Origin: Malus domestica
Lineage: Eukaryota; Streptophyta; Magnoliopsida; Rosales; Rosaceae
Assembly: GCF_042453785.1 (NCBI RefSeq)
Contig: NC_091675.1
Span: 2,988,501-3,052,500, forward strand
Direction of reading: 5' to 3'
DNA length: 64,000 nt
The notes under the pieces are model-generated. The model was given only the letters and a program-made list of their open reading frames with translations. It was not told where the DNA came from and searched no databases. The first letter of the stretch is position 1. Every line of letters begins with the position of its first letter. This document shows, piece after piece, positions 1 to 64,000 of the stretch. The position numbers and the translations under genes were made by a program.

Positions 1-1
1 C

Positions 2-862
2 TCCGCCACGTGTTCCGAACTGGTGTCAGGCACTGGAAACACTCCCGGCTGCGCCTCCTCCACCTGCGTCTACGGCATTCAGTACGGAGACCAGTCATTC
101 TCCGTCGGATTTTTCGGGAAGGAACGGCTGAGCTTAACGCCGACGGATATTTTTGACGGGTTTTTGTTCGGTTGCGGCCAGAACAATCAGGGACTCTTCG
201 GAGGCGCCGCCGGTTTGCTCGGTCTCGGCCGGGATAAAATCTCCATCATCGAGCAATCCGCCTTGAAATACAACCGGTTCTTCTCCTACTGCCTCCCCTC
301 CAAATCCAGCGGCACTGGATACCTCAGCTTCGGCAAAGGCGGCGGATCTTCCGGCGCCGTGAAATTCACACCCCTCTCCGACGTCTCCCAAGGCGGGTCG
401 TTTTACGGCCTCGACGTCGTCGGGATCAGCGTTGGCGGGAAAAAATTACCGATTTCCGGTACAATTTTTTCCTCCTCGGGGACGATTATAGATTCCGGGA
501 CAGTGATCACGCGCCTGCCGCCGACAGCATACAAGGCACTGCGCGACGCGTTTCAGCAGGGGATGAAGAGCTACCCGTCAGCTCCGGCGCTTTCGATTCT
601 CGACACTTGTTACGACTTCAGTAACGCCGATACGGTGACGTTTCCGAAAATTTCGTTTGAGTTCGGCGGCAGAACGACGTTGGAATTGGACCCGACCGGG
701 ATATTCTACGCGGCAAGTGCCGATCAAGTTTGCCTGGCGTTTGCCGCAAACGGTGACGACAGCGACATAGGGATATTTGGGAACGTTCAGCAGAAGAGGG
801 TGCAGGTGGTTTATGATGTGGCTGGTGGAAAAATCGGATTTGCCCCTGCAGGATGCCCCTGA
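2..862 (+). CDS. Aspartyl protease (A1 family, nepenthesin/CND41-like), 3' part only
   Basis: The reading frame is open at the window edge and runs to a TGA at 860-862, giving 286 residues, so the N-terminal half (signal peptide, prosegment, first catalytic Asp) lies outside the window. Visible landmarks are the second active-site motif IIDSGTVITRLP, the FGCGQNNQGLFGGAAGLLGLGR flap/core region and the C-terminal GNVQQKRVQVVYDVAGGKIGF block typical of plant A1B proteases of the At5g10770/AED1 group. Such enzymes are secreted or plastid pepsin-like endopeptidases; in Arabidopsis some are apoplastic and defence-linked. It is the first of three tandem paralogues on the same strand. The residue pattern is closest to the second copy. 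Substrate and location cannot be read from this piece. Confidence 0.92.
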   Translation, partial: SATCSELVSGTGNTPGCASSTCVYGIQYGDQSFSVGFFGKERLSLTPTDIFDGFLFGCGQNNQGLFGGAAGLLGLGRDKISIIEQSALKYNRFFSYCLPSKSSGTGYLSFGKGGGSSGAVKFTPLSDVSQGGSFYGLDVVGISVGGKKLPISGTIFSSSGTIIDSGTVITRLPPTAYKALRDAFQQGMKSYPSAPALSILDTCYDFSNADTVTFPKISFEFGGRTTLELDPTGIFYAASADQVCLAFAANGDDSDIGIFGNVQQKRVQVVYDVAGGKIGFAPAGCP

Positions 863-1603
863 GGGCTTATGTGATTAGCTGCTTAATTAGGATGGTTAAA
901 AAGTTTGATTAAGCCAGCAGCAGCAGCTTAGGGAAAATGTTGGATTAAACCGTTGAAGACTAAAGATCGTCCTAAATTGTTATTAAAAAAAATGTAATAG
1001 TAATACATGTAGACGAGTCGGAACAAACTATATAGTGACGATTGGTATGTGTGTGGAAACATAATAGTAAAAATGAATTTCAAGTGTGCAAGGTGTACAA
1101 AATAAAATAAAAGTACGTTTTTCTATCGTTGCGATATTATAATTCTTGCATATCTACTCTACTTGATAATTTTTGTAAAATTTCGCTTCAGTTATATCTT
1201 TTAAAGAATTGAATGCAAGTCGATGCGTAAGATTGCAAGAGGTTTATATTTTAATCGGCTAAGAATATTTACTCTTACTGCCGTGTTCAATTCCTCTTTA
1301 AAAAAACAGTGTTGAATTAGCCAAGTTGGGAATGAAAAACACTATTAACTTGCTCTTAGCGGTGAGTGGTGAGTGATGAGTGATGACCGAATTATTACGC
1401 GAGGGCATTTCAAAGATAATACTGTTACAGAAAAGTTGCAAAAGCAGGCATGGCAGGCATATCTTCTGCATATCCTTGCCAAAAGCACTTTGAAGGGGAA
1501 ACAAACAAGATGGTACAACAAAAAGGTTACACAAATTATTGTGGCGCACCGACACCTTCGAATTTCCATTTGAATTGCCGTACGTCCCTACCTCCCAATG
1601 AGC
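863..1603. other. Intergenic: 3' UTR of first protease and upstream region of second
   Basis: AT-rich sequence with possible polyadenylation signals (AATAAAATAAAA near 1100). No further coding frame with family similarity is seen. Confidence 0.5.
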
Positions 1604-1618
1604 TTATAAGAATATATA
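1604..1618 (+). promoter_or_regulatory. Candidate TATA box of second protease gene
   Basis: TTATAAGAATATATA lies about 55 bp upstream of the ATG at 1670, a normal plant TATA-to-start distance if the 5' UTR is short. Supported by motif and position only. Confidence 0.45.
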
Positions 1619-1669
1619 GGAGTTTATGCTCACATTCCAGGAGCTACTAGCTAGGCTTGTTATTCGATC

Positions 1670-3586
1670 ATGGCAACTCCCATTTCTATCTCCCCCTCCT
1701 TCCTCAGGGTTTTCTTTGGTTGCTTTGTGTTTTTTATCTGCGTAATTCTCCGCTCGCCGGAGAAGGGCTTTGCTTCGGCAGAAGGAGATACAAAAACTGA
1801 CCTTCTTCCACATACTCACACAGTTGAAGTAAACTCTCTGCAACCAGCAACCACCTGCATCCTCTCCACCCAAGGTTCAACTCCATATATAACAGCATTA
1901 TTAAAGCGCTTCCTTCTACAGCTTAAGTTTTTGAACTTTAATTACCCCCCTATTAACTCTGTGTGCGTGCGTTTTGTCTTTTCTGATCGAGTATATATGT
2001 ATATTCAGCTCGAGCTAATTGCTTATATGAAACTCCATGGTTTAACCAGGTCAGTACATACGCATGGATAAATGATCGCATCGACCAGATGTTGTCTTAG
2101 TAATTTACATGTTTTAACTATACAGGTGGACTAATATATATAAATATATATATATGGGTTAAGATCGGAGGACACTTATTTTTTGACACGCATTTTATAA
2201 GATCCAGTCCACTATCCGAAATGTCTATATTGTAATTCATCATTCTTAAATTATTTATTAATTTATTTAAATTATCGCATAGTTATGATAAATGAGAAAC
2301 TAAAGATGAATATTTTCAATTCAGGTCCTTACAATAATAAGGAATCAGTATTGGAAGTGGTACACAAGCATGGGCTATGCAATCAACACAAATCACAAAG
2401 TAACCCTACTGATCAGGATCGCACTCAAATCCTAAAGCAAGACGAAGCCCGAGTCAGCTCAATTCACTACCGTCTTAACTCACTTACACTACCTGACGCC
2501 GCCACCAATACCATCCCCGTACAGTATGGTCTGGAACTTGGATCATCCAACTACATTGTAACAGTGGGCCTCGGCACACCGGCCAAAAACCTCTCCCTCC
2601 TTATCGACACAGGCAGCGACCTAACTTGGACACAATGCCGACCGTGTGTCCGATCTTGTTACAAACAGAAAGAGCCAATGTTCGACCCCTCTCACTCCAC
2701 CTCATACTCCAACATCTCCTGTGAGTCCGCTGCGTGTTCTCAGCTCACAGTGGCCGGCATTGGCCGCGACTGCTCCGCCGCCACTTGCACTTACAGCGCC
2801 AAGTATTTAGACAACTCCTCCTCACTCGGCTTCTTCGGCAATGACAAGCTAACATTAACACCGACGGATGCTTACGATGATTTCGATTTTGGCTGCGCGC
2901 AAAACAGCAAAGGCCAGTTCGGCGCGGCCGCCGGTTTGCTCGGACTGGGCCGGACCAGCATCTCCTTCGTCGAACAAACCTCCCAGAAATACAAACGAGT
3001 ATTCTCCTACTGTCTACCTTCCACTTCAAGCTCCACCGGCTACCTCAAATTCGGCCCCGACGGAGGCTCCGGTAACGCAGTCAAGTTCACGCCGCTCAAA
3101 ACTTTATCCCAAAGCGCTACATTTTACGCCCTTGACCTAGTTGGCATCACCATCGGTAGCCGTCAACTGAAGATTTCAGCCTCTGTCTTTTCAAAGTCGG
3201 GGACAGTCATCGACTCGGGGACAGTGATCACGCGCCTCCCGGCCACCCCATATGCCGCATTACGCGTGGCTTTTAGAAAAGCGATGGAGAAGTACCCTTT
3301 TGCGAAGTCGAAGTCTGCCCTACTAGACACTTGCTATGACTTTAGTGGACTTAAAACGGTGTCGTACCCGAAGATAGGGTTTGTATTTGGAGGTGGGGTT
3401 ACGGTGGACTTGGACGCGACAGGGATACTGTTCCAGACGAGTGGTTCGCAGTTTTGCTTGGCGTTCGCCGGAAACAAGGACGATAATAGCGTCGGGATTA
3501 TCGGCAACGTTCAGCAGAAGAGGCTGCAAGTGGTGTACGACGTTGCTGGGGGAAGGATCGGATTTGGCTCTGCAGGTTGCCCCTGA
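1670..3586 (+). CDS. Aspartyl protease (A1 family, nepenthesin/At5g10770-like)
   Basis: Two coding exons, 1670-1874 and 2325-3586, join in phase 1 (CAA G / GT CCT) to give 488 residues. The intron has GT-AG ends, and the same intron position occurs in the third protease. Exon 1 encodes a hydrophobic signal peptide (FLRVFFGCFVFFICVIL) and the start of a prosegment. Exon 2 encodes the rest of the prosegment (VLEVVHKHGLC...), the first catalytic motif LLIDTGSDLTWTQC, a Cys-rich nepenthesin-type insertion, the second motif TVIDSGTVITRLP and the C-terminal GNVQQKRLQVVYDVAGG block. All key residues are present and no break is seen, so it is probably a functional secreted endopeptidase. An in-frame ATG inside the intron (2285) is not needed, because the exon 1 start supplies the signal peptide. 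Confidence 0.93.
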
Positions 3587-4245
3587 TTGATTAGCTACTT
3601 AAATCATTGCTGATGAAGATTTCTAACCGGTGGTACTGCTAAATATGCAGCTACCGAAAAAATAAAGTTGTCGGTACGTAATGATCTCGTTGTTTTTGTG
3701 GTTCCGGTAATGTCAAAGTGTTAGTTATCTGTTATTTATCCTCCTTATGAATGTTTGTTATCCTTTTTAAGAAAGCAGTATTTTAATAGATTTGAAGTTC
3801 ACTGAAAGTTTTCGGAAAAAAAATTAGAGACTTTGTCTTTGATTTAAACCGTTAGAACATCAAATATTTCATTCAGGTCCAATACAGAACTTAGCATAAG
3901 TGATTACATTTTTTTTTTCTTTTTCTTGTTCTTTAAAAATGGACCAACGGATGGTTTCACCATGGCATTCCACTCTTTCAGGGCAACTACTAGGTTCCAG
4001 TAAGTTTTCTCATCGATTGTACCTGACTGGAAAAATTATTCAGAGATTTTCAACCTACTCTTGACCATCATCGTGTTTTTTTTTTGCGTTGCCCTAATAG
4101 TATTGATTTCATCGCAGAGGTGATGACTAATTAATTAGTATGGACTTCTATTAAGGACATCCACATGTGCAACCGGGAAATCAGCGCATGCAGCCACAAG
4201 AAAATTCATCATTATGTACGTAGTTTCCTAGCTTGGAAAACTTGA

Positions 4246-4790
4246 TCCACGATATTTGTCGCATCCTGGTCCGGGGTCCACCACATCGCGGGCCCACTCC
4301 ATTACCGTAGCACGATATTGTCCGCTGTAGGCCCCAACTACGCCCTCACGGTTTTGTTTCTGAGAACTCACACGAGAACTTCCCAGTGGGTCACCCATCA
4401 TGGGACTGCTCTCGAGCGCTACTCGCTTAACTTCGGAGTTCCAATGGAACCCGAAACCATTGAGCTCCCAAAATACCTCGTGCTATGGTGGTGGAGCGGG
4501 CTCGGAATGTGGTGGACCCCAGGCCGGGATGTGACAATTTGGTATCAGAGCCTAACCCTGGCCGTGGTGTGCCGACGAGGTCGTCAGACCCCTTAAGGGG
4601 GGTGGATTGTAAGATCCCATATCGTCCAGTGGAGTGATTCTTATATGTATATTCTCATCCCTACCTAACATGAGGTCTTTTGGGAGCTCATTGACTTCGG
4701 ATTCCATCGGAACTCTGAAGTTAAGCGAGTAGCGCACGAGAGCAATCCCACGATGGCAAATTCGGGGGTGGGGTTTAACAATATTTGACG
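4246..4790 (+). mobile_element. Cassandra-type TRIM (non-autonomous LTR element), rearranged fossil
   Basis: Two LTR-derived parts carry a 5S-rRNA-like domain (AACTCCGAAGTTAAGCG-type core). One lies inverted at about 4256-4483, and one is in forward orientation starting at TGTAAGATCCCATATCG (4608). Between them are an LTR end (GGGATGTGACA, ending 4536), a primer-binding site of initiator-Met type (TTTGGTATCAGAGC, about 4538-4551), a tiny internal region and a purine-rich stretch before 4608. This layout is that of Cassandra elements, whose LTRs carry 5S promoter sequence. The element is broken and rearranged, including an inverted part, and has no coding capacity, as is normal for the family. 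It lies just upstream of the third protease gene. Confidence 0.85.
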
Positions 4791-4990
4791 GGAATTGCTT
4801 TGTCTTCCTCTCAGCCATGCATTTCTTATCCAAATCGATCTGTCTTTGTCTGCAAAGACTACACAAGTATACGTTGTTGTTGAGTAAATGATAAGACATT
4901 TCTAATTACCATTTGACAGCCATTGACTTGCTAATTACCATCAGAGTCTGCGTCATAGTCGTCGTCTACGTTTTACAACCATGAGTCTCC

Positions 4991-4996
4991 TTATAA
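4991..4996 (+). promoter_or_regulatory. Candidate TATA box of third protease gene
   Basis: TTATAA lies 61 bp upstream of the ATG at 5057, comparable to the TATA position in the second protease gene. It lies about 200 bp downstream of the Cassandra fossil. Confidence 0.4.
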
Positions 4997-5056
4997 GGGA
5001 GTGCATCCTCATCCCAAATCTAAGGGCTAAAAACTTTTAGGGAGTAACAAGGCTTC

Positions 5057-6967
5057 ATGGAAATTGCTCCGATGAATTTCAGCTCCTTTTTTTTCAGGTC
5101 TTTTGGTTTATATGTATTATTTATATGTCTAGTTCTCTGCTCTTTGGAGAAGGGTTTTGCCTTGGCAGGAAGAAAGGATAAACTTACTCATCACACAGTT
5201 CAGTTGAACTCTCTACTGCCAGCAACTACTTGCACCCCCTCCACCAAAGGTACTTACTAATTTTTTGTCTTGCTAACTCTTTCAGTATGTGTCATGTATG
5301 TCAATATATTAATACATGCACGAATCGTGTTCCTTAATGTTTAGTTATGATATGTTATATATGTTATAAAAATAATTTGGATGTTAGCGTCATGTCGTCA
5401 CATAGTGTTACTATTTTTCATGTCATATCAATGATAAATTTATACAAATATATATTATATCAATCAGACTGTTAACACATTACGTGATGCATGTTGCGCT
5501 AGAGCATCAAATAAAACAAATAAATTGAAAAATAACTCACAATTTATTAACCGATTGAGGTAACAAATGTACAGAGAAGAAAAAGAGCTTCTCACAAATT
5601 GGCTCACTCAATTATTCGCTAATTCAGGTCACAACAAGAAACATGGATCAGTACTAGAAGTGGTACACAGGCATGGCCCTTGCTACGAACCCAACCAACA
5701 CAAAACCAAAACCGCTACAGATCTTCACGAATATTTCACTCAATTCTTCAAGCAAGACCAAGCACGAGTCGATTCAATCTACTCCCGCCTAAAGGCCACC
5801 AAAAGATATTCAACCAAAACAGATGACAACATTCCGATTACGCAATCGGAAGATACCAACACCTTCCCGGCCCCTTCTGCCAGGACGGTGGGTGGTTCTG
5901 GCAACTACGTTGTGAAGGTCGGATTAGGCACGCCGGCCAAAAGTTTTTCCCTCGTATTCGACACCGGAAGCGACCTAACTTGGACTCAATGCCAGCCTTG
6001 TCGATTCGGCACCGGAAGCGACCTAACCTGTTACGACCAAACGGAGCCCATATATGACCCGTCACTCTCCACCTCCTACGCCAACATCTCATGCAACACC
6101 GCAACTTGCAATGAGCTGACGTCGGCCACAAGCACTGGACCCTACTGTTACCGGGCGACGAACACGTGCCTGTACCTCATTGGGTACGGAGACAACTCCA
6201 CATCCGCCGGATATTACGGAACCGAAAGGCTCACGTTGACCGCCACTTCGACCGACGTGTTTGATGGCTTCCTCTTCGGGTGCGGCCAAGACAACGAAGG
6301 TCTCTTTGTTGGCATTGCCGGTTTGCTTGGTCTCGGCCGGAACAAGATATCCCTCATCGAACAAACCGCCGCAAAGTACGGCCGATATTTCTCCTACTGC
6401 CTTCCTGTCGACCAGAGCTCCACAGGCTTTCTCCGCCTCGGCAACGACCGAGGAAATTCCGCCGCCGTTAAGTTCACGCCGCTCACCACCCTTGCTGCAG
6501 GAGAATCATTTTACGGGCTCGATTTGGTCGGCATCAGTGTCAGCGGACAACAGGTGTCCATTCCGTCGACGGTTTTTTCCACCGGAACTCTCATCGACTC
6601 GGGGACAGTGATAACGCGGCTGCCGGCAGTGGCGTACACCGCGATGAGAGACGCTTTTAGGGAAGGGATGAAGAGCTATGGGGAACCCAAGACAGTTGAG
6701 GGGGTACTGGACACTTGCTACGACCTTAGAGCGTATAACTTGGATACGGTCTCGTTTCCGGCGGTAGCGTTTACGTTCAGTGGCGGGCTTACTTTGGAAT
6801 TGAAAGTGGGGGGGACAGTGGTTGTGATAGTTGATACTTCGCAGGTTTGCTTGGCGTTTCTTCCTACCCCCGAAGAGGGGATCATTGGGAATTTTCAGCA
6901 GAAAGGGTTTGAAGTGGTGTACGATGTTGCAGGAGGGAAGATTGGATTCGCCACTGGAAGTTGCTAA
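5057..6967 (+). CDS. Aspartyl protease (A1 family), with an extra copy of the catalytic motif
   Basis: Exons 5057-5249 and 5628-6967 join in phase 1 (AAA G / GT CAC) to give 510 residues, with a signal peptide in exon 1 (FGLYVLFICLVLCSLEKGFA) as in the neighbouring gene. Catalytic motifs are LVFDTGSDLTWTQC and TLIDSGTVITRLP. Between the first motif and the conserved CYDQ the protein has an additional RFGTGSDLT, a near copy of its own FDTGSDLT, so this paralogue is locally longer by about seven residues than the second copy (QCRPCVRSCYKQ). In the extra copy the catalytic Asp is Gly, so it should not add an active site. The C-terminus ends KIGFATGSC, slightly shorter than its paralogues. The frame is intact. 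Whether the insertion affects the fold near the active site is unknown. Confidence 0.92.
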
Positions 6968-7747
6968 ATTGAATATGATTAAGTAATAAATCAGGTTTAG
7001 AGTGGTCTCAAATCTGAATTAATTTAGCACTACTGTCTACTGAGTCATTTTGCTGAATAAATTTTGATGAACACAGTTCATGCATGTATGTAGCTACAGA
7101 ATTTGGTGACATGTTTAGGGTTTGAGTGCGCGTATAACTATATATATATAGCTCAAGTATAAATAATGGAAGCATTTGGCAAGATTTCCAGAACAAAATT
7201 ATTTACTCCATTTGTGGTTCTCTTGCTTGGGTTCGTATGATGTCACTTTGTGGAACAGTCATTGGGAGAGAGAAGTATCAAACACTAGACCTAATGTGTA
7301 GAGATTAATACTCTTAAATATTTGAACTATATATAAAATACTTGTACATTCAAATTTTGTATCTCCACTTATCACTCGTAAATGTCTCGAAGATAAATGC
7401 TAAGAGGACTCTCTCAAAGTATATGAGACTCTTCATGAACTCTGTCACTTTACAGTTTAAAATTAATTTTTGTTCTAACATTATAAAGCATTGTGTAAAC
7501 AATGATTAAAAATTGTTTTTGGTAAAAATATTTTTGGAACAATCCTTAAGAAGCATTTTTAAGTGTTTTTGCAAGTTTCACCTAAATAGACTTATAAATA
7601 ACTTTGAGGGACATGTGTCATTTGATTATGATCAGGAGTGAGCTGATATACCTTTAGCCTTTCCAAATTCCATTAGTAATCGATCCTACTTTTCAAAGTG
7701 TGGGACACTTCAGGCTTCACGAAACAATAATAATTAAGAGACAATCA
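6968..7747. other. Intergenic, no gene seen
   Basis: AT-rich. The part near 7460-7600 (AAGCATTTTTAAGTG and relatives) resembles a degraded member of the AAGCACTTTTAAAA-type MITE family found elsewhere in the window. No coding signal. Confidence 0.4.
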
Positions 7748-7749
7748 AC

Positions 7750-7962
7750 AAATCGAGGTGAGACAACCACCACAAGGTGACCAGGTGGTTGAGAATGAAT
7801 TTCAAGTTTGTATTCCACATGTCATATTATGAGTTCGATTCCTGTCGTTGGTAAATCACACAATGGTGGTTTGAGAGAGGATGAAATGTCTCTGTGAGTC
7901 TTCTTAGCCTCCGAAACGTGGCAAAACCACCATTTAGTCCTTAAAAAAAATCGAGGTGAGAC
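7750..7962 (+). mobile_element. tRNA-derived SINE with 15-bp target duplication
   Basis: The sequence AAATCGAGGTGAGAC occurs at 7750-7764 and again at 7948-7962. The 183 bp between them contain pol III-like boxes (GACCAGGTGGTTGAGAATG as A-box region, GAGTTCGATTCCTGTCG as B-box) and end in a short A-run. This is the structure of a plant tRNA-derived SINE inserted in plus orientation by LINE machinery. The perfect duplication suggests a fairly recent insertion. Confidence 0.85.
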
Positions 7963-8824
7963 TCTAATTATTGCTCATACTTGACGCTGTCCTCAAAGAT
8001 TTATTTAACTAAAACCAGCAAATTAGCAGCCAAGCACATGAAAGTTGCCAAAAGATTAGAATTAAAAAATAAATAAATAAAAACTATTGAAAGTGGGACC
8101 ATTGATTTTTTTTAATAATATGGATTACAGGAAAAAGAAATAAAGTAAAAGCTTATCAAAATTGGTCGGGCATTCCTAATTCTAACAACCGGATGGTGAA
8201 TAATGATTCAAGAAAACAAAAGGCTCAGAAGAGTCGGGCCCCCTCTAAATTCTCCACGTGAGGCTTCATCGACAGAGTTCTTCTGTTTATTTTTCATTTT
8301 CTAAATTCACATTTTATTTAATTTTAAATTCAAGATAATATAAATTCTACTTTACGCTAATTTAAATTAAAAAAAAAAAACAGTTTGATCTCGAACTCGA
8401 ACACACCGTATGTCGCATTGGATTTTATCAACCAAAGGCAAGGAAAACATGGTTACAATACAAGAGTAAGAAAATGGAAAAAAAAAATGGTGGACGCAAA
8501 GTATTATTTGTTCTTTATAGGTAGAAACTTTATGTCGATAATAAAAACAAAGAAGGTGACATGAGATTCGGAAATTAGAGCCCACAATTGCTTTCAGCGG
8601 TGGGAAGGGGAGAGCCATGTAATAATCGGCCGAATGGGTCCTAATTGCTTTCATATGGGTGTAAGTTACTACCAAACTAGGCTTAATAACCTCACCAAGC
8701 TACGCTAAGACATGCCACACCCACAAGTTTTTAGGCCTCCCCTCCCTTGAAGGAGAGAAACGGGAGGAATCTTGTTCGGGTGATTACAACAGTTTTCACA
8801 CTAGATGAGCTCAATGTTGAATTT
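7963..8824. other. Intergenic, no gene seen
   Basis: AT-rich with A/T runs. No coding or repeat structure that I can support. Confidence 0.35.
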
Positions 8825-9133
8825 GTTTGGACCAGATTTTACACCATCGGCCCAAGCGATTGAGGCCGTTGAGTGAGCATGGTTCTTGACCGTCGGATAA
8901 GCAAGTTAAGATATTTTGTTAAGAAATAATATTATGGTTTTTAATCATAATAGTTATCTTTATCTCAGTTTTCTTGTGGGATTCTCATATCGAGATAACG
9001 ATAACTATTATGATTAAAAACCATAATATTATTTCTTAATAAAATATCTTAACTTGCTTATCCAACAGTCAAGAACCATGCTCACTCAACGACCTCAATC
9101 GCTTGGGCCGATGATGTAAAATCTGGTCCAAAC
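8825..9133. mobile_element. Foldback (long inverted-repeat) MITE
   Basis: Two nearly identical inverted arms of roughly 145 bp (from GTTTGGACCAGATTTTACAC at the left to its complement ending CTGGTCCAAAC) flank a loop of about 20 bp near 8979. The single strand would form a long hairpin, so it could also be a source of small RNA. There is no coding sequence. The target duplication is not clear, so the superfamily is unresolved. Confidence 0.85.
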
Positions 9134-10050
9134 ATAATCAAATAGAACTAATATTCACAGGGTGTTATGTTTTTGTGATAGGCATCACACGAATGAAAGA
9201 AATAAAACAGCTGAGGTTATACTCTAATTATACCCAAGTTTGCGTCTAATTTCGTAATGTCGAGATATACTCTCATGTAACTGATTCAACATCGTCATTG
9301 GACATGTGCTACACTTAAGGAATGCATGATATGCATCTATTGAACGGATGAGGACAATAGGTCTATGTCTTGGTTCTAAAAGAAACCCTCATTGTCTTAT
9401 TCTTGCGGATGAGATGTATTTTTACTTTTTGAGTCGAAAAAAAAAATCGCAAGGACATGAAACTGATTCATTTCTCATGGAATAGTCTTGTCACAGTCGC
9501 ACTGCCAAACAAGTTCGGTACAATGTACTATCATAAATAATGCCACTTTCCCGCAATTTATATGAAATAGGTTCACCGTTATTATAAAGTCCCAATCCAA
9601 TAATACAATATCATAATTTTTTGTCCACTTATTGTTGCATTATTCGACTGAAAGACACCAAATAACGGAGAATCTATTCCATACAAATTGGTCTCCATTT
9701 CCACATTGCAAGAGTCGTTACCTTTTGTGACGAGATTAACGTCCCCATACCCCACTACCAGAATCTCTACAGCCAAATAAAAGTAAAATAGTAAATCCTA
9801 AATTTTCTGTACTAATCCCGAGAAACCAAAAAAACATGTGGAAAGTGAAAAATCAGTCGCATTGTAATTTGTTGTTACGATTTCAATTTTATTATCTACA
9901 CGTTAATCCCCATGAAAAAAGGGATTAACTTTTTACCAAAGGGATTAACCAACCAAGTGAAAATTACAATTAACAACAAATAATAATTAAAGGCTTTTTC
10001 TTAACAAAAAAGAAAAAGAAACGATTAAAAGTTACCGCCGTTTAATATTC
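9134..10050. other. Intergenic / 3' side of DUF1336 gene
   Basis: AT-rich. No coding or RNA gene supported. Confidence 0.35.
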
Positions 10051-10968
10051 TCAATCGTCGTCGTCGTCGTCGCCGGACTTGTGATGATTCACCTTAGACG
10101 CAAAACTCAATCCCCGCGCTACGACCGTCGTCTGCGGCGCCTCCACGACCGTTGCAGACAACATCTCCATCTCGCATACCCGAACCGCGCCGACTAACTT
10201 CTCAGGCAGCTCATCCTCCGCCTGCGCCTCCACCACAAACCCCATGTCGATCGTCACGCTCGTCACGTACCTCAATGCAAGTCGCAGAATCGCTTTCGCG
10301 ATCCCAAAACTCGCGATATCGACGTCAATCTCGAGGTAGTTGGGTCCTCTGTGGTAATTACACGTCAGCGCCTTCCCCAGCAAGCACGCACTGTAATTCC
10401 CTACCGTCTTCTCGACGATCCACGGCCCTTTCACGATCCGGTTCACGATCTTGAACCGCTGGTTCCGGAACGCGTCGTCGCCGTTGACGAACCGGTAGAG
10501 AAGCGAGCCGGCAGGGATAGGATCCTCCGTGGCGAAATAGAAAACGGCGCTGTGCTGGTCCTTGCCGGGAATCTGGAGATTCACGGCGAAAATGAAGCTC
10601 TTCAGGGACCTCCCTTGCGACTGTGCCTTCCGAAGCGCGTTGGCCACGCGATTATCGGGGCGAGCGAGTACGTTCTCGAGTTTCGTGCTGGATCTGAGCC
10701 AGTCAGTGCCGCACGGCTGCAGTAGGTAGTCGCCGGCGGGGCCTTTTTGTTTTTTCGACAAGTAGTTCTTGGCGCGGAGCGAGAATAGGTCCCCGGGAGG
10801 TGACGCCCAGCCGTTGGTTCCGGTGGTGAGGTCCACGTGGCGCAAGGATCCGCCGTGGACGGACTCGGAGATCCAGTGGGCGGTGGAGGTTGTAGAATCC
10901 TCCGATCTGGAGCATTTTCCGGCGTGTTCCGCGACGGAGCTCCGGTGCTTTTGTTTCGTCGGACACAT
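10051..10968 (-). CDS. DUF1336 / EDR2 C-terminal domain protein
   Basis: A single-exon gene of 305 residues whose central and C-terminal part (about residues 45-285) is the DUF1336 domain found at the C-terminus of ENHANCED DISEASE RESISTANCE 2. Recognisable stretches are FSLRAKNYLSKKQKGPAG, FIFAVNLQIPGKDQHSAVFYFA and LLGKALTCNYHRGPNYLEIDVDI. It lacks the PH and START domains of EDR2 itself, so it belongs to the short stand-alone members (Arabidopsis At5g25010/At5g25020 type, from memory). Molecular function is not established; in EDR2 this domain acts in a membrane/lipid-associated regulator of cell death. The C-terminus ends in six Asp residues encoded by a GAC repeat. The start is the first Met of the open frame. 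No break seen. Confidence 0.9.
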   Translation of the reverse strand: MCPTKQKHRSSVAEHAGKCSRSEDSTTSTAHWISESVHGGSLRHVDLTTGTNGWASPPGDLFSLRAKNYLSKKQKGPAGDYLLQPCGTDWLRSSTKLENVLARPDNRVANALRKAQSQGRSLKSFIFAVNLQIPGKDQHSAVFYFATEDPIPAGSLLYRFVNGDDAFRNQRFKIVNRIVKGPWIVEKTVGNYSACLLGKALTCNYHRGPNYLEIDVDIASFGIAKAILRLALRYVTSVTIDMGFVVEAQAEDELPEKLVGAVRVCEMEMLSATVVEAPQTTVVARGLSFASKVNHHKSGDDDDDD

Positions 10969-11296
10969 GGTGGCGATGGTGCTTCTCTACTCGTCTCTGT
11001 TATTTTGGTTTCTCACTATGACTCTCTTCTCCTTCGAAGTGAGCGCCTCATTTGTGGAGGCTACCGCGGTGTATAATAGTTGGGGAAAACGAAGTACCCT
11101 TTGTCTTGGACAAAACTACGAGAGTGCCATCGTTTCTGATACAGCGAATTTTGTATTATTTATTTCCTATATGATTATTGATCCCATTTGGGAGTCCGGG
11201 AGAGATAATTTACACGCCGCTCGTATCTGCTTTTGTTCCTTTTTTTTCTTTTCTTTTTTCGGAAAGCAAAATTATTGGTCGCACTTAAAATATTAG
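10969..11296. promoter_or_regulatory. Upstream region of DUF1336 gene
   Basis: The 5' flank on the minus strand. The open frame running through it on the plus strand (10769-11296) is an overlap with the gene and shows no family similarity. Confidence 0.35.
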
Positions 11297-11520
11297 TTCG
11301 TTTGGAATGATTTTTAAAATATTTGAGAGCATTTTTTGTGAATTTTTTTTAATAAATCTTTAGTAAAAATGTAAATAAATCTTAGAAAAACATTAAAGTA
11401 TTTCTTATAAAAAAACATATAACTGATGCTTCTTGTTGGAAGTACCTTAAGTGTTTTTGGAACTCATAAACATTTTCTTTAAAAATATTTTCAGTTATTT
11501 TAAAAGTACTTACAAACGAT
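11297..11520. mobile_element. MITE of the CGTTTGGAA...TTTTAAAA family
   Basis: Imperfect terminal inverted repeats (CGTTTGGAATGATTTTTAAAAT at the left; complement of ATTTTAAAAGTACTTACAAACG at the right) enclose an AT-rich core. Similar elements are at 22628-22842, 38092-38283 and 49434-49607, which supports a dispersed non-autonomous family. Confidence 0.65.
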
Positions 11521-14500
11521 TTATATTAAAAGCACTTAATATATCTATGTTATTTATTAAAATTCGTATAAATATATAATAAGTATAGAATTATTTTTAT
11601 TTTGCACATATGGAGCGGTGCTTTCACCTCTTTGTTCTCAAATTCTCCTTCTGCAAATTATAATACTTTTTTATTTATACTACCTATTAATCGATAACTC
11701 TTTGCCAACCAAAATTCAATAAAAATACTATTATACCTTTTATATATAATTGAAAAAAAAAATTATACGCCATAAATTAATTTGCACAGAACGATTTTAA
11801 TATTTTCCTTTTTTTCAGTTGTATTTTTTTTTCTTTTTAATTCTTTTGCATTTAAATTGAGCATGCTTAAACGTTCCTTTGACTCGTGGAAAGAAAGACA
11901 CACACACATATACACTCCCTTTGACGCATGCCTTGGATTAAATAAATCCCAATGTAGCAAATCAAAGAATTAGAATATTAATTAATTGAATAAAAGCAAA
12001 CGAAATTGCGTGCACCAATAAACTCACATGTGTGCTTGGATTAAATAATGTCCATGCCACACGAGAATAATTATATAATACAAAGAGAGGGGAAAAAATA
12101 TGATACAATAATCGGATCCAATATGATCCAATAATTTATTTTTATAATTAAATAAATTATCGTAACACAGATTCGAACTTAAATACAGTTTAGAATAAAA
12201 TAATTTCTTCAAATGTGTGAAAACTAAATTGAAACTTAATTTGAAAATGCATGCTTGCAATTTGTTGATGGAAATCTCCACACCACGTTTTTTCCTATTT
12301 TGTTTAAATTTACTACGACAAGCAAAGATCTGTCGTATGGAGCAAAAAAAATGAAAACTCATGCTTCACACATGAACCAACCAAGCTAGATTAACATCAT
12401 TCTATATATATATTCTTTATAAAATCATTCTATATATTCAGTTTCTGATATTTGATTTCGTTCTCCGACACATAAATTCATGGAAGGGCGGAACTAACAA
12501 TTTTCACAAGAGTACTAATTTCCATTCTACTATGTACATATGTAATTTTTTTTTTCACTAACGATAACGTTAGTGGGTTTAAATTTTGAATGTCAAAAAA
12601 GAGAAAATTGATTGGGATTAAACCTTTACCAAGGCGCATATGCATTATTATTTTTCGTCACTATGGTAATTTGCCATTTGCATGTGCGACTTTTTGACTA
12701 GTTGGCTCTTTACCAATTTCTAGTTCTCGTTATCCAATTCTGTCAAAATTTATAATTATCGTTACGTAGAATTCAATTCCATTACATTATATGTTAATTC
12801 CAACAACTAAATTATTCCTAAATTATCATATACTTGAGTATAGTCAAGATTAATATTTAATTCCAATTTCTCTCTTGTTTATTATTAGGAAGATACATTC
12901 TCCATTGTTTTCAAATCCTTGACAAACTTTTCCTCTGTCATAATATCTACTTTTCTTTTCTTTTCTTTTTTTTTAAACAAAATAATATCTAGTTTTCTTA
13001 CGAGTAAAGCAAGAATAAGAAGCATGATATGTAATTTCCTGAACACAAGAGGGTGTTTCCGGAAGTGAAAATAGGAAAATGAAAAGAAAGAAGGGGTCCC
13101 TAGTGACAAAGTGCTTGACTTGACCAATATGACCATCAAGAAACCGACACGTGTTATTTTTCTTTGTAAAGGGCATTCGCTTCAAGAATTTCGTTTTCGA
13201 TAGCCCCAATTTTTATGCCACTCTTTTTTTTTTTTTTTTTTTAATTTTTTTGGTAAAGGCTTTTCTTCAACACTTTCAATATGACGTCACAGCTGGAAGC
13301 CATGAAAAATGTTGGAAATTGGAATATAACAATCAAGTTTAGTTAGTGTGGCACTACAGGATTACTCGGTGTAATGGTATGACTTTCGGATGTTCCGAGA
13401 TTATGGAGCGATGACATTCTTTTATCCTGCTGTTTAATATTTTCAAGAATTGTCTTGGAGTTTGGTTTTGAACGAGAATTTCTAATTTGATTGCTCTTTA
13501 TAGGAGAGTTGCTTCATTTTCATTTTGGTGTGTTACATCTTTGTTGGATCTATGTTGAATGATGAAACTGTTTGGTTTGTTGTATCTACTACATTGGGTG
13601 TGACGGTGATTAAGTGATGTGATTAGATCCGATGGGCATGATACTCTGTGTCTTAATATATTATTTGAGATTTTTTTTGTTTTCACATGATCTTTCTGTA
13701 ATACGAGATTTAGTAGCTTCATTTATCTCGTAATCTTGCAGTTTCTGATGAGTTCAGATAAGTGCTTAATGTCTACTTATTTCTTTGAGATTCGTAATGT
13801 TAATTGTTATATTTTTAGATCTAGTTTGTAAGAACCCTTTTGAGACTGAGTTCTTCATAACTATTTGTAATGCTCTTAAAATAAATAAATAAATAAATAA
13901 CCTCACAAATAAAATATATTTGATGGGGAAATTAAAATATAAAACACTAACAAAATAGGTGTTTCCACATATTTATTTTTATTTCTCATACACTCATCTC
14001 AAATTTTAATCATCATATCAATTGAATTGAAAAATCAAATAACATAAATTAACAAAAAAAACTTGTTAAAATTAAAATAGGTGTGTGTTTCGCATCACCT
14101 ATCAAAATATCGTTTTAAAAAAAATCAAATTAGTTGGAGAATCGCATATTGGCTTGGTGGCTCGGATTTGAGACGTGGCACATAGAAGCTACTTGTGCTG
14201 AGGGTTCCCACCAGCTGACATCAATGTTGATATTGTTTGTGGTAACCTGTTGATGTGATGTTGGGAATTTTTTGAACGGTTTGTAAAATTCCATATTTCA
14301 AATGTTTTAACTGTTAAACATTTGTTTAAAATATAAAAAATTAAAATATAACAATTAAAATGCTCAAATTACTTGGGAGGACCTAAGCATTTGTGTGTGA
14401 TATGCTGGTGAACCATCGTACAACTGAAAATGCTCACATTTGGGCAACACAGTTGGTTATGATGGTTCATTAGTCTTTTTTTGTTTTTTTATCTAAGTTC

Positions 14501-14858
14501 GAATTTCCTGATAAAGTAATTTAGTATATGGTTTTACCAAAAAAAGTAAATTAAATCACATACTAAAATACATGTGAACATAGGCCGGAGAAATTCAAAT
14601 GTTATAAATGCAACACGATAACGAAAAAGAACCATATCAACATAAAGCGAAAAAATCAGTGTGAATCTCGAATATCATGACACAAGAATCAGCCAGACAA
14701 CAGCGAGAAAGGAATTCTGATGACGTGCTACGCAAGCTCCAAAATCAACATAATGAGGCCCCATTATTTACTTAATTTAAAAACAAGAGTTAGTTACACT
14801 ATTGTACAAAAGATGCAAATTCGACACTTAGTTGTCAAATTTGAAGAATTATTGTTCT
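11521..14858. other. Intergenic, AT-rich, no gene seen
   Basis: Long AT-rich stretch with a 20-plus T run near 13230 and a short AAAT tandem repeat near 13880. No frame shows family similarity and no RNA gene is seen. Confidence 0.4.
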
Positions 14859-14859
14859 A

Positions 14860-15080
14860 ATTTCCGAAAAGAGATCTTCTCCGGATCTATACATTTGAAA
14901 CTCAGGAATTACATAATTCGGATCTTTAAAATTTGATCATACAGCTAAAAACTATTATAGTTTTTAAATTTTTTTTGCTAACTTTTCTATTTTTAACTGT
15001 TGGATTAAATTTTAAAGGTCTGAAACATTTGATCCTGAGCTCAAATGTAAAGATCCGGAGAGGATCTCTTCTCCGAATTT
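14860..15080. mobile_element. MITE with GAGATC(T/C)TCTCCGGATCT termini
   Basis: Inverted termini: GAGATCTTCTCCGGATCT at 14871, and AGATCCGGAGAGGATCTC near 15051-15068. The core contains TTTGATC..AAAAACTATTATAG, shared with the elements at 16056-16232 and 36741-36946, so the three look like one family with divergent ends. Confidence 0.75.
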
Positions 15081-15547
15081 CCGTCGTTATTGCTCGATGA
15101 CTTTGCAACATGCTATTGCTGCCTGTGTTTTTGTCTCTTTCAGCCTTCACTGTATATGGCATGCCGATAGGTGGAGCCCTTTGTAGACAGGTTATAATTG
15201 CTAACTTCAACCAACTATTTTTATACTTATTTTAATATTCAATAAAATCGGAATATGATAACAACGAAAACGAAATATGAAAAATTCAAAGAGGGTCCAA
15301 GAAAAAAGTCCATAGACTAGACTACAACGATTGAGATATTATAAGCTACTTTAATATGTGCCAATGAGTTTTGAACTTGAGTGCAAGACGACACGCACAC
15401 TGCCTGGCCAAGCTGACTAACCCACATATACAATGAGATAGGACATGACTTTGTTTCAAAGAAATAAAAACGATTATTGAGCCTCCTACATTAAGTTTTG
15501 GCTAAATTCATACTAGTTCAGTGAGTATCTCCATCTTAAATAAGGAA

Positions 15548-15682
15548 GATGATTTTTACACTCTTTTTCACTTCCGCACACCCCTCCTTTTTCTAGTCCT
15601 TGGATGGAACAAACCGAAGGAGAATCAAAGACCATAATTAAAAAGGGTGTGTAAAAGGTGAAAAATGGTGTGCAGAAATCCA
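15548..15682. mobile_element. Short MITE, TTTTTACAC...CTTCCGCACACC termini
   Basis: The left end GATTTTTACACTCTTTTTCAC and the right end GTGAAAAATGGTGTGCAGAAATC are inverted relatives. It has the same general design as the elements at 28991-29143 and 30792-30943. Confidence 0.65.
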
Positions 15683-16055
15683 AACATGACCAAAAAGAAA
15701 AGAAAACACTTCCTATAATGTTTCAGGGGAAGAATATACAAATCGCAAGTTTTAGGCCCAGTAATATTTAATACATGACAAGATATAATTCTGCAGCATT
15801 TCACGTGAGGTTTTCTATGTAAGATAACATCTAAACATTCACGTTCAGTACTCATCTGCATTTTCTCACTAGTTTAGATACTCAAATTATTCCATGCTAG
15901 ATGGTTTCAAATCGTAAAAGTAGAAGAAAAGCAAGAAGGTAAAACTCAACAAATAGACAACAGCTGCTCATCCTAACATGATACAAAAGCTTTTTGGCAT
16001 GTCTAAAGATTGGTAATGACATTTTCGGTAACTGCACCCGGAAAGAGATCATCTT

Positions 16056-16232
16056 CAGATATTTCCCTCCAAAGGCCAGGGATCAAATGATCCGAACTTT
16101 TAAAATTTGATCTAACGACCAAAAATTATTATAGCTTTTAAATTTTTTTACTAACTTCTATATTTGTTGTCGTTAGATCAAATTTTAACGGCCTGGATCA
16201 CTTGATCCCTGGGCTTTGGAGGGAAATATCTG
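16056..16232. mobile_element. MITE, CAGATATTTCCCTCC termini
   Basis: Perfect outer inverted repeats CAGATATTTCCCTCC / GGAGGGAAATATCTG extend imperfectly through AAAGGCCAGGGATCA. 177 bp, non-coding. Confidence 0.85.
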
Positions 16233-16970
16233 ACACACCGACCAATACGTCGGAACAGGGCGCATCAACACCACCTTGAACATTAGGATCATCCATCTAG
16301 TTTCCAACTAAAAAACCAACAAAGTACCTTGCATAACATGTGAAATCATTCATATGCACACATCCTAAGTTTAACCAAACAGCAAGTACAACACATCAAT
16401 CCTCTGCAACATTGGATTGGCAAGCATTGGCCGGAACCGGCTGTAGAACTAAGGTGATGGATGACACCAAAGTCTAAAAATGACTAGGAAACCAGTGCAG
16501 CATGCCCGTATAAGGACGCATCATTTTGACACGGGGTTACGTATAGATGATCAATCACAGCAATCTTACATAAAGTATGGTACCGTTAAGTTTGGTACCA
16601 TCACATTGTAAATTGCCGGACTTGCGTTCTTTTATAACTAGGTAAGTCGAACGATAACAACATTGTTCCTCGGATTACTCAGGAACCAAATGAAACATAT
16701 ATAAAGCTAAAAGCTTGATGGGGGAAATAGCATCTAAATCAAACAGATTGTTCATCACTCTCGTAGATTTTCTCCGAACCGGAAAAGAAGCTAGTTGTAA
16801 AATATGCCGAACTCGTACTTGCACTTATCAAAAACTGAGCAATTAATCAATGTCAATCTATCTAGCTGCAATCACTTGCTATTAATCAAACTTAATTAGC
16901 ACTAATCCACAAGAAATCAACAGATTAGGGTTTTTAATTTATTAAATTTCATAAATAAACCTGTTGCTCC
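16233..16970. other. Intergenic / 3' flank of the small membrane-protein gene
   Basis: No coding or repeat structure that I can support. The part nearest 16970 is presumably the 3' UTR of the minus-strand gene. Confidence 0.35.
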
Positions 16971-17208
16971 TCATTGTACTTTTATCCTCCGGGGCTGCCT
17001 CTCCTTCTCAGTAGCTAATCTGTACATCCAATACACCTATCACGATGAAAGATCAGATTTTAGACAGTAATTAAAGCGAAAAATCAAGAACATGAAGGAA
17101 ATTAGAGAGTACCAGAGCGAGGACGTGAGCTACTATTAGGAGAACCACCACGAACGGCACCGATTCGAGGAACCATGGCCGCAGAGACGCCGGCTGCGGA
17201 TTCGCCAT
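16971..17208 (-). CDS. Small single-pass membrane protein, 53 residues, two exons
   Basis: Exon 1 (17208-17113) encodes 32 residues starting MANPQPASLRPWFLESVPF. Exon 2 (17036-16971) encodes 21 more, VYWMYRLATEKERQPRRI plus KVQ. The intron 17112-17037 has GT-AG ends and is phase 0. The protein has a Pro-rich head, one hydrophobic helix (about residues 17-36) and a basic Lys/Arg-rich tail, the layout of a small tail-out membrane protein. Both halves and the junction read sensibly, which argues for a real gene. I recognise the general pattern of a conserved small plant protein but know no function. By position it may correspond to an unnamed Arabidopsis gene near At5g24980 (from memory). The ATG used here is the second in frame; an upstream Met would add a 23-residue leader of low-complexity UTR-like character. 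Confidence 0.7.
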
Positions 17209-17560
17209 TCGATGGAAACAGGGAGGTTTTAGAGAGAGATAGATGGGAGAAAGAGATGGAGAGATGAAGCACTGCAATCAGAGAGGGTTTACGAGCTCGA
17301 TGGTTTTACTGAAGTTACCGAAATAAAGAGGAAAGCCAGACTCTCACAGGCAAATGGGGACGGAGCAGGCTCCGGGTCGGGTTGACCCGATTAATTTCAC
17401 TTCTAAACGTGGCAGCTTTCTCTCTCTCCAAGCAATCTCTTTTTCTCTCTCTCTCTCTCTCTCTCACTGGATCAATACTACAAACACTTGCGGTGCAATT
17501 TGTATATCTACAAAATCCGTGATGGGTTCCTGAGCTTTGCTCCGCCGTATTTTTCCGCCG
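17209..17560. promoter_or_regulatory. Probable shared (bidirectional) promoter region
   Basis: About 350 bp separate the minus-strand small gene from the first plausible plus-strand exon of the ABC1 kinase locus. It contains a CT/GA microsatellite (17441-17464), common in plant 5' UTR and promoter regions. Inferred from geometry. Confidence 0.35.
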
Positions 17561-20500
17561 ATGAGGAATGTCTTTGCCGCCCTTAAGCGCCACCGCCACG
17601 TCACTCTGCTCTCCCAAAGTAAAGTACCGCTCTCAACTTTCTGCTTGGGCTCGCATGATCACTCCGTTTTCCTGCGTCTAGATTTTACTAATTATCTGTT
17701 TGGTTGCTGAGAAACGGCGGGAAGAAAATCGCCTTCGCCATCGCTCAATTGCTATATTTCCTAATTTCTTGATTTGTTAGTTGATTATATTGATGAATTT
17801 ACACACTTGGATTACATAATTGCCTCGTTAAATTGATTAGGGTAGTTAAACTCACGGATTATGTTACGAGTACAATTTATTGGATTTTTCGTGCAGCTCT
17901 ACACCATGAGAGAAAATGCACTCCATTGGGATGCCATAAATATGTTGAAATTAGATGGAGACAAGAAAATTGGTTTCCATGTCAATTGTTACAGCAACAT
18001 TCGTAAGTTTACGAAATGCTTCATCTTCAAGGCACTTGTTTTGTGTTCTTGTTTGAATTTCAAAATGCTTCAGTGTTATTCGGTTTTTGCAGTATTTCCA
18101 CCAGCGTGCATGGTGAAATGCCATCGGCAGAGTATGCAAAGTTGAGGAAGGAATCACTAGAAAGTGAATTCGGGCATGCTCTCGATGCAGGCTCCAAAAG
18201 TATTTCTATTGTCTACTGCTTTGGTCCGTTTTTAGCTTTGTATAGAGCTGCAATCATTTCATTTCATGTGGTGAAGCTCACAGTCTGGCAATTCTTTGTC
18301 CTTGACATAAGGAAACGCGCCGTCAAGGTAATCGACTAAATATGTTTGATTTATTTTATGGTGTTGCATATGCTTTTGCTTCTGCATTGATTTAGTGATG
18401 CTGTGACTGTATAGTTAGATTTACGTAAATTCTCCTTTTATGATCCTAAAGTTAGAGAAATGTCTGAGATAATTAATGTGATCTTGCAGTTTCGTGAAAC
18501 TCTTATCCGCTTGGGACCTTTCTACATCAAGGTAAGCGACTTTCTTTGCCATGCAATTTTCAAGACACCTTTTCTTTCCCCAGTTGAGAGGTTAACATCG
18601 AATGAATGTAATCTTTGTCATTCTATTTCTTTTTAATTGCGCAATGCAAGATGTACCTAGTTTATCCAATTATGTTTGAATTCACAGCTCGGGCAGGCTT
18701 TGAGCACCAGGCGAGACATACTAGCAACTATATACTGCCAAGAACTTGTTAAGTTACAGGTTAATAGCTTCTTTCTCACACAGGCACATAGGATAATGGG
18801 TTATGTGATTGAATGTTGTAGCTCTCTTTACTTATCCATTATTATCCAACCCTTTCCTAACAGGATCAAATACCTCCATTTCCAACGTGTATTGCAATTA
18901 AATCTATTGAATCTCAGCTGGGTGCCCCCATTTCAAAACTTTTTGCTGACATCAGCACAGAGCCTGTTGCAGCAGCATCCCTAGGGCAGGCCTATAAAGG
19001 TTAGAGAGCTCCTTTTTAATGTCATGCTTTTTTCTTAGCGGAAAAAACAAAAATCCTTTGATTTAGTGGCGTCTCCCATCAATGTTCAGCAAAAGAAGTA
19101 CATGCTTGCGGGAAACCATTCAGGAAATGTTTATTTTGTTTATTTTGTTGCTTCAAGTTTTCCAGCTCACTTGCACTCTGGGGAGCTGGTAGCAGTTAAA
19201 GTACAAAGGCCGGGTATGTCACTTGTATTGACCCTTGATGCCTTGTTATTCATTTGGGGGACAATTAAAGCATTTTGCCAAGGCCCGCAAAGATCTACTA
19301 GTGGCAGTGAATGAGATGGTGCGTTGTGGATTTCATCCCATGTAGAATGCATTTTATCATTTCTCTATCTCCATTTTGTAGAGTAAATTAAAATTTTGAA
19401 TCTTCTCTAATGCCTAAACATAGATCTGTGTCTAATTTTCAAGTTGGGTGATTGTCATAAAAGTAGAAATTTTCACTTGTAACGCTATCTTCTATAGTGG
19501 GGTTAGTTTACCCTGTAACTTTTCTTTTAGTTTACCATCATGTTATTTTTTACGATGTTGCTAATGTACACGATATTTGGTATTTTATGAATGAACAGGT
19601 GAGGCATATGTTTGATGAAATTGATTACATCCGAGAGGCAAAGAATGCTGACCATTTTGCCTCTCTGTATGGTTCAGACCCAAGTAAGTTTTTTCGCATT
19701 TTTAATGAGTGCAATGTATTCAATAGATTATTAGATACAGAAGTCATTCCACAATAGTTTTGCCTCTTATGTTAATCCCGCTTTCATTATATGATGATCT
19801 CCCCACTGGTTAAAGGGGACCCTGTTTATTGGTCCATTTGTTTCCTAGGAACATTCTTGAGTGAATTTCTGTTCTGAATATGCCCAAATATATTTACCGT
19901 ACTCTCATTCAGGCTTTTAACCTGTGTTAAATACATGCCATGTCAGCCCATTTAAAAATTTTAATAGCAATTTTCTTCATGGGTGTTTTGAATCGCTTAT
20001 GTTTTACTTATTTTGCCATGGATTTTTTTTTTCTAGAAAAGAGACATAGAATAAATAAATAAAAAAGCTCATTTGGATATTCATTTGTAAGAATTAATTT
20101 ATTTTATAAGTTGGTGCTTTACTCTTTTTATGGAGCTTGTATGCATGCCATAAAATTAGTGTACTATGCCGGATGGGCAAAATGTGTTGGACTAGCTTTA
20201 TAGGAGAATTCATCATGTCCTGTGTTGCGTTAATTCTCTACAAAGGGAGCTGTTATATCATATATGAGTAGATTTTTCTATGTGAACGACAGGTGATGAG
20301 AAAAAGGCTGGTCCAAAGGCTACAGCTAGAAAAAGTCTTAAACATAAAGATGCAAACTGTATAAAAGTTCCAAAAATATATTGGGAGTTTACCCGTAGGA
20401 GTGGATTGATGGAATTAAGCTTACAGATGAGATTGGCTTGGAGAGGGCTGGTTTGAACAGAAAAGGATTAATTGACCAGGTATTTGGAAGGAATCGCCCA

Positions 20501-21672
20501 CATCTATGTCCATTGGAACTTTTTAATGATAAAATTTTCTAGTTTTGACATTACAGAGATAAAAGATAAAGTAAGTTAAAGTGTAGGGCTATAGATTAGC
20601 AAAGAGAGTTCAGTAATTGAATTCTGAACTGAACCTAATTATGAAGTTTATAGGTACAAATACCATAGAAAAGTCAGATCAGATTTGGTTTAATAGTACT
20701 TAAGCAAAACTAACTAATGTGACTCTTGATGATCTTCTACTCTAGGCCTATACCAAACTCCTTAGAAAGTCGCATATTAGACACGTGAACTTTTAACTAT
20801 TTTGGAACCAACTTTTAGTCTTCTATTCGATAGTAATACCATAACATGAAACAAAATGAATTTCACTTATAAGTTAAAAGAATATGACAAATGGTAATTA
20901 GAGGGTTGGTCCAATGGCTTATTGGGCCTGCTTACTGCACGTAATTTGGCTGTGTTGTTGTAGGATCTCATCCTTTTTGTCTTTCCTTATAGGGATTATA
21001 CTGCTCTTTGAGACAATTGCTTGAGGTGGGATTTTTCCATGCTGACCCACATCCGGGTAACCTTGTCGCCACATCCGAGTACTCCAAATCCATTGAGAAA
21101 TAAATCATTTGACATGCATTCAGTTGTTGCCGCCACTGAAGATCGTTTCCACTTCATTCTCTCTAAGAAGGGGAAGAGGGTGCGTGTATTCCTTGTTCGG
21201 GATATAATTGCTGCAGCATATGCTTTTCTTGACGATGAAGTTGTTGGTCGCATGTTCAATGAGAAGCCTGAGTCCAGAGTCTCACTTGAGTCAGAGGTTG
21301 GTACATAAATTGTATTTCTACTCCGCCATAGCAGACGAAAAAATAATAAGCAAGTGAGTTGAAAACATGCAGCATTATCTTGTCTAGTGAGATTGCTTAT
21401 CCAATGTACTTTTGTTTCTGCAGGAACACGCGATGGTCATGAGGGTTGTAAATGGGTTTCGGTATCTCCGTCTAGCAATAAAGTTGGCCCCAGAGGTGTG
21501 GACGGAAATGCTTATACGCATGGCAGTTATGCCCGACGTCCATAAGTTTACATTAGACGTCGTTTCATCGCTATTCATTCATTTTAAAGGCAAAATTCCA
21601 GAAACTACTTTTGTTTGTATATCTAGACTTATGCACAAGATGGAACAAACCCGCAGCTCTTCGGAGTTTTGA
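17561..21672 (+). pseudogene. ABC1K (ADCK/UbiB-type atypical kinase) pseudogene
   Basis: Successive exon-like blocks with good splice sites are visible: 18093-18327 (FGPFLALYRAAIISFHVVKL), 18490-18531, 18688-18759 (KLGQALSTRRDILATIYCQEL, the family KxGQ motif), 18864-18999 (VAAASLGQAYK), 19166-19318 (LHSGELVAVKVQRPGM), 19599-19683 (EIDYIREAKNADHF), 20293-20479, 20993-21296 (HADPHPGNLVATS) and 21424-21672. The family is a plastid or mitochondrial atypical kinase/ATPase linked to quinone metabolism. This copy is broken: a frameshift after LDALLF in the fifth block, a small deletion around 20400 and a large internal deletion right after NLVATS, so the DFG-type region and the rest of the C-lobe are missing. 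An ATG-led stretch at 17561 (MRNVFAALKRHRHV) may be a former 5' exon. It resembles the At5g24970-type member. Gene loss after genome duplication is a likely cause. Confidence 0.88.
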
Positions 21673-21705
21673 AATGAGTATAGTCTTACTAAAGTTTCGT
21701 GGCTT

Positions 21706-21915
21706 GTGTAAGTTTATCTTACATTGTCGGTCCCAAGTCCAGATAAAGGAGGAGGGGGAGGGCGTCAGGTAGTCGACAACCGGTACTTATAGGTTACGTC
21801 GAATTCTTATGAAAATGATCTAACGGAGTACATGACACAGAACTGAGCGCAATAGCATTCTAGGATTCATATAGCCGATCCCATTTAGTAGGAAAATGCT
21901 TTGTTGTTGTTGTCA
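21706..21915 (+). mobile_element. Miniature RTE LINE derivative (5' end joined to 3' end)
   Basis: The first part (TTACATTGTCGGTCCCAAGT, GGAGGAGGGGGAGGGCGTCA, GTCGA...ATGAAAATGA) matches the 5' end of the full RTE element at 46290-46150. From about 21833 it continues directly with the 3' end (CATTCTAGGATTCATATAGC, then TTTGTTGTTGTTGT). All of the coding region is absent. It is therefore a short non-autonomous derivative that keeps both LINE ends and could be mobilised in trans. No clear target duplication was found. Confidence 0.8.
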
Positions 21916-22627
21916 TCGTTACAGTTCCGAAATTTATATACTGTGAGGAGTACTTCACACTTAAAATGAAAGACGAAATAGTTACCAAGCAGAAACTTTT
22001 GTAGCGAAAGTGAATATTTTGCTTTAAACATTAGTTTTTGAGCAGTAACTTTGAAACCACTTTTCTTTCTTTGCTTCTTGTCTATGCGATCTTTTTTGAC
22101 CCTCCAGAACTAGGACCAGCGCTCTTTCAAGTTTCCACGATCTCGACGGACCGTGGCGGCACGCCGGGCCACCGGCCGTTGCCTCAGTTTCATGCCCTTA
22201 TCACAAGGGAAGAAGGAGACCCAGAAAAAGATTACAAGATGTTACAGCTTTCGTTTATTGAGATTTGACAATGACCTGTCCTTCGTCAATACAAATTTTT
22301 TTTATGAATGATGTGAGCGGAACGTGAATTTATCGTTTTCTTTGACAGACACTTTACATTTGCGACGAGGATCTTTCCAGAGACAGTCGGCCACGCGGTG
22401 GGCAACTCCTCGTAACAGTGATTGTGCGACTTTTAACTGTTGATACAATTGATCGACTTTGACCCGTTAATACATGTTGATCCGCCGTTGCTTTTAGCAT
22501 AATAGAGAACAACGTTATAAGTAGTTTGAATGTTTCGTGTACTGGAAAGTTCTTAATACGCTCAATAGGCGAGATTTTTTAGTAGTATGTGACGTTGTAT
22601 ACTTATACCATTACATAGTAGGGCTCG
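21916..22627. other. Intergenic, no gene seen
   Basis: No frame with recognisable similarity; the open frame at 22038-22268 is unsupported. Confidence 0.35.
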
Positions 22628-22842
22628 TTTTGAAATGTTTTTAAAATGGTTAAAAGTGTTATATGTGAAGATATTTTTTGAACCAATCTTTAATAAAAAT
22701 GCAAGTAAATCATAAAAAAACACTTAAAGTATTTCCTGCAAGAAGCAAGAAGCATTTAAGTACTTTTAAAATCCAAAAACATTATACTAAATACGCTTTT
22801 AAGTAATTTTAAATGCTTTTTTAAGCGAGTCCATAAAATTTT
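22628..22842. mobile_element. MITE of the TTTTAAAA-type family
   Basis: Inverted relatives GTTTTGAAATGTTTTTAAAAT and TTTTAAGCGAG-like end, with the shared internal motif CATAAAAAAACACTTAAAGT also seen at 11380-11400. Confidence 0.55.
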
Positions 22843-23686
22843 CGTATTTAGAGGTGAACTTAATGTTTGAGCTCGTTGGAACTCAATCATGCTAATGTGA
22901 TGTAGCATCGTATTTTTGTCCTCATTCATTTGGGATTTTTCGGATTTAGTTGGAAAGGGATCTTCCAACCCTTTTTAATACACGTTTAATTAGTAACAAA
23001 GCACATCATTAATGGTGTTTTTATTGTTTAGTAATATCCAATTGGGATTTTTGCTTAAAAAAAAGGCAATGGAAAACGAAAGTAGTTGTTGACGTTTGGA
23101 GCAGGTAAAAAATTAAGAAAAATAATTAAAATATAAAAAATATAATTTGTGATTCGTGCAACCTTACAGTTGTAACGCATGAGATTTGGACAGCACATCG
23201 GGAAATTATATAGGTTAGATTTGCTTATTGTCTTAGAATTTAAATTCCTTTTTTACTCATTTTTGACATTCGTTCTTAATATAATATTTTTCTGGTGTAA
23301 AAATGCAAGTTTATAAATAAGTCAAATAAATTCCTTAACACAAGCACCGTGGTCCGTGGCCACCACCACCATCAAAACCGCAATAATGCAGACTAAATTT
23401 TTGCAGGACAGTTGACCTCAATAAGAAATTTTCATGATATTCAATAAATATAAGAGAAGAATTTGTATAAAGACATCTTCGGACACGTCATTCATAGAAT
23501 ATCTTTCAAAAAAGTATTAGAGTTTATGACTTATATCTATTTTCAGTTTTTTTTTATTCATGTTGATTCCGCCTTAACTTTGTATAAGAATTGCTTTAGC
23601 TAGACAGTATTCTCAAAATTTCTAGCAAAAATGTTGATTCACCAAAAAGGAGTCCACTTTTAGGGATGCGGTTTATGCAAACAACA
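22843..23686. other. Intergenic, no gene seen
   Basis: AT-rich without supported features. Confidence 0.35.
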
Positions 23687-23917
23687 AAGAACCCTAAACC
23701 CACAACAACCACATGTGAACTTATGGTTGGGTACGAATTTTAGATCCGGATACACACGTCTTTGGTTCGATTCCTGACAATGATCTGTCGCATGATAATG
23801 ATGAAAAAGAAGCTTAAATGCTTCCATGAGTCTTTTCAGCTCCTGAAAATATGAACTGCTTAGGTGAGACGAAACTACCGGCCGGTCTCCTTTTAATGTT
23901 GAAGAACCCTAAACCCA
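23687..23917 (+). mobile_element. tRNA-derived SINE with 16-bp target duplication
   Basis: AAGAACCCTAAACCCA is at 23687-23702 and again at 23902-23917. The 199-bp body includes GGTTCGATTCCTGACAATG (B-box type) and shares the layout of the SINE at 7765-7947 (B-box, then GAGTCTT..AGC(C/T)CC). It has little or no A-tail. Confidence 0.8.
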
Positions 23918-24447
23918 GTTTAGCAAGCAACCGTAAAATGACTTAAAACCCAAAGAAAATCACTTAAAAGGAAAGTCATAACCTTTGCATTTCTATTTGC
24001 ATTTATTGCATATTTGGTATTTTATTTGACTTTTTCTCAAGCCTCCAACTGTAAATCGCTTCATGCAGGAGGCGACGCGTATAACTCGCTCCACTTTTTC
24101 CTACGAACCCAACAACCAAAACTAACCCCTTATTATTTTTCTTAATTACATTTTTTAATTACCAAAATTTATTATTTTCATGAATTATTATTTTTTTCTT
24201 TCCTCAAATTTTTAATCTTTTAATTATTTAATTATTATCGCTTCCTCCTCTGCTTGCGTTTGCCAAAAACTGAAACCAAAAATAGAAGAGGAGAGAGAGT
24301 CCTCTTTGGCTCGTCTTTCATCACTCTCATCGTCCTTTTCTTTCCTTCCCTTTATTTTCTCTCTCTAAACTTCTCTCTGTCTCTCTCTACCTCTCTGTCA
24401 CCTCTCTCTTCCTCCATCTATGCCACCACCTTTGCATTTCTCTTCAG

Positions 24448-24451
<4 letters not shown>

Positions 24452-24481
<30 letters not shown>
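24452..24481 (+). repeat. CT microsatellite in PP2C 5' UTR region
   Basis: Uninterrupted CT dinucleotides inside a pyrimidine-rich leader upstream of the PP2C start codon. Confidence 0.8.
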
Positions 24482-24486
<5 letters not shown>

Positions 24487-24770
24487 TCAAAGGTGTTTCC
24501 TTTACAGGTTTACATTGACGAACAACAAGATCCGTGAATTGGGTCTTAACTTTTATTTTGATTTTTTGGGGCGTTTTTTGCAGGTTAAATTTTGGGAATT
24601 TATGATTTCAGATATGATCCTCAAGTGATTAGAGCTAATTATAATTCGGCGTGGAAACAATTGGTCGTTTAATTGTATATATAGCAATTGCTGCTGCTGT
24701 TTTTCTTCAATATTTCATTATTTTCAAAGAAACAAGAAGTGGGGAATTTGAGAATTCGAGCAAGAAGAAG

Positions 24771-27700
24771 ATGGGTTATCTCAATTCAGTTTTGTCAGCT
24801 TCAACCCAGGTCCATGCTGACGATCCACCCGTTAGCGGCGGCGGCCTCAGGTCGGTTACTTCTCCGGTTTATCAATTTTTTGTTTGGGTCTAAATTGTTT
24901 ACCTTTAATTTGTATGGATTGTTGTAATTTGTTTTGGTGCAATTTATTTGATTTATTTTTTTATTTTTGATTTCATTTTGTTGTGTTTGGTGAGCATGCG
25001 AGATGAATCATGATTCATATGTGATATCTTCTTTCTAGTTTGGCATTCATGCTGGGGAGGTAATAGATGTTGTGTTTTGTTTTGTGTGATTATTGTGATT
25101 TGTGATTCATGGTACATTTATTGTGTCATTTTTTAGCTGTTCAGGAAGCGATTCTCGAGTTGGGTTTTATGTCATATCGCATGTGTGAATTCTAATTTCA
25201 AGGGAGTTTTGGTATGATTTGGATGGTATGATGTGTTTTTTGTGTATTGTGTACCTTCAAGAAATGACCTATGTTGTTATCCTGGTCTGGGTGATTTGGA
25301 TGTTCCACTAGTCCTGAAGTATGTGATATATCTTGATTTTAAGTGGATAGTTCGGACAAAGGGTGATTGAATTTATTCACCAATCATTTAAAGATGTTAA
25401 ACAAAAACAAGATAGGAAAATGATATGACATGTATGATCGAAGAAACTTGGAATATAAGTTTTTTCGTATCAGGATGTTCCCTTGTTTGTGTGTCCACCT
25501 AATTACGGCTTGTTGTGTTCGTCACAGACAAATGTAAACGTTGGGCAAATTAATTTTTTTGATTTGCGTTTGCTTGGATCTTCGGAACAATATTCTCTGG
25601 AATATTGTGATTGTGGACAAGCAGAAAAAGCTTTCCAGTGGCGTTATGATTGTGCGATAAAATAGCCATTTTTTATCTTACCCCACGTGTGCATGTGTGT
25701 GGGAATGGAGCTTATATCTGATTTTGCTAGACAGTTGTGGTTGTTTCTCCACGTGTGTGTGTGTGTGGGAATGGAGCTTGTATCCAATTATGCTAGGGAG
25801 TTGTGGTTATTTCTCCACGTGTGTGTGTGTGCGCGCGTGTCAGCGTATTTCTCCACGTGTGTGTGTGTATAAGGATGGAACTCATATGGGAAACATGGAG
25901 CTTATATCCAATTTTTTGAGAGTCGGTTATTTCCCTTCTTGCATTGATCCCTGAAGTTGGGTTCTGTAATGTGAGATTGGAATTGGATAATGATATTCCC
26001 TTTTAATTCTTTACTGTTTCTGTTCCATGGAATTTTCAACCATGATTTAGAGTTGTCTCACTAAGTGTGTTATTAAATGTGGCGACAGTCAGAATGGAAA
26101 GTTCAGCTATGGATATGCAAGCTCTCCAGGGAAAAGATCTTCTATGGAAGACTTTTATGAGACAAGAATTGATGGTGTCGAGGGAGAAGTAGTTGGTCTT
26201 TTTGGAGTTTTCGATGGTATATATCTCTCTCTCTTTGTCACACGCGCACATGCATGCCCATGCACACACATGGATAAGCCTAATCATGCTTAGGATGGGA
26301 CGTATACCCAATTAGGCAGATGGGTGTGGGTGTGTGAGTATATATTTGATCTCTGCTAAGTTTCTTCCTTCTAGTTTTGGTATAATCTTCATTTGTTTCT
26401 TTGGTTTACTATTTTATCACTCAATAATATTGTAATTGGTATGACCATTTGTCGTTACAAATCTTTTCTCGATTTGACTTTGCATCAGATCTCACCCATG
26501 ATCTGCTTACCAGTTTGGTCTTGGGGTTCGAGCTATTCTGGCTGGACAGTGGAATTTGTTCTTTACCACTGTCGTGGTGATCTTCTGACCAGATGAACCT
26601 CTAGGACTCTCATTTGGAATACTAAATGCTCTACATGCTTAATTCACTTTAAAATGCTAATCAGACTTGAACCTTATTTCATGGAACAGCGGTTCTGTTG
26701 TATTTCCGTCTGGTTTGACTGTCTATATAATCATTCTTTCTATTATTTTCGTATTGGATTAATTCTTAGCAAGTCTGAATTAGTTAGCAGTCATTTTGTC
26801 AGTCATGGTTTATGTGCTATCGGGTGGTTGGTGGTTAAACTTAATACATTTTTCCAGAAGCGTACTCACACAGAGAAGACATATATTCATTATGTGTAAA
26901 CATTTATATATCTATCATCATATACATGCATACCTCAGAAAACAAGAAGACTGATCATCATATACTTGCATAGCATACCTTTGGAAACAAGAGGATAGAT
27001 AGGTAACGTGAAAATGCTGTGTTTTCATTGAATTAGGCCATGGAGGTGCACGTGCTGCTGAGTATGTCAAGCAAAATCTTTTCAGTAATTTGATTAGGCA
27101 TCCAAAATTTATCTCTGACACCAAATCTGCTATAGGTTTGTCTTCTTACGAGTAAACTTATGGTTGCGTTCTAATTAATGCTTTACAATTTGCTATTTTG
27201 GAAGTAAATAACAGTTTTCGGACTAATGTTTCACTGTCCGTGCAGCTGATGCTTACAGCCATACGGACTCTGAATTTCTGAAATCAGAAAATAATCAGAA
27301 TAGAGATGCTGGGTCAACTGCTTCTACTGCGATCTTAGTTGGTGACCGTTTGCTTGTTGCAAATGTTGGTGATTCCAGAGCTGTGATATGCAGGGGTGGG
27401 AGCGGTAAGCCTTTGCACTGCCCCCCTTCCATTGTGTTTTAGCATAATAATTGTCAAATACTACAATTTTGAGGGTGAAGGGATTCTTGTGTCCTGTGTC
27501 TATTGTTTGGTGAGATTGGTAACTGCTGGATAGAGAAAAATTTTGACTGCTAATATCTTGCTCTGTATGGAAGAAAATGATTTGACCTAAAAGGATATAG
27601 GGCTCTGCAACTTTGTGCTTATAGAAATTTTTGTTGATCATTTGTCTATATTCTATAGTGGTCATATGTTTCATGGTCTTTAATATTATTCTGTTGTATC

Positions 27701-28651
27701 CTGCAGCTATAGCTGTTTCAAGAGATCACAAGCCAGACCAGACTGATGAGCGGCAACGGATTGAGGATGCAGGAGGATTTGTGATGTGGGCTGGTAAGGA
27801 TTACTATTGTTTTAAGATTTCTCATGAAATGGCATATGAGTGTGTTCTTGATGGTGGAGATTGTAACAATAGGAACTTGGAGAGTTGGAGGTGTTCTCGC
27901 TGTTTCTCGTGCATTTGGTGATAGGCTGTTGAAGCAGTATGTTGTTGCTGATCCAGAAATCCAGGTTTGATCCTTTGTGTTGATATTTAATAGTCAATAT
28001 ACTGATACACGCACACACGGTGGTTTTCAAGGAATTCTTTTGAGGAAAACACGTTTCTTGGGGAAAATTTTAAATTCTCATGATTAGTGTTAGTCTCTGA
28101 CCCTGAGGATGCAAAAACCTGTATATATATTTGTCTGATGCTTTTCGGCATATCTGTTTAACTTGCTTTATGTTGGCAGGAGGAAAAGATTGACAACTCT
28201 CTTGAGTTCCTTATCCTTGCTAGTGATGGACTGTGGGATGTTGTCACCAATGAGGTTTGCCCCTGGATTTTCATTTATTTGCTGTTCTGTACTTGTTGCC
28301 CAAGCATTTGATAGGGCGGGTGAATGGCAGCATGCCTAAGCTGAAAAGTTATTGTTCTGTATTTGACTACTTGACTACATGTTATGGTGGCGGTTGTGTT
28401 TATTTTGCTGGGATTATACGGTCCTGTCCTAATTAATAAACTGATTTGATTGCTTGGTATAGCAACTGATCATTCATTTCCCTTTTTTCCAGGAGGCCGT
28501 AGCAATGATCAAACCAATTCAGGATCCAAAGCAGGCAGCGGAGAGGCTAATGCAGGAAGCGTATCAGAGGGGGAGTGCAGATAACATCACGTGTGTTGTT
28601 GTTCGTTTCCTGGCTAACCAAGGGGGCTCCTCACGAAGCAGTTCCGGCTAA
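24771..28651 (+). CDS. Protein phosphatase 2C (WIN2/At5g24940-type)
   Basis: Eight coding exons: 24771-24850, 26089-26216, 27037-27135, 27246-27404, 27707-27793, 27873-27964, 28180-28254 and 28493-28651. All introns are GT-AG and the joined length (879 nt) is in frame: 292 residues from [13 protein letters not shown] to the stop after SSRSSSG. It is a Mg/Mn-dependent Ser/Thr phosphatase. The metal-site and core motifs are intact: [94 protein letters not shown] and [13 protein letters not shown]. The closest remembered relatives are Arabidopsis At4g31750 (WIN2), At5g10740 and At5g24940. The chosen ATG gives the conserved N-terminus; the C-terminal tail is short for the group. Function in defence or stress signalling is inferred from the family. 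Confidence 0.96.
25685..25875 (+). repeat. Imperfect tandem repeat in PP2C intron 1
   Basis: Roughly 68-bp units built of (GT)n, then GGGAATGGAGCTT.TATC and TTGTGGTT.TTTCTCCACG, repeated two and a half times. Intronic, non-coding. Confidence 0.75.
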
Positions 28652-28892
28652 AGCACCTTTTTCCGGCTCAGAGTAAGGACTTGGATTCCTACCTTATTGG
28701 TAGGGTGGCGGTGCAATAAATTTCGGTATGGTTTTAGAAAACCTGTGGTAGCAATGTACTGTAACAAGGATAGAGAGACATAATGGGGAACTTATCAGGC
28801 TGTTAATGTGTATTACATGTCATCAGCCTCTAGCATAGAACTCTGTATGTGAATCTAGCTTCTCGTACTTTTGGTGGCAAGTGTAGCAGAAA

Positions 28893-30148
28893 AATGTCAA
28901 TGTGTTTGTAAAGTGTTTCTCATTGCCTTTGCTGTAAATCTAGTGTTTCTTTTCTTTTATAACTGTTTGAAATGTTTGGGCTTCATTTCGGGAAATAATG
29001 TCCGCACCTCATTTTTCTCCTTCTGCACACTTTATTTACTTGTGGCCCTTGGATTCTTATTTGATTCGTTCAATTCAAAGGTTAGGAATGAACAAGGGTG
29101 TGCAAAAGGAAAAAAAAAATAGTGTGCTAAAAATATCAATTCCCCTTCTTTTATCAACATAAATTCAATGGGGTATTCAAAAATGAGTTCAATGGGGTGA
29201 GAAACAATTTCTAGCCAACTGACTATGCAGTTAATCTTCCATTTAGTTCTTAATAAAACTTAATTACCAACTTGATTTCCTTCATCACCAACTATTAGAC
29301 TCCCCAACTCATGCACTCTCTTGATTAAGCTCCAACGACGTGTTTACTTATCAAGAATGGATGCAAAGAGATTGGTATCTTCTCATTCTTGGTATATCTA
29401 ACGCACAAGGAATGAAAGAATGAGTTCACTGTTGAAATTAGCTACGACCACCCAATTTCAATCACATGTCATTATCAGGGGGGGGCTCGTGCCATACTTG
29501 AACAACTTGGTATCATACTCATGCCCAAGCTGGGAGTACGAACTACTTCAACTTCACCAAAATTTCTCAAGGTCAACTATTCTTATATCTATATGTATAA
29601 TGGGAGAAGGCAAAAAAGGGAAGCTTTTATAATACCCAAATTGCCTTCTCCCATTGGTAATTTGAATAAATAAATAAATAAAGATCCACAAAAAAACCCA
29701 AGGTAATGATACTCGGGGTGATTAGTAAGTTCATTACTTTTCAAAATAAATAACAAAATTAAAAATAAACAGCCAATTGCCATACGCGTACGCATGTGGC
29801 AATAAACTAGTATTTAATAATATTTGCATAAAAGAACCAAAAACCTCAAATCTAAAGCAAAAATGTTTTTCTTACCATTATTTGTATCATCTCTCTTATA
29901 AAAATAGGACTCATGTGCCTTGACAAGCCTAATCTCTATTAGTAAGATGGTTGAACTAGATAATAAGGATAGCACTACTAAAAAAAAGTAAACCCGTCAT
30001 TTTGTACCTGAAAAAGAAACCCAAAACATTTCTGTAGAGAAAGAGAGAGGACTCAGAAACATTCAGTGGTTATCGGCAAGGCAACTTTGCCATTACGCAC
30101 GACGAGCGAACCAAATTGTTATCCTCATCGTCCTCCTCCTATGAAACC

Positions 30149-30235
<87 letters not shown>

Positions 30236-30236
30236 G
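28893..30236 (+). repeat. Amplified intergenic block, unit A
   Basis: Starts in the PP2C 3' flank (AATGTCAATGTGTTTGTAAA) and runs through a MITE (about 28991-29143) to a GA microsatellite (30152-30233). It is highly similar to unit B, with which it shares its left border. After the GA tract the sequence diverges. Confidence 0.85.
30152..30233 (+). repeat. (GA)n microsatellite, unit A
   Basis: About 41 uninterrupted GA units. The Arg-Glu repeat frames across it are artefacts. Confidence 0.95.
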
Positions 30237-31720
30237 AGAGTTTGTGCTGCACGCTGAGCAGCTGAGCTTTGGGGTTTATATATAAACATAATGTGAGTGC
30301 GAGTCTTATGTATTTAAAAGAATTGGAGTTTGGTGGGGGATGTCAAGTTTGAACTTTACTTTGCCTTGGCCTCCAAGCCTTTGAATTCAAACATTTATGA
30401 ATTATTATATTACATTTTTGTAATAATATTTGTGAATAATAATCAAATTCAACTTGCAGTCTGAGTTTGTATTCAGATGGTTTTCAAACTTATAATATAT
30501 AGGGTTATTATACAAAATAGTCCTTGAGATTTGCATGATCAATAGAAATGGTCCTTGAGATTGTCTACCATCCATGATTTTGGTCATTCCGTTAAAAACT
30601 CTTTACAATCTAAAAACATAATCTTCCTTGCATTTTCCTATCCCAATACCATTGATTTTTAATTTCAAATTATTAATTTGAGCTACTGCCAATAATGTCA
30701 ATGTGTTTGTAAAAGTGTTTCTCATTACCTTTGCTGTAAATCTTGTGTTTCTTTTGTTATACAACTATTTGAAATGTTTGGGCTTCTTTTTGGGTAATAA
30801 TGTCCGCACCTCGTTTTTCTCCTTCTGCACACTCTATTTACTCATGGCCCTTGGATTCTTATTTGATTCGTTCGATTCAAGGGCTAGGAATGAATAAGAG
30901 TGTGCAAAAGGAAAAAAAAATGATGTATTAAAAATATCAATACTCTTCTTTTATCAACATAAATTCAATGGGGTATTCAAAAATGAGTTCAATGGGGGTG
31001 AGAAACAATTTTTAGCCAACTAGCTATGCAGTTAATCTTCCATTTAGTTCTTAACAAAACTAAATTACCAACTTGATTTTATTACTCTCCAACTCATGCA
31101 CGCTCTTGATTAAGCTCCAACGATGTGTTTACTTATCAAGAATGGATGCAAAGGGATTTGTATCTTCTCATTCCTGGTATATCTAACACACAAGGAATGA
31201 AAGAGTAAGTTCACCGTTGAAATTAGCTACGTCCACCCAATTTCAATCACATGTCATTATCAGGGGGGACTCGTACCATACTTGTACAACTTGGTACCAT
31301 ACTCATGCCCAAGTTCGGAGTACGAACCACTTCAACTTCACCAAAATTTCTCAAACTATACTATTCTTATATCTATATGTATAAAGGGAGAAGACAAAAA
31401 AGTGAAGCTTTTATAATACCTAAATTGCCTTCTCCCATTAGTAATTTAAATAAATAAAGATCCAAAAAAAACCCAAGGTAATGAGACTTGGTGATTAGTA
31501 AGTTCATTACTTTTCAAAATAAGTAACAAAATTAAAAATTAAAAGAAAAATACCAATTGCCACATGCATATGCATGCGGCAAGAATCAAGTATTTAATAA
31601 TATTTGCATATAAAGAACCAAAAACTTCAAATCTAAACTAAAAATGTTTTTTCTTACCATTATTTGTACCATCCCTCTTATAGAAATGGGACTCACGTGC
31701 CTTGACAAGCCTAATCTCTA

Positions 31721-31910
31721 TTAGTAAGATGGTAGAACTAGATAATAAGGATATCACTACTAAAAAAAATGGTAAACCCGTCATTAGTAAGATAGTAGAA
31801 CTAGATAATAAGGATATCACTACTAAAAAAAATGGTAAACCCGTCATTAGTAAGATAGTAGAACTAGATAATAAGGATAGCACTACTAAAAAAAAAAGTA
31901 AACCCGTCAT
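31721..31910 (+). repeat. 63-bp tandem triplication
   Basis: Three consecutive units starting TTAGTAAGAT at 31721, 31784 and 31847. Units A and C contain a single copy, so the expansion is specific to unit B. Confidence 0.9.
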
Positions 31911-31918
31911 TTTGTACC

Positions 31919-32329
31919 TAAGAGCAACTCCACCCATGGAGCCCTCCCCCCTGGCAATCCACTATTCAATCCACCCTATTGAACAGTAACTGCCTTAAAT
32001 GAATAGTAATTACCATTAATGAACAGTAATTGCCATTTACATCTCCACCCTTGGAACCCTCCCCCCTGGCAATAAGCAATAAAAATAATAGTTTTTTATG
32101 TTTGTTTAAATAATAAAAAATTACAAAAGCTATCTCTCTCTCTCTCTGACACAAAAAAAATAAAAAATTACAAAACCCTCGGGCCACAGGCCCGTCGACT
32201 CCCCACCCCCCTTCGCTCGACCTCCCACCCTCACTCGGGCCCTTCCCCGCTGGATTTGCTCCCACCGGCCCGAGGGCCCTTTCTCCTCGCCTGACGCCCG
32301 AGCAACCAGCAAGGCTGGAGTTGCTCTAA
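31919..32329. mobile_element. PIF/Harbinger-type MITE with TAA target duplication
   Basis: The 405-bp element 31922-32326 has inverted ends GAGCAACTCCA / TGGAGTTGCTC and is flanked by TAA on both sides. The empty site is visible in units A and C (GTACCTGAAAAA), confirming the insertion and its borders. The interior is GC-rich near 32180-32310, unlike its surroundings. Confidence 0.88.
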
Positions 32330-32465
32330 AAAAGAAACCCAAAACATTTATGGAGAGAAAAAGAGAAGACTCAGAAACATTCAGTGGTTATCGGCAAGGC
32401 AACTTTGCCATTACGCATGACGAGCGAACCAAATTGTTATCCTCATCGTCCTCCTCCTATGAAAC

Positions 32466-32468
<3 letters not shown>

Positions 32469-32560
<92 letters not shown>
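32469..32560 (+). repeat. (GA)n microsatellite, unit B
   Basis: About 46 GA units at the place corresponding to the tract in unit A. Confidence 0.95.
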
Positions 32561-32563
<3 letters not shown>

Positions 32564-33392
32564 TTACGAAGTTCAGTAAAAAAATGTTTATGTCCCTAAA
32601 GAGATATTATTCTTCACTATGAGAATAACAATACAAGTTACACCTGAGTTAAATCGACATAACCCAATCCCATATTCCTTATACACCCACTCATATAATT
32701 TTTCCAAGAGCCTCACTCTACCCCACTCTACCCCAAGAGTTATTTCACCAGTGACTTTTCCCTCTAGCTCTCTTGTTTTTCTCTCAGCCCATGTTCAACC
32801 TTTCCCATGAGAGAGCCGAATGCTCTCCCCCTTGGACGCTTATGCGGTGCTTGCACACTTTGTAGCTCACGAATTGAGAAATTCGAACTGTTTAATTTAA
32901 AATTTGCAATCCCCATTAGCCAATTCTACTCACACACTACGCATACAATCTCTATTTTCCAACACTCAGATCTCTCTCTTGAATGATCCGAATTCTCATA
33001 TATGTGGGATCCGAAGTGTGGGAACCGATGAGGATCTCAATCCCTAATTGGAATGTCCTACAAATCACTATGAACAAAAGAAATAATTAACAATAGAAAG
33101 AAGTAAAGCATGGGGATTTTTAGCAATAAAGAAAGTCTACTATGCCAAAAGCTTATCCAATTAATGGTTTAATGATTTCCCTAATAGTATATATTATTCC
33201 TGATGCGAATCCCCAAACCAATAGCAATCCAGATTCTGATACGCCCGATACCAAAATAAAATTCGTTACTGCATAAGAACAAAGTTGCACAAAATCGACG
33301 GCCAATATTTACACAAAAAGCGAAATTACAAAGCTTGATTACCGGTTAATTACATCATTAACCTAAAACGACGGAACGATGCCGTTAATTCC

Positions 33393-34377
33393 GTTAATTA
33401 CTCAATGGGGTATTCAAAAATGAGTTCAATGGGGGTGAGAAACAATTTTTAGCCAACTAGCTATGCAGTTAATCTTCCATTTAGTTCTTAATAAAACTAA
33501 ATTACCAACTTGATTTCCTTCATCACCAACTATTACTCTCCAACTCATGCACGCTCTTGATTAAGCTCCAACAACTTGTTTACTTATCAAGAATTGATGC
33601 AAAGAGATTGGTATCTTCTCATTCCTGGTATATCTAACACACAAGGAATGAAAGAGTAAGTTCACCGTTGAAATTAGCTACGTCCACCCAATTTCAATCA
33701 CATGTCATTATCAGGGGGGACTCGTACCATACTTGTACAACTTGGTACCATACTCATGCCCAAGTTGGGAGTACGAACCACTTCAACTTCACCAAAATTT
33801 CTCAAACTATACTATTCTTATATCTATATGTATAAAGGGAGAAGACAAAAAAGTGAAGCTTTTATATTACCTAAATTGCCTTCTCCCATTAGTAATTTAA
33901 ATAAATAAAGATCCAAAAAAAACCCAAGGTAATGAGACTTGGTGATTGGTAAGTTCATTACTTTTCAAAATAAGTAACAAAATTAAAAATTTAAAAAAAA
34001 CAATTGCCATATGCGTACGCATGCGGCAAGAAGCAAGTATTTAATAATATTTGCATATAAAGAACCAAAAACTTCAAATCTAAAGCAAAAATGTTTTTCT
34101 TACCATTATTTGTACCATCTCTCTTATAAAAATAAGACTTACGTACCTTGACAAGCTTAATCTCTACTAGTAAGATGGTAGAACTAGATAATAAGGATAG
34201 CACTACTAAAAAAAAGGTAAACCCGTCACTTTGTACCTGAAAAACAAACCCAAAACATTTCTGTAGAGAAAGAGAGAGGACTCAGAAATATTCAGTGGTT
34301 ATCGACAAGGCAACTTTGCCATTACGCACGACGAGCGAACCAAATTGTTATCCTCATCGTCCTCCTCCTATGAAACC

Positions 34378-34472
<95 letters not shown>

Positions 34473-35256
34473 TTATGAAATTTAGTAAAAAACTGTTTAT
34501 GTCTCTAAAGAGATATTATTCTTCACTATGAGAATAACAGTACAAGTTATACAGGAGTTAAATCGACATAACTCAATCTCATATTCCTTGTACATCCACT
34601 CACATAATTTTTCCAAGAGCCTCACTCTAACTCTCTTGTTTTTCTCTCAACCCATGGGAACATTTCCCATGAGAGAGCCGGATGCTCTCCCCCCCCCCCC
34701 CTTCTTGGATCCTTATGTGGTGCTTGCACACTTTCTAGCTCACGAACTGAGAAATTCGGACTGTTTAATTTAAAATTTTCAATACCCATTAGCCAATTCT
34801 TCTCACCCACTATGCATACAATCTCTATTTTCCAACACCCAGATCTCTCTCTTTAATGATTCGAATTCTCAAATACGTGAGATCCGAAGTGTGAGAACCG
34901 AAGAGGATCTCAATCCCTAACCGGAATGTCCTACAAATCAGTATGAACAAAAGAAATAATTGACAATAGAAAGCAGTAAAGCATGTGGATTTTTAGCAAT
35001 AAAGAAGTCTACTCTGCCAAAAGCTTATCCAATTAATGGTTTAATGATTTCCCTAATAGTATATATTATTCCTGATGCGAATCCCCAAACCAATGGCAAT
35101 CCAGATTCTGATACGGCCGATACCAAATTAAATTCATTACTGCATAAGAACAAAGTTGTACAAAATCGACGGCCAATATTTACACAAAAAGCGAAATTAC
35201 AAAGCTTGATTACCGGTTAATTACATCATTAACCTAAAACGACGGAACGATGCCGT
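33393..35256 (+). repeat. Amplified intergenic block, unit C
   Basis: Corresponds to unit B from about 30965 onward and runs into the real 3' end of the CONSTANS-like gene. It lacks the MITE and the triplication of unit B. Confidence 0.85.
34381..34469 (+). repeat. (GA)n microsatellite, unit C
   Basis: GA tract interrupted once by GAAAGA near 34426. Confidence 0.9.
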
Positions 35257-36345
35257 AGCGGCACATCGGCTCCGCTTCGATCTCCACCTCCGTGCGCTTC
35301 GCGAACCTGCCTTTGATTCGCGGGCGGGTCTCCGCGTACGCTTTTCTCGAAGCGTACCGTATCGTCTTCTCGAACTTTCGGTTCTTCCGCTTCTCTCTGT
35401 ACCTCAGCACCCTCGCCTCGCGATCTGCGGAGGAGAGCTGGACCGCCGGATGTGATGACTCGACGGCGGAGGTCATTGACTTGTTGTAAGGATTTGAATC
35501 GTCTGTCATCGCGTTGTCATCTGGCACGATGCTGACGTCCATCGAGGACGATGAAACCTGTGGTTCAAAGCAGGGGATCAGAGACTGAATGAATGCAAAA
35601 TTTTCTTCGGATCTGTCTGGTTACTGAGAAAATTGAGAGGGCTTACACTCTGTCTCAGACACTGAGCGTGGTGGTAGCCGTAGACGAAGGGCTTGGAGGC
35701 GGCGGAGAAGTCGATTTCGAAGCTGTGGTCGTTGACGAGCTGAGGCTGCATGTTCTTGCTTTGCTCCGGAACGACGCCGTCCGTGATGCAGCTGTTCTGC
35801 TCCTGAGCATCTTCAAGCTTCGGATCCACATGCCCGTAGTCCAGATCCATATACGGATCCATTTCCGGGAACAAGTACTGCCCCGAGTTCAGATCCGGAT
35901 TCTCCATCGCCTTGGGGTTCGGGAGCAGCCACGAGGCGGCCTCGGCCTCCTCCCTCCTCGCCTCGATCTCTCCGTCAACGTCGGAGAAGTAACGGTCGTT
36001 GAGGAAGTTAACAGCGGATTTGACAGCGGGGACGGAATCGGTGGCCGAGTTCACCGAGTCGTAGAAGGGCGTGACTGGGACTCGCTCGTGGCGTCGGCTA
36101 AGAGGGTTGGCGGAGTGGATGTCGCGGTCGCAGGTGACGCAGAGGGCGGCGTCGTCGGCCTTGCATGTGACGTGAGCTGGAGCTTGCTCACACACCTCGC
36201 AGAGCCAGACGCGGGCGTGGCGGGAGGCGAGTTTGTTGGCCGCATGGATCTTGGAGTCGCAATTGACGCAGAGGAAGGCGGAGTCAGCGCGGCAGAACAG
36301 AGTCCCTGTCGCCGATTTGCACGAGTCGCAAAGCTTCAACGCCAT
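35234..36345 (-). CDS. COL4: CONSTANS-like B-box zinc-finger transcription factor (COL3/COL4 type)
   Basis: Two exons, 36345-35647 (233 codons) and 35557-35234, encode 340 residues; the intron 35646-35558 is GT-AG and phase 0. N-terminal B-box 1 (about residues 5-47, [22 protein letters not shown]) and B-box 2 (48-90, [22 protein letters not shown]) carry the zinc-binding Cys/His/Asp residues. A C-terminal CCT domain (about 278-320, [20 protein letters not shown]) gives nuclear import and DNA/NF-Y contact. The middle has the acidic E/D-rich segment and the GIVPSF end of the group. Family role: nuclear regulator of light, flowering and growth responses. It is convergent with the PP2C gene, as COL4 (At5g24930) neighbours At5g24940 in Arabidopsis. 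Symbol by homology only. Confidence 0.95.
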
Positions 36346-36420
36346 AACCGAAATCTGCTGCAGTGTAATAATTTTCGTAAATATTGAAAAGCTCTCACTC
36401 GCTCACTCACGCACGAGTAC

Positions 36421-36431
36421 TCTCTCTCTCT

Positions 36432-36467
<36 letters not shown>
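36421..36467 (+). repeat. CT/GA microsatellite in COL 5' leader
   Basis: CT repeats interrupted by TTTT, 75-120 bp upstream of the COL start codon on the transcribed minus strand (GA-rich leader). Confidence 0.8.
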
Positions 36468-36469
<2 letters not shown>

Positions 36470-36731
36470 TTGTTTTGATCCAGTGTGTGGTGTCTATCCG
36501 GTGGGCCAGGGATATCTAGGCAAAGACCAATGAGGATGCGATACATTGACGAACCTTAGCCAAAAGGTAGGGCTGTCAAGTATCAATGTTAGGTGGGGCC
36601 CCCATGGTAGATGGTCCTCATTTGCTTATGAAATTTCATTTGCTTCAGCTTTTTCCGCAGTGGCGTGATCAGAATGAGAATGGGAAGGCGGGGGCCCACA
36701 ATAAAGGGTGCGTGTGGGTTGGGTGGGGGGT

Positions 36732-36955
36732 GTGAGGGGATAAAATCTCCTCCTTAGCTTAGGAGGCTGAACTTTATGAGCAAATCACACAGTCTCTGTT
36801 AGATTAAAATTCAACGGTTAATTATTATAATTTTTAGAAAGATTTCTTGTTTGTAGCTGTTTGATTTTGATCCAACGGATTGTGTGATTTGCTTAAGAGG
36901 TTCATGCCCTAAACCTCCTAAGCTCAGGAGAGGATCTTGATCTGGCGTGAGGGGA
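36732..36955. mobile_element. Mutator-like MITE with 9-bp target duplication
   Basis: GTGAGGGGA at 36732-36740 is repeated at 36947-36955. The 206-bp body has inverted ends (ATCTCCTCCTTAGCTTAGGAGG versus CCTCCTAAGCTCAGGAGAGGAT) and a core related to the elements at 14860 and 16056. A 9-bp duplication is typical of Mutator-like elements. Confidence 0.8.
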
Positions 36956-38091
36956 TTATCTCTACTCTTAAGTCTTCCTTTCCTCCTATTTGAATGGTTA
37001 CACTTAAGTCACGTTAAGTTTTTATGTTAAATTTTTAGTAGCTAGAAGAATACAAAAAACAATTTGTGAGATGACAGAAGGGAAGGGAATCGAAAAAAGA
37101 GGGGAGATAATCCTACTCTACGGGAAGACTCACGCAGTGCTCTGAGTTGGTACAACGTTTTCTCTCCCCTCTCTTATTTTCTCACCTCCTGTTTGAATGC
37201 TACAAAAAATTTATCCTTGTATAGAGAGAAGAAAAAAAGGAGAGAGAGGAAGAAGAAAAATAATTGTGAGAGGACGACAACGAGGGGAGAGGAAAAGGAC
37301 GGGAAGAGAATCCTCATCCCTTGAGTTTAGCTCAAAAGTTGTTGTAGTAGCTATACGTTGTGTATTAGTTAAAAGAAGCTTGTATGTCTTCTATGTTAGA
37401 AAATGCTAGGGCTAGTTGGCGAGAGTAATTTTTTATTGTTAATGCAAATGAAATTATTTGTATTAGCGCTGCAAATGAATGATGTGCCAAATTGCACTTG
37501 AATAGTTGACCCTGTTTGGTGAACTGATTAGGATAAGTTGTGATCGATTAAATGGAATTAAGTCCAATTCATTTTTTTGTTGTGTCAAATTGTGAGCTGA
37601 ACATGATAAGTTATAAATTCACAATAAAATAAAATTATATAACCTCTCCTTATACATAAATTACAAGTTTTGTCTTATAAACCTTAATCGATTTCTGCCA
37701 ATACAATCATATCCTTATACTCAAATATCATCCAACCACCAAACGGGCCTTAAGAGTTCTTTCAACTGATTGAGGGAGAACATGTGTATTACTCATAGTG
37801 ACAAACAGGCCCACTATTACTATCAAGCAATCATAATCACAATAACTTATTTTTTTAATTTTTTTAACAAAAAATAAATAAAACTTATTGTGTAACTATG
37901 TTACATATTTAGGGGTTTTTTTTCAAGTTAATAAATGTTACAATATTCACAATATGTCAATGAGATTTATGCTAATTATAAATAAGTTAATTGAATTTTT
38001 TTGTTAAGTAATGCACTTTAAACAAACAAAAGTTACAGCTGATGCCATTACATAATAGTTGCAGCCCTACTGACATTATTGATGTCAAATA
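36956..38091. other. Intergenic, no gene seen
   Basis: AT-rich. The open frame 37197-37409 is low-complexity Lys/Arg-rich and unsupported. Confidence 0.35.
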
Positions 38092-38283
38092 ATTCATTTG
38101 GATGTGCCTTTAAAATAATAAAAAGCGATTTTAAAGATTATTTTTTAGTTCTAAAAGCAATTGAAGTGCAGGAAGTACTAGTTATGTGCTTCTTGCAAAA
38201 AACACTTCAAGTGTTTTTTCATTATTTACTTACATTTTTACTAAAAACGTTTTCAGTCATTTTAAAAACATATCTAAATAAGC
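38092..38283. mobile_element. MITE of the TTTTAAAA-type family
   Basis: Ends ATTTGGATGTGCCTTTAAAAT and ATTTTAAAAACATATCTAAATAAG are inverted relatives. The core has AAAAACACTTCAAGTG as in its sibling elements. Confidence 0.65.
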
Positions 38284-38967
38284 CTAAAGACTTCAAACTC
38301 ATTATTTTTAATAAATAAATTTACTTGTTATACGAATTAGTTAATAACACCGCGTGACAATGTAGTGGTAAAAATAAAAAACACATTCCTCTCAAACATT
38401 GTGCATATTCAATCAAGGACAAATCCACATAGGGACCTGGAAGGTCCTATGACCTGTCGACGATCCTAAATCACTATTAGAAATTTTCCAAGGAGAGTAA
38501 AGAAAATAGGGACCCTTCCAGCCTCTCTCCTCCTTGCTTCTGCCATGGTCTCATCCATCGTTGCCACCCACTTCTCCTCCAACCTTTCTCTGTCGTCTGG
38601 CGGGGCAATATATAAGCCCAAATTTCCCCAAATTATTTCAACCACCTTAGTAATTTTTCTTATGGGTGAAATTTCCTACATAAGGTTAGTAAGATGGATA
38701 TGATTTGTCATGGGTTGGTGAAATTTAGGGGTGGAGCTGCCATGGCTTCAGGAGAATGGGGAGGGAGGCGGTTGGTGAAGGTATGATAACTGTGTTCTTA
38801 GTGAGAGAGAAAGTGGATGTTTGAAAACTAGTACAACAACAACAACAACAACAACAAAGCCTTTTCCCACTAAGTGGGGTCGGCTATATGAATCCTAGAA
38901 CGCCATTGCGCTCGGTTTTGTGTCATGTCCTCCTTTAGATCCAAGTACTCAAGTCTTTTCCTAGGGT

Positions 38968-39456
38968 CTATTCCAAAGTTTTCCTAGGTCTTCCTCTACC
39001 CCTTCGGCCCTGAACCTCTGTCCCGTAGTCACATTTTCGAACCGGAGCGTCAGTAGGCCTTCTTTGCACATGTCCAAACCACCGGAACCGATTTTCTCTC
39101 ATATTTCCTTCAATTTTGGCTACTCCTACTTTACCGCGGATATCCTCATTCTCAATCTTATCCTTTCTCGTGTGCCCATACCTCCCACGAAGCATCCTCA
39201 TCTCCGCTACACCCATTTTGTGTATGTGTTGATGCTTCACCGCCCAACATTCTGTGCCATACAACATCGCGGCCTTATTGCCGTCCTATAAAATTTTCCC
39301 TTGAGCTTCAGTGGCCTACGACGGTCACACAAACACGCCGGATGCACTCTTACACTTCATCCATCCAGCTTGTATTCTATGGTTGAGATCTCCATCTAAG
39401 TCTCCGTTCTCTTGCAAGATAGATCCTAGGTAGCGAAAACGGTCACTTTTTGTGAT
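38968..39456 (-). pseudogene. C-terminal fragment of RTE LINE ORF (outer 3' copy)
   Basis: Encodes recognisable ORF end blocks ([57 protein letters not shown]) matching the last roughly 160 residues of the full ORF nearby. The frame changes between the two blocks, near 39290, so this copy is not translatable as one piece. Confidence 0.8.
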
Positions 39457-40909
39457 CTTCGCTAGATTGCTCCGGTCATTAGTGTGGATAAGTATATAAA
39501 TGGATAGAGATAGGAAAGCAAACACAAGATGTACGTGGTTCACCCAGATTGGCTACGTCCACAGAATAGATGAGTTCTCATTAATTGTGAAGGGTTTACA
39601 CAAGTACATAGGTTCAAGCTCTCCTTTAGTGAGTACAAGTGAATGATTTAGTACAAATGACATTAGGAAATATTGTGGGAGAATGATCTCGTAACCACGA
39701 AACTTCTAAGTACCGGAGTGTGGTATCGTCTTGACTTGCCTTATCTGTCTCATAAGTAGATGTGACATCTTCTCTGGAAGTACTCTTCCTCCATCCAGGG
39801 GTGGTATCTGTAACTGGTGGAGATGCACAAGGTAATGTATCAATTTCACTTGAAGCTTACTTGTAGTTTCAGGCTTGGTCAAGCACGATACAAACCATGT
39901 AGTAGGAGTCCCCCAAGTCGCCGAGCTAGGGGATCTGCTGAAAGAGGTGACAGACAAGGTAAGCAATCAGAGCTCTGGCTGATTGTTCACATTCTCCCTA
40001 TCTTGCAGGCAGCATGAAGGATAAAGAGAAGAAAAATGAGAAGAGATGATATGGGATACTTTTGCTTTTGAAGAAGTAACTTTCCACAGGCTTATTCTTG
40101 AACTGGGCTGGAGGGTTTTCTGGTTTCCTCCAGAGTATAAGGCTGACTGAAGAATTTGAGGGTCAAAACAAGTCCATCAAATCTAGAGTACGTTCGACCC
40201 TGCTGATATGGGATACTTTTGCTTTTGACAGAGTAGTGGATGTATCGGCACGTGTGCTGTTACGCTTGTCTCCACATGCTTCCTTGTATCCTTCTCACTT
40301 GCCCTATCTGTTCCTCAAGCAGATACGGTATCTTCCCTGGAAGCATAAGATGTTGAAGATGAGTACTCGAGAGCAATGTCAGGTAAGTAATCAGGTAAGG
40401 GGTTCCAGGCAGTCAGTTCCTGGCTGGAAGCTTGATTCCAAGTGCTGACTGATTGCTCTTATTCTCCTTGTCTTGCAGGTAAGAACAAGGCCAAAGGAAA
40501 AGACAGGGAAAAAGCATGATATGGGACACTCTTGCTTTTAACCCTGATGATATGAGATATTCTTGCTCTAGTATAGCTTGTTTACAGAGGTGTTATCGGG
40601 GGAAAAGAAAGCTGAATATTTCGAAAGGCTTCGTTGGGAGTGCCCTCTCAGATAAGAGGAAGGGTTGAGCATTTTTGCAGGTCTGCCTGTCCGTTGAGGA
40701 TGGAGGTCGACATATATAGGAGTCTCCCTAACATCAAGTAATAATGCTATTCATTTACCCTGCTTGGTCATAGCACGGTAGTGGGAGCTGCCAGCTTCAC
40801 ATGTTTTAACTCTATCAGAGCACTTTGAAAAAGTGGTCTGTAGTATCTGGAAAGCTGATGTTGCGTGTGAAGATTACAGACAAGCTTTATCCAAGGAGAT
40901 CCAGCTCTT

Positions 40910-41370
40910 GAAGTTGGGAAAGTGGTGCCTCTTCGGTTTTTGAACAAGCAATCCTGTCGGGGATCTAGCTCTCGAGATTCGGAGAACGATGCCTTTTCGA
41001 TTTTTGAGAAAGCAATCTTGCTGGGGGTCTGGCTCTCGAGATTCGGAGAGCGGTGTCTTTTCGATTTTTGAGAAAGTAATCATGTTGGGAGTCTGGCTCT
41101 CGAGATTCGGAGGGCGGTGCCTCTTCGATTTTGGAGCAAGCAATCTTGTTGGGAGTGTTTTCTCGAATGTGAGTAAAGGTTGGGCATGTTTGCTAGTCTA
41201 CCTTGCCACGAAGCACAGAGGTTGACACACAGGGACTTTCCAATTATCCAGCAGTGGTACTGTTCCTTTACCCTCTCTTCGATTTTTTAGAAAGTAATCA
41301 TGTTGGAAGTCTGGCTCTCGAGATTCGGAGGGCGGTGCCTCTTCGATTTTGGAGCAAGCAATCTTGTTGG
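40910..41370 (+). repeat. Internal tandem repeats of the embedded retroelement
   Basis: About 60-bp units built on TCTCGAGATTCGGAG.GCGGTG and CTTTTCGATTTTTGAGAAAG occur four to five times. The accompanying segment GGGACTTTCCAATTATCCAG recurs at 41231 and 41431. Confidence 0.8.
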
Positions 41371-41796
41371 GAGTGTTTTCTCGAATGTGAGTAAAGGTTG
41401 GGCATGTTTGCTAGAGGTTGACACACCGGGACTTTCCAATTATCCAGCAGTGGTACTGTTCCTTTACCCTTGTGGGTAATAATATGGTAGCTAGACCTTC
41501 AAAATTTATGTGTCTAAACTTTGTTAGTGTTGTTTCTTTGCTATTCTTTTACCCTTCTTGGTCAGAGCGATGTAGTGGGAGCTGCAAGCTTCACGTGTCT
41601 CAACTTTGTCAGAGAACTTTGGCAAAGTTATCTATGGTACCCATGAGCTACTGTTGCGTGTGGGAAGTGGGTGATTGAACAGTACGATTCATGTGCTTTC
41701 TACTTCGCCAGAAATCTTCGACAGAATGCCCATAATTTCCGCAAAGCTGAGTGTGCGTGTGACAGGTGCTGACAAGGCTGGAAAAGTAAGTGCCTA

Positions 41797-41937
41797 TTTG
41801 ATTTCTGAGATTGGCCCTCGTGGTCTCTGAGCAGCCCAGCTTTTGAGAAAGCAAGCCTCTTCTATTTCTGAGATCGACCCTCGTGGTCTCTGAGCAGCCC
41901 AGCTTTTGAGAAAGCAAACGCCTTTTCGATTTCTGAG
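41797..41937 (+). repeat. About 62-bp tandem duplication in the embedded retroelement
   Basis: ATTTCTGAGAT.G.CCCTCGTGGTCTCTGAGCAGCCC... is present twice in a row. Non-coding. Confidence 0.8.
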
Positions 41938-42092
41938 CAGGCACCTCTTCGATTTCTGAAGCTTCGTCGAGTGCAGATTTTTATAGGGGCTGGCATTAAG
42001 TTCCAAAGCACACTTGAATATCCACCAGTAGAAGCTCCATTCTTGCACTTCTAAGATCTTGATTTGTCCGACCTCTTCTCTCTTCAAGACCT

Positions 42093-42602
42093 TTGAAAAT
42101 GTCTGGCCCCTCCGACCGTCGTTTTGACTTGAACCTGGTTGAAGAGGCAGCCTCGCCTTCTCCAGACAACATATGGCGCCCATCCTTCGTCTCCCCTACT
42201 GGTCCTCTTACCATTGGGGATTCCGTGATGAAGAATGATATGACCGCTGCGGTAGTGGCCAGGAACCTTCTCACTCCCAAAGATAACAGACTACTTTCCA
42301 AACGGTCTGATGAGTTGGCTGTTAAGGATTCTCTGGCTCTCAGTGTTCAGTGTGCAGGTTCTGTGTCTAATATGGCCAAACGCCTATTTGCTCGAACCCG
42401 CCAAGTTGAATCATTGGCGGCTGAAGTGATGAGTCTCAAACAGGAGATTAGAGGGCTCAAGCATGAGAATAAACAGTTGCACCGGCTCGCACATGACTAT
42501 GCTACAAACATGAAGAGGAAGCTTGACCAGATGAAGGAATCTGATGGTCAGGTTTTACTTGATCATCAGAGATTTGTGGGTTTGTTCCAAAGGCATTTAT
42601 AG
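42093..42602 (+). CDS. Retroelement-carried coiled-coil protein of unknown function
   Basis: A 169-residue ORF beginning MSGPSDRRFDLNLVEEA. The N-terminal half is Pro/Ser/Asp-rich with no domain that I recognise. The second half (about residues 85-160, RQVESLAAEVMSLKQEIRGL and following heptads) is a predicted coiled coil. I remember this protein as a high-copy family in apple and pear, always associated with repeats. It is not a reverse transcriptase, integrase or recognisable capsid protein. It could be a captured host gene or an element-specific accessory protein. Confidence 0.6.
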   Translation: MKMSGPSDRRFDLNLVEEAASPSPDNIWRPSFVSPTGPLTIGDSVMKNDMTAAVVARNLLTPKDNRLLSKRSDELAVKDSLALSVQCAGSVSNMAKRLFARTRQVESLAAEVMSLKQEIRGLKHENKQLHRLAHDYATNMKRKLDQMKESDGQVLLDHQRFVGLFQRHL

Positions 42603-43019
42603 CCTTCGTCTTCTGGGGCTGTACCGCTTAATGAAGCTCCAAATGATCAACCTCTGATGCCTCCTCCTTCTAGGGTTCTGTCCAGTACTGAGGCTCCGAA
42701 TGATCCCCCTCCGGTGCCTTCTCTTTCTGGGGCTCTACCGACTGCTGAGACTTCTCCTAAGCAACATTTGTGAAGGCTCCCTCTTGTTTGTTTATTTTGA
42801 CTCAAGTATATGTACATATTTGTAACTTATCGGGGATATCAATAAATAAGCTTTCCTTCATTTCAACGTATTGTGTTAAATACACCAAAGCCTTCTTCGC
42901 TAAGTTCTTTGAATTTTCTTTTGTTGAAGCTTTGTGAGTGGAGCATGTAGGTTGAGGTAGTGTTCCCTTAATTTCCCGAGTGAGGAAAACTTCTCGGTTG
43001 GAGACTTGGAAAATCCAAG

Positions 43020-46000
43020 TCACTGAGTGGGATCGGCTATATGAATCTTAGAACGCCATTGTGTTCTGTCCTGTGTCATGTCCTCCGTTAGATCCAAGTA
43101 CTCTAAGTCTTTTATTAGGGTCTCTTCCAAAGTTTTCCTAGGTCTTCCTCTACCCTTTCGGCCCTGAACCTCTGTCCCATAGTCGCATCTTCTAATCGGA
43201 GCGTCAGTAGGCCTTCTTTGCACATGTCCAAACCACCGTAACCGATTTTCTCTCATCTTTCCTTCAATTTCGGCTACTCCTACTTTACCCCGGATATCCT
43301 CATTCCTAATCTTATCCTTTCTCGTGTGCCCACACATCCAACGAAGCATCCTCATCTCCGCTACACCCATTTTGTGTACGTGTTGATGCTTCACCGCCCA
43401 ACATTCTGTGCCATACAGCATCGCCGGCCATATTGCCGTCCTATAGAATTTTCCCTTGAGCTTTAGTGGCATACGGCGGTCACACAACACGCCTGATGCA
43501 CTCTTCCACTTCATCCATCCAGCTTGTATTCTATGGTTGAGATCTCCATCTAATTCTCCGTTCTTTTGCAAGATAGATCCTAGGTAACGAAAACGGTCGC
43601 TCTTTGTTATTTCTTGATCTCCGATCCTCACCCCTAACTCGTTTTGGCCTCCATTTGCACTGAACTTGCACTCCATATATTCTGTCTTTGATCGGCTTAG
43701 GCGAAGACCTTTAGATTCCAACACTTCTCTCCAAAGGTTAAGCTTTGCATTTACCCCTTCCTGAGTTTCATCTATCAACACTATATCGTCTGCGAAAAGC
43801 ATACACCAAGGAATATCATCTTGAATATGTCCTGTTAACTCATCCATTACTAACGCAAAAAGGTAAGGACTTAAGGATGAACCTTGATGTAATCCTACAG
43901 TTATGGGAAAGCTTTCGGTTTGTCCTTCATGAGTTCTTACGGCAGTCTTTGCTCCTTCATACATATCCTGTATAGCTTGGATATATGCTACTCGTACTCC
44001 TTTCTTCTCTAAAATCCTCCAAAGAATGTCTCTTGGGACCCTATCATACGCTTTTTCCAAATCTATAAAGACCATGTGTAAATCCTTTTTCCCATCTCTA
44101 TATCTTTCCATCAATCTTTGTAAGAGATAGATTGCCTCCATGGTTGAGCGCCCTGGCATGAACCCGAATTGGTTGTCCGAAACCCGTGTCTCTTGCCTCA
44201 ATCTATGCTCAATGACTCTCTCCCAGAGCTTCATTGTATGACTCATTAGCTTAATACCCCTATAGTTCATGCAATTTTGTACATCGCCCTTATTCTTGTA
44301 GATAGGCACCAAAGTGCTCGTTCGCCACTCATTTGGCATCTTCTTCGTTTTCAGAATCCTATTGAAAAGGTCAGTGAGCCATGTTATACCTGTCTCTTCC
44401 AAAACTTTCCACACTTCGATTGGTATATCGTCTGGGCCTACTGCTTTTCTATGCTTCATCTTCTTCAAAGCTACAACCACTTCTTCCTTCCGAATTCTAC
44501 GATAAAAAGAGTAGTTTCTACACTCTTCTGAGTTACTCAACTCCCCTAAAGAAGCACTCCTTTCATGTCCTTCATTGAAAAGATTATAAAAATAACATTT
44601 CCATCTGTCTTTAACCGCGTTCTCTGTAGCAAGAACCTTTCCATCCTCATCCTTGATGCACCTCACTTGGTTTAGGTCCCTTGTCTTCTTTTCCCTTGCT
44701 CTAGCTAGTTTATAGATATCCAACTCTCCTTCTTTGGTATCTAGTCGCTTATACATATCGTCATAAGCCGCTAACTTAGCTTCTCTCACAGCTTTCTTCG
44801 CCTCTTGCTTCGCTTTTCTATACCTTTTACCATTTTCATCGGTCCTATCCTTGTATAAGGCTTTACAACATTCCTTCTTAGCCTTCACCTTTGTTTGTAC
44901 CTCCTCATTCCACCACCAAGATTCCTTTTGGTGTGGGGCAAAGCCCTTGGACTCTCCTAATACCTCTTTTGCTACTTTTCGGATACAACTAGCCATGGAA
45001 TCCCACATTTGGTTAGCTTCCCCCTCTCTATCCCACACACACTGGGTGATTACTTTCTCTTTGAAAATGGCTTGTTTTTCTTCTTTTAGATTCCACCATC
45101 TAGTCCTTGGGCACTTCCAAGTCTTGTTCTTTTTTCTCACTCTTTTGATATGTACATCCATCACCAACAAGCGATGTTGATTAGCCACGCTCTCTCCTGG
45201 TATAACTTTGCAATCCTTACAAGTTATACGATCCCCTTTCCTCATTAGAAGAAAATCTATTTGTGTTTTTGACGACCCACTCTTGTAGGTGATCACATGT
45301 TCTTCTCTCTTCTTAAAGAAGGTATTGGCTAAGAAGAGATCATATGCCATTGCAAAATCCAAGATAGCTTCCCCATCCTCGTTTCTCTCCCCAAAACCAT
45401 GGCCACCATGAAAACCTCCATAGTTGCCTGTCTCCCTGCCCACGTGTCCATTTAAATCTCCTCCTATAAATAACTTCTCCATCTGAGCAATTCCTTGCAC
45501 CAAGTCTCCAAGGTCTTCCCAAAATTTCTCCTTCGAACTCGTATCCAACCCTACTTGAGGTGCGTATGCACTAATCACATTGATAAGTTCTTGTCCTATT
45601 ACAATCTTGATTGCCATGATTCTATCTCCTACCCTCTTGACATCTACAACATCTTGTGTCAAGGTCTTGTCCACGATGATGCCAACACCGTTTCTCGTTC
45701 TATTTGTGCCCGAATACCATAGTTTAAACCCTGAGTTTTCTAGATCCTTTGCCTTACGACCAACCCACTTAGTTTCTTGTAGGCACATAATATTTATCCT
45801 TCTCCTCACCATAACTTCTACTACTTCCATAGATTTTCCCGTCAAGGTTCCTATATTCCACGTTCCTAAACGCATTTTGCTCTCTTGAACTCTACCCTTC
45901 TGTCCTAGCTTCTTCACCCTTCCCCGTTTAATAGGATCAAAGTACTTCTTTTGTGTGTCCCGTGTAAAGTTGATAGGAGCATATGCTCCCAAACAACTTT

Positions 46001-46178
46001 GAGTGGAGTCGTTCGAAAAGAAGTTTCTATAGCCCCCTTGCTCATTTAACACTGCATCCGGGTGCCGATGGAGATACAGCGACCCTTGCTCACTTATCAC
46101 TGTGCTCGGGCCACACAGCGCGCCACTTACGGGTGACGCCCTAGCTTTAACGCGATTTCGTTCTGGATTCATTTTCAT
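43020..46178 (-). CDS. RTE-type LINE ORF: apurinic-like endonuclease plus reverse transcriptase
   Basis: One uninterrupted 1052-residue frame. After a roughly 100-residue leader comes an exonuclease-endonuclease-phosphatase domain (about 100-345; [46 protein letters not shown]), which nicks target DNA. A Lys-rich linker follows, then the reverse transcriptase (about 560-830; [76 protein letters not shown]) with the catalytic FADD box near residue 795. The end carries the conserved YGTECW / RWFGHVQRR blocks of plant RTE elements. No disabling change is visible, so this copy may be young and possibly competent. The N-terminal Met may lie within a translated leader; a later start at MRLGTWN (about residue 102) is also possible. 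Confidence 0.9.
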
Positions 46179-46849
46179 AAAGATTCGACGTGATCATGGA
46201 GTGCCGGCTATCGACTACCTGACGCCCTCCCCCTCCTCCTTTATCCGGGCTTGGGACCGGCAATGTAAGATAAACTTACACGGCGGAGTTATGTTTGAAA
46301 ACTAGTAAAAGAGAAAAATTGTGTGTTTGGTTAGAAAGATAGTGGGAGCTCGAAGAGAGTTTTATTTGACCGGTGTTTTAAATTTAGTGGTTCATATTAG
46401 ATAATCAATAACTTAGGTACTCCTCATAATGGACGCTTGAATTATGATTTTATAATTTGTAATATTGTTTTGTATATGATTTTTTAATCAAATGTATTAT
46501 ATTTAAATTTTCAATGTTGTTTTTGTCTATAAATTTTTTGACCTTTATTATTGAGACCTCTGAGTTTAAAATCCTGGATCCGCTACTGTATTCAATTACT
46601 TCTTCTACTGGTTGAAGTTCAAACTCCAGGGGGCAAATGGAGCTGCAGATGAAGCGGAGAGACGATGCGAGGCGCGAGAAGAAGCAGCAAATCCGTGGAA
46701 GCGTATGTTTTAGCTGACGTGGTTTTTGAAAGTAGCGTTGGATTGTACCGAAAGAAAATTAAACAGCTCAGATCAAATTACTAGTAATATTCCATTATTC
46801 TGTTTCATATTTACAGAATTACCCCTGAAAATCCCTAACGTGCCGATTT

Positions 46850-48212
46850 CCCCTCTTCCGTTCCTCTTGTTTGCTCAGCCGCTCTCTCGCATCGCAACAC
46901 GTACAAACCGCGAGGTAAGTGCACTTCCTCTTCCCTTGCTCCTAATTTTTTCATCATTTTTCCCACAATTTATGAATATATAGGCTGCTATACTTCTGGT
47001 TGCAAGTTTACATATTTATTTTTTAACCTCGGTGCTGGTTTTTCTTCTGTTTTTACTGTTTTACGGCTTCTGTAGTGGATTGCTTTTGACGGGTTAGTCA
47101 AGATTTAATTTAGTATAGTAATTAGGGGGTAATCACTAGATTTGATAGTGTGGGTTTTGAAGATTAATGTGAATTTAGTTGAAGGATTCTGCAACAATGG
47201 GAAATGATTATTTCATTTGGTACTGCTAGTGATAAAATTTGGACCCTTTAGTTTAAGGCCAGTTTGGAAATGCTTCTCATGAAAGCACTTCTGCCAAATG
47301 TTACTAGAAGCGCCTTTAGTCGATTGTCTAGACGCAGTTCCAAACAGATTCTTAGGCGCTTGTTTGGGAATGCTTTTGTAGGAAGCCTGCTCATAAGCGC
47401 CTATGCTAGAAGAGCTTGTATGATAAATATGTTGAGTTTCTTCAAAAAGAGATTATGGGTAAAAGCGCTTTTATGTTTTTCTGCCAAAGGCAGTTAGAAG
47501 CGCTTTCAGAAGCAGTCCCAATATGGCTTAATATTGACTGTTATTTGAACTTGCAGGGAGTAATGTTCAAATAAAACGGGCTTAGCAAAACTTATTCTTT
47601 CCAATTTTAATTCGTACCATCATATTCGTGCAGGTGCTCAATTCTTGCATTAGAGTGCGACCTTACGTAGCTTAGAGTTATTAGGGTTTCAAGTAGAGGT
47701 GTAGACAGGGAACAATGGCGGCCAACTCAATCATGGTGCGTCCGTATGTGTTATCAGCCTCCTGCGCCTTTACTCGAGCTCTGCCATCCTTACTTTCTCA
47801 ACCAAGGAAAACACTGTTGGTATTTAAGAGCCGGGGCATCAGATTGTTGCACCATAGAGCAATTGGCAATGAAAACAGGAGCCTTATGAGATTGGAATAC
47901 GGTGGTGTGAGGAGATTCAGTCCTCGAGCTTCAAGCGTCGGAAATGCTGGCTCCATTGACTCCCCACTAATAGAATCCATGAAGAAAAAGATCAAGGAGG
48001 AGCTAAATGCGGAATCCGTTAGTGTAGAAGATATGAACGGGGATGGCCGGCATGTGGTCATTGATGTCGTCTCCTCGTCATTTGAGGGACAGTCGGCTGT
48101 AAATAGGCAGAGGATGGTGTACAAAGCCATATGGGAGGAGCTTCAGAACACAGTTCATGCAGTTGATCAGATGACTACCAAAACCCCGGATGAAGTTTCT
48201 GGTAAGAAGTGA
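46850..48212 (+). CDS. BOLA4: BolA-like protein, BOLA4 type (plastid/mitochondrial)
   Basis: The coding region is a single exon, 47715-48212 (165 residues). A 5' UTR exon ending at 46914 and a GT-AG intron (46915-47633) precede it and are visible by comparison with the duplicate copy. The first roughly 70 residues are a Ser/Arg-rich organelle transit peptide. The BolA domain follows (about 78-153; [38 protein letters not shown], then [31 protein letters not shown]) with the conserved helix-turn and the His in VHAVD that pairs with glutaredoxin-bound Fe-S clusters. BolA proteins work with monothiol glutaredoxins in iron-sulfur cluster handling. Residues match Arabidopsis BOLA4 (At5g17560, 177 aa) closely. 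Intact. Confidence 0.93.
47256..47530 (+). mobile_element. MITE in the BOLA4 5' UTR intron
   Basis: Ends AAGGCCAGTTTGGAAATGCTTCT and AGAAGCAGTCCCAATATGGCTTA are inverted relatives; the interior has repeated AGAAGCGC.TT motifs. The same element sits in the duplicate locus (62640-62912), so it predates the duplication. Confidence 0.7.
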
Positions 48213-48519
48213 TGATAGCGTTTACTAGCGGAATTTAATTGTTGCATTTGTTAGCAAGTGGTGGATTGCCTTGGTGGATAAGTGGCTATTGCAAAACAAT
48301 TGTTGGATTTGTTACAACAATCAAATTAGGCTACAAAGCCAAATATTATTGTCAACTGTTGTTATTATTCTTCGGACATTAGCGATACTATAAGAGGGAG
48401 AATCGGCCACAGGAGCTCGAGTACCCTATTCTAAATCTGTGCGGCAACATGTATGGCAATCCATGCAACCACCATTGATGAAGCTTTGATTATAGTGGTC
48501 GATGCATGCTATGACACAT

Positions 48520-49110
48520 TTAGGGCTTGTTTGTTATCCTACTTGAGTTCAACTTTTTTTAACTCAAACACACTTTTTGAGTTTTAGGCTTTGAATTCTT
48601 GTTTGGTAGGACTCTTTTTAAAAATTGGATTCAAAACTAACTTAAAAACATAGGCTATTTCTTAAAAACACTAAAAGTGAGTTTTTAGAGTTTTCATGCT
48701 CTCTCCTCAACATCTTCTTTTGCTCCTTCCTAACCCTCTCTTTTTCTCCTCTCCCCATGTCACACCTTATCTTCTCTCTCTTCAGCCTTTTGTCTTGTCT
48801 CTCTTTCTTCTCACTCATCACATTCTTTCCGTAATTTTTTGCTCTCTCCCTATCCTCCTCATCCTCTCCCTGTCTTTCTCTCTCCTCACCGACTATTTCC
48901 TCTCTCCTTTCTCCTTCCCAATTCTTTCTCTCCTCGAATTTTTGTTCAAGGAAGTTTGAATTCAAACTAAAAAAATTATTTTTAAAAATTCAACCAAACA
49001 GATTTTTGAAAATTTGAAGCTTGAAAGAAATCTATTTTCAAGTGATGTTATTTGAAAATTATTTTTAGGAACAATCAAAGTTTTTAGATAAGGTACCAAA
49101 CATGCCCTTA
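48520..49110. mobile_element. PIF/Harbinger-type MITE with TTA target duplication
   Basis: The 585-bp element 48523-49107 has ends GGGCTTGTTTGTTATC / GGTACCAAACATGCCC and TTA on both sides. The duplicate BOLA4 locus shows the empty site (CACATCTATATTTTGAGC at about 63944), which proves insertion after the duplication. Its CT-rich middle gives a spurious ORF. Confidence 0.9.
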
Positions 49111-50336
49111 TATTTCGAGCATTTTTAAACAGGGATCAGAGCATTCGAGCAGTTTCGTTCCTCTCCTTGAAGTGCACCTGATGACGAAACAATTTAGGAA
49201 ATGCAAAAAGTAGAGAAAGAAACCGATATTAAGAAAAGATTAGATGTTAATATACCATTAGAGAAGAGCAAGATGAGCAATATCAGCAGAGGGAAGAAAC
49301 ACCGGCGCTTCAGCTGTCTTTGAGAGCAAATGCTATATTAAGCTCTCTTTCCTTTGTGGTAACATAAATTTGTGTGATTGGGCTAATTTATATACCGTGA
49401 CGTGAACGATTAGAACAAAATTTGACTCATTTGTAAGTGTTTATAAAATAACGGTAACACTTTTAAATAAATTTTTTTTTGTTCTAAAAGTACTTGACGT
49501 GCTTCAATGCTTATTGCAGAATTCATTTGCATTTTTATTAATGATTGGTTTCAAAAATATTTCACCAGAAGCACTTTCAATTATTTTAAAAGCACTTTCA
49601 AACAAAATTAATGTACATGATCTGATCATACTTGTACGGTAAGATGGAACACGTTTTTTCCCCTTCCATGGACGTTCTCCATGTGATTTTTCCTGGAAAA
49701 GGCTTTTTCTGAGCCCCTCTTCAACGTGGCCCCGGATTTGTATGTTTTAATCTTGGAAGTTTTAACGAAAAGTTCACGATATTGTTCACTTTAACGAAAA
49801 ATCACATTTTTACACTAAAAAGTCAAACATATTACTATTCACTTTACCATTTTGTTTTGTCCTTATAGTTAAAACTCAAAGTTTTCAAACCATTTTTATT
49901 AGTTTTCCTTTTATTCTTTCCATCAATGAGGTGCGATTCCTCTCATAAAAGAAAAAACAAAAATAACATATTTTTGAAATTTAGTTTAATATCGCGTGCA
50001 ACAATTATACATTAGCATGATATTACGGATTAAGCAACTCTTAATTGGAAAATTTGGAACGATAATCCATTAGTTTAATCTGTGTCTTGTTGCAGCAAAG
50101 CCTAAAAAGGGTTTTCTATTTATTTATGCATACTCTCAATATCACCACTTTTTCTTTTGTAGTATGTACCACTGAATGATCCGGAAGATTAACAATTAGA
50201 TCTTGCATATAGAGATCTAATGAATTTTTCATACGATTAAATCTTGCATAAAACGCTTAACAGTGAGTAGTACGTATCATTATAGCCGAACCCCAATATC
50301 ACATGAGTAAGCTTTTGAATTGAGCTTTATTCATTG
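49111..50336. other. Intergenic, contains one degraded MITE
   Basis: 49434-49607 resembles the TTTTAAAA-type MITE family (AAAAGCACTTTCAAAC at its right end). Otherwise AT-rich with no gene seen. Confidence 0.45.
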
Positions 50337-51026
50337 ATAATAATCAGGGGTGGAGCCACCAAAGGACCAAGGTAGTCCCAGGTTCGTATTAACTTCTGAA
50401 AGGTGTATGAAATCAACCAGCGACCCCAAACTTTTATTTGCTAAGGTGTGAACCTCAAGGAAGAAGATGAGGTAGACGACGTCGTTAGCTTGTTTTTATT
50501 CAAAATCTGTTTGACTGTTTAATGAAACGATGTGTTTGGTCAGTAAGTTTTTAAAAGAGATGCATTTTTGAGTAAAAAAAGCAACCCACTACTAGTTCCA
50601 TTCTCTCAACTAACAATAATGCACACCCTATAATTTTCTAAAGCAACACACCTTCTTTATTTGCAAACCTCTTCCATTATCCTTCTTTTTCTACTTCTTC
50701 CATAGCCTACCTCTTACTTGGTTGTCCGGGTTTGTACATTTTTTTCTTCTCACTATTAAATTTAGGGTAATGCTAGGGAGGCTCATTTTTTTACACCATA
50801 ACATGGTCAAGTGTCGATTAATGTGTTTGTTTTTTATCGGTGACACATCATTTGGTTTAAAAATTTGTTCTCCCTAGCATTACTCTTAAATTTAAGAGAG
50901 GTCCTTCAGTTTGGTGAAGATTACTCAAATTGCATATGTTAACATGTTATGAGCTCAATTTTTTTACACACATAAAGTGAAAGGCCCATTCTCACTCAAA
51001 ATCCTAACTCCACTACTGATAATAAT
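50337..51026. mobile_element. Non-autonomous hAT element with 8-bp target duplication
   Basis: ATAATAAT is at 50337-50344 and 51019-51026. The 674-bp body begins CAGGGGTGGAGCCA and ends TAACTCCACTACTG, an imperfect hAT-type inverted repeat. It has no transposase and contains a nested MITE (50765-50885). Its ends resemble those of the split hAT at 38414-46588. Confidence 0.85.
50762..50888. mobile_element. Nested Tourist-type MITE
   Basis: The 121-bp element with GGGTAATGCTAGGGAG / CTCCCTAGCATTACTC ends is flanked by TTA on both sides. It is inserted in the hAT element. Confidence 0.88.
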
Positions 51027-51636
51027 TAGTTGGTCTATCAACATTTGGTTTCAACTTTACGCGGTTTTAGGATATTACGGGAAAATACGTAGAGTACATT
51101 AAAATAAATTTTAATTAGAAAAGCAAATATGAGGTACATTAAGTATATAGAGTGCATTCAACATGTGTGAATAAAACAACAACAAAAAAATCCTAGTCGG
51201 ACTTCAACTGACCCCTCCTGATGGGAAAATGCTTTATTGTGTTTTGTCGTTTATGATATTTGACCGCGAGACCTCCTTCAAGATGGAACGCAGCATCGTT
51301 GGAATTTCTTGTGCTCCAAGCCCAAGCTTTTCCTACGTTTAGAAAAAATGCGTGGGGAGGAAGGCAAAGAAAGATAAATTATCCTTCTTAATTAGTGCAA
51401 TACGGCTCTAATTAACAATTAAGCTGGAAAGATAAGAACAAAAATCTCTAACATCAACTGCAACTAATTAATTCTGCTTTAATGTCAAATCTCATCAAAA
51501 CTAATAAATCTCATACAAAATTTGCATTTTCCGGATCAAAACATAGAAATCCCCCAAACCCCACCAGAAAAATAACAGAGCACTCTGCTTTTTTTCCTCT
51601 CTCAAGAAATATATGCCAAAACTGAAAAAGAGCAAG

Positions 51637-52571
51637 CTGAGTTAAGCTCAGAGCCGGCCCTAAGGGTAGTCGGAATAGGCGTCCGCCTAGGGGCTTCCAA
51701 TTTTTAGGAGGGTCTGGACAAGGATGGGCGGGAACTATGCGGGCTTATATGTAAAAGCCGGAATTTGGAAATCTTTTGTTGCAAGGTCGGTATCGCGCGA
51801 GGAAGAAGACAACTCTATTCCCAACATCACATTGCACGATTTTACTTAAAATGATCCCACCATCTTTTATATATATATGCACGTCTTCTCCCCTTTAAAT
51901 AGTCCACACCATCTTATTTTTACTTTTTTGCTTCTCTCTTAAGTATTAGCTTTATGTTTATTTTTATGGGGTTTTATTACCCTATTTTAAGATCACACTA
52001 CATATATCATTATTATGTACCTAAAGGGCTAAAACTCTCACCCTTTTGAAAAATGACACTATTAAATGTTCAAATCAATTAGTTTATATATTATATAATT
52101 ATTTATTCAAATCTGTTTCGTCCGCCTAGGTGGGCATACGAAAATTACTATCATCTTCACTCTAGTATTTTTCCTAGTTGTAAGATGTTGTCTCTGTAAT
52201 CCAACATTTCATTCATTTATTGAATGTAATAAGTAACATTGTACCAATAGAAAAATGATTGGAATTTGGCGTAGTGGATAGGGACTTCTCTTTCGGTTTG
52301 AATTTGTTAAAAAATTAGATTATGTAAACTTAATAAGTGCATTTGCATCTAAAAATGCGAGACGGGTAATATACTAATATTTGAGTAATGTTTGTATATA
52401 TTTCTTCTTTTGATATTAATTTTTAATAATATTTGATGTATAAATAGATTTTTCATGTATTTAATGAATTTTTTTTACACATATCAATATACAAATGATC
52501 GGTAGTTAGGGAACTCTAGGCTCCATTTCGAAGGCTAGCCTAGGACGTCCAAATTCTCCTGAGTTAAGCTC
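51637..52571. mobile_element. 909-bp insertion of unknown class with 13-bp target duplication
   Basis: CTGAGTTAAGCTC is at 51637-51649 and 52559-52571. The body starts AGAGCCGGCCCTAAGGGTAG and ends GACGTCCAAATTCTC, has no clear inverted repeats or A-tail and no ORF. A 13-bp duplication suggests insertion by a LINE-type nick, but the class is unresolved. The duplicated target includes the stop codon of the neighbouring GDU gene. Confidence 0.75.
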
Positions 52572-53175
52572 GCTGGTTTTCATGTTGTACTTGTTCTTCT
52601 TGTAATCGCCTCGGCTGAGTCTCCGCTTCATCGTCTTGGTTTCGAATATTTTCGGGTTCTTCGGGATCATGGGACCCCATTTCTTCTTTCACTTTCTCGG
52701 AGCTCTCCTCCTTTTTTACTTCTTTGCTCATCCCCTGTTCGTCGGCATAATCGTCAGCGACGCCGAAAGAAGCCGCTTTCGAGCACACGGAAACCGGCGT
52801 GGCCAAGAAAGTTGGGTTCTCATTCCCTGCCATAATAACCAAAATCTTCTCCTCGAACACCTTCACTGATTTATTCGACCCGTCACCCTTCTCATCGCCG
52901 CCGCCGCCGCTCTCTAAGTCTCCCTCGCCTCCCTCTCTATCCTCCAACCGGCTCGAAAGCTTCCTGTAAGAGCAGGCAAGGATCAACAGAGCAAAAGCAA
53001 CCAGACCCAACATCCCCGCCAGGCCTCCGACTAGGTAGGGAACCGGAGAGTGCCACGGCGAGCGCTGCTGCTGCTGCTGCCCCATGGCTGTTGGTGTTGG
53101 AGTTGGCGGCAGCGATGATTCCAGTGGAGATTCTGTTACCGGAATTGCAGTAGAGAAGGCAATTACGGTTCTCAT
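52564..53175 (-). CDS. GDU5: GLUTAMINE DUMPER family protein (GDU5-like)
   Basis: An intronless gene of 203 residues. The N-terminal part is Ser/Pro/Thr-rich with a Gln run. One transmembrane helix follows (about residues 46-69, VPYLVGGLAGMLGLVAFALLIL). The cytosolic side carries the defining VIMAG motif (113-117) in KILVIMAGNENPTFLATP, then an acidic Glu/Gln-rich tail. GDU proteins sit in plasma membrane/endomembranes, bind LOG2-type ubiquitin ligases through the VIMAG region and modulate amino-acid export. All defining parts are present, so it is probably functional. The 909-bp insertion begins right after its stop codon, so the 3' UTR is displaced. At5g24920 (GDU5) next to COL4 in Arabidopsis supports orthology. 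Confidence 0.93.
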   Translation of the reverse strand: MRTVIAFSTAIPVTESPLESSLPPTPTPTAMGQQQQQRSPWHSPVPYLVGGLAGMLGLVAFALLILACSYRKLSSRLEDREGGEGDLESGGGGDEKGDGSNKSVKVFEEKILVIMAGNENPTFLATPVSVCSKAASFGVADDYADEQGMSKEVKKEESSEKVKEEMGSHDPEEPENIRNQDDEAETQPRRLQEEQVQHENQRA

Positions 53176-54326
53176 ATTTATTTTTAAATTGGAATATATA
53201 TTTTTTTAATTGGTGTTTTGGAAATTAGGGAGGTATTTGAGTGGATGAAAAGAAGGTGAAGAAATTTGAGCTGATGAAAATGTAGGTGGTGGGTTATGGT
53301 ATTTATAGCAGGGGAAAAGTGTTTGTCTCTCTGTTTTGTTTTCTTTTTCTTTCTTAATGGTGGCACGGATTTGGTGATTTGGCCCTGTTTTTTGCTTGTG
53401 TGCATTTCAAGGTTGGATCGTGCTGATGTAAAGAAATTTAAGATTACTTAGAAATTTCAAAATGACGGAAATTGAAATGACAAAATTTTATTTTTTAGAA
53501 TTTGTAAATTTTCTTGTTTGTTAACCTAAAAAAACAATGAAATTGAATACGAAATTTTTTATTTTTAAACTCTCAATCATAGAAATTGGGAAATGACACA
53601 TATTTACATGAAATTTGAACTTGGTAATTGAAGGTCTCAAATTCCAAGTTTTTTTTCCATGCGGAAATTCTAAATTTATATGTTTATGAATCCAAATAAG
53701 GGAATTGGTGCATGTTAATTTATAAATTTTAATTTTTACCAAAATTTCAAGTTTATTTTTCTCATCCAAACATAATTTATGGGACTATAAAATACATTAA
53801 CCAATGATTCTTGAGGCCCAAGTTATGAACATGTATTATGATGATTTTATAGTCATATTTTTTAGTAAAATATTGAAATTTGTTAGATTGCGAGTCTAAA
53901 CTATTGACCAAGATAAAACCTGTCTGAAGTAATCAACTTCTCTTGGCCAATCTGCTTGTTTTTTTTATTTTTAATGTTAGGCCAATGAGCTTGTTGGGCA
54001 ATCATTAAAGTTTGGGTGCATTTTTGGTCCACGATTATCAAGTGGCAGTAATGTTTATCATTTTATTTATCATCATTTGATAAGTTTAAATTGTGAAACT
54101 TAATTGTGTTCATTTACTGCATAAATCTTAAAATTTAAGCTCACCTAATAGTGATAAAAAAATATAATAAACAATACCACAACTTGAAGATGGTGAGAAA
54201 AAATATTTCTTTAAAATTTTGAATACTGCATTGAAATGGATTACAGTATCTTAATTTGAAGAGATGATGCGATTTGTTACCTTCATAAGAGAGTGGTACT
54301 TGAAGAACATGATTGACAACAGTAAT
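53176..54326. other. GDU upstream region and AT-rich intergenic DNA
   Basis: The first 250 bp are the probable GDU promoter/5' UTR. The rest is AT-rich without supported features. Confidence 0.4.
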
Positions 54327-56182
54327 TTGTACTCTCATTACTTTTTGAGATGTGGGATGAGGAATATAAATTCTTATTCTAGCCAGTTTCTAAAAATAAA
54401 AAAGTAAATTATTATTCTAGCCCTCCACTAATAATGCGTCTAGAACTGAATGTTTTTGTTTTTTTTGGGGGTGGGGGACATCTTTTACTATTTCACATTA
54501 AATTTAATACAAAAGTAAAGTATAAAACAGGGCAACTATGAAATAGAGAGTGTGAGGGGTGGGGAGGGAAACATCTTTTACTATTTCACATTAAATTTAA
54601 TACAAAAGCAAAGTATAAAGCATAGTAACTTGCATGAAACAGATATATTGTTATTATATTATTTTCTATCAATATTACAACATCAAATAGAAATTTATTT
54701 TACACACATCTTTATAATTTATACTGTTGACATAAGATGTCCTGATAAGAGTATATCAGTACATCATTCTCCTGCTCTAGGGTTTTGTTTCAGGGGGTGG
54801 ATTGTATGCCCTCCTATTTCCATACTTTCCTCATCCCCTCCTATTTGTGTGATTACGGTTAAGCTATGTCAACATTTTATATTCCTATTACTTTTTTTAT
54901 ATTATTTGTATACAAAATTAATATAAAATATTTACATGATTTAACCGTGATCACACATCACAGGAGGACATTGGTAGAGTATAAAAATGAAAGGACCGAC
55001 AATCCACCTCCTTTGTTTCATGCTTGGGTCCATATCTGAAGCCCAGAGTAAAAACCCACTAAGTGTTAATTAGTCTGAAAGGGAGATTATGTGTATCCAA
55101 TGAAATTGACATGACAACTGGATTAGGATAGAAAATAATAAGCAATTGGTGGGTAAAGGGGCAGCTAAACTTGCATCACTTGCTTAGTGATCTGATTGAT
55201 GGTGTGTCCCAATTGATACCATTGGGTTCGGTTTGAATCGGTTCGATTTTTTGTACTCTCATTACTTTTTGAGATGTGGGATGAGGAATATAAATTCTTA
55301 TTCTAGCCAGTTTCTAAAAATAAAAAAGTAAATTATTATTCTGGCCCTCCACTAATAATGCGTCTAGAAATGAATGTTTTTGTTTTTTTGGGGGGGGAAC
55401 ATCTTTTACTATTTCACATTAAATTTAATACAAAAGTAAAGTATAAAACAGAGCAACTTACATGAAATAGAGAGTGTGAGGGGTGGGGAAGGGAACATCT
55501 TTTACTATTTCACATTAAATTTAATACAAAAGCAAAGTATAAAGCAGAGTAACTTACATGATATAGATATATTGTTATTATGTTATTTTCTATCAATATT
55601 ACAACATCAAATAGAAATTTATTTTACACACATCTTTATAATTTATACTGTTGACATAAGATGTCCTGATAATAGTATATCAGTACATCATTCTCCTGCT
55701 CTAGGGTTTTGTTTCAAGGGGTGGATTGTATGCCCTCCTATTTCCATACTTTCCCCATCCTCTCCTATTTGTGTGATCACGGTTAAGTCATGTCAATATT
55801 TTATATTCCTATTACTTTTTTTTTATTATTTGTATAAAAAATTAATATAAAATATTTACGTGATTTAACCGTAATCACACATCACAGGAAGGCATTGGTA
55901 GAGTATAAAAATGAGAGGGCCGACAATTCACCTTCTTTGTTTCATGCTTGGGTCCATATCTGAAGCCCAGAGTAAAAACCCACTAAGTGTTAATTAGTCT
56001 GAAAGGGAGATTATGTGTATCCAATGAAATTGACATGACAACTGGATTAGGATAGAAAATAATAAGCAATTGGTGGGTAAAGGGGCAGCTAAACTTGCAT
56101 CACTTGCTTAGTGATCTGATTGATGTGTGTCCCAATTGATACAACTAGGGTTGGGTTCGGTTTGAAACAGTTCGATTTTTTG
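54327..56182 (+). repeat. Recent tandem duplication, two units of about 924 bp
   Basis: 54327-55250 and 55251-56182 are nearly identical (first shared block TTGTACTCTCATTACTTTTTG). The second unit ends in the left terminus of a hAT-type element (GGGTTCGGTTTGAAAC). The first unit ends in a truncated piece of the same terminus, so the element was there before the duplication. The 124-residue frames in each unit are not supported as genes. Confidence 0.9.
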
Positions 56183-56869
56183 TCAAAATCGAAACCGAAC
56201 CGAAATTTTGGTTTGGTTCAATTTTTTTTCGGTTCGATTTTTTCCCGTTTGGTTTTTTTTTTTTTTTTTTTTTTTGTGAAAATGAATAAAAATTGAAATC
56301 TAAAATTTTAACATCTCCAATACAATCATAACATAAGCATTCCTACACAATGAAAATAAATATTTAAAAGTTCAACTAGAATCATCAATCAAATCTTCCA
56401 AAGTCCAAACTTAAAAAAAAAAAATCAAAGTTTAAGTCTTCAAAAAGTTCAAATTTAAAATAAACATTACACTTCAAATCTTCCACATCTAAAATAAACA
56501 TAACAAAGTTCAAATTTTACAGAAATATTCCACTTAACTAAAATCATAAACTCATATAAACCTTCAAGATTTCATGTCTTCCACGCACTTCTTCTCTTCA
56601 ACTCCTCAAGCTCAACGCTTAAGCGGCCTAGGAGGCAACATAGCAGATTAACACTGCAACCATTATCTCACTACGTGGTTAATCATCATATATATATAAG
56701 AGGAATGTTAACAATGCAACCCATTTAAGAAAAGGGGTAGCGTTTTTCGCACTGCATTTCCAGCTGTTTACACCTCAAAAATTAACATTTTATAATTTTT
56801 CGAACTCATAGAAGAGTGCAGAAATCACTGGCCTTCATTAAATTGTCACCCAAAAAAGATAACTTTTAA

Positions 56870-57262
56870 TTAAGAATTGGGATTGGTAATAAGTTGCATT
56901 AGGATTAAACCTAATTTCCTAAACAGTAAACAGAGATTCAAACTCATTGAACTGCAAATTGAAAAGTTTTAGTAAAATTCTCAAAAATAAATAAATGAAA
57001 AGATTGAATTTTTTAAGAACTGGGTTTGATAATAAAGTTACATTTGGACTAAACCCAATTGCATAAACGGAGTGTCAGATTCATTGAACTACAAATTCAA
57101 AGTTTTTACTAAAATTTTCAGCAAAATTTTAAAAACATAAAATTTAAGAACTGGGTTTGGTAATTAATTTACATTTGGATTAAACCCAAATACCCAATGG
57201 CAAATACAGATTATCAGACTCGTTGAACTAAGAAAAATAATCAAAATTTAAGACCTGGGGTT
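56870..57262 (+). repeat. Diverged tandem repeats, about 130 bp, three copies
   Basis: Each unit contains (A)ACTGGGTTTG.TAAT, ATT.GGA.TAAACC(C/T)AA and A..CATTGAACTACAAATT-type blocks. The array ends at the LTR insertion point. Confidence 0.65.
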
Positions 57263-57269
57263 TGCAAAT

Positions 57270-57672
57270 TGTTTGTACCATACTTAGGGCCTCCGTATTT
57301 AGACCTCGTATAAATACTCGGGGGACTCAAGTGTAATTATGTAATAAATGAAGGGGCAAATATGTAATAAGTGAGGAGCCCTTAGTCTATAAAAGGGACT
57401 CCTCACCCTCACAATCCTCAGACCTCATTCTCCTCATTAGGGGAGGGCAAGTCTTAAGCTATGGGAAGAGAGCACATAGAAAATAGGCTAGAGAGCACAC
57501 TGCCTCTAACCTTCTTGTATATTCGCCATTCAGAGTGAAACAATATCAACATCAGTGTGAACGTAGCCCAAACATTGGGGTGAACCACGATACATATTGT
57601 GTTCTTTACTTTCTTGCAGATTCACGGCTAGATTTACGTTGTCCCAAGACCTTCCGGTTTTGTGCATCAACA
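57270..57672 (+). repeat. 5' LTR
   Basis: Starts TGTTTGTACCATACTTAGGG and ends TTGTGCATCAACA. It contains a TATAAAAGGGACTCC promoter-like motif (about 57391). Confidence 0.9.
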
Positions 57673-58000
57673 TTTGGCGCCGTATGTGGGAAACGACACG
57701 AAAAGCTATGTCGGTTCTCTTTCATTTTTTCACCTCCGCCGTGAATCTGCAAAAACCCAAGATCCAAAGCCAAACCCAGAACACACACATACTGGCCGTG
57801 CCAACTGCCACCTCGCTTCCCTCTGAGCTCGCCACCCTAGGTCCGCTTCAAACACCACCCCTCATCCTCAACGAGGATCCAACGATAGCGGAGCGAGATC
57901 CATGTCACTTGCTCCCGCACCTGCACCTGCAAATCACGTGTAGTGGTACTACCTAGTTGGGTGTAGTTGTAAACCCAACAAGATATTCAGAAGAGTTCAC

Positions 58001-58258
58001 CCATTGAGTTGGACCATCAACTGGTGCATTAGAAGGATCATCATGTACCTCCATGAAAACTTCATCCATTCCAACAACAACTGCTGTTCTTGCAATGCAT
58101 GGTAGTAACTCACGAAGACCACCACTGGCAACACCTTCATCGTTCAACTTTCTCCCAGCAGGCTATTGCAAAATATGTGTGATGTCAGCAACGATAGAAC
58201 AATTAACTTATATGATCCACTCCAAATTGCGGGGATCAACAATTAAATCATTATAGCC
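58001..58258 (-). pseudogene. Captured fragment of KDO-8-phosphate synthase (KdsA)
   Basis: Antisense to the LTR element. Contiguous similarity covers NDLIVDPRNLEW, GVASGGLRELLPCIARTAV and FMEVHDDPSNAPVDGPTQW of 3-deoxy-manno-octulosonate-8-phosphate synthase, a cell-wall sugar enzyme. The match runs without intron-like gaps across about 85 residues, which suggests capture from processed RNA. Only a fragment, not functional. Confidence 0.85.
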
Positions 58259-58267
58259 AACTAGTAA

Positions 58268-58762
58268 GGATATCTCCGTGATGAGGATGGTGAAACACCC
58301 TAACATCGTCGAGCTCTACGAGGTATTGGCAAGCAAGTCCAAGATCTATTTTGCTATGGATCTAGTCCGCGGTGGTGAGCTCTTCGCCAAAATCGCCAAG
58401 GGTCGGTTAAGGGAAGATGTAACCAGAGTCTACTTCCAGCAGCTCATCTCCGCCATAGATTTCTGCCACAACTGCGACGTCTACCATCGGGATCTGAAGC
58501 CGGAGAATCCCCTCCTCGATGAGGACGACAATTTGAAGGTCACCGATTTCAGACTCAGTGCTTTCATAGAGCACTTGAAGCAGAACGGGCTTCTTCACAC
58601 CACATGCGACACGCAGGTGTACGTGGCCCCAGAGGTCATCGGGGGAAAAAAGGTACAATGGGGACAAGGTAGATCTCTGGTCTTGTGACGTCATCATCTA
58701 CATGTTTCTCGTCGGGTTTTTTCCGTTTCAAGACGACAATCTCGTGGCCATGTACAAGAATC
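58268..58762 (+). pseudogene. Captured fragment of a CIPK (SnRK3) protein kinase
   Basis: Shows [82 protein letters not shown] and FPFQDDNLVAMY, the catalytic core of CBL-interacting kinases. It lacks the N-lobe start and the regulatory NAF part. Same orientation as the LTR element. Fossil fragment. Confidence 0.9.
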
Positions 58763-58997
58763 GAAGCTATGCGCCGTGCATTGCGTGAACACGGTGCTGC
58801 AGGGTCATTTCTTCTCTGAATTCGATTTGGCGGCGCTCGCCTCTGATCTCAATCAGAATGAGCGACAGATGATGCTTGTCGATGGTGGCTCACACGCCGG
58901 TGATTTCCTCTCCGAGGAGTCTCACAACGTCTCATTGGACGGCGATTTGAATATTCAGGAGAAAAGCACTGGGATTTGGCGCCGTTTTGTGCATCTC

Positions 58998-59166
58998 AAG
59001 TGTCAAGTCAGATATTATGCGGCTAATCGACGCCAAACAGAACATGGTTGGAGTGGTGAGTAAAAGTGAGGCTATTCGACTGGCTGACGAAACTGAACTC
59101 GATTTGGTAATATTATCTGCAGATGCCGATCCTCAAGTTCTCAGGATAATAGATTACAAGTATGTA
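58998..59166 (+). pseudogene. Captured fragment of translation initiation factor IF-3
   Basis: MRLIDAKQNMVGVVSKSEAI and ADETELDLVILSADADPQVL match the N-terminal domain of organellar IF-3. Fossil fragment inside the LTR element. The preceding roughly 200 bp (58790-58990) look exon-like but I cannot identify them. Confidence 0.85.
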
Positions 59167-59285
59167 TTTTGTTGATGCATCACCGCCTTACCCGCCAAAT
59201 CACTCAACACACCCACCAGATCTATTTCCGATGGATATCAAGTTCATTACAGCAGGAAAGCGGATGTGAGCTCAGAGCTTCAACA

Positions 59286-59364
59286 ATGGCGGAGAAGGGT
59301 CGTGGCAATGGGAGAAAGGAGGAGGTCATTACCAGGGAGTACACCATCAACCTCACTAAACGCA
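59286..59364 (+). pseudogene. Captured 5' fragment of ribosomal protein L31 (eL31)
   Basis: Starts at the L31 initiator region: MAEKGRGNGRKEEVITREYT then INLTKR, characteristic of eL31. The sequence before it may be captured 5' UTR. Fossil fragment. Confidence 0.8.
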
Positions 59365-59617
59365 TTGCAGAGGACTACCATCAACCTCACTTAACATTTT
59401 CTGTTGATGCTAGTAGTCGACGATTATCCCCACCATTTTCCGACCGCGCCCAGTCATCACGACATGGGCATCACTAGTAGTCGACTAGTCTCACACATCA
59501 TCGTCACCCGCAACCTCCTCAAACCGTTTTTGTGGGTGATGCCATCGGAAATGATGAGTCTGGATGGCTTTAGTCGACCACCCACATGGATTGCTTTTGT
59601 CGACCACCCACATGGAA

Positions 59618-59790
59618 AAGCTTTAGATGTGTTTGCTGTAAAGCAGGTATGCAAATATGCAAAGGAGATTGCTCTGAAAAATGGACCCATTATTCTTGAA
59701 ATGGGCATTTACAGGGACTATGGTCACTTTATGTCTGATCACACGTGATGAGATTTCTGGCATAAGGTTGTATACAAGTGGGCAACCAGC
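59618..59790 (+). pseudogene. Captured fragment of pyruvate dehydrogenase E1-alpha
   Basis: DVFAVKQVCKYAKEIALKNG, PIILEMGIYRDYGHFMSD and DEISGIR correspond to the E1-alpha segment following the thiamine-diphosphate site. An A-run follows within a few bases. Fossil fragment. Confidence 0.85.
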
Positions 59791-59793
59791 AAC

Positions 59794-59795
<2 letters not shown>

Positions 59796-59823
<28 letters not shown>
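59796..59823 (+). repeat. 28-nt A-run inside the LTR element
   Basis: A long uninterrupted A tract downstream of the captured PDH fragment and upstream of the minisatellite. It could be the poly(A) of a captured transcript or an expanded homopolymer. Confidence 0.9.
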
Positions 59824-59828
<5 letters not shown>

Positions 59829-60110
59829 CGTCCAATACTTCAAAATTATTCGACAGCCTGCCGCTATTATCACCAATCAAGTGATCAAAAGTACGTCCAG
59901 TACTCCAAAATTATTCGACAGCCTGCCGCTATTATCACCAACCGGGTGATCAAAAGTACATTCAGTACTCCAAAATTATTCGGCAGCCTGCCGCTATTAT
60001 CACCAACCGGGTGATCAAAAGTACGCCCAGTACTCCAAAATTATTCGACAGCCTGCTGCTATTATCACCCACTAGGTGAACAAAAGTACGTTTAGTACTC
60101 CAAAATTATA
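59824..60110 (+). repeat. 65-bp minisatellite
   Basis: About four and a half units with GTACGTCCAGTACTCC, ATTATTCGACAGCCTGCCGC and TATTATCACCAACCGGGTGA. Anchors are at 59826, 59891, 59956, 60021 and 60086, so the period is 65 bp. Confidence 0.92.
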
Positions 60111-60295
60111 CATGAGCATCATTCATGTCAATCATACATAAACATTCATGAGCATCACACATGTCAATCATACATAAACATTCATGAGCATCACTCATGT
60201 CAATCATACATAAACATTCATGACCGTCATTCATGTCAACATTCATAAGCATCACTTATGTCAACATTCATGAGCATCACTCATGTCAATCAGCT
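60107..60295 (+). repeat. About 36-bp minisatellite
   Basis: Repeated ATTCATGAGCATCACTCATG plus TCAATCATACATAAAC units, about five copies, the last ones shortened. Confidence 0.88.
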
Positions 60296-60476
60296 TCGAA
60301 AGTTTCATTTACAGAGCTCCAGCTTCAAAGCTTCACCTTAAAAGCTTCACCTACAAAGCTTCAGTGCATGGTATACAAAAACGGCCTTCGAACAAACCGC
60401 CACTTCGGCCCATACATGAATTGAATTTGAAGTCTCCAGCCAACAGCCTCTATTGATTGAAGACTTGGGGGACTAC

Positions 60477-60856
60477 TGTTTATACCATACTTAGGGCCTC
60501 CGTATTTAGATCTCGTATAAATACTCGGGGGACTCAAGTGTAATTATGTAATAAATGAAGGGGCAAATATGTAATAAGTGAGGAGCCCTTAGTCTATAAA
60601 AGGGACTCCTCACCCTCACAATCCTCAGGCCTCATTCTCCTTATTAGGGGAGGCCAAGTCTTAAGCCATGGGAAGAGAGCACACTGCCTTTAGCCTTTTT
60701 GTATATTCGCCATTCAGAGTGAAACAATATCAACATCAGTGTGGACGTAGTCCAAACATTGAGGTGAACCACGATACATATTGTGTTCTTTACTTTCTTG
60801 CATATTCACGGCCGGATTTACGTTGTCCCAAGACCTTCCGGTTTTGTGCATCAACA
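60477..60856 (+). repeat. 3' LTR
   Basis: Starts TGTTTATACCATACTTAGGG and ends TTGTGCATCAACA. Aligned over its whole length with the 5' LTR. Confidence 0.9.
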
Positions 60857-61194
60857 CAAATAATTATCAGGCAAGTCCATTGGCTCGTGGTTGCAGATAT
60901 TGATTTCACTGATGACGTCGCTAACAATGTAATCCATTCTCTCGAGCTTCATCTGCAAATAATAGTGGACCAACTCTTTTTCTGTGGGGTGGAATCGAAA
61001 TCCCATAAACAATCACACTGAAAATGAGCACACATTCATGGATCTCATAACACTAATAAATCCAGAAAATCGGCAGATTAATAGAAAATGCAAAGTATGA
61101 AATGAATACCTCTTTAATCAGAACCAATTTCAATAGATAAATAGAACAGAAAATTAAACACAGAGAAATGAGAGTATGAGACTAACCTTTTACA

Positions 61195-61520
61195 GGCGAG
61201 ACTCGAAACGACAAGAAGAAGCTCACGGCGAGATGAGAGACTGAAGACGAGGGCGAGGTGTGAGAGATTGAGAGTGAGAAGGGTCACGCCGTCGTGGGTC
61301 GCTTGGGATTTAAGATCGAGAGAGACAGACAGTGATTGAAGTTGAAGACCGAGAGAGAAAAAGATGAGGCTACCCTTTGCTGTCAAGACTCGAAAGGGCA
61401 AGAAAAAGCTAACGGCGAGATGAGAGACTGACGACGAGAGGGCGAGGTGTGAGAGATTGAGAGTGAGAAGGGTCGCGCCATTGTGGGTTGACTGAGAGAT
61501 TGAGAGAGACATAGCGATTG
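61195..61520 (+). repeat. Direct duplication, about 165 bp, in the hAT right half
   Basis: GACTCGAAA.G.CAAGAA, CGGCGAGATGAGAGACTGA, GGTGTGAGAGATTGAGAGTG and GAAGTTGAAGACC recur in the same order at 61200-61350 and 61385-61530. The minus-strand 132-residue frame across it is not supported as a gene. Confidence 0.75.
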
Positions 61521-62294
61521 AAGTTGAAGACCTAGCGAGAGAGAGGAGGCTCAGCTGCGCGAGAGGGTTACTGGGTTAGGGTTACACTGGAAGCAGGGAA
61601 CGAGAAAGAGAAGACTATCAGTGGCTAGGGTTATAGGGTTTTGTTGATTTCTCAAAAAAATTAAAAAACTTCTCTAAAATCTTGGACATAAGGGTTCGAA
61701 CCCATGCACTGCATCTTGAAAAGTTTCAAGAAACCAACTTGGCAACAGGTTATGTTTTGTTATGATTGTATACTAAACTATTTATAATATTGAAAAAATA
61801 ATTATATATATATATATATCAGTTTGGTTTGGTTTCCGAACCTCAAAAACCGAAACCGAACTGGCCAGATTCGGTTCGGTTTGGTTTGACAATTTTGGTT
61901 CGGTTTTTTTCGGCCTCGGTCCGGTTCAGTTTTCGATTTTTTGAATCCACCCCTAGATAACACCATAATTAAATAGCCATCTTTATATGTAACAATCCCA
62001 CTTTCTCCACTCAAACATGTTTCTTTTCTCTTTCTAATCCACTTTAAAGAGATTTTTAAGCACAATTAGGGCAGACTTTTTAAGGTCATAATCATGTAGC
62101 TCTGGCTGATGATGTAGTGAACTAAGAAATTCGATTTTAAAAAGCTGCAAATTGAATTTTGTCAGTGTTAATTAACAGAAAAGACACGAGGAGAGTTATA
62201 CAGAGAGAGGTGGATGAAACATATTGCATGGCTGACACGAGGAAATAATAGAGAACTGGCAGTGTATAATTGGTAAGTGGTAGGATCATCACAT

Positions 62295-64000
62295 GCGAGG
62301 TAAGTACGCTTCCTCTTCCCTCGTTTCTATGTTTTTCATCATTTTTCCCATAATTTATGAATATATAGGCTGCTATACTTCTGGTTGCAAGTTTACATAT
62401 TTATTTTTTAACCTCGGTGCTGGTTTTTCTTCTGTTTTTACTGTTTACGGCTTCAAAAGTGGATTGTTTTTTATGGGTTAGTCAAGATTTAATTAAATAT
62501 GGAAATTAGGGGGTAATCACTGGATTTGGTAGTGTGAGTTTTGAAGATTAATGTGAATTTAGTTGAAGGATTCTGCAACAACTGGGAAATGATTATTTCC
62601 TTTGGTACAGCTAGTGATAAAATTTGAACCCTTTAGTTTAAGGCCAGTTTGGAAATGCTTCTCATGAAAGCACTTTTGCCAAATGTTACTAGAAGCGCCT
62701 TTAGTTGGTTATCTAAACGCAGTTCCAAACAGATTCTTAAGCGCTTGTTTGGGAATGCTTCTATAGGAACCTGCTCATAAGCGCTTATACTAGAAGAGCT
62801 CGTATTATAAAAATGTTGAGTTTCTTCAAAAAGATAATATGAGTAAAAGCGTTTTTATGTTTTTCTGCCAAACGCAGTTAGAAGCGCTTTCAGAAGCAGT
62901 CCCATATGGCTTAATATTGACTGTTATTCGAACTTGCAGGGGGTAATGTTCAAATGAAACTGGGTTAGCAAAACTTGATGTTTGCTGTATCATTTATTCT
63001 TTCCAATTTTAATTCGTACCATCATATTCGTGCAGGCGCTCAATTCTTGCATTAGAGTGCGACCTTACGTAGCTTAGAGTTATTAGGGTTTCAAGTAGAG
63101 GTGTAGACAGGGAACAATGGCCGCCAACTCAATCATGGTGCGCCCTTACTCGAGCTCTGCCATCCTTACTTTCTCAACCAAGGAAAACTCTGTTGGTATT
63201 TAAGAGCCAGAGTATCAGATTGTTTGCACGATAGAGCAATTGGCAATGAAAACAGGAGCAATATGAGATTGGAATACGGTGGTGTGAGGAGATTCAGTCC
63301 TCGAGCTTCAAGCGTCCGAAATGCTGGCTCCATTGACTCCCCACTAATAGAATCCATGAAGAAAAAAGATCAAGGGGGAGCTAAATGCGGAATCCGTTAC
63401 TGTAGAAATCGAAGATATGAACGGGGATGGCGGGCATGTGGTCATTGATGTCGTCTCCTCATCATTTGAGGGACAGTGGGCTGTAAATAGGCAGAGGATG
63501 GTGTACAAAGCCATATGGGCGGAGCTTCAGAACACAGTTCATGCAGTCAGAAGACTACCAAAACCCCGGATGAAGTTTCTGGTAAGAAGTGATGATAGCG
63601 TTTATTGGCGGAATTTAATTGTTGCATTTGTTAGCAAGTGGTGGATTGCTTTGGTGGATAAGGCTTTTACCTTAAATCAACTGCGTCCCGAGTTCAAATC
63701 ATCCCCTCCCCTTAGTCTATTGCAAAACAATTGTTGGATTTGTTATAACAATTAAATTAGGCTACAAAGCCAAATATTATTGTCAACTGTTGTTATTATT
63801 CTTCGGATATAAGTGATACAAGAAGAGGGAGAATCGGCCACAGGAGCTCGAGTACCCTACTCTAAATCTTTGCAGCAACATGTATAGTAATCCATGCAAC
63901 CACGATTGATGAAGCTTTGATTATAGTCGTCCATGCAGGCTATGACACATCTATATTTTGAGCATTTTTTTAACGGGGATCGGAGCATTCGAGCAGTTTC
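62295..64000 (+). repeat. Duplicate of the BOLA4 locus (second copy, continues past window)
   Basis: Similarity to 46911-49150 begins at the GCGAG/GTAAGT exon-intron border of the 5' UTR and continues through the intron, the coding region and the 3' flank to the window end. The first copy carries a MITE (48523-49107) that this one lacks. This copy keeps about 55 bp near 63663-63718 that the first copy lacks. Confidence 0.92.
63117..63592 (+). pseudogene. BOLA4 duplicate, broken
   Basis: The start region [10 protein letters not shown] is kept, but about 25-30 bp of the transit-peptide region are missing. Further small length changes (an extra T near 63223, an extra A near 63367, altered length near 63405 and a deletion near 63549) move the frame several times through the BolA domain. 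The first UTR exon and the upstream promoter of the parent are also absent. The parent at 47715-48212 is intact. Probably a dead copy. Confidence 0.88.

Follow-up and report, generated by a model that had tools for sequence, protein, structure and literature searches.

The maize element Bs1 is described as an LTR element that has transduced parts of three host genes (PMC13317346), the captured pieces being exons only (PMC4717578), and it is listed as a low-copy element (PMC2774510). The soybean TRIM GmaRetroS15 is a small LTR element with three donors, exon-only cargo and a 5-bp target-site duplication (TSD), and the gene-carrying TRIMs described with it comprise 30 elements in seven subfamilies with lengths of 1,172-1,449 bp (PMC4717578). 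A large maize survey recorded 425 intact LTR elements with gene fragments; under its conditions, no element combined fragments from two or more standard nuclear genes (PMC2774510). LTR-mediated retroposition, as PMC5408686 describes the work of Tan et al. 2016, relies on microsimilarity-guided template switching and leaves spliced partial mRNA between LTRs; the text allows several switches in theory. Numerous copies with differing gene cargo are also characteristic of Pack-MULEs and Helitrons, which are DNA transposons, and Pack-MULEs are described as retaining introns (PMC4717578). In the literature searched, the multi-gene cases in print carry three genes (PMC13317346, PMC4717578), and an LTR family built on multi-gene capture was not found.

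The element analyzed here is a non-autonomous LTR retrotransposon of 3,587 bp at 57270-60856 of the window, a 64-kb stretch of Malus domestica DNA. It has lost its own genes and is filled with fragments from six or more host genes that are unrelated to one another. The LTRs and the CAAAT duplication proposed in the sequence-only reading proved exact to the base (Table 1). The LTR ends are TGTTT...CAACA, the 3' LTR is shorter than the 5' LTR by one 23-bp deletion, and the pair is equal at 365 of 380 aligned sites (15 differ; K2P 0.041). The region that includes the leader presumably contains the primer-binding site, a role assigned from established knowledge. A scan of the 10 interior ORFs at E values up to 10 detected no transposon domain, in agreement with the earlier claim that no recognisable element protein is present, and the longest interior ORF is 143 aa. 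Paired LTRs, TG..CA ends, a 5-bp TSD and the lack of gag-pol place the element among non-autonomous LTR retrotransposons. The LTRs, the spliced pieces and the absence of an inverted repeat at the element ends (0 of the 7 inverted pairs listed) distinguish it from Pack-type DNA transposons and Helitrons. tRNA and Rfam scans of the 64-kb window returned nothing. Tandem repeats precede the 3' LTR in the window copy as they do in about half of the Retand/Tat elements as described in PMC11963269, a feature that is not diagnostic, and the family is left without lineage placement because the copies studied lack reverse transcriptase (RT).

Table 1. Coordinates of the element and its captured pieces in the window
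Feature	Position	Strand	Remarks and basis
TSD CAAAT, left	57265..57269		same letters as 60857-60861
5' LTR	57270..57672	+	403 bp
Putative primer-binding-site region and leader	57673..57788	+	common to sister copies (58 to 116 bp, copy-dependent)
39-bp piece, 95% match to C14:13751196-13751234	57956..57994
KdsA fragment, antisense to element, five exons joined	57997..58260	-	protein match and donor comparison
CIPK kinase fragment, one frameshift	58268..58755	+	protein match and donor comparison
Ataxin-3 (Josephin) fragment, two exons joined	58752..58980	+	domain/protein match and donor comparison
IF-3 fragment, four exons joined	58993..59170	+	protein match and donor comparison
eL31 piece, probable 5'UTR and first codons, ATG at 59286	59228..59369	+	protein match; candidate donor
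Piece common to other loci (e.g. C8:8060366-8060827)	59390..59625	+
Pyruvate dehydrogenase (PDH) E1-alpha fragment	59623..59767	+	Pfam match; candidate donor
Run of 29 A, cargo/backbone border	59796..59824	+	sisters have A-rich sense tracts near the equivalent border
65-bp tandem repeats, backbone	59822..60110	+	repeat search; comparison with sisters
25/36-bp tandem repeats, backbone	60101..60295	+	repeat search; comparison with sisters
Polypurine-tract (PPT) region GACTTGGGGGACTAC before 3' LTR	60462..60476	+	letters; sister comparison; genome pattern search
3' LTR	60477..60856	+	380 bp
TSD CAAAT, right	60857..60861		same letters as 57265-57269

Each of the five host genes named in the sequence-only reading was matched in the searches: KdsA (E 6.7e-10), CIPK (to CIPK23, E 9.5e-49), IF-3 (N-domain, E 1.1e-15), eL31 (E 4.5e-4; 0.071 in Pfam, under the cut-off) and PDH E1-alpha (E 2.1e-9; the PDB match is weak at 0.09). 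The piece at 58790-58990 had been taken as exon-like, which holds, and as unidentified, which does not: it consists of two joined exons of Josephin/ataxin-3 (E 1.3e-15) and therefore adds a sixth named donor where at least five had been claimed. The ataxin-3 fragment as bounded here (58752-58980) overlaps the end of the CIPK piece by a shared GTAC (58752-58755). These host-gene matches are not due to chance.

Donor loci were compared with the cargo, introns marked, as had been proposed. Eight introns are absent from the window cargo: four from KdsA (~270-385 bp each), three from IF-3 (~100 bp to 1 kb) and one from ataxin-3. The KdsA, IF-3 and ataxin-3 pieces are copies of spliced mRNA, and with spliced pieces of three host genes between its LTRs the element is of the Bs1-like, gene-transducing kind. 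GT letters at the outer ends of the KdsA and IF-3 pieces first raised the suspicion of retained introns, and the donor comparison reduces what could be intron there to ~4 and ~12 bp at most. The CIPK donor match (C15:11291812-11292298, 91% identity) is continuous, without an intron in that stretch.

A genome search for the PPT/3' LTR junction gave 1,905 occurrences with at most two mismatches and 0 for the control. The window element is no freak, and its family is numerous. Thirteen sister copies were kept from 20 regions chosen by their LTRs; those dropped had head-to-head LTRs (L017, L020), one LTR seen (L018, L019) or one end only (L024), or belonged to one 10-kb copy (L027/L028). The sisters are 3.7-4.5 kb in size and have the leader and 3' backbone in common with mostly different cargo, and most of the sampled relatives hold host pieces, which answers the earlier proposal to list what other copies carry. 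With the best of nine offsets, TSDs were exact in 4 of 10 sisters and within one mismatch in 8 of 10 (L021, L023, L025 and L069 excluded); the LTR divergence comparison excluded the badly bounded L021 and L069. Pfam matches among 82 sister cargo ORFs were to host families, with no transposon family among them, and those among 82 flank ORFs were to transposon families. The cargo of L016 joins three exons of a carrier gene, that of L014 joins three and two exons, and in two sisters the cargo is a patchwork whose pieces match at least four loci in one and at least six in the other. Pfam named no host gene in L010 or L022, where names assigned by eye alone were set aside, and gave only weak matches in L026 (PPR, E 0.013) and L012 (Arm, E 0.072). 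One of three unselected copies from the pattern search has a named host piece: L072 combines the leader with a piece resembling a hydrolase (Peptidase_S15, E 1.6e-8), L073 is short and has its 5' LTR inside the fetched stretch, and for L071 the fetched stretch lacked the backbone, while the three ORFs that were scanned gave no Pfam match. The analysis found no autonomous partner; the 10-kb copy L027/L028 was considered and rejected, since it has a LINE-like ORF and gag-pol was not recognised, as judged by eye.

It is very improbable that the mosaic arose by capture at the DNA level, by nested insertions or through an assembly error. Other plant transposons are described as taking up genomic DNA (PMC4717578), and KdsA exon 4 sits in a separate repeat of this genome together with adjoining intron letters, but the eight missing introns refute DNA-level capture for KdsA, IF-3 and ataxin-3, the three donors that the splicing evidence covers. 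Other loci also contain the ataxin-3/IF-3 and IF-3/eL31 joints and the stretch 59179-59800; therefore, the mosaic is neither an assembly error nor a set of nested insertions, the alternatives that the sequence-only reading had named. The similar donor identities (~85-97%) would fit capture of all donors together in the single reverse-transcription round that made the window element, but this too is unlikely, and as the sole event it is contradicted by copies with subsets of the pieces. L069 and L070 carry ataxin-3/IF-3 without KdsA or CIPK, and their ataxin-3 is 31-35 bp longer than that of the window copy, which indicates that CIPK joined later. L054 and L057 carry KdsA without the other pieces, and C8:8060206-8060827 holds the eL31-to-PDH part, where searches with KdsA, CIPK and ataxin-3 gave no match. 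Relatives hold single modules in other combinations. Stepwise accretion of the pieces in the window copy is supported.

It is similarly doubtful that the element is a functional chimera whose LTR drives a chimeric protein, or antisense or small RNA against KdsA or other donors. The KdsA piece is antisense, the exact matches to donor candidates (KdsA 39 nt, CIPK 34, ataxin-3 46, IF-3 45) are long enough for 21-24-nt RNAs, and some LTR-captured rice and sorghum genes are reported to have mapped small RNAs (PMC3726574). Against this, the changes on the CIPK branch are spread 12:12:14 over the codon positions and the piece has a frameshift, so it evolves neutrally; the longest interior ORF is short, and cargo varies from copy to copy. 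Ataxin-3 changes by codon position, all small counts, are 1:3:9 in the window copy, 5:6:4 in L069 and 7:5:6 in L070.

The reading we prefer, and hold to be highly probable, is a non-autonomous LTR family that an unseen gag-pol element would mobilise in trans and in which RT would change templates again and again. While the minus strand is being made, the cDNA would depart from the element RNA, often at the A-rich border before the 3' tandem repeats, copy segments of one or more host mRNAs packaged alongside the element RNA and return to the leader/primer-binding site. Later rounds would copy the cargo along with the element, and switching between the RNAs of two family members could reshuffle cargo modules by recombination within the family. 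The window copy would then combine the leader and antisense KdsA part with an older ataxin-3/IF-3/eL31 part and, as a further component, the eL31-to-PDH part; a later CIPK capture would have truncated ataxin-3 at GTAC. Among the named pieces 14 of 16 run with the element (sister ORFs picked by eye and counted by hand), a bias expected from switching between plus-strand RNAs. The sister interiors (22.3 kb) contain 24 purine-rich 40-mers on the sense strand and the flanks (43.1 kb) none, and the A-rich tract may be the landing site. Several observations speak against the model: no partner element turned up, simple minus-strand switching does not yield the antisense exceptions, KdsA in the window copy and the kinase piece in L011, the A-rich tracts are partly common by descent, microhomology at the joints lends little support, L010, L012, L022 and L026 have no host gene or only a weak match in Pfam, and two of the three unselected copies were uninformative. 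The wider proposal, that the family is a standing RNA-level gene-shuffling system in which repeated switching at the A-rich segment and module exchange between copies have given most of the ~1,900 members their own mosaic of several spliced host mRNAs, we regard as evenly balanced. If true, a single genome would hold exon fusions by the thousand from such a family.

By description, the family resembles Bs1 as an LTR element with exons of several host genes; Bs1, however, is low-copy, with three genes and a reported chimeric gene, whereas the apple family has six donors in the window copy, 1,905 junctions and cargo that differs between most sampled copies (PMC13317346, PMC4717578, PMC2774510). 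It shares an LTR structure, multiple donors, exon-only cargo and a 5-bp TSD with GmaRetroS15 but, unlike the TRIMs described in PMC4717578, measures 3.6-4.5 kb, carries an extended backbone of tandem repeats and shows cargo turnover across sampled copies. None of the gene-carrying maize elements, under the conditions of that survey, joined pieces of two standard nuclear genes (PMC2774510), in contrast to the six donors here. LTR-mediated retroposition shares the proposed enzyme step but concerns retrocopies of a parental gene, whereas many donors are accreted and reshuffled in this family (PMC5408686). Three-gene capture was already known from Bs1 and the soybean TRIM; multi-donor capture recurring across a family did not turn up in the literature searched.

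The traced copies show repeated capture from multiple donors, and in the genome those that have later joins still stand beside those that lack them. Several questions therefore become testable: by what route host mRNAs get into retrotransposon particles, at which sites RT changes template, at what rate fusions form and decay, and whether small RNAs against donor genes come from antisense cargo. In such a genome, chimeras may be annotated as genes.

Microhomology is weak evidence, since donor matches overlap by 2-11 bp at nine joints (those with gaps excluded), no more than the 2-12 bp measured where exon meets exon in this data set. The sequence at 58982, where ataxin-3 meets IF-3, agrees with the LTR end in 14 of 15 letters (0 of 300 mononucleotide shuffles); a U5/primer-binding-site remnant is not claimed, because this joint is less LTR-like in L069 and L070 and shorter in L049.

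The element position given by the sequence-only reading was borne out, with CAAAT on both flanks and LTRs of 403 and 380 bp. The LTRs are equal at 365 of 380 aligned sites (K2P 0.041), and 13 of the 15 differences are transitions. Self-comparison of the 64-kb window found no second family copy. A Pfam scan of the window copy took in ten stop-to-stop interior ORFs, and protein kinase, Josephin, IF3_N and E1_dh were all matched. The reverse-strand KdsA piece gave a DAHP-synthase-type match below the family cut-off (E = 4.1e-4), and the eL31 piece scored 4.5e-4 in the PDB search and only 0.071 in Pfam. The best PDB relatives were CIPK23 (9.5e-49) for the CIPK piece, KDO8P synthase (6.7e-10) for KdsA, ataxin-3 (5.3e-10) and IF-3 (1.2e-7); the PDH E1-alpha match was weak (0.09). 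All five donors named from sequence alone (KdsA, CIPK, IF-3, L31 and PDH E1-alpha) were matched in Pfam or the PDB. The Josephin and ataxin-3 matches identify the piece left unnamed by that reading as ataxin-3/Josephin.

The junction between the PPT and the 3' LTR, allowing up to two mismatches, was matched 1,905 times (975 + 930) in the 651-Mb genome (19 contigs), a count of 3' junctions and not of intact elements; the reversed control pattern gave 0 matches. Sister copies were drawn from the top of an LTR search (of 3,165 candidates, 40 were scored; 20 regions read), which yielded 13 with a complete interior (L009-L016, L021, L022, L023, L025 and L026). These keep the backbone and carry mostly different cargo. 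The leader, the 65-bp and 36-bp repeats and the pre-PPT region are common to the window copy and 13/13 sisters. About 110-350 bp before the repeats are common to 11/13 sisters and absent from the window copy. In L009-L016, L021-L023 and L026, among others, an LTR segment (about 92-142, TATA-like CTATAAAAGGGA) is repeated between pre-PPT and PPT; the window copy lacks this internal repeat. A 10-kb family copy (L027/L028) holds, as judged by eye, an antisense LINE-like reverse-transcriptase ORF that is probably nested, and at L017 and L020 two family LTRs lie close together in head-to-head orientation.

Pairwise comparison of the 13 sisters and the window copy found a full-length cargo match only between L012 and L021 (87%). 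L025 shares 0.5 kb with these two, backbone included, L010 and L014 have short bits in common, and L013 shares the PDH-side piece with the window copy. In an unselected scan of all 82 sister cargo ORFs of at least 75 aa, nine Pfam families passed E <= 0.001, and every one is a host family: phosphoesterase, two kinase models, mitochondrial carrier, NADPH oxidase, oleosin, UPF0176_N, tubulin and Arm. Control ORFs of the same minimum length (82, from the flanks of eight of the sister loci) gave eight families, all transposon-typical, among which we count Myb/SANT. ORFs are denser in the cargo, with 82 in 18.9 kb versus 82 in 43.1 kb of flanks. A set of 20 hand-picked ORFs yielded a further tubulin, in L023. 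In total, 9/13 sisters hold a host piece that Pfam names at E <= 0.001, or 10/13 if L012 is counted via L021; the L026 match is weak (0.013), and the scan of cargo ORFs named no host piece in L010 or L022. Each of the three sisters traced (L014, L015 and L016) draws on at least two sources, and some of these loci may be repeat copies themselves; exon structure was seen only at the L014 C8/C6 and L016 C1 matches.

Multiple donors per element have precedents: published descriptions give pieces of three host genes in Bs1 (PMC13317346) and three donors for soybean GmaRetroS15 (PMC4717578). A maize survey reports that, under its conditions, none of the LTR elements found combined two or more standard nuclear genes (PMC2774510), and the figures for rice and sorghum are counts of captured genes (PMC3726574). 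Among the matches listed from the open-licence literature, none described a family in which the ends are constant and the multi-gene cargo differs. The family is filed among the gene-transducing, non-autonomous LTR retrotransposons, as a variant form.

Candidate donors were located by genome search with the cargo pieces, and matches came back exon by exon. The KdsA, IF-3 and ataxin-3 pieces are spliced; the CIPK match is continuous. The element also holds nine letters of a fifth KdsA exon, after which GTAAGT comes next in the C5 locus, so that four KdsA introns are absent in total. Three introns are absent from the IF-3 piece, in which 14/16 letters equal a fourth exon upstream. In the element, ataxin-3 exon 1 runs directly into 25 letters that match the donor exactly ~430 bp further on, where a CAG acceptor precedes them (alignment score 50 versus a best of 27 in 300 shuffles). 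The eL31 and PDH pieces gave candidate matches only, with no single donor gene fixed. C2/C15 and C5/C10 are presumably homoeologous pairs of an apple-like genome, in line with the paired cargo matches. One KdsA acceptor reads GG on C5 (comparison of loci L053 and L055) versus AG in the C10 homoeologue, and the true donor may therefore be either locus; the C5 copy might be in decay or follow a different splicing pattern. A separate dispersed repeat (L061, L062, L063 and about ten more loci, several at C5:35.11-35.22 Mb) holds KdsA exon 4 as an unspliced copy flanked by intron-like letters, with ~600-740 bp common to L061, L062 and L063.

Cargo sources and window features (C, contig; window = G000:C15:2988501-3052500)
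Feature	Location	Observation
No gene assignment	57789-57996	holds 39-bp piece matching C14
No gene assignment	59171-59227	
No gene assignment	59390-59625	
29 A	59796-59824	
KdsA, four exons	C5:35692255-35693553	96, 91, 88, 91%; introns between absent from element
IF-3, three exons	C15:11057521-11058789; C2:487726-488653	
Ataxin-3 exon 1	C4:22913449-22913656	92%
CIPK	C15:11291812-11292298	91%, no gap for an intron
Window 59179-59800	C8:8060206-8060827	92-95%, known from search matches
L014 cargo	C5:43952831; C2:14571611; C9:332782	
L014 cargo	C8:6684554 with 6684744	two exons
L014 cargo	C6:35127342-35128115	three exons
L014 cargo	C14:29440828	oleosin part
L015 cargo	C3:6077813-6078703	phosphoesterase part
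L015 cargo	C12:3613827-3614009; C1:31179101-31179198; C14:31269001-31269210	
L016 cargo	C1:18440750-18442012	three exons
L016 cargo	C15:8561929-8562020	
Direct repeat units	28890-35256	~0.8-1.1 kb, 88-94%
Direct repeat pair	46910-48522, 62295-63953	1.6 kb, 88%
Tandem repeat	54326-56183	0.93 kb, 95%
Tandem repeat	61176-61551	190 bp, 81%

Spliced cargo implies an RNA step in its capture. Sense orientation was found for 14/16 named pieces (window copy 5/6, sisters 9/10; two-sided binomial about 0.004, by hand), counting one piece per donor and with sister ORFs picked by eye. This bias fits a minus strand that would switch between plus-strand RNAs; the antisense KdsA needs another route. Switching of templates between the RNA of LTR elements and cellular mRNAs has been published as a model (PMC5408686). 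Sense-strand tracts rich in A or in purines occur close to the cargo border and also, in places, inside. The 13 interiors (22.3 kb) hold 24 purine 40-mers, in 11/13 copies, and 6 pyrimidine 40-mers, and the flanks (43.1 kb) hold 0 and 5. A-rich 30-mers number 48 versus 11 T-rich in the interiors, and 22 and 37 in the flanks. A cDNA that ends in a T-rich stretch might anneal to mRNA at poly(A) or at A-rich stretches; the tracts are partly inherited.

Relatives found via shared cargo are a selected set, of which six were read. All (L044, L049, L054, L057, L069 and L070) have the family LTR; both LTRs were seen only in L069, the other five being cut short or having one LTR visible. L054 and L057 carry KdsA in the same antisense orientation as the window copy. 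The window copy shares ataxin-3 (all or its end) and the start of IF-3 with L069, L070 and L049, and IF-3/eL31 with L044 and L070. L054 shares another 110-bp piece with L070, and a 253-bp piece is common to L049 and L069. The pattern of module sharing is reticulate; recombination among LTR family members is reported in transposition bursts (PMC5668417). Ataxin-3 begins 31-35 bp earlier in L069 and L070 than in the window copy, where it is cut at GTAC; both donors hold GTAC, and CIPK ends on the same letters. The longer ataxin-3 and this cut point indicate that the ataxin-3/IF-3 fusion is older and that CIPK joined later.

Among the stronger matches inspected, just two gene loci, C15 and C2, match the CIPK piece at full length and 86% or more. 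When the C2 locus serves as outgroup, 38 of the 487 sites carry a change on the element branch (12, 12 and 14 at the three codon positions), 3 carry one on the donor branch (0, 0 and 3) and 29 on the outgroup side, with 2 ambiguous. The codon-position counts over these 487 sites show no sign of protein-level selection on the piece. The element-branch change of 7.8% versus roughly 2% per LTR since insertion indicates that most CIPK change predates the last jump or came from reverse-transcription error. For the 11 sisters with well-defined bounds, LTR K2P ranges from 0.042 to 0.093.
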